DNA from: an uncultured archaeon
GTDB lineage: Archaea; Halobacteriota; Methanosarcinia; Methanosarcinales; Methanoperedenaceae
Assembly: GCA_902384525.1 (NCBI GenBank)
Contig: CABMCA010000112.1
Span: 1 to 33,469 of the forward strand
Direction of reading: 5' to 3'
DNA: 33,469 nt
Position numbers and translations under genes: made by a program
Notes under the pieces: generated by a model
The model's input: only the letters and a program-made list of their open reading frames with translations
The model's database searches: none
What the model was told of the DNA's origin: nothing
In this document: positions 1-33,469 of the stretch, piece by piece
Position numbering within the stretch: position 1 is the stretch's first letter
How the letters are laid out: each line of letters starts with the position of its first letter

Positions 1-446
1 CTTATAACAGGTATTCCGGTTTTCTCATGTATATAACGGCGCACTTCCCGTCTTACAATGGCCGCTTCCGCGCACCTGAAACACGTTGCAACAAAAACAG
101 CATCTACATGCTCTTTCCCTGTTAAGATTGATTTTTAGCTCGCCATCATAAGCCGAACGTCAGGACTTTCCACTTTCAATCCGAATTACTCTTCTATCGA
201 TTCGACATCGGCAATATCAATCTCAGGATAAACCATTATAGCATTGACCTGCTTTGCAGCCGAATCGATTTCATCCTGTATTCCGCTGTATTCTGCGCCG
301 CATGAAAGCTGGGCTACCCTCACAAGATTTTCAGTTGCCGTTATTTTTTTTAAAGCATGTCCGATACCTGGAGCGATCTCTTTCTCTTCCCCGCATCCGG
401 CACATGATGCCTGGTTTATAGTATTATTATCATTTTGCGCACTCAT
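1..446 (-). pseudogene. mmp15: Methanogenesis marker protein 15, interrupted by two in-frame TAA codons; runs off the window edge
   Basis: Mmp15 is a predicted ATPase of the BadF/BcrA/HgdC activator type, found with MCR. The frame opens at 446 (ATG, with GGAGG upstream inside mmp5) and shares ATGA with the mmp5 stop. It encodes a Cys-rich leader (CAGC near residue 15) and then the family segment around RVAQLSCGAEYSGIQ. TAA stands at 188-186. Past it the same frame continues with FGLKVESPDVRLMMAS, meets a second TAA at 137-135, and then continues with VDAVFVATCFRCAEAAIV and REVRRYIHEKTGIPVI to the window edge, all recognisable Mmp15 sequence. Because family sequence carries on without a frame change, these look like nonsense mutations or sequence errors rather than a true C-terminus. 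Neighbouring genes end with TAA, so general TAA reassignment is excluded. The family name rests on recalled homologues. Confidence 0.75.
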
Positions 447-895
447 TTCATTTCCTCCGCAGGTTTGAGTGATTTCAGGAATTCGGAAATTTTATAAACG
501 AATAACTTTGCATCCTCTTCAGTGCTTGGATAATCCAATTTCAATATTGGGATTTTTTTACCCCTCAACAGGAAATTGACAAGTTCATTTGTCCTTGCGC
601 ATCCCATGCAGCCAAATGAAATAACCGGATCGTTAACAATTATTGCTGCTTCTGCTTTTGTGAGAAGAGGATCTAATAGCGACATACGTCCCCTTACTCC
701 TGCCGGAACTTCGACAGCCGCATATTTTAATCCGAATTTAGGGTCTTCAGGAGTAATGTTCATGGGTGGAGAATCCAGTCCCTGGCTTCTGACTTTTTTC
801 CCTATTTCCTGCATTATCGCAAGCGGCTCATGACCGAATCGTTCAACCAGGTCATAAAGAATAAGACTGTTTGTCGGGTAAATAAAAACCTTCAT
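443..895 (-). CDS. mmp5: Methanogenesis marker protein 5
   Basis: This 150-residue protein matches the marker 5 family (TIGR03271), found essentially only in archaea with MCR; its biochemical role is not established. Recognisable parts are the N-terminus MKVFIYPTNSLILYDLVERFGHEP cut short here as MKVFIYPTNS, the GLKYAAVEVPAGVRGRMSL segment near residues 56-74, and the Cys pair in FGCMGCARTNELV near residues 94-106. Its length is normal for the family. It overlaps mmp6 upstream and mmp15 downstream by 4 bases each (ATGA), so the operon is translationally coupled. Confidence 0.9.
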   Translation of the reverse strand: MKVFIYPTNSLILYDLVERFGHEPLAIMQEIGKKVRSQGLDSPPMNITPEDPKFGLKYAAVEVPAGVRGRMSLLDPLLTKAEAAIIVNDPVISFGCMGCARTNELVNFLLRGKKIPILKLDYPSTEEDAKLFVYKISEFLKSLKPAEEMK

Positions 896-1320
896 TTTGA
901 TACCTCTGTTTCTTTTATTATTGCTTTTAGTTTATCGATGTCGAGTTTTTTCGTTTGTTTTTTTTGTCCCGGGATCTCGCCTCTGTCAAGGGCTTTTAAA
1001 GCAGATGCGATATGGGGCAATATCTTATCCTCAGTTTCAAGGTTATGAAATCCTGGTCTTGCGCCGCCGCGCCTGGTAGCCCTGCAGCGAAAAGGTTCAC
1101 CCGGCGCAAAGCCCCTCTCTTTTATGAAAATACCGTATGGGTCTAATTTGCGAATGTTCGAAAGGAGCGGATCCAGTATCGCGCGTTCCCCGGAAACCAT
1201 AATACCAAAACAAGTTTCCTTTACCATGATATCATCTTTTGTTTCATAAAGTTTCATAGCAACATCGCTTGGGAGTAATTTTGATGAGTTTATCACGATC
1301 ATTTTAGTTATTTTTTCCAT
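892..1320 (-). CDS. mmp6: Methanogenesis marker protein 6
   Basis: This 142-residue protein is of the marker 6 family (TIGR03272), restricted to methanogens and their anaerobic methanotroph relatives. Family features are the N-terminal KMIVINSSKLLPSD, the central VKETCFGIMVSGER, and the basic patch RGFAPGEPFRCRATRRGG near residues 69-86. A Lys-rich tail of about 30 residues follows. The ATG overlaps the TAA of mmp3 by one base (TAATG), and the stop overlaps the mmp5 start (ATGA). It is presumably made together with AtwA and Mmp3 for MCR maturation or activation; its exact role is unknown. Confidence 0.9.
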   Translation of the reverse strand: MEKITKMIVINSSKLLPSDVAMKLYETKDDIMVKETCFGIMVSGERAILDPLLSNIRKLDPYGIFIKERGFAPGEPFRCRATRRGGARPGFHNLETEDKILPHIASALKALDRGEIPGQKKQTKKLDIDKLKAIIKETEVSK

Positions 1321-2837
1321 TATGAAACCTCCCTTATGTAAATTATATCGTCTGTCTTCATACCTTTAAGGCGCTCAGGTTCCAGGACTTTTCCGATAAT
1401 GTTCGTGGATTCGAATTTCTCACCTGTCGGGCCATATTTATCATCGTCGATAAGTTTTACACCTACCATACCATATCGTTTTGCAGCCTGGTTGGTGACA
1501 CCGATCTCTCCTGCTTTTATCTTTCCTTTTGGTGTATTCTCGGGATTTATTTCTTTATACGTTTGTGCCTCTTTTTCCGGCCTGAAAAGGAAAGTATTTT
1601 CATATGTATATATTATGGGCAGGGGGCCCAGTGGCCTGTCCTTAAGACGCAGGGAATGCCTGAAGAAATCAAGAGTTATAGGCGCAAGATCATCGTAAAA
1701 CTGTACATTGATTATTTTATCGGCTTTTACCCCGAGAGCTGTGACCCCGCCCTCTGCGATAATCCCTATTGTTGTATCCGGTACCTGTTCTACAACAATG
1801 GCATCATCATCTGTATAGCCTCTCCTTTCAAGTTTCAAACCCCTCAAATTTAATACATTTTCAGCATTCTTAAAAGTCATTCCCTGTACCATGACCCTCT
1901 CAGGATTTGCAACCACAGCAAGAGTACTATTTAAAGGAGCTATTTTAATTAGTTCGATACCATTGGAAACATGCCCGACAACGCTATGTACAGGGCTTGA
2001 AGTCCGGTCTTCTTTGTAAATGTATACCCGTCCATTTCCCTGCCCATCTGTCCGGACCACTACTGAGCCCTCTGAACGGGCATCCCAGTGTTCGTATGGG
2101 CATCCTTCTCCCTGGAGTGCATTATCAGAAATGAATGAATTTGAGAATGTACCCGCATGAAAAGTTTTTCTTGTTATCAATGCAAGGAAATGCTCAGCTC
2201 CTTCGGGAGATTCATTAATGAGATCGACATTAAAATAGGTAAAGATCTTCATTCCGTCTTCAAGTGGTGTATTTAGATCCTGTGTAGTTATTTTGTTAAG
2301 AAGTGTTTCCCATTTTATTACCGGTTCTATTTTTAATAAAGTATCGCCCTGCTTGAGGTTTGCTATGATATTTTTACCGCTTATCACCTTTCCAAGAACA
2401 GCACCTTTCGGACCACCATAATCTGAAACATGTTTATCTTTTGCGATCATAAGGTAAGCATTTTTTTGATCATACCCGCCTGTTCCCAGGAATATATCAT
2501 AGCGGTTATATTTTTGCTCGGATCTTTCCACTGTAATATCTGTTTCAAATGGGCCAAAAGCAATTGCATATCGTGATTCCCAGTGCGCCTTCAAATCTTT
2601 AAAAAAATGAGAAAATTTTGTCCATAACGTGGAATCTCCAAAAAGCTCAATCTTTAATTCGCCTTTTGTTGTGAGAATCTTATATTCTGAGGTTGCTTCT
2701 TCCTTTTTGCCGCTTGTTTTCAGGATACCTGTTGTTGTTCCCGGGATATAGAACGCTTTTGCGATTTCCAGGGCATTTTTCAGTGGCAGGTCATCCTTTA
2801 TCTCTAATTTTTGTCCATTAATCTCTATTGAGATCAC
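1320..2837 (-). CDS. mmp3: Methanogenesis marker protein 3 (UPF0288 family)
   Basis: This 505-residue protein is of normal length for marker protein 3 (TIGR03268/UPF0288). The family has a ubiquitin-like N-terminal stretch (about residues 1-60) and cyclophilin-like segments, for example around PKGAVLGKVISGKNI near residue 144 and HSVVGHVSNGIELI near residue 283. As I recall, structural work on the ATP-dependent MCR activation complex lists Mmp3 as a subunit with component A2, McrC, Mmp7 and Mmp17. The start is GTG at 2837, chosen because GGAGG lies 4 bases upstream. It begins 27 bases after the atwA stop in the same operon. Confidence 0.9.
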   Translation of the reverse strand: MISIEINGQKLEIKDDLPLKNALEIAKAFYIPGTTTGILKTSGKKEEATSEYKILTTKGELKIELFGDSTLWTKFSHFFKDLKAHWESRYAIAFGPFETDITVERSEQKYNRYDIFLGTGGYDQKNAYLMIAKDKHVSDYGGPKGAVLGKVISGKNIIANLKQGDTLLKIEPVIKWETLLNKITTQDLNTPLEDGMKIFTYFNVDLINESPEGAEHFLALITRKTFHAGTFSNSFISDNALQGEGCPYEHWDARSEGSVVVRTDGQGNGRVYIYKEDRTSSPVHSVVGHVSNGIELIKIAPLNSTLAVVANPERVMVQGMTFKNAENVLNLRGLKLERRGYTDDDAIVVEQVPDTTIGIIAEGGVTALGVKADKIINVQFYDDLAPITLDFFRHSLRLKDRPLGPLPIIYTYENTFLFRPEKEAQTYKEINPENTPKGKIKAGEIGVTNQAAKRYGMVGVKLIDDDKYGPTGEKFESTNIIGKVLEPERLKGMKTDDIIYIREVS

Positions 2838-2864
2838 TTATCCTCCAGCTATTGGTATAATTAT

Positions 2865-4493
2865 TTATTTTAATTCTTTAGCTATCCCTTGAAGAGCTTC
2901 TTCCCGCTCTTTCCGGGAAAGTTTTGATAAAACATCGCCCGTTTCACCGATGTCAACTATTTTGCCAAGACGCATTAATGCTGCCCTGTCGCAGATCTCA
3001 GCGACAAAATCCATATCGTGGGATACTATGACAAAAGTTTCTCCTATTTCTTTCCTGGCATTCAGGATAGATTTTGAAACTTCAATTTTGGTAACTGGAT
3101 CCATTGTTCCTGTGGGCTCATCAAAAACAAGTATCCTGGGCTCTTTGATGAGTACCTGTGCCATTGCAACCCTATGCCTTTCCCCTTCACTCAATTCATC
3201 CGGCATCTTGGCCAGGATTTCTTTTGCCTTTTTTTCCGTGAAACCTGATGTTACCAGTGTATGGATCGCTTTTCTCTCTGCCAGTTCAAACGGCAGGTCA
3301 AGACCAATAGACTCAGTCAGGTTATCGATAATATTCCTATGTGGATAAAGACTGTATTCCTGGTGCAGTACACCAATATATTTTGTAGCGCGTCCTTTCT
3401 TGTCAGGCCCAAGCTGTGTCAGGTCGATCCACTCATCCCCGATTCTCACGTCAATTGAACCTGAAGTTGGTCTTAATAATCCGGAAATTATCTTTGAGGT
3501 CGTGGTTTTTCCTGCCCCGCTGACCCCGATTATTCCGAATATCTCACCTTCATTAATATCAAAACTGACATCATTGACAGCCCTTACTATACCCCTGTCC
3601 AGGGAAAAATAGGTCATCTGGAGATTGCGCCCCCTGATAATTGTTTCTCCGATACTGACTTCTTCCTGTTCGCCAACTGTTCCAACTTCTTTCATAAATT
3701 CAGCCGCGACTTCAGAAGGTTTCCCCATCATTACGATTTTTCCTTCATCAAGCCATATTGCCTTGTGTGAAAGCTCTTCAATTACTTTTGGCCAGTGGGA
3801 TGTGATGATGAGTGTCATATTGAAATTCTTTGTTGCATTTACAATACTATCATGCACAAGTTCGGCAGTCTTGGGATCAAGAGTACCGGTCGGTTCATCT
3901 GCGAGCAATATTATAGGGCTTTTGACAAGCTGCCTTGCAAGCACTACACGTTGTTTTTCACCGCCTGAAAGCTCCCTTGCAATATGCATCATCCTGTTGG
4001 AAAGATTTACCTGTTCAAGCAGGTCTGCTGCCTTATGAATGGCATTTGGCCCCATCTGGTCAATTTCCTGAAGTGCATTCATGACATTTACGATAACTCT
4101 TTCATCTCCATATAATGCAAATGTTCTCTGGAGCATGATAGCGATCCTTCTGGTTATGTCTCTTCGCACCGGATCGTGAATTGACATTGTTACGAAATCT
4201 GCATCAAGTTTCTCATAATTGGCGTTGCATTTGGGACAGGGAGTTCCCACCTTACTTGGTTTTTCTATGGACCCACATTTAGCGCATTGAGCCAGGTGAT
4301 ATATTACGCTTCCTGAAATGTCATTAAATTTTTCCACACCTCGCAGGACATGCATAAGTATGGATTTTCCTGCGCTGCTTTTTCCTAAGATTCCAAGAAT
4401 TTCTCCTTCGTTGATGTTAATATTTATATCACTGAGAACATCGACTCCGTCAAAGCCAACACGAAGATTTTTAATTTCGATAAATAGCGTCAT
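2865..4493 (-). CDS. atwA: Methyl-coenzyme M reductase activation ATPase, component A2
   Basis: AtwA is a soluble twin-ABC ATPase that drives reductive activation of the F430 nickel in MCR. The 542-residue chain holds two ABC domains. The first has Walker A GKSSAGKS (37-44), signature LSGGEKQR and Walker [10 protein letters not shown]. The second has Walker A GVSGAGKTT, signature LSEGERHR and Walker B ILVFDEPTG. A zinc-ribbon insert with C70, C73, C86 and C89 follows the first Walker A, a hallmark of the component A2 family (TIGR03269). No membrane segment is present, consistent with a non-transport ABC protein. It is the first gene of the operon; a TATA-like ACTTATAG (4542-4549, read on the minus strand) and a 24-bp palindrome lie just upstream. 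Confidence 0.93.
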   Translation of the reverse strand: MTLFIEIKNLRVGFDGVDVLSDINININEGEILGILGKSSAGKSILMHVLRGVEKFNDISGSVIYHLAQCAKCGSIEKPSKVGTPCPKCNANYEKLDADFVTMSIHDPVRRDITRRIAIMLQRTFALYGDERVIVNVMNALQEIDQMGPNAIHKAADLLEQVNLSNRMMHIARELSGGEKQRVVLARQLVKSPIILLADEPTGTLDPKTAELVHDSIVNATKNFNMTLIITSHWPKVIEELSHKAIWLDEGKIVMMGKPSEVAAEFMKEVGTVGEQEEVSIGETIIRGRNLQMTYFSLDRGIVRAVNDVSFDINEGEIFGIIGVSGAGKTTTSKIISGLLRPTSGSIDVRIGDEWIDLTQLGPDKKGRATKYIGVLHQEYSLYPHRNIIDNLTESIGLDLPFELAERKAIHTLVTSGFTEKKAKEILAKMPDELSEGERHRVAMAQVLIKEPRILVFDEPTGTMDPVTKIEVSKSILNARKEIGETFVIVSHDMDFVAEICDRAALMRLGKIVDIGETGDVLSKLSRKEREEALQGIAKELK

Positions 4494-4509
4494 ATGTCAT
4501 TCTTCCCGG

Positions 4510-4533
4510 GATTAATTATTTAGATAATTAATC
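4510..4533. promoter_or_regulatory. Perfect 10-bp inverted repeat in the atwA promoter/leader
   Basis: GATTAATTAT and ATAATTAATC are exact reverse complements separated by TTAG. The site ends 17 bases upstream of the atwA ATG and begins about 8 bases past a TATA-like sequence for the minus strand, so it covers the expected transcription start. It could be an operator for control of the MCR-activation operon, or a weak AT-only leader hairpin. No regulator can be named from the sequence. Confidence 0.5.
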
Positions 4534-4717
4534 CTCTTCACTATAAGTTTTTGCTTTTTGAATTATGCATTCTAACTAACGTGGGATTCTGAATAGCTCA
4601 TGCTGTACATAAATATAACGATAATACATTACAGTATTAATCATATAAAAGTGTTATATTGATCACCATACAAATTCTTTATATTCATTCTATCCATAAA
4701 GAGCGTGAGGAATTCAA

Positions 4718-5566
4718 TTGGATATCATCGCAGGTCCGGCGTCACAATTGCTTGCAGGAAGAGTCACAGAAGTATTAGAATCAAATCTTCTTATCAGTGA
4801 ATTCAAGAAATTTCCTGACGGGGAGTTATATACACGAGTTGTTGATGATATCGGGTCGGAAGTCACAATAATCCAGAGCACAGTTACCGATACTGATTTA
4901 ATTGCCCTGATCCAGTTGATCGATGCATGTAGTGATGCATCCAGGGTAAATGTTGTAATTCCATATATGGGGTATGCGCGCCAGGATAAAAAATTCAAGC
5001 CTGGAGAACCCATAAGCGCCCGCGCCATTGCAAGAACAATAAAGGCTGACAATGTTTATACGATCAACATCCACGATACCAGCATTCTTGATTATTTTGA
5101 TGCAAAAACAGTTGATCTTGACGCCACTCCGATGATAGGGAAATACATAAAAAATATGAAATTCATCAATCCTCTTATCATTGCACCTGATGACGGAGCT
5201 ATCCATATTGCAAAAAGCGCTTCGTCTGAACTTGGTATTGATTATGATTATCTTGAGAAGACAAGGCTAAGCGGTGAGACTGTATCGATCCAGCCAAAGA
5301 ATGTTAATGTAAAAGGAAGGGATGTTATTATTATTGATGACATTATTTCAACAGGCGGGACCGTGGCAGAAACGATATCATTACTCAGGAAACAGGGAGC
5401 TCATGAAGTCTATGCAGCCTGTGTACATCCTGTTCTTTCAAATAACGCCATTCTTAAATTATTTAAGGCAGGAGTAAAAGGAATCATAGCTACAGATACA
5501 ATTGAGAAGGGTGTAAGTGTTGTGAGCGTGGCGCCCGTTATAGCTTCTGCGATTGGTAATATCTAA
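4718..5566 (+). CDS. prs: Ribose-phosphate pyrophosphokinase (PRPP synthase), archaeal type
   Basis: The enzyme transfers pyrophosphate from ATP to ribose 5-phosphate to give PRPP for nucleotide, His and Trp synthesis and, in methane archaea, tetrahydromethanopterin-type pathways. The 282-residue length fits the short archaeal class. Visible features are FPDGELYTRV near residue 32, the PYMGYARQDKKF flexible-loop segment near residue 89, the HDTSILDYF segment near residue 125, and the PRPP-binding loop VIIIDDIISTGGTV near residue 205. The start is TTG at 4718, preceded by GTGAGG 7 bases upstream; no better ATG fits the conserved MDIIAGPAS start. It is divergent from atwA, with a 224-base AT-rich shared upstream region. 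Confidence 0.95.
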   Translation: MDIIAGPASQLLAGRVTEVLESNLLISEFKKFPDGELYTRVVDDIGSEVTIIQSTVTDTDLIALIQLIDACSDASRVNVVIPYMGYARQDKKFKPGEPISARAIARTIKADNVYTINIHDTSILDYFDAKTVDLDATPMIGKYIKNMKFINPLIIAPDDGAIHIAKSASSELGIDYDYLEKTRLSGETVSIQPKNVNVKGRDVIIIDDIISTGGTVAETISLLRKQGAHEVYAACVHPVLSNNAILKLFKAGVKGIIATDTIEKGVSVVSVAPVIASAIGNI

Positions 5567-5799
5567 GAATACAAATTTTCATTTTAGCCTAAAGCGCCGG
5601 GGTTGCGACCCCAGACCCCAACGGTTGCGCCGCCGCTGGCGGTGTTCAACATGAAATTACCGATTGCTTATTGCCACAACTATTCAGCCGGAGCTGTTGG
5701 CGAGAGAACGACGGAGTTCATGGAGAGTATGAACTTATAGTAGACAGGAAAAGATGTAATTCTATGTCAAATAACGAGCCAATGGATCAATGACGAAGC
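5567..5799. other. Non-coding, locally GC-rich spacer with a GGGGT-TGCG-ACCCC hairpin
   Basis: No convincing gene lies here. A perfect 5-bp stem with a 4-base loop sits at 5599-5612, about 30 bases past the prs stop, and another short GC hairpin (CCGC-TG-GCGG) follows near 5632-5641. The hairpin may help end prs transcripts or be part of a dispersed GC-rich repeat. The GC content contrasts with the AT-rich surroundings and continues into the methyltransferase relic. Confidence 0.4.
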
Positions 5800-6044
5800 T
5801 TGTGCTTGGACCAGCCCGATTATCCTTCGGGAGCGGGAATCCACGTCGACTGCCACGCCAGTCGATTACGTGCGCAAGTATGCCCCGCAGGCATACGTGT
5901 CTGCGCCCTCCTGAGGCGCAGGATGATGGGTTCGGGCACAACGCTTGTGGAGTGCAAGCTGCTGGGGGAGCGCTGTGCGTGTGTAAATTCCCGATGTTGT
6001 AATGGTGTGCGCGAAACGGCCTGGATTTCAGCTATTATTTTTAA
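5800..6044 (+). pseudogene. Decayed C-terminal fragment of a DNA methyltransferase (N4/N6 type)
   Basis: Position 5923 onward encodes MGSGTTLVECKLLGERC, which matches methyltransferase motif I (usually DPFMGSGTTLVE...). Just after it a shift by one base (an extra T at about 5988) gives NPDVVMV, matching the usual GVDxNP continuation, and further frame changes are needed to reach the end. A possible motif IV trace (TSP) lies near 5812, which would fit the permuted order seen in this class. No intact start or full-length frame exists. The stretch is much richer in G+C than its neighbours, which suggests acquired DNA. Family assignment of the motif I part is good; the rest is weak. Confidence 0.5.
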
Positions 6045-6071
6045 TTTGATATATCAGGATTAATTATCCAC

Positions 6072-7688
6072 CTAATCCATACCACTCATATCAGGTTTTT
6101 TCTTTGGGTTTGCGTCTTTTGCAGATGCTATCACATCGTCGATGCGCAATATCATAGAAGCTGCTTCTGTTGCCGAACTTATCGCCTGGGTCTTAACACG
6201 AAGCGGTTCGATAACCCCGATTTTGAGCATATCTACGGGTTTGCCCTCGAACACATCAAGGCCAACGGTTTTATTTCCATGTTCATGCGACCTGCGAAGC
6301 TCAACAAGCATATCAATAGCATCAAGCCCTGCATTTTCGGCAAGTGTCTTGGGTATAATCTCAAGCGCCAGGGCAAATTTACTGACCGCAAGCTGTTCCC
6401 TGCCTTCAAGTGTTGAAGCATATTCCCTGAGGCGAAGTGCAAGTTCTATCTCCGGTGAACCGCCGCCAGCCAGTATTTTCTCATCTTCGATGGCTACACC
6501 TACGACCCTGAGGGCGTCATGCATAGCCCTGGCAAGGCTTGTCACAACATGTTCCGAGCCGCCGCGCAACAATATTGAATTGGTATCAGGATTCTTGCAG
6601 CCAGTGATAAAGATCATTTCCCCGTTGCCTACCATTTTCTCTTCAACAAGCCCTGCTTCTCCCAGAGTATCGGGTTTTATTTCATCAAGGCTTGTAATGA
6701 TCTTTCCTCCGGTTGCTCTTGATAATTTTATAAGGTCGTTCTTCTTGATCCTGTGGGATACAAAAATACCTGCTTTTGCAAGGAAATACCTGGCCATGTC
6801 ATCAACGCCTTTCTGGCAGAAAACGACGTTAGCGCCGCTTTTTATTACCTTATCAGCCGCAGCCCGTACAAGGTTTTCTTCCTGTTCAAGGAACATCCGG
6901 GTCTGTCCAATCGATTCAATGGATATCTCTGATTTTGTCTCAGTCTTCCTGACTTCAATTGGTGTGGCAAGGATCGCTATCTTTGCATTCTCTATTTTTG
7001 AAGGCATGCTCTGGTGGGTCTTTGTCTTATCAAGGATAATACCCTCTACCAGTTCGCTGTCCTCAACGCTGCCTTCTCCGCGGCGCTCAATAGAGATGTC
7101 CTTTATGTTAACGGTCTTCTTACCGTTTTCCTTTTTTACTATTGATTTTACAGCCGTTACTACAAGATTAGCTAATTTTTCTCTTGAGAATTCAACGCCT
7201 TTTCCAGTAAGTGCAGTCTCTGCTATTTTTCGAAGATGTTCATCTGTAGAATGAACAGCTATGTCAGAGAGGATTTCTTTTGATTTGTGGGATGCAAGGT
7301 TGTATCCGTGGATAATAGTTGTTGGATGAACCCCTATTTCCATGAGTTCCTGGGCGCCTTTTAAGAATTCACCTGTCAAAACCGCTGCTGTTGTAGTACC
7401 ATCGCCGACTTCATCATCCTGGGTCTTTGCAACTTCAGCGACAAGTTTTGCGGCCGGGTGTTTTATTTTCATCTCATCAAGGATAGTGGCTCCATCGTTT
7501 GTGATAATAACAAGTCCGGCGGGGTCTGTGATCATCTTATCCAATCCCTTTGGACCAAGAGTTGTCCGCACGGCTTCAGCTACAGCGCGCGCTGCCATAA
7601 TGTTGCTTCTCTTTGCTTCGTCTCCTCTTGTTTCTTCCGTTCCCTGTCTTAAAATAATGATTGGCTGTCCGCCGGTTTGACCTTGCAT
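6072..7688 (-). CDS. thsA: Thermosome subunit (group II chaperonin)
   Basis: This 538-residue protein folds other proteins in an ATP-driven double ring in the cytoplasm. Family features are [12 protein letters not shown] near residue 41, the nucleotide-binding NDGATIL near residue 64 and [10 protein letters not shown] near residue 97, and [14 protein letters not shown] near residue 409. The C-terminus ends with the usual flexible tail (here [10 protein letters not shown] rather than a long GGM repeat). The ATG at 7688 follows GGAGAATATCT. It is transcribed alone, away from the proline-rich gene. The letter of the paralogue cannot be decided, as others may lie elsewhere. Confidence 0.95.
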
Positions 7689-8111
<423 letters not shown>

Positions 8112-8166
8112 TACCAAATATTTATACAAAAAAGCTGCATTATCGCGTCCCCTTAATTCCTGACAT

Positions 8167-10803
8167 CTATTTCTCTCTTAGAATTACATATATATTTTTC
8201 AACAATTTTTCAGCAGTGTAAGGTTTTGTCAAAAAGGCGTTCACATTAATATGTGCAACTTCTGCAAGATTATCTTTTTCGGTTAATCCACTGACTCCCA
8301 TTATCTTTATATCGGGATTAACCTTACGCAGTTCTCGAATGCTCGCCGATCCTCCCATAACCGGCATCATCATATCCATAAGAACAAGTTTGATTTCTTC
8401 TCTATTTTGTTTGTACAACGCAATGGCCTCTTCTCCATCATTGGCTGTGATTACTCTATATCCATGTGTTTCCAATATTTTTTTGGTTAAATCACGAATT
8501 TGGTCTTCATCGTCAACAACAAGAATTGACTCTCCATGACCTATTGGCATTTGATATTGACTCTTCTGCGCTTTTAGTGTTTCAGTTGTTGTAATAGCAG
8601 GCAAATAAACTTTAAATGCAGTCCCTTTTCCGAATTCACTATATACAGTTATAAATCCGCCGTGGCTTTTCACAATTCCAAGGGCTGTTGAAAGACCAAG
8701 CCCCGTGCCTTTTCCATGTTCTTTTGTTGTAAAAAACGGTTCAAAAATCCTATCCAGTACATCGGAAGGAATTCCAGCTCCTGTATCAGATACCGTGATG
8801 ACAATATATGGGCCGACCCTGGCATCAATATGGATATGAGCGTAGTCTTCATCAATGAGAAGGTTTTCAGCGTCGATGTGAAGTATTCCACCACCTGGCA
8901 TCGCATCACGTGCATTCAAACTCAGGTTCATTAAAACCTGATGCAATTGGGTGGCATCTCCGGATATATTCCATAGGTCTTTAGATATATCAATTCTAAT
9001 TTCAATATTTTTTGGAAAAGTCTCCTTTTCTATTTGCTTTATTTCCGATATAAGTTGCGATACTTGAAGAGCACTGCGTTCACCCTCAACACCTTTTGCA
9101 TATGACATAACCTGTTTCATCAATCTGGCTCCGCGTTGTGCGCTCCTTTCAATTGCACTAAGGTACCTCTGGCTTTCTTCATCTGTGTATTTTTCTCGTA
9201 GAAGTTCCTGTGATAGCATAATTGGTGTCAGCACATTGTTGATATCATGTGCTATGCCACTGGCAAGCGTACCTATACTCTCCATCCTCTGGGCGCGGAG
9301 TAACTGCGACTCAAGCATTTTCTTTTCCGTTATATCCTTCACAGTTCCCATACTTGCCATCATGCCGTGAAAAGGAATAAGTCCAACGTTCATATTGACA
9401 AGTATTCTGGTTCTTCCATCTTTGTGCAACACATGGAATTCATATTCATGAGAGGTATATTCTCCCGTCTGCCTGCGATAATAGCGCTCTGCAACTATCT
9501 TTAAATCCTCCGGTGCAATAAGTTCCATGAAATCTTTTCCTATAACCTCCTGGACCGTGTATCCACCCACCCTGGCAAATGCTTCATTGGCAAATCGGAT
9601 CTTATCATCCTGAATAATGAACACGCCATCCTGGATGTTATCTATTAGCATGCGATATTTTTCCTCAGATTGTTTCAATGCCTCCTCAGCCCTCTTATGG
9701 TCTGTTATGTCCCGGCCAAAACTCACCGTTCCCACAACTTTTCCGTTTGAATAAACAGGAGCTGTATTTACTGAAAGGAAAAACTGACTGCCCTCTTCTT
9801 TTTTAACTGCTACCTCATATTGTTCGGGCTTTCCGTTTAATGTATTATGGAAAATATCCATAATTCTAGGTAAGTCTGCCTTATCGATAAACTGAGAAAA
9901 TGACGTTCCCAGAAAGTAATTCATTTTAAGCCCGCTGAATTCTTCACAACGCTTATTGACAAATTGGTAACGCCCGTCGGGATCCAGAATCCATATCATA
10001 TCATTGGAAAACTCAATTATCGTACGGTAGCGTTCCTCGCTTTCCCGAAGCTTCTCATCCACCCGCTTATGCTCTGTAGCATCTTCTATATTAAAAATGT
10101 TCACTATATTCCAGAGAGACCAGGCAATTCCCACCGCAATTAAAGCGCGGAAAATTTGAACAGGAACGCCAAATGAAGAAAAAAACCATCCATTATTAAT
10201 TACCGAAGCTGGATAAAAGTTCGCCTGGGGGACTATCCACCCTCCTAATATCGCATAAAGCCCAAATAATAAAGCGATAAGAATAAAATATTTTTCAACT
10301 TTAGCTTCACCTAATTTCTTAGCTTCATTCTTATAGTATGAAATAAATCCAATAGCACTTAAAATCGCACCTGGAAAACCTAAAAAGTACCTTGATGAAA
10401 TATTCCAGGTATCAAAAGATGTTGCTCCTGATAATATTGGCATTCCAATGAATAAAAGCGCTATTGTAAATGGAAACCAAATGCCGACTCTTTTTCTCTC
10501 GCCGATATTAATCATCCGATAACCGAATAAAAAGAGAAATAAGAAGGAAATAAATAAAGCCGAGGAGCCAAGAATTCTTAGGAAAAGAAGGTCCCCTTTA
10601 ATGAGCATAAACATATCCATAAATTCGTTTATTCCGTGAATAAACCCAAACCAGGCCAGAAGCCATAAAATATCAAGCAATTTAAATTCGCTCTCTTTGG
10701 TAACCCTTAGCTGCAAGAATATGATAATACCAAGGATTGTAAAGGCAAACCCATATATGAAGAAGACAAAATCCAGATTTTTAATAAGAAAGTCACTTAA
10801 CAT
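8167..10803 (-). CDS. Membrane hybrid histidine kinase: multi-TM sensor, PAS-PAS, HisKA, HATPase, receiver
   Basis: This 878-residue protein starts with about seven membrane helices (residues 1-250), followed by two PAS domains (about 257-375 and 380-500), a HisKA domain with the phospho-accepting His in LASGIAHDINNVLTP near residue 517, and an HATPase domain with N box NLSLNARDAMPGG, G1 DTGAGIP and G2 GTGLGLSTA. A C-terminal receiver follows, with Asp in LVLMDMMMPVMGG and the Lys in FLTKPY. The receiver means signal is relayed onward or autoregulated. ATG 10803 was chosen because GGAGG stands 8 bases upstream; an in-frame TTG at 10842 gives a longer form without such a site. No partner regulator is adjacent, and the signal is unknown. 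Confidence 0.9.
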   Translation of the reverse strand: MLSDFLIKNLDFVFFIYGFAFTILGIIIFLQLRVTKESEFKLLDILWLLAWFGFIHGINEFMDMFMLIKGDLLFLRILGSSALFISFLFLFLFGYRMINIGERKRVGIWFPFTIALLFIGMPILSGATSFDTWNISSRYFLGFPGAILSAIGFISYYKNEAKKLGEAKVEKYFILIALLFGLYAILGGWIVPQANFYPASVINNGWFFSSFGVPVQIFRALIAVGIAWSLWNIVNIFNIEDATEHKRVDEKLRESEERYRTIIEFSNDMIWILDPDGRYQFVNKRCEEFSGLKMNYFLGTSFSQFIDKADLPRIMDIFHNTLNGKPEQYEVAVKKEEGSQFFLSVNTAPVYSNGKVVGTVSFGRDITDHKRAEEALKQSEEKYRMLIDNIQDGVFIIQDDKIRFANEAFARVGGYTVQEVIGKDFMELIAPEDLKIVAERYYRRQTGEYTSHEYEFHVLHKDGRTRILVNMNVGLIPFHGMMASMGTVKDITEKKMLESQLLRAQRMESIGTLASGIAHDINNVLTPIMLSQELLREKYTDEESQRYLSAIERSAQRGARLMKQVMSYAKGVEGERSALQVSQLISEIKQIEKETFPKNIEIRIDISKDLWNISGDATQLHQVLMNLSLNARDAMPGGGILHIDAENLLIDEDYAHIHIDARVGPYIVITVSDTGAGIPSDVLDRIFEPFFTTKEHGKGTGLGLSTALGIVKSHGGFITVYSEFGKGTAFKVYLPAITTTETLKAQKSQYQMPIGHGESILVVDDEDQIRDLTKKILETHGYRVITANDGEEAIALYKQNREEIKLVLMDMMMPVMGGSASIRELRKVNPDIKIMGVSGLTEKDNLAEVAHINVNAFLTKPYTAEKLLKNIYVILREK

Positions 10804-11117
10804 TATACTATCCTCCATACTTGGTGGATATTTCCAACTCAATAATTAGTCTAAATATTTCTATGGATTCAGTTATCATCATTTTTTACTCGTTTTTCAC
10901 GTTGTTCACATCTTGAGATTGATAGTAATTCAAGCCAACCCGCTCTATCTTTTGTTTGAACTCAAGTTTATTAGTTGATTTCTACTTATTTTATTGTTAC
11001 TCCTATAACCCTCTTGTTATTCTTAAATTTGCCGTCCGCCTGATCATATCAAATTCAACTTTATTGATCTCTTTTCAAATTTGATTTTTTCATCAAAAAA
11101 GCAAATTTTGATACTGG
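10804..11117. other. 314-base AT-rich intergenic region
   Basis: It lies between the end of sdhC and the start of the histidine kinase, both on the minus strand, so it should hold the kinase promoter and the sdhBC terminator. A T/A run with short pairing (TTTTTTCATCAAAAAA, 11084-11099) just past the sdhC stop may act as terminator. No RNA gene or further open frame was recognised. Confidence 0.4.
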
Positions 11118-11459
11118 TTATTGTGAGAACCTGCTTAAATATGCCCAAATAATCAATAAAATCCCAAAGACCGTAAGAGCCCAGAATAGTATTTTCTGCG
11201 CTTTTTCCGATATCCCGAAATCGATCGCAAATACTCGAAAACCATTAAGCGCATGAGGGATCACAAGGACTAAAAGGATCAATAAAGCGATCCGGCCTGG
11301 TAAAAAAAGCGTATTTATCAAGAAATCAAAGGGCGTTTTCACACCAGAAAAATGAACCCACCAGACATGGATGAACAGGTAAATCACAAGCAATAATCCC
11401 GTAACGCGCTGGAGCAGCCATGCCCACATACCTGTGCCATAAGCTCTTTCTTTATCCAT
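11118..11459 (-). CDS. sdhC: Succinate dehydrogenase/fumarate reductase cytochrome b-type anchor subunit
   Basis: This 113-residue integral membrane protein has three predicted helices. The first contains the SdhC signature LLQRVTGLLLVIYLFIHVWW (shown in part as QRVTGLLLVIYLFIH), with an R and a H typical of quinone-site and haem positions. The second ends in HALNGFRVFAIDFG near residues 68-81, where the His is the expected haem b ligand. It would anchor complex II and pass electrons between the iron-sulfur subunit and the quinone pool (menaquinone in ANME-2d; methanophenazine in relatives). It follows sdhB by 2 bases. No SdhD-type second anchor and no sdhA are found next to it. Confidence 0.85.
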   Translation of the reverse strand: MDKERAYGTGMWAWLLQRVTGLLLVIYLFIHVWWVHFSGVKTPFDFLINTLFLPGRIALLILLVLVIPHALNGFRVFAIDFGISEKAQKILFWALTVFGILLIIWAYLSRFSQ

Positions 11460-11461
11460 AG

Positions 11462-12235
11462 TTACCTCAATATATTTTTAATTTTCTGCACTATTATTTT
11501 TCTTATAAGTCCTGTAATAGCATTTGTGGGAGGCACCTGTTTAGGACAGACTTCCACACACCTGTAAACGCGGTCACATGCCCAGACACCGTCTGTAAAG
11601 TCCACTCTCGTTAGCATTTTTTGGCGATCCGGGAATCGCGGATCCGTATAGAACCGCCATGCTTTTGCAAGCGCGGCAGGACCCGGATAATCTTTATCTC
11701 TTGCAGAAACAGGACATGCGCCATAACAAAGGCCGCAAAGGATGCAAGAGGCGTATTTATCAACTTTTTTCGTGTCCTCCTGCGACATCATATTCTCTTG
11801 CGGAGCTGTATTTTCAACATCGAACCATGGTTTTACTGATTCATAATGTTTGAAAAAAGGCTTCATATCAACTACCAGATCTTTGATCACAGGAAGGTTC
11901 GGTAAGGGTTCAATCAGGATTTCATCCCTTGCCTTAAATTCCGGTTTTGCAAGAGGGCCGTATGGAGAGATCATTAGCACTTTCTCATCAATAATTTCAG
12001 ACACCTGGGTACGGCATGCAAGCCGCTGCTTTTTGTTTATTAACATGGCGCATGAACCGCATACTGCTCCGCGGCATGAATACCGGAATGCCAGGGTGCT
12101 GTCAGTTTCATCCTGTATCTGGAAAAGCGCCTCCAGCACGGACATCTGAGTATTTGGTTTTACTTCAAACCTCTCAAATTTAGAGTTCTCCCCATCGAAT
12201 CTCTTGATCTTAAATTTCATGGATTTACCATTCAC
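11462..12235 (-). CDS. sdhB: Succinate dehydrogenase/fumarate reductase iron-sulfur subunit (copy paired with sdhC)
   Basis: This 257-residue protein carries the three cluster sites of SdhB. The [2Fe-2S] site is SCRGAVCGSCAM with a fourth Cys in RLACRTQ (residues about 54-77, all four Cys). The [4Fe-4S] site is CILCGLCYGACP (about 163-174), and the [3Fe-4S] site is CDRVYRCVEVCPKQVPP. The GTG start at 12235 gives MNGKS before the typical SdhB opening MKFKIKRFD, so ATG 12220 may be the real start. It forms an operon with sdhC. A second, diverged SdhB is found at 24707-25420 next to sdhA; this copy has no local flavoprotein, so the catalytic partner must be encoded elsewhere. Confidence 0.9.
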   Translation of the reverse strand: MNGKSMKFKIKRFDGENSKFERFEVKPNTQMSVLEALFQIQDETDSTLAFRYSCRGAVCGSCAMLINKKQRLACRTQVSEIIDEKVLMISPYGPLAKPEFKARDEILIEPLPNLPVIKDLVVDMKPFFKHYESVKPWFDVENTAPQENMMSQEDTKKVDKYASCILCGLCYGACPVSARDKDYPGPAALAKAWRFYTDPRFPDRQKMLTRVDFTDGVWACDRVYRCVEVCPKQVPPTNAITGLIRKIIVQKIKNILR

Positions 12236-12347
12236 AAGAATACCATCTATAGCTATTGTTTGGATATATATTAATAGTTTGTTTGGTCGAGAAGTTTGAT
12301 CGAAATATAAGATAGGTTCTTAAATCAATAGATTGTTAACCATACCA

Positions 12348-12749
12348 ATGATTCTTGATTACAAAGATATTGCAGAATATATCATTACTAATTACAGGAA
12401 TAAAGTCGTGGAAGTAGGAGTTGGAAGCCTTCCCCAGGTTGCTCTTCTCCTCAAGGATAAATTGGATGTAGTAGTTACGGATATCAATGAACAGAAATAT
12501 GCAGGAGTAAGATTTTGCAGGGATGATATCTTCAAACCTGATATGGGAATATACAGGAATGCATCCCTTATTTATGCTATCAGGCCCCCCATTGATCTCC
12601 AGGATGCTATCGCTGCAATTGCCAGGGAAGTTAAGGCTGATCTTATCATACGGCCGTTCGGGAATGAAAAAGCAGATTTGATAAAATATTTTAAAGAGTA
12701 TTCCCTTGTGAACTATCAAAAAGCAAGATTTTATTTGTACAGGTCTTAG
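12348..12749 (+). CDS. UPF0146 family protein (Rossmann/methyltransferase-like, uncharacterised)
   Basis: This is a small archaeal protein of 133 residues from ATG 12348; an in-frame TTG at 12333 would add five. It has a motif like the AdoMet-binding loop, VVEVGVGSLPQVALLL, followed by an acidic strand end VVTDIN, and RPPIDLQDAI in the second half, all typical of UPF0146. The family lacks most of the methyltransferase fold and its role is unknown. It stands alone on the plus strand and converges with the peptidase operon across a 42-base gap that can form a hairpin. Confidence 0.8.
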   Translation: MILDYKDIAEYIITNYRNKVVEVGVGSLPQVALLLKDKLDVVVTDINEQKYAGVRFCRDDIFKPDMGIYRNASLIYAIRPPIDLQDAIAAIAREVKADLIIRPFGNEKADLIKYFKEYSLVNYQKARFYLYRS

Positions 12750-12752
12750 GTT

Positions 12753-12778
12753 TTAATCATTTTTTGATGATTTTAAAA
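12753..12778. terminator. AT-rich hairpin between convergent genes
   Basis: TTTTAATCA and its partial complement TGATGATTTTAAAA flank a T-rich loop in the short gap between two converging genes. A hairpin with T runs on both sides fits a bidirectional terminator. The stem contains one bulge, so support is modest. Confidence 0.4.
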
Positions 12779-12791
12779 AGGAACTCGCTTT

Positions 12792-13589
12792 CTAATTCCT
12801 TCTTACTTTAAAAAAATATATTATCACGATAAAAACAATCCCGATCCCGATAATGCTCCAGTTTCTTATTTTGTTAGAAATCTCAGATGCCGGTTTTGTA
12901 ACATTTTCATTTATTCCGGTAGAAGGGATTTCTGTTATATTGCTCTCAGGAGCAGTTACATTGTATGATTCATTCTTTGTGATATTGATGGTTATTTCTC
13001 CCCTTTTATCAGATAAATTAGAAAAAAGACCTGTGACCTCAGTATGCGAATCGACAATCTTTGTTTCATTAGCCATGCCTGAAATACCCGCAACATCGAT
13101 GCCCTGGGGCAGAATTATTGTTACAGGAGATTTTGGTTCACCAAGGAACCAGATACTACTTGCGTTATAAATGCTTTCCTTTAACCTGTAATTTACATTA
13201 TACCTGTTCTCAATTGTATCCGGAATATGGGTATTTCCGATAATTGCCTGTGATAATGAAGAATCAACATCTATCATTTCTATATCCGATGTCTCATTAT
13301 TTATCCTGATATCAAGTTCATTTTCTATAGCGCTTTTGAACCTTTTACGCTCTTCCTTATCAGCTTTCAGGACTTCCCATGCATTAACAAAACTGTCATT
13401 ATTCCCGATCCCTGTGTCAATACTGATCTTATATCCTATGGAATCAATACCTGTATAAATCTCAGTGTAGCCCCATGTAACGTTATATTCACTTACAGTT
13501 ATATTATTTATCCATTGAATTTGCGCGCTAGCCTGATCTGCTAAGGCAAAAAGAAGAAATACGGATAAAAATAACTGCAATATTTTCAT
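12792..13589 (-). CDS. Exported protein with C-terminal membrane anchor, function unknown
   Basis: This 265-residue protein starts with a signal peptide (MKILQLFLSVFLLFALADQ, with likely cleavage after ASA near residue 23) and ends with one hydrophobic helix (WSIIGIGIVFIVIIYFF) followed by KVRRN, so its bulk lies outside the cell. Many N-x-S/T sites occur, such as NITV, NESYNVT and NITE, fitting N-glycosylated archaeal surface proteins. A Ser/Thr/Pro-poor linker rich in Asn and Glu precedes the anchor. ATG 13589 overlaps the stop of the methionine aminopeptidase gene (ATGA) and has GAGGT 10 bases upstream, so it is translationally coupled. No domain family was recognised. Confidence 0.8.
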   Translation of the reverse strand: MKILQLFLSVFLLFALADQASAQIQWINNITVSEYNVTWGYTEIYTGIDSIGYKISIDTGIGNNDSFVNAWEVLKADKEERKRFKSAIENELDIRINNETSDIEMIDVDSSLSQAIIGNTHIPDTIENRYNVNYRLKESIYNASSIWFLGEPKSPVTIILPQGIDVAGISGMANETKIVDSHTEVTGLFSNLSDKRGEITINITKNESYNVTAPESNITEIPSTGINENVTKPASEISNKIRNWSIIGIGIVFIVIIYFFKVRRN

Positions 13590-14461
13590 CTGGTGATTAC
13601 CTCGCATCCATCCGCTGTTACTATGATCGTATGTTCGGCCTGGGAAATAAGGCCGCCCTGGATTTCCTTAAGTATCGGGTAAGGCCGGATAATATTTGCT
13701 TTGGAAAGGGCAAGAACTGCAAAATCCACACGCTCGCCAAGCCATCTTTTTGCAAATGGAAGTGTCTTATATTTTTCTATATCCTGCAATAATTTTCTCG
13801 CTGATGGGTGCCTGACCGGTCTTTCGGAAACAATATGGAAAATCTCGGCACTTCCGGCATCATGGATTTTTCCAGCCCCGTCTGTGGCGAAAGGCTCAAT
13901 AGCAATGATATCTCCTTCCTTGAGAATTACACCGCCTGGCATTCTCTTATTCGGGATCGCAGGCGGAGCATGCTGGATGTACTGTGCAAGCCCATGTCCT
14001 GTCAGGTTGATTATGGGTTTATAACCAAAGGAAGTTATGGTCTCTTCGATAACTCCTCCGATATCTGAAGTGTTTACACCCGCTTTGACGATTCCAATTG
14101 CTTCCTCAAGTGCTGATTCAGCAGCCTTGACAAGCTTTGGGTTGCCGGAAAGGTCAACTGTTATTGCAGTATCTGCAATATATCCATCGATATGAACCCC
14201 TATATCCAGTTTTACGATATCTTTTCCGAATACGGATTTATCATTTAAACACGGTGTGGAATGAGCAGCCTCGTCATTTCGCGAAATATTCACCGGGAAC
14301 GCAGGCTCCCCGCCTTTTTCACGTATAAGGTTCTCCGCAAATTCCGCGACCATAAGAAGGCTTGCGCCTTCAGTTACTTTTTCTGCCGTAAGTTTGCGGA
14401 CTTCGGACAGGATCCTTCCTGCTCTTCGGTATTTCTCGATTATTTCATCAGTTTCTGTCAT
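13586..14461 (-). CDS. map: Methionine aminopeptidase, type II
   Basis: The enzyme removes the initiator Met from new proteins. The 291-residue length is normal for archaeal MetAP2. Metal ligands are visible: the two Asp in KLDIGVHIDGYIADTAITVD (first at about residue 82, second near 93), His in LTGHGLAQYIQH near residue 153, Glu in IIAIEPFATDG near residue 187, and the last Glu in SQAEHTIIV near residue 277. The roughly 60-residue insert between His and Glu distinguishes type II. The ATG overlaps the TAA of the upstream M24 peptidase (TAATG). The next gene, for an exported protein, overlaps its stop. Confidence 0.95.
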   Translation of the reverse strand: MTETDEIIEKYRRAGRILSEVRKLTAEKVTEGASLLMVAEFAENLIREKGGEPAFPVNISRNDEAAHSTPCLNDKSVFGKDIVKLDIGVHIDGYIADTAITVDLSGNPKLVKAAESALEEAIGIVKAGVNTSDIGGVIEETITSFGYKPIINLTGHGLAQYIQHAPPAIPNKRMPGGVILKEGDIIAIEPFATDGAGKIHDAGSAEIFHIVSERPVRHPSARKLLQDIEKYKTLPFAKRWLGERVDFAVLALSKANIIRPYPILKEIQGGLISQAEHTIIVTADGCEVITR

Positions 14462-15609
14462 TATAACACCAGATTCTTTTCAAACATAGTTAAATTCTTG
14501 CATCCGCTCCGGGTAACAACCACAACATCCTCAAGGCGGACACCGCCGATCTTCTTATAATAAAGCCCGGGTTCAACTGTGACAACACATCCTGCTTTTA
14601 ACTCCTTTCCATTTTCGCTCAGGTTTGGGCCCTCATGAATATCAAGACCTACGCCATGCCCTGTCGAATGAATAAAACCTTCTGTGAATTCACCGCTTTT
14701 TCCTCTTGAGGTCTCATATCCTCTTTCTTCCAGTACATCGCATACGATGTTATGAATTTCGGCGCCTGTTACACCTGCTTTGATTTTATTTAAGGCAGCT
14801 TCCTGCGAAGCACGTACGGTAGAATACATGCTTTTAAGTTCTTCAGAGGGTGTTCCATGCATCACAGTTCTTGTCATGTCAGAATAATATCTTTCTTTCC
14901 TGGATCGCGGCACCATATCAATAACTATTGGCTCATCGACAAGCAGTTCTCCTTCCCCTTTCCAGTGCGGGTCACTGCTGCCTTGTCCGCATGCGATAAT
15001 AATATCCGGCGCTTCGCAATTAAAAGACAGTAGTGATCTGTCGATTATTGTCCGCACGTCCTCTGTTTTTAAAGGCAAATTGTCACGCATAAGAACGCCA
15101 TCCCTGACTGAAGCATTTTTTATCGCATCGATGCCTTCTGAAAGTGCTTTCTCGCCAGCTCTCTGGGCATATTCGATCGCACTTATTTCCTTTTCATTTT
15201 TTATATCGCGCATTTCACGCAATGGGCTTTTTATCGGGATTATCTCAAAATTTGCTTTCCTGAGGCAATCAGCAAGCTGAACCGGAAAATTATACGGCAC
15301 TGCGATCCGATTTAAATTCCTGGAATGAAGTAGTTCCCGGATCATTTCACAATATGCGGCATCAACATCCCTGTTCTTGCGGATCTTATCCATAATGTTG
15401 TATCTGGATGTCGGGACCACCTCTTTGACTTTAGATTCTTTTTTTGCCCTTCCCAACTCCATATCTGATACAAGGATTAAATCGTCCCCGGAATTAAGGT
15501 AAATGAATGAATCATAAGCCAGGAAAGAACTGGCATAATACATATCAGCATTGTGTTCACTTTCACTCACCATCAGGAATGCCTGGGAATCGGGAAGATT
15601 AAGTTTCAT
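14461..15609 (-). CDS. pepQ: Xaa-Pro aminopeptidase/dipeptidase-like M24 peptidase
   Basis: This 382-residue protein has a creatinase-like N-terminal domain (about 1-130) and a pita-bread M24 domain. Metal ligands appear in order: Asp in IVIDMVPRS near residue 231, Asp in YYSDMTRTVMHG near 242, His in STGHGVGLDIHEGP near 316, Glu in VVTVEPGLYY near 346 and Glu in VRLEDVVVVT near 361. It probably trims X-Pro peptides in the cytoplasm. It is the first gene of a three-gene coupled operon with map and an exported protein. Distinguishing aminopeptidase from dipeptidase is not possible from the sequence alone. Confidence 0.87.
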   Translation of the reverse strand: MKLNLPDSQAFLMVSESEHNADMYYASSFLAYDSFIYLNSGDDLILVSDMELGRAKKESKVKEVVPTSRYNIMDKIRKNRDVDAAYCEMIRELLHSRNLNRIAVPYNFPVQLADCLRKANFEIIPIKSPLREMRDIKNEKEISAIEYAQRAGEKALSEGIDAIKNASVRDGVLMRDNLPLKTEDVRTIIDRSLLSFNCEAPDIIIACGQGSSDPHWKGEGELLVDEPIVIDMVPRSRKERYYSDMTRTVMHGTPSEELKSMYSTVRASQEAALNKIKAGVTGAEIHNIVCDVLEERGYETSRGKSGEFTEGFIHSTGHGVGLDIHEGPNLSENGKELKAGCVVTVEPGLYYKKIGGVRLEDVVVVTRSGCKNLTMFEKNLVL

Positions 15610-15710
15610 TGGTCACATGAGGTAAATTATTGTACATATTACCTTCGGCAACTTTATAACGAAAAAGTGTATTAAAAAGATAATTGGGAAAATACCTAAA
15701 TAGTATTGGC

Positions 15711-15741
15711 ACCATATATAGTTCGTATAGATACGAATAAA
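15711..15741 (+). promoter_or_regulatory. nifB promoter with palindromic operator TTCGTA-N4-TACGAA
   Basis: A TATA box (CATATATAG, 15713-15721) runs straight into TTCGTATAGATACGAA (15722-15737), a perfect 6-bp inverted repeat with a 4-base centre, followed by TAAA. The same arrangement, down to TATAG before and TAAA after the palindrome, stands before the DUF1858 gene at 28448-28471. A factor bound here would block initiation, so a repressor is the simpler reading. The factor is unknown; the site does not fit the NrpR consensus GGAA-N6-TTCC. Confidence 0.65.
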
Positions 15742-15754
15742 TGTGAGGAAAGAC

Positions 15755-16645
15755 ATGAAAAAAGAACGCTGGGATAACTTAGGCTCAAAATTTGCGCATC
15801 TTACGAGCGCTCACCCGTGTTATAATGAAAAAGCGCATTTCACGACAGCAAGGATACACCTGCCGGTTGCGCCGCGCTGTAATATACAGTGCAATTATTG
15901 TATCCGGAAATTAGATAAATGCGAGCACAGGCCAGGTGTTGCAGGAAGTATTCTTAATCCCCGCGAAGCCCTTGTAAGGCTTGATAAATATGCAAAGGAA
16001 ATGCAAAATCTCAAGGTCGTGGGTATCGCCGGACCCGGTGAGTCTCTTGCAAATGAAGACAGCTTTGAAACCATGCGCCTTGTGCATGAAAAATATCCCG
16101 GACTTATAAAATGCGTGGCAAGCAACGGTCTTATGCTTTCCGAAAGGGTGGATGACCTTGTTAAAGCCGGAGTAACAAGTGTCACTGTAACAATAAACGC
16201 AGTTGACCCTGAGGTAGGCGCAAAGATATATTCCTTCGTCCGGTACCATGATAAAACATATAAAGGTGTGGAAGCCGCAAAACTCCTGATCGAGAAACAG
16301 TTCGAAGGGATAAAGAAGGCAAGCGAGGCCGGACTGAATGTTAAAGTCAACACTGTGCTTATTCCTGAGATCAACTTTTCCCAGATAAAGGAAATCGCAA
16401 AAAAAGCAGCAGAGAACGGCGCAATAATAATGAATATCATTCCAATGATACCCCTTAACAAGTTTGAAAAGGAAAGACCCCCGGATTGCGATGAACTCAA
16501 TATGGCAAGAACCATTGCGGAAGAATTCCTGCCGCAGTTTCGGCTGTGCAGGCAGTGCAGGGCAGATGCGGTTGGTGTCCCGGGTGCAGAACCTTGCGGC
16601 TCACCAGTGCAGCAGCGCACAACCAGTGAATATTATCATGCTTAA
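15755..16645 (+). CDS. nifB: NifB, radical SAM synthase of the 8Fe-9S-C cluster precursor
   Basis: NifB fuses two 4Fe-4S units with a SAM-derived carbon to give NifB-co. The 296-residue protein is the short archaeal form without a NifX-like tail. The radical SAM motif is CNIQCNYC (C42, C46, C49). Further NifB marks are SAHPCYNEKAHF near residue 18, GIAGPGESLAN near 95, ASNGLML near 128 and the C-terminal CRQCRADAVGVPG. ATG 15755 was preferred, as GTGAGG lies 6 bases upstream; a GTG at 15743 would add four residues. No nitrogenase genes are in the window; a zinc-ribbon gene follows by 38 bases. NifB also occurs in non-diazotrophic methanogens, so a nitrogenase-independent use is possible. Confidence 0.93.
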   Translation: MKKERWDNLGSKFAHLTSAHPCYNEKAHFTTARIHLPVAPRCNIQCNYCIRKLDKCEHRPGVAGSILNPREALVRLDKYAKEMQNLKVVGIAGPGESLANEDSFETMRLVHEKYPGLIKCVASNGLMLSERVDDLVKAGVTSVTVTINAVDPEVGAKIYSFVRYHDKTYKGVEAAKLLIEKQFEGIKKASEAGLNVKVNTVLIPEINFSQIKEIAKKAAENGAIIMNIIPMIPLNKFEKERPPDCDELNMARTIAEEFLPQFRLCRQCRADAVGVPGAEPCGSPVQQRTTSEYYHA

Positions 16646-16683
16646 CATCCATCAAATAAATAACAAGCAAGAGAGGTGAAAAA

Positions 16684-16839
16684 ATGTGCTTTGCAGATTC
16701 ATCAGTCAGCGTGGAAATTGAGGAAGGAGATCTTGTATTTGACCAGTATAAATGCAATGATTGCAATTCCCAGTTCCGCGGGATCGGGAAAAAAGTAAAA
16801 TGCCCTACGTGTGAATCAGGAAATGTGAAGAAGGTTTAA
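16684..16839 (+). CDS. 51-residue zinc-ribbon protein following nifB
   Basis: The open frame starts with ATG after a strong GAGGTGA site (16672-16678) and ends in TAA. It encodes an acidic N-terminal half (EIEEGDLVFD) and a zinc ribbon with C24-x2-C27 and C40-x2-C43 (YKCNDC, VKCPTC), plus Cys at position 2. Its position 38 bases after nifB on the same strand suggests co-transcription, so a role in metal or cluster handling with NifB is conceivable, but this is inference. It could also be a stand-alone nucleic-acid-binding ribbon. Confidence 0.7.
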   Translation: MCFADSSVSVEIEEGDLVFDQYKCNDCNSQFRGIGKKVKCPTCESGNVKKV

Positions 16840-16847
16840 TCCGTAGT

Positions 16848-17033
16848 TCACTTTATTCTTGTTATCCTTGCAGGCTTATATTTCTTCATTTCATCAAGAA
16901 GTTTCTCACCTGTTACGAGCGCAAACCCGTCTTTCATCCAGAGGACAAATATTTTTTGCATGGCATATATAGAATTATAAGCATTTAGTTTTTTATCGAG
17001 CATAGCACCAGCTGATCTTTTACATGAATTCAT
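16848..17033 (-). CDS. Small protein of unknown function
   Basis: This 61-residue basic protein begins MNSCKRSAGAML and includes the mildly hydrophobic stretch SIYAMQKIFVLWMKDGFALVTG and a Lys-rich end. AAAGGTGG lies 7 bases before the ATG, which supports translation. It converges with the zinc-ribbon gene (8-base gap) and diverges from the metal transporter operon. I do not recognise the family and see no metal-binding pattern beyond a single Cys. Confidence 0.5.
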   Translation of the reverse strand: MNSCKRSAGAMLDKKLNAYNSIYAMQKIFVLWMKDGFALVTGEKLLDEMKKYKPARITRIK

Positions 17034-17226
17034 TTATTTTCCACCTTTGTTATTAATTATTTTGGGTTTTTTGGAAATTTATACTTCGTTTTTCAAAAGT
17101 GCATTCATGATGTCACTTTTCACAACACAACTGTTATCATTATGATTAGTCTTAATATAAAGATTACGGCAGTTTGGGTAAAGTTCGGGAAAATGATATA
17201 TTGCGATTGAGTCACCAACTATTTAT

Positions 17227-17262
17227 ATCAAGTAAACTTTAGTGAAAACAAATTTACTTGAT
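17227..17262. promoter_or_regulatory. NikR-like operator: ATCAAGTAAA-N16-TTTACTTGAT
   Basis: Two perfect 10-bp half sites are separated by exactly 16 bases, ending 12 bases before the transporter ATG. The left half overlaps the end of a TATA-like ATTTATAT (17221-17228), so the site would cover the transcription start. The N16 spacing is that of the NikR operator in Escherichia coli (GTATGA-N16-TCATAC), although the half-site sequence differs. This points to nickel-responsive repression of the uptake operon. Confidence 0.6.
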
Positions 17263-17274
17263 TAAGGAGCCGAC

Positions 17275-18189
17275 ATGCATATCTCAGACGGGATTCTGGA
17301 GCCAGAATGGATTTTTTTCTGGTATGCGATATCAATCTTATTTATCGCGCTTGGCCTTCGGATAATCAATAAGCGCATTAAAGCTGACCCTGTATATCTC
17401 CCGCGGTTATCCCTGATAGGCGCTGTGGTATTCGTAATTTCAGTCTGGCATATCCCTGTTCCAGTTACGGGTTCTTCATCCCATCCAGTAGGAACGCCCC
17501 TTGCTTCCATCATCATTGGCCCTTTTGCAGCAGTGGTGATAAGCGCAATAGCGCTATTCTTCCAGGCCTTTATCGCTCATGGCGGGCTTACTACAATCGG
17601 TGCAAATACTTTTTCAATGGGGATAGTGGGAGCTTTTGGAGGTTATTTTGTTTACAGGCTCCTCAAAAACATCTCTCCTTTATGGTTTGCTGCAGGAATG
17701 GCAGGGCTTGCCGGAAGTATGCTCACATATATGACAACTGCTTTGCAACTTGCCCTGTCCCTGAATCCGGGGGATGTCATGTATTACTGGAAATTATATT
17801 CACTCGGGTTTATTCCCACACAGCTCCCACTTGCATTTGCTGAATTTGCATTCACAGCTTACGTTATCAAATATATTTCAGAAACAAGTGGCATGGAAAA
17901 TATCCAGCCAGGCTGCCCGTTAGACCGATTCACAAAAACCGCCCTGGTGCTTATGTTTTCAATTACTTCAATTATTGCGATCGGTGCGTATATCGGATAT
18001 CTTGGCGGCGCAAATATGGCAGGAACTGATAGTACTGTTGAAGGAATGGCCGCTCCCATCGCATCACCTGGCGGGATCGGGGTCAGATTAATGTCTATCC
18101 TTGGAGAACCACTGGGTTTTGCCCTGGTGGGTATAACAGGCGGCCTCTTTACAGGATATTTCTGGAGTGAATTAAGGAGGAAGAACTGA
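17275..18189 (+). CDS. cbiM: ECF-type nickel/cobalt transporter substrate-binding subunit (CbiM/NikM with fused N-type domain)
   Basis: The 304-residue membrane protein opens with MHISDGIL, the CbiM/NikM signature whose Met1-His2 N-terminus binds the metal, and has HIPVPVTGSSSHPVGTPLASII near residues 61-83 with further His ligands. About seven helices follow. The last 100 residues add two helices with an external loop, like a fused NikN/CbiN. A fused NikMN form and the NikR-like site upstream favour nickel, needed for F430, over cobalt, needed for corrinoids, but sequence does not settle this. The ATG follows AAGGAG. Its last base overlaps the cbiQ start region. Confidence 0.88.
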   Translation: MHISDGILEPEWIFFWYAISILFIALGLRIINKRIKADPVYLPRLSLIGAVVFVISVWHIPVPVTGSSSHPVGTPLASIIIGPFAAVVISAIALFFQAFIAHGGLTTIGANTFSMGIVGAFGGYFVYRLLKNISPLWFAAGMAGLAGSMLTYMTTALQLALSLNPGDVMYYWKLYSLGFIPTQLPLAFAEFAFTAYVIKYISETSGMENIQPGCPLDRFTKTALVLMFSITSIIAIGAYIGYLGGANMAGTDSTVEGMAAPIASPGGIGVRLMSILGEPLGFALVGITGGLFTGYFWSELRRKN

Positions 18190-19019
18190 TGCTTAAATGG
18201 CTTACCAGTGACCCATTAAACGGGATAATAATAACGATCACATTTTTCATTTCGGTAATTATTGGCAGATATCTCAGGATAAAACGAGTTGCACCTGGCA
18301 ATAAAGGAAAGTTGATAGATCCCAGGATAAAAATCCTCTTTTTGTTCATTCTGATAATTTCCATTACATTTATGAAACACTGGTATTTTCCAATAGGAAT
18401 TACAGTCATCTGTACTCTTTTTGCATTAAAATCAAAAATATTTCAAAATTTTACCCGAAAAATGATTTTCCCTGTCATCCTGGCTTTTTTTATTGTCGTG
18501 ATCCAGGGTTTGACCTATGGAACAAATAAGATATATTATGGAATTCCATTATACACCGAAGGCTTGGATTCCGGATCCCTCATATTAGCACGAATGATAG
18601 CAGCGGCTTCCCTGGCGATCCATCTTTTGTCAAACACTCCTGAAAATGAGATCACAGAAACAATGCGTTGGTACAGGGTACCTGGTACAATGCTTGATAT
18701 TTCTTCATTGATGAGCAGGTACGTTAAAACATTTTCAACTGAAGCAAAAAAAATGAAATGGGCACAGGAATCACGCTGCAGTTTTTCAAAACGATCGGGA
18801 TTCGGGGAGAAAATGCATGATGTTGCTTCAATAACAGGAGCGCTTATTACAAGAGCGCTTGTCAGGGCAGAACTGGTCTATAGAGCCATGTTATCACGGG
18901 GCTGGAAACATGATCAGGGTTTTGCAAGTCATCAGCCATTAAATCGTAATGATCTATTTATGGGATTTGTTTTTGCATCCGGGATCATGATACTTCTTGG
19001 AATAGACAGGATGTTGTGA
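18189..19019 (+). CDS. cbiQ: ECF transporter transmembrane (T) component, CbiQ/NikQ
   Basis: This 276-residue membrane protein couples the ATPase to the metal-binding subunit. It has about five to six hydrophobic helices and the coupling motifs of EcfT/CbiQ: a region near residue 165 (MRWYRVPGTMLDISSLMSRY, in part) and ARG-type motif ALVRAELVYRAMLSRGW near residue 222. The N-terminal helix (residues 8-25) precedes a basic loop. It begins within one base of the cbiM stop and is followed by cbiO after 6 bases. Confidence 0.9.
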   Translation: MLKWLTSDPLNGIIITITFFISVIIGRYLRIKRVAPGNKGKLIDPRIKILFLFILIISITFMKHWYFPIGITVICTLFALKSKIFQNFTRKMIFPVILAFFIVVIQGLTYGTNKIYYGIPLYTEGLDSGSLILARMIAAASLAIHLLSNTPENEITETMRWYRVPGTMLDISSLMSRYVKTFSTEAKKMKWAQESRCSFSKRSGFGEKMHDVASITGALITRALVRAELVYRAMLSRGWKHDQGFASHQPLNRNDLFMGFVFASGIMILLGIDRML

Positions 19020-19025
19020 GATAAT

Positions 19026-20345
19026 ATGATAGCTATCCAGACGATCGGACTTGAGTATATTTATGCGGATGGGACAGAGGCCCTGTCGGGTGTGAATTTT
19101 GAAGCACGTGCTGGAGAGAAAGTCGCAGTTCTTGGCCCGAACGGCAGCGGAAAAACCACATTATTCTATCATTTTAACGGGCTGATAATGCCAGCAAAAG
19201 GCGAAGTCCGGATATTCGGTGAGAATATAAATAAAACCGATATCGATGAGGTAAGAAGAAGGATTGGTCTTGTTTTCCAGGAGTCTGATAACCAGTTATT
19301 TGCGCCCTCAGTTTTTGAGGATATTGCATTTGGTCCCCGAAACTTAAGATTATCTCCTGATGAAGTTAAAAAACGTGTTTCTTATGTGCTGCATAGATTT
19401 GATATCGAGGCCATTGGGAAAAAAAATCCGGCCAACCTGAGCGCAGGCCAGAAAAAAAGGGTCGCGATAGCAGGAGTTGTTGCAATGGAGCCTGATGTCC
19501 TTGTTCTTGATGAACCGACATCAGGTATGGATGCAGGTGGGATCAACGATACGCTGGGAATCCTTGAAGAGCTGAACAACGAAGGAAAAACCATTATCAT
19601 TTCCACTCATGATTCTGACCTTGCAGCTTCCTGGGCAGACCGCATTTATATACTTAACAAAGGAAAGGTTTTCAGGTCAGGGATCCCAAAGCATATTTTT
19701 TCAGATGAAAAACTCATTTCAGAAGCCGGGTTGAGGCAGCCTGTGATCGTCCAGACCTATCGCGAATTCAGGGCAAGAGGAATTTCAAAAGGAGAAGTTC
19801 CGCTTTCTGTTCTTGACTTTATGGAATCTATGGAAAATATAAAGGTAATGAATATCAGGTGTGCGATCGCAGGATGTGACCTTAAGACCGGAGATAAAGT
19901 ATCACTTGAAATCAAGGATGGGATGCTTGTTGCTGACAAAGGTTCTGATGGCGTGACCGGAATTGCAATGTTTAACGGGAATAAAGGTGAAGATATTGCA
20001 GGAAAGGATGTTGTGGGGAATTTGCAGCATCATGAAGGAAAAATCACCGTTATCAGGGTTCCGGCTGTTATTGAAGGCGGGTCAAGAGCAGCAGATATGG
20101 AAAAAGTTCATGATTTTCTTGATAAAAATAAGAAACAAAAGATAGGGGCAATGGGTACATCAGCAAAAGCTCTGATGAATAAGATGGAAATAAAATGCGA
20201 TTTTGAGTTCGATGTGATACAATCAGCAATGTTAGCAGCACTTCGCGGCCTGGATGTAATGGTTTTTGCTTCAGGAGGGATGGCTGACAGGGTAGTGGAA
20301 AAAGTTAAAGAGAGAAAACTCAATTGCCAGGGTTTCAATATTTAG
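19026..20345 (+). CDS. cbiO: ECF transporter ATPase CbiO/NikO with a long C-terminal extension
   Basis: The first 275 residues form a normal ECF ATPase: Walker A GPNGSGKTT near residue 37, Q-loop in VFQESDNQLFAPSVFEDIAFGP, signature LSAGQKKRVAIAG, Walker B VLVLDEPTSGMD and switch His in ISTHD. About 160 further residues follow, including VIRVPAVIEGGSRAAD, IGAMGTSAKALMNKM and VIQSAMLAALRGLDVMVFASGGM, which look like a separate alpha/beta domain that I do not recognise. Usual CbiO proteins end near residue 280. The domain may bind a ligand or regulate ATPase activity; this is speculation. Confidence 0.9.
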   Translation: MIAIQTIGLEYIYADGTEALSGVNFEARAGEKVAVLGPNGSGKTTLFYHFNGLIMPAKGEVRIFGENINKTDIDEVRRRIGLVFQESDNQLFAPSVFEDIAFGPRNLRLSPDEVKKRVSYVLHRFDIEAIGKKNPANLSAGQKKRVAIAGVVAMEPDVLVLDEPTSGMDAGGINDTLGILEELNNEGKTIIISTHDSDLAASWADRIYILNKGKVFRSGIPKHIFSDEKLISEAGLRQPVIVQTYREFRARGISKGEVPLSVLDFMESMENIKVMNIRCAIAGCDLKTGDKVSLEIKDGMLVADKGSDGVTGIAMFNGNKGEDIAGKDVVGNLQHHEGKITVIRVPAVIEGGSRAADMEKVHDFLDKNKKQKIGAMGTSAKALMNKMEIKCDFEFDVIQSAMLAALRGLDVMVFASGGMADRVVEKVKERKLNCQGFNI

Positions 20346-20385
20346 ATCACTATATTATAAGATCACTATATTATAGTTTATAGTG
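20344..20385. repeat. 16-bp tandem duplication and hairpin after cbiO
   Basis: AGATCACTATATTATA occurs twice head to tail (20344-20359 and 20360-20375), starting in the cbiO stop codon. The second copy pairs with a following TATAGTG (CACTATA/TATAGTG, 7-bp stem). It may be a simple duplication that forms or reinforces an AT-rich terminator between cbiO and the convergent ferredoxin gene. Confidence 0.5.
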
Positions 20386-20481
20386 CTGTAGATGAGATGG
20401 AAATTCGCTATGATGGAAATACGCAATATACAACAAATATTAATCCAGGATGCGCCCGAAACTGTACGCGATCTGTTCAGG

Positions 20482-20706
20482 TCAAGTCACATGGATTATC
20501 TGGACAGGACATGAATCCGCTGCTTCTTTTACCAGATCCTCAATCTTCTGGGGTGCCTCTCCTTCAGCAATATTACCTCCAATTCTGTACATCTCGATAA
20601 CCTGGCTGAAACTGTCATCAGAGTTCTGTTCAAAGAAATCAGGACAGATAGTCCAGCAATTCCCACAACTGATACAATCATTACGATCTATACTTACCTT
20701 AACCAT
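20482..20706 (-). CDS. Small [4Fe-4S] ferredoxin
   Basis: This 74-residue electron carrier has C11, C14 and C17 in CISCGNCWTIC and the fourth ligand in DSCPVQII near residue 66; C21 may form a disulfide, as in single-cluster ferredoxins. It is strongly acidic. The ATG follows GGGAGG by 8 bases. It is transcribed toward the transporter operon and away from the aldehyde dehydrogenase operon, with which it shares a 210-base promoter region. Its partner is unknown; the adjacent oxidoreductases are candidates. Confidence 0.9.
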   Translation of the reverse strand: MVKVSIDRNDCISCGNCWTICPDFFEQNSDDSFSQVIEMYRIGGNIAEGEAPQKIEDLVKEAADSCPVQIIHVT

Positions 20707-20916
20707 ATAGCATACCTCCCGAATGTCTTATCTATATTCTATGTATCTATTTTACTTTATATTCAACCTTCACATTTTAAAAAATCAGAATAAGTATAGA
20801 TAGACCAATTCTTAAAATCCAACCATTTTATATGTTATCAGGACTAAGTTATTAATTGGTGGAGTTTACCATTTAAAGTACATAAAGAAGGGCTTATTAG
20901 TGGGAAGGTGAAAACA

Positions 20917-22284
20917 ATGAAAAAGATAGTTTCTATTAATCCTGCAACGGGAGAGGTTAACGAAGAATTCGAGCTTTATTCCGAAGATCGGGTAAACGAA
21001 GTAATTAAAAAGGCAAAAGCTGCGTTTTTAAAATGGAGAAACCTGGATATATCTGATAGAGCAGACTATCTCATGAATGCTGCGAAGGTATTGCGAAGAA
21101 AAAAGAAGGAGCTTGGCGAAACTATTACAATAGAGATGGGTAAGACTATAAAGGAATCAATATCAGAAATTGAAAAATGTGCATGGGCCCTTGAGTACTT
21201 TGCAGAGAATGCAGGGAGGTTCCTGGAGCCTGAGGTTGTTGAGACAGATGCAAAAAAGGCGTTTGTTCATTTCGAGCCGCGAGGAATAGTACTGAGCATC
21301 ATGCCCTGGAACTTCCCCTTCTGGCAGGCCCTGCGGTTTGGTGCCCCGGCGTTAGCCGGTGGAAATGTAGTTTTGCTCAAGCACTCAAGCTACGTCCCGT
21401 TATGCGCACTGGAACTTGAGAAAGTTTTTCTTGAGGCAGGTTTCCCCGAAGGTATCTACCAGACCCTGCTTATAGACGGAGCAGCAGCATCATCGCTTAT
21501 CAGCAGGGATGAGATAAATGCTGTCTCATTAACAGGGAGTGTTTCAGCCGGGCAAAAGGTGGCAGAGGCTGCGGGGAAAAACATTAAAAAGTTCGTCCTC
21601 GAGCTTGGAGGAAGCGACCCTTTCATAGTACTTGAGGATGCTGATGTGGAAAAGGCTGCAAGGGTAGGGGCTGCAAGCAGGCTTCTTGATGCAGGCCAGA
21701 GCTGCATAGCTGCAAAGAGGTTCATAGTTGTGAAGAGCATAGCGGATGAGTTTACTTCAAAGTTTATTGAATTTGTTTCCGGCTTCAAGGTCGGAGACCC
21801 AATGGATGCTGATACTGATATAGGTCCGCTTGTGAGAGAGCAGCAGATAGAGGCACTTGAGGAGCAGGTAAAGGATGCCTTATCTAAAGGGGCGAAAGTT
21901 TTACTTAAAGGAGGAAGACTTGAGGGGAAAGGTTTCTTCTATTCTCCTGTTGTCCTGACCGGACTGACTAAAGATATGAAAGTCTTAAGGGAGGAAACTT
22001 TCGGGCCTGTGGCGCCTGTAATCGTTGTAAAAGATGAGACCGAGGCTATAAGGGTTGCCAATGATTCGGAGTTCGGGCTGGGGGCAAGTATATGGAGCAG
22101 GGATACGGATAGGGCTCTTCGCCTGGGCAGTAATATCGAGTCAGGGGTAGTTGCTGTGAACTCATTTGTCAAATCCGACCCGCGCCTTCCGTTTGGAGGA
22201 GTAAAGAAAAGCGGTATAGGGAGGAAGCTATCGAAATTCGGGCTCTATGAATTCATGAATATCAAATCCATATCGGTATATTAA
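20917..22284 (+). CDS. Aldehyde dehydrogenase, probably succinate-semialdehyde dehydrogenase
   Basis: This is an NAD(P)-dependent oxidoreductase of the ALDH superfamily, 455 residues. Motifs are PWNFPFWQALRFGAPALAGG near residue 128, the Rossmann segment SLTGSVSAGQKVAE near residue 203, catalytic Glu in LELGGSDPFIVLEDAD near residue 227, catalytic Cys in GQSCIAAKRF near residue 262 and EETFGPVAPV near residue 360. The short length and NPATGE start resemble the cyanobacterial and GabD-like succinate-semialdehyde dehydrogenases. ATG 20917 was chosen because GGAAGGTGA ends 6 bases upstream; GTG 20908 is possible. The TPP enzyme gene starts one base after its stop, so one two-step pathway is likely. 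Confidence 0.88.
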   Translation: MKKIVSINPATGEVNEEFELYSEDRVNEVIKKAKAAFLKWRNLDISDRADYLMNAAKVLRRKKKELGETITIEMGKTIKESISEIEKCAWALEYFAENAGRFLEPEVVETDAKKAFVHFEPRGIVLSIMPWNFPFWQALRFGAPALAGGNVVLLKHSSYVPLCALELEKVFLEAGFPEGIYQTLLIDGAAASSLISRDEINAVSLTGSVSAGQKVAEAAGKNIKKFVLELGGSDPFIVLEDADVEKAARVGAASRLLDAGQSCIAAKRFIVVKSIADEFTSKFIEFVSGFKVGDPMDADTDIGPLVREQQIEALEEQVKDALSKGAKVLLKGGRLEGKGFFYSPVVLTGLTKDMKVLREETFGPVAPVIVVKDETEAIRVANDSEFGLGASIWSRDTDRALRLGSNIESGVVAVNSFVKSDPRLPFGGVKKSGIGRKLSKFGLYEFMNIKSISVY

Positions 22285-22285
22285 A

Positions 22286-23944
22286 ATGAAGGGAAGCGAT
22301 CTCTTTGTGAAATGCCTTGAGAATGAGGGCGTGGAATACATATTTGGTATTCCTGGTGAGGAAACTCTTGATCTTATTGACTCTCTTTCAAGATCAAGCA
22401 TAAAATTCATTGTAACAAGGCATGAGCATGGGGCTGCATTCATAGCAGATGTCTACGGCCGCCTTTCTCACAAGCCAGGGGTTTGCCTTTCCACGCTTGG
22501 GCCAGGTGCGGCAAACCTCATAACAGGCGTGGCAGATGCCTATCTTGACAGGGCACCGTTAGTTGCCATAACAGGTCAGGCAACTCTGGAAAAAACCCAC
22601 AAAGAAGCCCATCAATATATCGATGTTGCGGGCTTGTTCAAATATATCACAGACTGGAACACTACAATCATGCGGGCGGACTTCATACCTGAGGTTGTAA
22701 GGAAGGCATTTGATGTAGCTGCTGATGCACCGGGAGCGACACATATAGAGCTGCCGGAGGATGTGGCAGAAGAAGAGACCGGGAAAGCACCTCTTGCGAG
22801 AAAAGGCAAAGGCCATATCAACGTGCCGGATGATGAAGAGTTAAAAACAGTAATCTCTTTTATGGAAATGGCACCCATGCCGGTGATCCTGGCAGGCAAT
22901 GGCATTTTAAGAGAGAAAGCCTCCAGGGAGCTTACGGAATTCGTGAACAAAACCGGCATACCTGTCATCACCACATTCATGGGGAAAGGGGTAATACCCG
23001 CAGACAGCGAACTTTATATCGGCTCTATAGGTCTTCAGGAAAAGGATTATATTATGTGCAGTATCGACGCGTCAGACCTTGTAATCTGCATCGGATTCGA
23101 TCCTGTTGAATACAGCCCGCGATTCTGGAACCCTGATCCCGGCCCCGACTCCGACTTCGTTGCCTCAAAAAGGATTATCCACATTCATTCTAACCACCCT
23201 ATTGTAGATTCAAGCTACCTGCCTGAATTTACTCTGATCGGGAGCGTTAAGGAAACACTCCGGCATCTGTCAGCCCTATGCAACTTTAAAAAAGAAATAC
23301 CAGAGTACTTTACAGAGCTTAAAGGTGTTATAGAAGCTGAGCTTGAATCCTTTAAGGACGATACGGCTTTTCCAATAAAACCGCAGAAAATACTGTATGA
23401 TATAAGAAGATGTCTCTCCAGGGATGATATACTGATCAGCGATGTCGGAGCACACAAGCTCTGGATCGGGAGATTATTTCCAGCGTACGAGCCTGATACG
23501 GTCATAATCTCAAATGGTCTCGCCTCCATGGGTTTTGCTCTTCCCGGGGCTATAGCTGCAAATCTCGTTTTCCCTGACAGAAAGGTGGTAGTTGCAGCAG
23601 GCGACGGAGGCTTTATGATGAACCTCCAGGAACTTGAAACAGCTAAAAGGCTTGGCTGCAGCTTTGTGGCAGTGATTTTCAATGATTCAAGATATGGATC
23701 CATAGAGTGGAAACAGAAAGTAAAGTTCAAGAAGAGTTTTGGCGTCCGGTTTTGCAATCCTGATTTTGTTAAACTGGCAGAAAGCTTTGGAGCAAAAGGG
23801 GTCAAAATAGAAAGGGCAGAGGAGTTTGCCCCAAAGCTAAAAAATGCTCTTGAAGATGGCGGCATCTGGGTTCTTGATGTTAAGGTTGATTACTCTGAGA
23901 ATCTGAAACTTACCCGAAGGTTAAGAAAAAATATTTGCTTTTAA
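22286..23944 (+). CDS. Thiamine-diphosphate enzyme annotated as acetolactate synthase; candidate 2-oxoglutarate decarboxylase
   Basis: This is a 552-residue enzyme of the acetohydroxyacid synthase/pyruvate oxidase fold. The activating Glu is in RHEHGAAFIADVYGRL near residue 47, with LSTLGPGAANLITG near residue 69. The TPP/Mg motif starts at GDGGFMMNLQELETA near residue 443 and ends with NDSRYG about 27 residues on. No regulatory subunit gene is adjacent. Features such as IFGIPGEE, GKGVIP, the EYSP-x2-WNP segment near residue 275, KPQKILYDIR and NPDFVKLAES recall the cyanobacterial enzyme that decarboxylates 2-oxoglutarate and is commonly misannotated as acetolactate synthase. Its immediate coupling to a semialdehyde dehydrogenase supports this; true acetolactate synthesis cannot be excluded. 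Confidence 0.85.
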   Translation: MKGSDLFVKCLENEGVEYIFGIPGEETLDLIDSLSRSSIKFIVTRHEHGAAFIADVYGRLSHKPGVCLSTLGPGAANLITGVADAYLDRAPLVAITGQATLEKTHKEAHQYIDVAGLFKYITDWNTTIMRADFIPEVVRKAFDVAADAPGATHIELPEDVAEEETGKAPLARKGKGHINVPDDEELKTVISFMEMAPMPVILAGNGILREKASRELTEFVNKTGIPVITTFMGKGVIPADSELYIGSIGLQEKDYIMCSIDASDLVICIGFDPVEYSPRFWNPDPGPDSDFVASKRIIHIHSNHPIVDSSYLPEFTLIGSVKETLRHLSALCNFKKEIPEYFTELKGVIEAELESFKDDTAFPIKPQKILYDIRRCLSRDDILISDVGAHKLWIGRLFPAYEPDTVIISNGLASMGFALPGAIAANLVFPDRKVVVAAGDGGFMMNLQELETAKRLGCSFVAVIFNDSRYGSIEWKQKVKFKKSFGVRFCNPDFVKLAESFGAKGVKIERAEEFAPKLKNALEDGGIWVLDVKVDYSENLKLTRRLRKNICF

Positions 23945-23961
23945 CTGCTTTCCGTATATCT

Positions 23962-24139
23962 AAGAGCTTGTCTGAATATTTATTCTAGACCAGTATTTAC
24001 AGGATGGACAGGATTAATTTCCATCTGTAAATACTGTAATCCTGTCCAAAAATGCCTCTGAATACTCGCTCATAACCAATTATGTACATCGAAACGGTGT
24101 GAAAACCAAATATATACCAAATTTTCAGACAAGCTCTAA
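23962..24139. mobile_element. MITE-like element with 14-bp terminal inverted repeats
   Basis: AGAGCTTGTCTGAA at the left end is repeated as its exact complement TTCAGACAAGCTCT at the right end, with CTAAG on both outer borders (23960-23964 and 24136-24140), though TIR and target duplication overlap and cannot be separated. Inside, two nested perfect repeats occur: CAGTATTTACAG/CTGTAAATACTG (23991-24002, 24025-24036) and GGACAGGATTA/TAATCCTGTCC (24006-24016, 24037-24047). The element is about 178 bases and has no transposase. It lies in the 3' end of the rubredoxin frame. Confidence 0.65.
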
Positions 24140-24362
24140 GACCTTTTTTCCTTGTAAAATCCGTGTAAACCCTTGCTTTATGCCAGTACTCCTCATCAGG
24201 GATCTGAACAAGCTTATCTTTTGCTGCCCCACATACAGGGCATCTCCAGGAATCAGGAAAATCTGAAACTTTAGTACCCGGGCTTATCCCGGTTAGACTA
24301 TCCCCTTTCTCTTCATCATAAACATAAATATTACAGACAGAGCAGAGCCATTTACCAGCCAT
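23997..24362 (-). CDS. Rubredoxin with C-terminal tail encoded by an inserted mobile element
   Basis: Residues 1-54 are a standard rubredoxin with the single Fe bound by CSVC (C7, C10) and CPVC (C41, C44), a one-electron carrier of the cytoplasm. Residues 55-75 ([16 protein letters not shown] region) form an extension. From residue 76 ([10 protein letters not shown] onward) the frame reads through the inverted-repeat element, adding 46 hydrophobic and basic residues that have no rubredoxin counterpart. The original C-terminus was therefore lost or replaced. The Fe site is intact, so the domain may still work. It follows the DUF2769 gene by 12 bases and probably belongs to the sdhA-sdhB operon. 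Confidence 0.85.
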
Positions 24363-24374
24363 ATTATCCAGGAA

Positions 24375-24674
24375 TTATCGTATTCCAGCCAGTTCTTTAC
24401 CCGAACCCTTTGTGCAATAATAGTCCCATTTCAAATCCAGTTCTATCTGGACAGGACAGCCCGGACAGATACAGCCATTCTCTTTTTCGATTGCAGTACT
24501 TTTCCCGATCACACAGAATGTGAGTTTCTCTTCTCCTGTTCCCATATATGTAGGACACATTCCGCAGATGCACTCCTGGTCAAGCTCTTTAATTTTAGCC
24601 GACATCTCTTCCGGAGACATCTTACTCATTTCTTCCATATACTGTTCAAATGTATTTTGATTTTCTTTTGGCAT
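24375..24674 (-). CDS. Cys-rich DUF2769-type protein
   Basis: This 99-residue protein has seven Cys concentrated in CICGMCPTYMGTG, TFCVIGKS and GCICPGCPV near residues 35-75, plus YYCTKG near the end. The pattern C-x2-C-P ... C-x2-C-P is typical of DUF2769, found in methane archaea and sulfate reducers, and probably binds a metal or Fe-S cluster. The N-terminal 30 residues form an amphipathic Met/Glu-rich helix. It lies between sdhB and rubredoxin on the same strand, so a redox role is likely but unproven. Confidence 0.75.
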   Translation of the reverse strand: MPKENQNTFEQYMEEMSKMSPEEMSAKIKELDQECICGMCPTYMGTGEEKLTFCVIGKSTAIEKENGCICPGCPVQIELDLKWDYYCTKGSGKELAGIR

Positions 24675-24706
24675 TTATTAACCCCCTGGTTATAACATTG
24701 ATTTTC

Positions 24707-25420
24707 CTATTTTGTTTTTTTCGTGATATCGTAGATGCTTTTCTTGGTAGCTGCAATCTCCATAGTAACAGGAATCTTCTTAGGACAAACTCTCGTGCAC
24801 CACCAATAGGTCTTGCAGCCCCATGCCCCATCCTTGCGGTCAAGCAGGGCTAACCTCTCATCATGTCCCTCATCCCTTGAATCGAAGAGATATCTGTAGC
24901 TGCGCACAAGAGCTGCAGGGCCTATATAATTTGCTGTTTCCTCTGCCTGGTTGATAGGGCAATTAGCAGTGCAGCAGGCGCAGAGAATGCAGCGCGTTGC
25001 ATCCTCGAATTTCTGGCGCTCCTCGATTGACTGAAGCCTCTCCTTCTCGGGTGGAGGGCTTCTCGTGATCAGGTAAGGTCTGATTGAATAGTATTTATCA
25101 AAGAATGGTTCCTGATCCACAACCAGATCCTTGATAACCCTGAAAACAGCAAGGGGCTCGATGAGGACCTCTTCTCCCTCTTTAAAATCTTTAACCAGCT
25201 TCTGGCAGGGAAGGGCACTAATGCCGTTGACCCGCATTCCATCTGATCCGCATATCCCGTGGCCGCAGGACATCCGAAAGGATAGTGTAGAGTCCTGTTC
25301 CCAGCGAATTCTGTTGAGGCAATCCAGCAGCCGATCCGTCGGCTCGGCCTCTACCTCGAACTTCTGATAATAAGGCTTTTCATCCTTTGCAGGGTCATAA
25401 CGGAAAACTTCCAATTTCAT
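24707..25420 (-). CDS. sdhB: Succinate dehydrogenase/fumarate reductase iron-sulfur subunit (copy paired with sdhA)
   Basis: This 237-residue subunit passes electrons from SdhA through three clusters. The [2Fe-2S] site is SCGHGICGSDGMRVNG with the last Cys in LPCQKL; the third ligand position is Asp, as in Escherichia coli SdhB, unlike the copy at 11462 which has Cys. The [4Fe-4S] site is CILCACCTANCP and the [3Fe-4S] site is CKTYWWCTRVCPKKIP. It lies 11 bases after sdhA and ends in TAG. No anchor gene follows; the next genes encode DUF2769 and rubredoxin. It is clearly diverged from the sdhC-linked copy. Confidence 0.93.
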   Translation of the reverse strand: MKLEVFRYDPAKDEKPYYQKFEVEAEPTDRLLDCLNRIRWEQDSTLSFRMSCGHGICGSDGMRVNGISALPCQKLVKDFKEGEEVLIEPLAVFRVIKDLVVDQEPFFDKYYSIRPYLITRSPPPEKERLQSIEERQKFEDATRCILCACCTANCPINQAEETANYIGPAALVRSYRYLFDSRDEGHDERLALLDRKDGAWGCKTYWWCTRVCPKKIPVTMEIAATKKSIYDITKKTK

Positions 25421-25431
25421 CTATATCACCA

Positions 25432-27156
25432 TCAATATCTCCTCGCTTCCGGCTGGAATCTTGTTATATTCACAGGTTTATACCTTATCTCTGATCCTTC
25501 AGGAGTCTGGAAGGCAAGGGTATGTTTTAGATAATCCTGTTCATCTCTTGCAGGAAAATCCTCGCGAAAATGGGCTCCACGGCTCTCTTTACGGTAAAGG
25601 GCACTCAGGAGTATCACCACTGAGATATCAAGTTGATGATCCAGCTCAATCGCTTCCATCAGCTCATAATTGAAAAACTTTCCTTTGTTTTTGATCCCGA
25701 TATTCTTGTAGCGTTCTTTCAGGGATCGAATATCTTCAATCCCTTTCTCCAGACTTCCTTCATTCCGGAAGGAGGAGCAATGTTCCATCATCAAAGACTG
25801 CATGCTCCGTCGAATCTCATCGATTTTTTCCGTGCCTTCCCGTTTCAGCAAGCCTTCTATTTTCTCTGCTGGCATTTTCAAAGGATCAAAGGTAAGAGGA
25901 TGATTCGCATGCTGTGGAATTTCATCCATCATTGCTAAGCCGCTTCTTCGCCCGAACACGAGTAGATCAAGGAGTGAATTGCAGCCGAGCCTGTTCGCAC
26001 CATGGACAGATACACAGGCACATTCACCAGTCGCATACAAACCCCTGGCGACTGTGCCTTTCTCATCCATTAAAACTCTTCCATTAATATCCGTGGGTAT
26101 TCCTCCCATGATGTAATGACAGGTAGGCTGGACCGGAATAGGTTCGCAGACAGGATCAATACCTAAATAAATTTTCACAAAAGAGGTAATCTCCCAGAGT
26201 TTTTTCAGGATTCTATCTTCTCCGAGATGAGTGAGGTCAAGGTATACGTAATCCTTCCCATCGATTCCCCTGCCCTCCCGGATCTCGGTGAGAATCGCTC
26301 TTGAGACTATATCCCTCGGAGCCAGGTCTTTTACAGTAGGAGCGTATCGTTCCATAAACCGCTCTCCCAGCCTGTTCCGTAAAATCCCGCCTTCTCCTCT
26401 TGCAGCTTCGCTAACCAGGATACCTAAAGGATAAAGCCCTGTGGGATGAAACTGGACAAACTCCATATCCTCAAGTGGAATCCCGGCCTGATATGCCAGA
26501 TTAAAACCATCACCAGTCGTGGCAAAGCTGTTGGAAGTGGTTTTATAGATCCTGCCGCATCCTCCGGTGGCAAGCAGAACAGCTTTAGCTGCAAGGAAAT
26601 TGAGTTCTCCTTTTGGAAGGTCGTAGGTAACCAATCCGGCGCATCTTCCCTCATCAATGACAAGGGAAAGAACGTAGTGTTCTGAGTAGAATTTTACCTT
26701 GTGGTACATGCATTGCTCGTAAAGCGTATCCATACTCACCCTTCCGGTCCGGTCAGAGGCATGGCAGGCTCTCTTCACAGGTGCTTTACCATAATCCCGG
26801 GTATGTCCTCCAAAATTGCGCTGGGCGATCTTCCCTTCTGCATTGCGGCTGAACGGAACACCCATATGTTCCAGTTCGTAAATTGCGCGGGGAGCATCCT
26901 TTGCCATGATCTCCACAGCATCCTGGTCTGCAAGATAATCACTTCCCTTGACAGTATCGAACATGTGCCATTCCCAGTGGTCTTCTTCCTCATTGCCGAT
27001 AGAAGCTGCTATCCCTCCCTGGGCTGCGCAGGAATGAGAACGCGTTGGAAAGACTTTGCTCACAACAGCTACATCGGCTTTACCCACACACTCAACAGCA
27101 GCCCGAAGCCCGGCAATACCTGCTCCTACAATGATGATATCGTGCTTGAAGTTCAT
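25432..27156 (-). CDS. sdhA: Succinate dehydrogenase/fumarate reductase flavoprotein subunit
   Basis: This is the 574-residue catalytic subunit interconverting succinate and fumarate. The FAD-binding IIVGAGIAGLRAA is at residues 8-20. SHSCAAQGGIAAS near residue 41 holds the His for covalent FAD attachment. The substrate site includes HPTGLYPLG near residue 237, RGEGGILRN and the catalytic Arg in LAPRDIVSRAI near residue 283. CHYIMGGI near residue 346 and HGANRLGCNSLLDLLVFGRR near residue 390 are also diagnostic. The length fits SdhA of complex II, not the fused thiol:fumarate reductase. It leads the operon sdhA-sdhB-DUF2769-rubredoxin. Direction of catalysis cannot be told from the sequence. 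Confidence 0.95.
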   Translation of the reverse strand: MNFKHDIIIVGAGIAGLRAAVECVGKADVAVVSKVFPTRSHSCAAQGGIAASIGNEEEDHWEWHMFDTVKGSDYLADQDAVEIMAKDAPRAIYELEHMGVPFSRNAEGKIAQRNFGGHTRDYGKAPVKRACHASDRTGRVSMDTLYEQCMYHKVKFYSEHYVLSLVIDEGRCAGLVTYDLPKGELNFLAAKAVLLATGGCGRIYKTTSNSFATTGDGFNLAYQAGIPLEDMEFVQFHPTGLYPLGILVSEAARGEGGILRNRLGERFMERYAPTVKDLAPRDIVSRAILTEIREGRGIDGKDYVYLDLTHLGEDRILKKLWEITSFVKIYLGIDPVCEPIPVQPTCHYIMGGIPTDINGRVLMDEKGTVARGLYATGECACVSVHGANRLGCNSLLDLLVFGRRSGLAMMDEIPQHANHPLTFDPLKMPAEKIEGLLKREGTEKIDEIRRSMQSLMMEHCSSFRNEGSLEKGIEDIRSLKERYKNIGIKNKGKFFNYELMEAIELDHQLDISVVILLSALYRKESRGAHFREDFPARDEQDYLKHTLAFQTPEGSEIRYKPVNITRFQPEARRY

Positions 27157-27378
27157 GGCACCCCCCTTTTACTGAGAAAGTTCTTCATATTATTGATAAA
27201 TCACTGATAAACCCCTCATTAGATGATTTATTAGATGCTAATCGGGTAAATAATTAACTGCTTATGGTTTACACCCACGACCTTAACAATAGTTTAAATA
27301 TCATGCTTCTCAAATTATAATATTAGAGGATATCAGGCAAATCCTGAATGATCTGGAGTTTAGGGGGTGAAAGGAGAG
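27157..27378. promoter_or_regulatory. Divergent promoter region of sdhA and the PLD-like membrane protein
   Basis: About 220 AT-rich bases separate the two genes. A TATA-like AGTTTAAATATC (27291-27302) would serve the plus-strand gene. No striking inverted repeat was found, only short direct repeats (GATAAATCACTGATAAA near 27195 and TTAGATGATTTATTAGATG near 27217). Confidence 0.35.
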
Positions 27379-28218
27379 ATGGCTACACAAATAGCTGAAA
27401 AATTATCACAATTGGTAATATTTTATAAAATCATTATCCTGTCATTTATTATTATAATTGCAGGTGCATTGATTATTATATTTGTTTCACCCGACAAAGA
27501 CTTGATCTCCATTCTAACAGAAGAAGTTCTTAAAGAAATCGGGATCGCATATATCATTATTGGTTTAGCTATCCTGTTTTATGAATACTTCTTACGCAAA
27601 AACATGATAGATCTGATAGAACAGTTTGTCAAGACAAATTTCATGGCAATGATAGATGACCATTGCGAGAGAGTGAAATCGATGAATGAGTCAATAACAA
27701 GATCAGGGCTGGTAAATATTTATCCGAGGGGAGGAAGTTCCGAAATCCTTAATTTGACCAATAAAAATGTCAAAATGCTGGGAATAACCCTGAGCTATTA
27801 TTTTTTTCCTGATAGTGAGGAGTGGGTACAACTTTCATCCCTTATGGAAAAAGGCTGCACATTACAAATATTGATATTGAACCCTGATTCAACTCATGTA
27901 AATTTCAGAGAAATAGATGAAAATAACACTGATCTTAAAGGTCAAATAATCCAGTTGATCCATCATGAAAAACTCTTCATTGAAAATCTTAAGGAAGAGT
28001 ACAGGTCAAATGTTGAAATAAGGTTATATGATACCTATCCGTCCTTATCGATGACAATCATTGATGAAAATATTCTCAGGGTGACGCCTTATTTATTTAA
28101 TAAAAAAGGGAGAGCATCCCCGACATTGGAATTTGTCAGGAAAGAGAAGGGAGTATTTGATTCATATTTAAACCATTTTAATGATATGTGGAATAAAAGT
28201 GAACGATATTATCCCTGA
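27379..28218 (+). CDS. Two-helix membrane protein with a DUF5919/PLD-like cytoplasmic domain
   Basis: The protein has 279 residues from ATG 27379, with GGGGTGA 8 bases upstream; a GTG at 27367 adds four. Two membrane helices (about residues 17-42 and 54-75) are followed by a soluble domain with LGITLSYYFF, CTLQILILNPDS near residue 173, VEIRLYDTYPSLSMTIID near residue 215, VTPYLFNKKGRASPTLEF and FDSYLNHFNDMWNKS. This order resembles DUF5919-like domains related to the phospholipase D fold, but the HxK catalytic pairs are not evident. Its role is unknown. It converges with the DUF1858 gene with only 3 bases between them. Confidence 0.65.
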   Translation: MATQIAEKLSQLVIFYKIIILSFIIIIAGALIIIFVSPDKDLISILTEEVLKEIGIAYIIIGLAILFYEYFLRKNMIDLIEQFVKTNFMAMIDDHCERVKSMNESITRSGLVNIYPRGGSSEILNLTNKNVKMLGITLSYYFFPDSEEWVQLSSLMEKGCTLQILILNPDSTHVNFREIDENNTDLKGQIIQLIHHEKLFIENLKEEYRSNVEIRLYDTYPSLSMTIIDENILRVTPYLFNKKGRASPTLEFVRKEKGVFDSYLNHFNDMWNKSERYYP

Positions 28219-28221
28219 TCT

Positions 28222-28434
28222 TCAGGGCTTTTGTTTTCTTGATGAGATGACTTTATTCAGGTCAGCCACAAGCGCATCTACATTGATACCATGCGCCATT
28301 GCGCCATCTTCGATGCTTTCAAAACTAGAGACATGGCATCCCACGCAATGCAGGCCGTGTTTCATAAATACCATCATGGTTTCCGGATACTGTGTTACAA
28401 CTTCCTCAATTTTGATATCTTTTGTTATGGTCAT
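28222..28434 (-). CDS. DUF1858 redox-disulfide domain protein
   Basis: This 70-residue protein has the DUF1858 pattern (TIGR03980, hybrid-cluster-protein-associated redox disulfide domain): I-x2-VV-x-YPETM-x2-FMKHGLHCVGCH, with the redox pair C30-x2-C33, then SFESIEDGAMAHG and a C-terminal helix. It is expected in thiol or Fe-S redox control in the cytoplasm. Its promoter carries the same palindrome as nifB, and nifS-nifU are divergent from it, which links it to Fe-S cluster assembly. GTAGGAG lies 7 bases before the ATG. Confidence 0.88.
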   Translation of the reverse strand: MTITKDIKIEEVVTQYPETMMVFMKHGLHCVGCHVSSFESIEDGAMAHGINVDALVADLNKVISSRKQKP

Positions 28435-28447
28435 AATATACTCCTAC

Positions 28448-28474
28448 TTTATTCGTATGGTTACGAACTATAAT
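28448..28474 (-). promoter_or_regulatory. DUF1858 gene promoter with the nifB-type operator
   Basis: Read on the minus strand, TTTATTATAG is followed by TTCGTAACCATACGAA (28467-28452) and TAAA, then the ribosome-binding site. The 6-bp arms TTCGTA and TACGAA match the nifB site exactly, only the 4-base centre differs, and the position after TATAG is identical. This near-copy in a second promoter argues for one shared regulator. Confidence 0.65.
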
Positions 28475-28529
28475 AAAGCTTTCTAACCCGCATAATATAA
28501 TTGGAGTTTTTCATGCTTAAACCTGTCTT

Positions 28530-28548
28530 TGGAAATTTTCAATTTCCA
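28530..28548. promoter_or_regulatory. Inverted repeat TGGAAATT-TTC-AATTTCCA upstream of nifS
   Basis: A perfect 8-bp palindrome with a 3-base centre lies 68 bases before the nifS ATG. It includes GGAA and TTCC, the half sites known for NrpR, but spaced by 9 bases and not 6, so NrpR is not supported. It could be an operator or an upstream activating site for nifSU. Confidence 0.35.
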
Positions 28549-28616
28549 GATTCTTGATCTAGAATATAGTCTGCATCGTTAAGTATATTCCAATTTAAGT
28601 CATAAGATAAAACATT

Positions 28617-29768
28617 ATGAAACAAGTTTATATGGATCACAGCGCCACGACCGCTACTGACCCTGCGGTCACGGAAGCTATGCTTCCTTATTTTTCTGAA
28701 AAATACGGGAATCCCTCGAGCTTATACACGATAGGCCGGCAGGCAAGAAGAGCTATTGAGGAAGCAAGACAACTTGTCGCCGACCTTATCGGCGCAAAGA
28801 AAGAGGAGATCATATTCACAGGCAGCGGAACAGAATCCGATAACCTTGCAATAAAGGGAAGCGTGCTCAAGAACCGTGGAAAAGGCGACCATATCATAAC
28901 AAGTTCGATCGAACATCATGCGGTCCTTCACACTTGTAAATACCTTGAAAAAAATGGTTTCAAAGTTACATATCTTCCTGTAAGCAAAGATGGGATCGTA
29001 AATCCGGCTGATGTTGAAAAAGCCATAACTCCACAAACAATTTTGATCACAATAATGCATGCAAACAATGAAATTGGAACGATCCAGCCCATTGAGGAAA
29101 TAGGAAAGATCGCAAAAGAAAAAAAAATTACGTTCCATACTGATGCGGTCCAGACCGCAGGAAAGATCCCTGTAAATGTTGATGCTCTTGGTGTTTCAAT
29201 GTTATCTATCAGCGCCCATAAAATTTACGGACCAAAAGGCGTTGGCGCGCTTTACTTGAGAAAAGGCACAGCTGTCGAACCCCAATTGCACGGGGGCGGG
29301 CATGAAAGAAACATCCGTTCAAGCACAGAAAACGTTCCGGGGATCGTTGGTTTCGGAAAAGCAAGCGAACTTGCAAAAGAACGGCTCCCCAATGAGTCAA
29401 ATTTAACAGCTTTAAGGGATTCATTAATAAAAGGTGTTCTTGAGATAGAAGATTCATATCTTAATGGTCATCCAACAAAACGCCTTCCCAATAATGCAAA
29501 TTTCAGGTTCAGCTTTATAGAAGGTGAATCCATGATATTGAATCTTGATATGAAAGGAGTGGCAGCTTCAACCGGTTCTGCGTGTTCATCCACCTCCCTT
29601 GAGCCTTCACATGTGTTAATGGCTGTCGGTCTTCGGCCCGAGGAAGCTCATGGCTCGCTGAGATTAACACTTGGACGGGAAAATACACAGGAAGATGTCG
29701 ATTATGTGATTTCGGTGCTTCCTGATATTGTTAATAAATTGCGGATGATATCTCCGCTTTCGAGGTAA
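28617..29768 (+). CDS. nifS: Cysteine desulfurase (NifS/IscS type)
   Basis: This PLP enzyme releases sulfur from cysteine as a persulfide for Fe-S cluster assembly. The 383-residue protein shows the start VYMDHSATTATDP, the His before the cofactor in SSIEHHAVLHTC near residue 98, Asp in HTDAVQTAGKI near residue 175, the PLP Lys in SISAHKIYGPKG near residue 202 and the active Cys in STGSACSSTSLEPSHVL near residue 322. The short Cys loop is of the NifS/IscS class I type. It is followed after 3 bases by nifU. No Shine-Dalgarno site is evident, which suggests a short leader. Confidence 0.95.
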   Translation: MKQVYMDHSATTATDPAVTEAMLPYFSEKYGNPSSLYTIGRQARRAIEEARQLVADLIGAKKEEIIFTGSGTESDNLAIKGSVLKNRGKGDHIITSSIEHHAVLHTCKYLEKNGFKVTYLPVSKDGIVNPADVEKAITPQTILITIMHANNEIGTIQPIEEIGKIAKEKKITFHTDAVQTAGKIPVNVDALGVSMLSISAHKIYGPKGVGALYLRKGTAVEPQLHGGGHERNIRSSTENVPGIVGFGKASELAKERLPNESNLTALRDSLIKGVLEIEDSYLNGHPTKRLPNNANFRFSFIEGESMILNLDMKGVAASTGSACSSTSLEPSHVLMAVGLRPEEAHGSLRLTLGRENTQEDVDYVISVLPDIVNKLRMISPLSR

Positions 29769-29771
29769 AAA

Positions 29772-30161
29772 ATGACTGAAGGATATAGCGAAAAAGTAAT
29801 GGATCATTTTGCCAATCCGCGAAATGTTGGCGAGATAAAAGATGCTGATGGAATAGGAAAAGTTGGAAATCCAGTGTGTGGCGACGTGATGTGGATTTAC
29901 ATCAAGGTTAAAGATAACATACTTGAAGATGTCAAGTTCAAGACATTCGGCTGCGGGGCTGCGATCGCAACAAGCAGCATGATCACAGAACTTGCAAAAG
30001 GCAAGACGCTTGAGGAGGGGCTTAAAATATCACGCGGGAATGTGGCAGATGCGCTTGATGGTCTTCCACAGGTTAAATTGCATTGCTCCAACCTTGCAGC
30101 AGATGGATTACACGCAGCGATCAAGGACTATCTTGAAAAGACGGGGAAGAAGCTGCCATAA
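29772..30161 (+). CDS. nifU: Fe-S cluster assembly scaffold (IscU/NifU N-terminal type)
   Basis: This 129-residue scaffold accepts sulfur from NifS and builds [2Fe-2S] and [4Fe-4S] clusters. The ligand residues are visible: C36 and D38 in NPVCGDVM, Cys in TFGCGAAIATSSMITELAKGKT (near residue 61), and Cys in KLHCSNLAADGL near residue 104. The Asp after the first Cys is typical of a functional IscU. The N-terminus EKVMDHFANPRNVG is standard. It lacks the ferredoxin-like and C-terminal domains of full NifU. It lies 3 bases after nifS. Confidence 0.95.
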   Translation: MTEGYSEKVMDHFANPRNVGEIKDADGIGKVGNPVCGDVMWIYIKVKDNILEDVKFKTFGCGAAIATSSMITELAKGKTLEEGLKISRGNVADALDGLPQVKLHCSNLAADGLHAAIKDYLEKTGKKLP

Positions 30162-30171
30162 ACCTTTTTAT

Positions 30172-32124
30172 CTAAGGCTCAATTACATCCACGTCTATAT
30201 TAGCTGGAATGAAATATAAATCGGAGTATCCATCGTTACTTTTTGCGATTATTCCATTCTTAATCAGAACATTCAGATGATGCCTGATAGTCTTATAATC
30301 CATATTCAAAGCTGTTGCTAATTGATTTGCATTATAAGATTTATCAGAAAGATGTTTCAGGATCAATGCCCGGGTCTTTCCTCCGCGCGTACCTTTAATC
30401 AGATAACATAGCAGCTTATGTTGTTTATTGGATTTCCTGAGTTCCTGTTTCAATAATCTATTTTCAGTAATATCCCTGGCTATCCCATGAATTTCTATTG
30501 TTCTATCACCATCTTTGATCTCCCTGGTTTTTATCTCAACCCACCTGTGCTCCCCATTCTTGCACACGACCTCAAGTATATCTGTCTGTTCCACCCTTTC
30601 TCCAGAGAGACGTTTTTTCCGGCGTTCTTCGACTATTACCAGACTCTCTGGCGTGACCCATTTACTAATATTAGTACCAATAACTTCCTCTTTTTTACCT
30701 CCAAGTGTTTGAAGCCCTACCCGGTTCATTTTCAAAAAATTGCCTTCATTATCGAGCACATACATGGCATCCTGGGCGTTTTCAAAGAGGTCGCGGTATT
30801 TTTCTTCGGACTCCCTGAGTTCCTTCTCCAGATTCATTTTCTCGGTTATATCCCTCATTATACCATGTGTACCGATGATTTTATTTCCATCTTTAATAAG
30901 CCTTGTTCTTGCTTCGCCCCATTTATGTTCTCCTTTCTTGTTTATCGCTTCTATGACGACAGTCGGCTCTAAAGGCTGGTTTAAGAAAATCTTCCTGGAA
31001 CGGTCTTCAATTTTTTTAACACTTTCAGGCGTCACCCACTGCCGAATATTTGATCCGATTATTTCTTCTTCGGTCACGTCGAGTAATTTCAATCCGATTT
31101 TATTAATACTCAGGATATTTCCCTTCAAATCGTGTGTATATATAAAATCATTAGCATTTTCAAAGAGGTCCCGAAACTTTGCCTCCGATTCCTCCAATTC
31201 TAATTCAATTTTCTGTTGTTTTGTAATATCTTTAGTGATATATAAAAATTTTTTTACTCCATCAATAATCATTTCAGCACGAGAATTTAACAAATATCGT
31301 ATCTCACCTTCTTTAGTGAGTATTTTAGCGTCTGCAATTTTTCCGCTATTTAAGCTGTTTTGATCTTCTTGCCAAATTTTGATGTAGGCTTCCTTTATAC
31401 CCTGGGGTAGTATTTTAATGAAAGATTGTCCTAATAGCTCATCTTTCGGCCAGCCCACGATATTGAAAAAAGAGTCATTTCCAAATTCTATTTCACCCTG
31501 CATATTAACAACAGCGATCCCATCAAGGGATGAATCAATTATCGTTTTAAGATATTTTTCTGACTTATATAATTTATCATATATTTCTTTTATTTTATCT
31601 TCAGTACACCTGCCGTTCTGGATAATGGATGATGCCTGTGAGGCGGCGATAGTTACGAAATCAATCTCTTCTTCAGTAAAGTCATGGACTGTTGACATAT
31701 AGATATTTAAGAGACCAATAACTTTCAATCCCTTTTTCATGGGAGTAAATAGTTGAGATCTGATATTGTATATTTTTGCCAATTTACACCAGGGTCCTGC
31801 AAGGGGTTCTTTATATATATCCGGAACAACATAATAATGACCCGTTTTCAATACGGCTCCCGAAGGGCTTGAGGATAATGGTACGCCTGCTTCTCTTGCT
31901 TCCATGTGAACCTGCTCAATATAATCTTCCCGAAGACCAAACGATGAGGCTATCCTGAGTTCACCGGTCTCTTCATCGACCAGTATTATTGTGCCAGAAT
32001 TTGCATTCATGGATTCACATGTAATACTCAGGATTTTTTGAAGGATTTCATCAAATCCTGAGGTGATATCTATTGAAGCAACATCTAAGAGGGCCTTTAA
32101 TTTTACATTTTTATTTATGGACAT
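30172..32124 (-). CDS. GAF-PAS-PAS-PAS regulator with C-terminal winged-helix DNA-binding domain
   Basis: The 650-residue protein has a GAF domain (about 15-165, SGTIILVDEETGELRIASSFG), then three PAS domains (about 195-310, 320-440 and 445-565; note DLFENANDFIYTHD and DLFENAQDAMYVLD, which show a recent internal duplication), each followed by a PAC-type DITE segment. The last 75 residues are a winged helix of the ArsR/MarR style (RALILKHLSDKSYNANQLATALNMDYKTIRHHLNVL, in part). There is no kinase or HATPase domain, so it should act as a one-component sensor that binds DNA directly. It converges with nifU with a 10-base gap. The signal is unknown; GAF and PAS may bind haem, flavin or small ligands. 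Confidence 0.88.
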   Translation of the reverse strand: MSINKNVKLKALLDVASIDITSGFDEILQKILSITCESMNANSGTIILVDEETGELRIASSFGLREDYIEQVHMEAREAGVPLSSSPSGAVLKTGHYYVVPDIYKEPLAGPWCKLAKIYNIRSQLFTPMKKGLKVIGLLNIYMSTVHDFTEEEIDFVTIAASQASSIIQNGRCTEDKIKEIYDKLYKSEKYLKTIIDSSLDGIAVVNMQGEIEFGNDSFFNIVGWPKDELLGQSFIKILPQGIKEAYIKIWQEDQNSLNSGKIADAKILTKEGEIRYLLNSRAEMIIDGVKKFLYITKDITKQQKIELELEESEAKFRDLFENANDFIYTHDLKGNILSINKIGLKLLDVTEEEIIGSNIRQWVTPESVKKIEDRSRKIFLNQPLEPTVVIEAINKKGEHKWGEARTRLIKDGNKIIGTHGIMRDITEKMNLEKELRESEEKYRDLFENAQDAMYVLDNEGNFLKMNRVGLQTLGGKKEEVIGTNISKWVTPESLVIVEERRKKRLSGERVEQTDILEVVCKNGEHRWVEIKTREIKDGDRTIEIHGIARDITENRLLKQELRKSNKQHKLLCYLIKGTRGGKTRALILKHLSDKSYNANQLATALNMDYKTIRHHLNVLIKNGIIAKSNDGYSDLYFIPANIDVDVIEP

Positions 32125-32261
32125 AATATAAAGTTCCTTCTATGGCATCTTATATTTTACACACACTTATAGTTCACTAATCTTTTTACTTTTTTTTACC
32201 AAATCATCGCGCATGATCATGTAAATTTTAATAAATAGACACTAAATTGATATATCATTTT
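32125..32261. promoter_or_regulatory. AT-rich upstream region of the GAF/PAS regulator
   Basis: About 137 bases lie between the regulator start and the stop of the small gene beyond it, both on the minus strand. Weak TATA-like runs occur (near 32170 and 32230 on the minus strand). No operator-like inverted repeat stands out. Confidence 0.3.
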
Positions 32262-32405
32262 TTACCCGGAATTCTTCCGAAATTCAAAAAGTATTGGACA
32301 ATCAATAATTTTAAAATTATTATGCTTGATATAAAGCTTTTCTATCGTCCTGCCATCAATACCCGATTTCAATAATCTCACTCTATCTTCACGAGTTTCA
32401 AACAT
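32262..32405 (-). CDS. 47-residue small protein of unknown function
   Basis: A short open frame reads MFETREDRVRLLKSGIDGRT near its start, then IEKLYIKHNNFKIIDCPILFEF and RKNSG before TAA. The pattern (ETREDRVRLLKxGIxGxxIEKLYIxxN...PxLFE) matches short proteins I recall from Methanosarcinales, with a charged amphipathic helix and a short beta end. An in-frame GTG at 32417 would add four residues. No clear ribosome-binding site is seen. It stands alone between two larger minus-strand genes. Confidence 0.5.
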   Translation of the reverse strand: MFETREDRVRLLKSGIDGRTIEKLYIKHNNFKIIDCPILFEFRKNSG

Positions 32406-32505
32406 ACACCCATCCACTTTCCCCGTTTTTCCCTATCAATAACAACTTTAACATTTATTTGTTATAATCTTTTACCAGAACTTCACCCAAACGTTTCAGT
32501 AATAT

Positions 32506-33171
32506 TCACGAAACCACTCTTCCATCCTTTATCCTGATTATCCTGTCTGCTTTCTCGCCAAGTTCAGGTTCATGCGTCACCATGACAATAGTCTGTCCTT
32601 TTTCGTTCAATTCGCGAAATAGTCCGACTATCTGGTTTGAGGACTCTGTATCAAGATTTGCCGTCGGTTCATCCGCAAGAAGGATTGCAGGCTCATTCGC
32701 AAGTGCCCGGGCAATTGCTATGCGCTGCTGCTGCCCACCCGAAAGCTCACTTGGATAATGCGCCGCCCTGTCACCTATTCCCACAAGCTCCAGAAGTGAA
32801 CTTGCGCGATCATATTTTCGATCATCCATTATCATCGGGAGTGCAACATTTTCAAGCGAATTCAGTTCCTTAAGCAAGCTGAAGAACTGGAAAACAAACC
32901 CCATTTTCCTGAGCCGAAAATCAGCTCTCTCATTATCATCAAGAGAAGACACTTCGATCCCATCGATAACGATTCCACCCGATGTTGGAGTATCAAGAAG
33001 GCCAATCATATTTAAAAGCGTTGACTTTCCGCTACCGGATGGACCCATAAGCGCAACGAATTCACCCTTCTCGATCATAAGGTCTATCCCCCTGAGAGCA
33101 TGAACCTCAATTTTTCCCATATAATATATTTTCTTAAGGCTATCGATCTTGATCAAACCTATCCACTCCAT
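32506..33171 (-). CDS. ABC transporter ATP-binding protein, MacB/LolD type
   Basis: The 221-residue ATPase has Walker [10 protein letters not shown] near residue 43, Q-loop [21 protein letters not shown], signature [17 protein letters not shown], Walker [13 protein letters not shown] and switch His in VTHEPE. This set, with the [11 protein letters not shown] loop, is typical of ATPases that work with FtsX/MacB-like permeases in export or mechanotransmission. Its start overlaps the permease gene by 13 bases, so the two are made together. The substrate is unknown. Confidence 0.92.
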
Positions 33172-33469
33172 ATTGCTTTAATGATATTTGTCCTTGAGGC
33201 CATAATTGCGGGATATATTCCTCCGATAATGCATGTGAGAAGTATTGATAGATCGGCTGCCATTATTGAACTCAATGATATCCGGGGCATGATTATGAGT
33301 TTCATACCGTACTCAGGCTTCATGATAAGCGGATTCTGCTGCATTCCATGTATCAGGAATAAACCTATCAAGGTGCCAAGCACTGTCCCGATAATACCGA
33401 TGAATAAAGCTTGCGCAAGATATATCTTCAAAATCATTTCGCCTCTTGCGCCTATTGCTTTAAGGACAC
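33159..33469 (-). CDS. FtsX/MacB-type ABC permease, C-terminal part only
   Basis: The open frame enters from the window edge; its first complete codons give VLKAIGARGEMILKIYLAQALFIGIIG, a segment conserved in FtsX-like permeases just before the third-last helix (quoted in part as LKAIGARGEM). Two or three helices follow, including LGTLIGLFLIHGM and a last pair near SILLTCIIGGIYPAIMASR, and the end IIKAIWSG is typical of the family. An internal ATG at 33437 is not the true start. It partners the ATPase encoded immediately downstream. Confidence 0.88.
   Translation of the reverse strand, partial: VLKAIGARGEMILKIYLAQALFIGIIGTVLGTLIGLFLIHGMQQNPLIMKPEYGMKLIIMPRISLSSIMAADLSILLTCIIGGIYPAIMASRTNIIKAIWSG

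Follow-up and report, generated by a model that had tools for sequence, protein, structure and literature searches.

The window, by which we mean the whole stretch of 33,469 nucleotides analysed here, is one contig (C112) of a 2.92-Mb genome of Ca. Methanoperedens, a methane-consuming archaeon of the Methanoperedenaceae. A pattern scan of the window finds two exact copies of the palindrome TTCGTA-N4-TACGAA, one ahead of nifB (TTCGTATAGATACGAA, 15722–15737, plus strand) and one ahead of a DUF1858 gene (28452–28467, TTCGTATGGTTACGAA as read forward and TTCGTAACCATACGAA on the minus strand). No further match appears in the window at up to two mismatches, a looseness at which chance alone would yield about 1.2. 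This confirms the earlier note's report of two palindromes with identical arms and no other such pair. A third, looser match (TTCG-N9-CGAA, 32602–32618) lies within an ABC-ATPase gene at chance level and was rejected as an operator.

The nifB and DUF1858 promoters

The nifB gene (15755–16645, plus strand) encodes a radical SAM protein of 296 aa with a Pfam Radical_SAM match. Its best NCBIfam match is nifB, at 295 bits and thus under the cut-off of 343.65, which was set for the longer NifB-NifX form. The start is best placed at the ATG at 15755, 17 bp past the operator and preceded by a Shine-Dalgarno-like TGAGG (15744–15748). Across the genus, the operator is found with at most two mismatches in 24 of 28 orthologous nifB promoters, 17 of them exact, while four orthologues have no clear box. 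Outside the operator, conservation among 24 aligned nifB promoters is strongest in the block GGGAAAATACCTAWATAGTATT / GGGAAAATACCTAAATAGTATT (15686–15707, plus strand), which probably corresponds to the BRE/TATA region and lies about 14 bp upstream of the operator. TATATAG beside the operator (15715–15721, plus strand), which the earlier note took as the TATA box, is not conserved in relatives; the TATATATAG that adjoins the operator is peculiar to this strain.

The nif genes of methanogens are known to be controlled by NrpR, the regulator of the nitrogen regulon, which likewise acts by repression near the promoter but through the operator GGAA-N8-TTCC. The nifB promoter described here differs in that its operator is of the MsvR type, and neither GGAA-N8-TTCC nor even a TTCC half-site is present in 15640–15757.

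On the minus strand, the second palindrome precedes the gene of a 70-aa DUF1858 / hybrid-cluster-protein-associated redox disulfide protein (28222–28434; PF08984, 72.7 bits; TIGR03980, 97.9 bits against a cut-off of 44.95), which starts 17 bp past the operator, the same distance as at nifB. The BRE/TATA element TTAGAAAGCTTTATTA (28471–28486, minus strand) lies directly upstream of the operator and is near-invariant in 24 promoters. The operator itself is present in 24 of 26 orthologous promoters, within two mismatches by one count and already within one by the other (14 exact), and two orthologues are without a clear box. The proposal that the palindrome abuts a TATA box therefore stands at DUF1858, where the TATA box is conserved, but not at nifB, where the adjoining one is strain-specific. 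Similarly, the outer bases TATAG...TAAA do match between the two sites but are not conserved among relatives. The shared promoter-operator module as such is borne out, as is its conservation in close relatives at both nifB (24/28) and DUF1858 (24/26).

Enrichment of the exact palindrome

In the 2.92-Mb genome, 10 exact sites are found against 0.28 expected from base composition (approximately 35-fold), and a reversed-pattern control yields none. Across 24 genomes of the genus there are 145 exact sites as opposed to 12 for the reversed pattern, and across 16 other genomes of the order 4 as opposed to 3. The two outcomes that the earlier note had set against its own idea, namely a motif frequent in random DNA or one missing from the orthologous nifB and DUF1858 promoters, were thus both decided in favor of the motif. 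Looser versions, with one or two mismatches, are no more frequent in the window or the genome than chance predicts, which agrees with reading the palindromes as chance matches, or as a generic feature of AT-rich promoters with no dedicated regulator. That reading has next to no probability given the excess of exact sites and the pattern in orthologous promoters, where the arms stay unchanged but the four-base spacer and the flanking sequence differ, a footprint that already contradicts it; a shuffled promoter reaches one mismatch or fewer with a frequency of 0.0003. Since one-mismatch sites are near background in the genome, only exact or footprint-supported sites are to be trusted. Among IMG/VR viral contigs, 10 exact operator matches were found, none of them with the small RNA described below and all with unrelated flanks.

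MsvR as the candidate regulator

The sequence TTCGTAN4TACGAA is the published inverted repeat of MsvR boxes 2/3 (A/B), which is bound by both MthMsvR and MaMsvR in EMSA, and mutating either box abolishes binding of MaMsvR (PMC3729527). Measured against this box (TTCGTAN4TACGAA, or relaxed TTCGN7-9CGAA), both window palindromes are exact members. It is therefore very probable that they are operators of MsvR, a redox repressor of methanoarchaea that combines an ArsR-type HTH with a V4R domain, and that they are predicted to be bound by the MsvR protein encoded in the same genome outside the window (G000:C11, L013:727–1467, minus strand). This protein has an N-terminal ArsR-type HTH and a C-terminal V4R domain (PF01022 and PF02830, above gathering score) and scores 258.3 bits against the NCBIfam equivalog NF053755 (cut-off 220). 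Its Cys203, Cys229 and Cys237 are spaced like C206, C232 and C240 of MaMsvR, at 26 and 8 residues, and 29 of 29 homologues retain them. In named genomes, relatives of this MsvR occur in Ca. Methanoperedens sp. BLZ2 (93% identity) and in the Methanosarcinales isolate METP1, which places the genome in Ca. Methanoperedens. The msvR promoter carries a box of its own (TTCGTACATAAACGAA, one mismatch) adjoining TATTTATATTA, and an operator with at most two mismatches lies immediately upstream of the BRE/TATA element in 23 of 23 congeneric msvR promoters. Two families of the order (f3 and f4, 8 genomes) have no MsvR match and no exact site either. Four congeners (G003, G009, G015, and G018) encode a second, more distant MsvR-like protein, and another regulator with the same recognition sequence is formally an alternative to MsvR.

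The earlier note had expected a repressor sensing redox state, metal or cluster status, and the redox-sensing part fits well with an MsvR box and an MsvR gene with its cysteines, binding being predicted. It had also held the regulator to be unidentifiable from the window, which no longer applies with msvR encoded elsewhere in the genome behind a box in its own promoter. Its nearby candidate, the GAF/PAS/winged-helix protein at 30172–32124, would make the palindrome the property of a different, undescribed metal- or cluster-sensing regulator. This protein does lie in the window near nifS/nifU and has a C-terminal ArsR-type HTH; it lacks a V4R domain, however, and does not match the MsvR model, and the palindrome is an MsvR box that stands ahead of msvR in every congener. 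The candidate is accordingly rejected as not needed, and such a regulator is very improbable.

The operator assumed for MsvR lies upstream of the BRE/TATA element at msvR, downstream of TATA at DUF1858, and about 14 bp downstream of the conserved block at nifB, and all three layouts would fit steric repression. The MsvR proteins of Methanothermobacter thermautotrophicus and Methanosarcina acetivorans are alike in operator, protein architecture and cysteine spacing, and M. acetivorans msvR also shares the self-operator beside its BRE/TATA element (PMC3729527). The targets differ: the known target of M. thermautotrophicus MsvR is the adjacent fpaA-rlp-rub operon, whereas nifB, DUF1858, ahbC and a small-RNA family are predicted in Methanoperedens. 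A box alone does not prove regulation, since MaMsvR, although it bound at its own promoter, failed to bind those of the oxidative-stress operons that were assayed (PMC3729527). The link between nifB and the operator is lineage-specific, as nine nifB promoters examined in the neighboring family f2 have no box; members of f2 mostly carry MsvR.

In M. acetivorans, more than 40 promoters bear the motif, and they are described as belonging to the transport of iron and cations, efflux, cell division and other functions (PMC3729527). Compared with that list by its description only, the predicted targets in Methanoperedens are new. The regulon is thus real, and its regulator and site are already known, so that the earlier note's "undescribed regulon" holds for the wider set of targets but not for the type of regulon, the site being the published MsvR box. 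A search of the open-access literature found no paper joining MsvR and Methanoperedens.

Further genes and a putative small-RNA family behind the operator

Several other genes recur behind exact sites. These include ahbC, encoding 12,18-didecarboxysiroheme deacetylase (757 bits over 650; L005, L032, L140, L148, L163), and a 173-aa protein (L001, L021, L167, L132) that has no Pfam or NCBIfam match (L001:1544–2065, plus strand; L132) and carries the operator 20–27 bp upstream in two families of the order, the f2 box being exact at 20 bp. Further examples are a 336-aa protein without a Pfam match (L023, L037, L136), a 96-aa membrane protein (L151, L155, L173, with a one-mismatch site at L011), and a signal-peptidase-like protein (L033, L166). 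In some congeners an exact site lies 55–214 bp upstream of mcrD (McrD, TIGR03260; L137, L039, L162, L168, L171; L160 at 72 bp). In other congeners, a site corresponding to the mcrD-side box is located approximately 280–356 bp upstream of an HdrC-like Fe-S protein. The enrichment before Fe-S genes that the earlier note anticipated is hence too narrow a description, since the predicted targets also include small RNAs and uncharacterized membrane proteins.

Four of the 10 exact sites in the genome have no ORF behind them, and here the operator lies between a strong TATA box and a putative RNA of about 65 nt. The conserved unit in this genome and in many relatives reads CGTAAACTATAAATACTATTG, operator, 2 to 5 nt, RNA. 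Loci of the RNA family are L002, L004, L009, L012, and L014 in this genome and L179–L208 and L211–L250 in relatives. The predicted RNA consists of a stem of 11 bp, a loop that contains a U-run and a C-rich ACCACCAUAAUCCCC, and a CCUCCU-like tail. An RNA-model search returned 4–23 copies per genome in 30 of 30 Methanoperedens genomes, some of them in tandem arrays of up to three. Of the matches that came from the RNA model rather than from the operator, 67 were examined. An operator with at most two mismatches stands 2–5 nt upstream in 54 of them, and most of the remainder form subclasses with another promoter. The operator is present in each of the four sister-genus copies that were read, whereas 17 weaker relatives from other families within the order are without it and have GUGAGCGGG/CCCGCUCAC stems and CCCCCACUCCCC loops. 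At nine loci (L211, L215, L216, L217, L226, L238, L248, L249, L250), RNA subclasses without the MsvR operator have another TATA-containing promoter and UAAUGGGCAGG or UUGUGGGCAGG stems. A second palindrome, TTTAC-N7-GTAAA, is seen upstream of the TATA box in several of the promoters with an operator (L008, L029, L031, L142, L153, L168, L176) and also in small-RNA promoters, and may be the site of another regulator.

Within Methanoperedens, two-sided changes occur in 5 of the 11 stem pairs, and in the order-wide alignment this rises to 9 of 11, with 57 compensated cells versus 18 in shuffles. When the sequence is read in the direction of the promoter, many of the stem variants are G-U pairs, which favors an RNA with the sequence of that strand. 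The elements could instead be mobile, MITE-like repeats carrying the operator by chance, as they are multi-copy, sometimes tandem, and have terminal inverted repeats; this is unlikely in view of the stem covariation, with its numerous G-U pairs in the orientation predicted as sense, the TATA box at a fixed distance, the single- to few-copy relatives with other promoters in other families of the order, and a stem that is kept while the loops diverge.

We lean toward a reading in which MsvR in Methanoperedenaceae governs a post-transcriptional arm of undescribed RNAs of about 65 nt. In this reading the RNAs are an ancestral feature shared by several families of the order (1–3 copies), have multiplied in this lineage to 4–23 copies behind MsvR operators, and would pair with G-rich ribosome-binding sites to adjust translation on oxidant exposure. 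The pairing is suggested by the C-rich loops and CCUCC tails only, as judged from sequence. In the genome, exact complements of the loop (GGGATTATGGTGG) fall mostly in the RNA loci and in apparent coding sequence, and no convincing target was found. Rfam returned no match for the RNA above any gathering score, only chance-level best matches, and open-access literature on Methanoperedens small RNAs gave only unrelated papers. It is this operator-linked family, whose expression is predicted, that current descriptions do not cover. Its nearest parallels are sRNA154 and sRNA41 of Methanosarcina mazei, intergenic archaeal sRNAs from the same order that are reported to mask ribosome-binding sites and respond to nitrogen (PMC5867862). 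By description, the Methanoperedenaceae family differs in being multi-copy, lying behind an MsvR operator and having no Rfam match.

Redox control and its possible purpose

In M. acetivorans, reduced MsvR binds and an oxidant releases it. By analogy with the studied MsvR proteins, a reduced MsvR dimer would occupy the operator, next to the TATA box or across the start site, and block TBP/TFB or RNA polymerase. Oxidation of the V4R cysteines would then release MsvR and induce nifB, the redox-disulfide protein DUF1858, ahbC, msvR and a number of small RNAs, with MsvR controlling its own promoter through the same box. Should MsvR behave here as in M. acetivorans, levels of nifB, DUF1858, ahbC and the RNAs would increase on exposure to an oxidant.

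The purpose is probably the restoration of oxygen-sensitive metal clusters after such exposure, including NifB-made clusters thought to serve MCR activation. Even methanogens that have no nitrogenase are reported to depend on NifB for survival, and the protein is probably required for L-cluster-like clusters in the MCR activation complex (PMC12176620). The window itself carries an MCR-associated cluster with Mmp5, Mmp6, Mmp3 and MCR activation component A2 (443–4493, minus strand). Elsewhere in the genome (L301, G000:C102:29500–36500), nifH and nitrogenase alpha (and beta-like) genes are found above subfamily cut-offs and below the Mo-nifD cut-off, and this stretch has neither an exact nor a two-mismatch MsvR site. 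An nifD-based suggestion that NifB has no nitrogenase to serve was accordingly rejected, given nifH and a nitrogenase alpha subunit above cut-offs, and NifB may serve both nitrogenase and MCR activation.

Apart from its own promoter and a single operon, targets of MsvR have so far proved difficult to pin down. Conservation over approximately 28 uncultured Methanoperedens genomes gives a defined list of predicted targets and ties the redox sensor to nifB. If confirmed, the small RNAs would represent a multi-copy redox-controlled sRNA family in archaea. With NifB reported as essential even in methanogens that lack nitrogenase and with its probable role in MCR activation, the link between MsvR and nifB offers a testable route for the recovery of anaerobic methanotrophs from oxygen.
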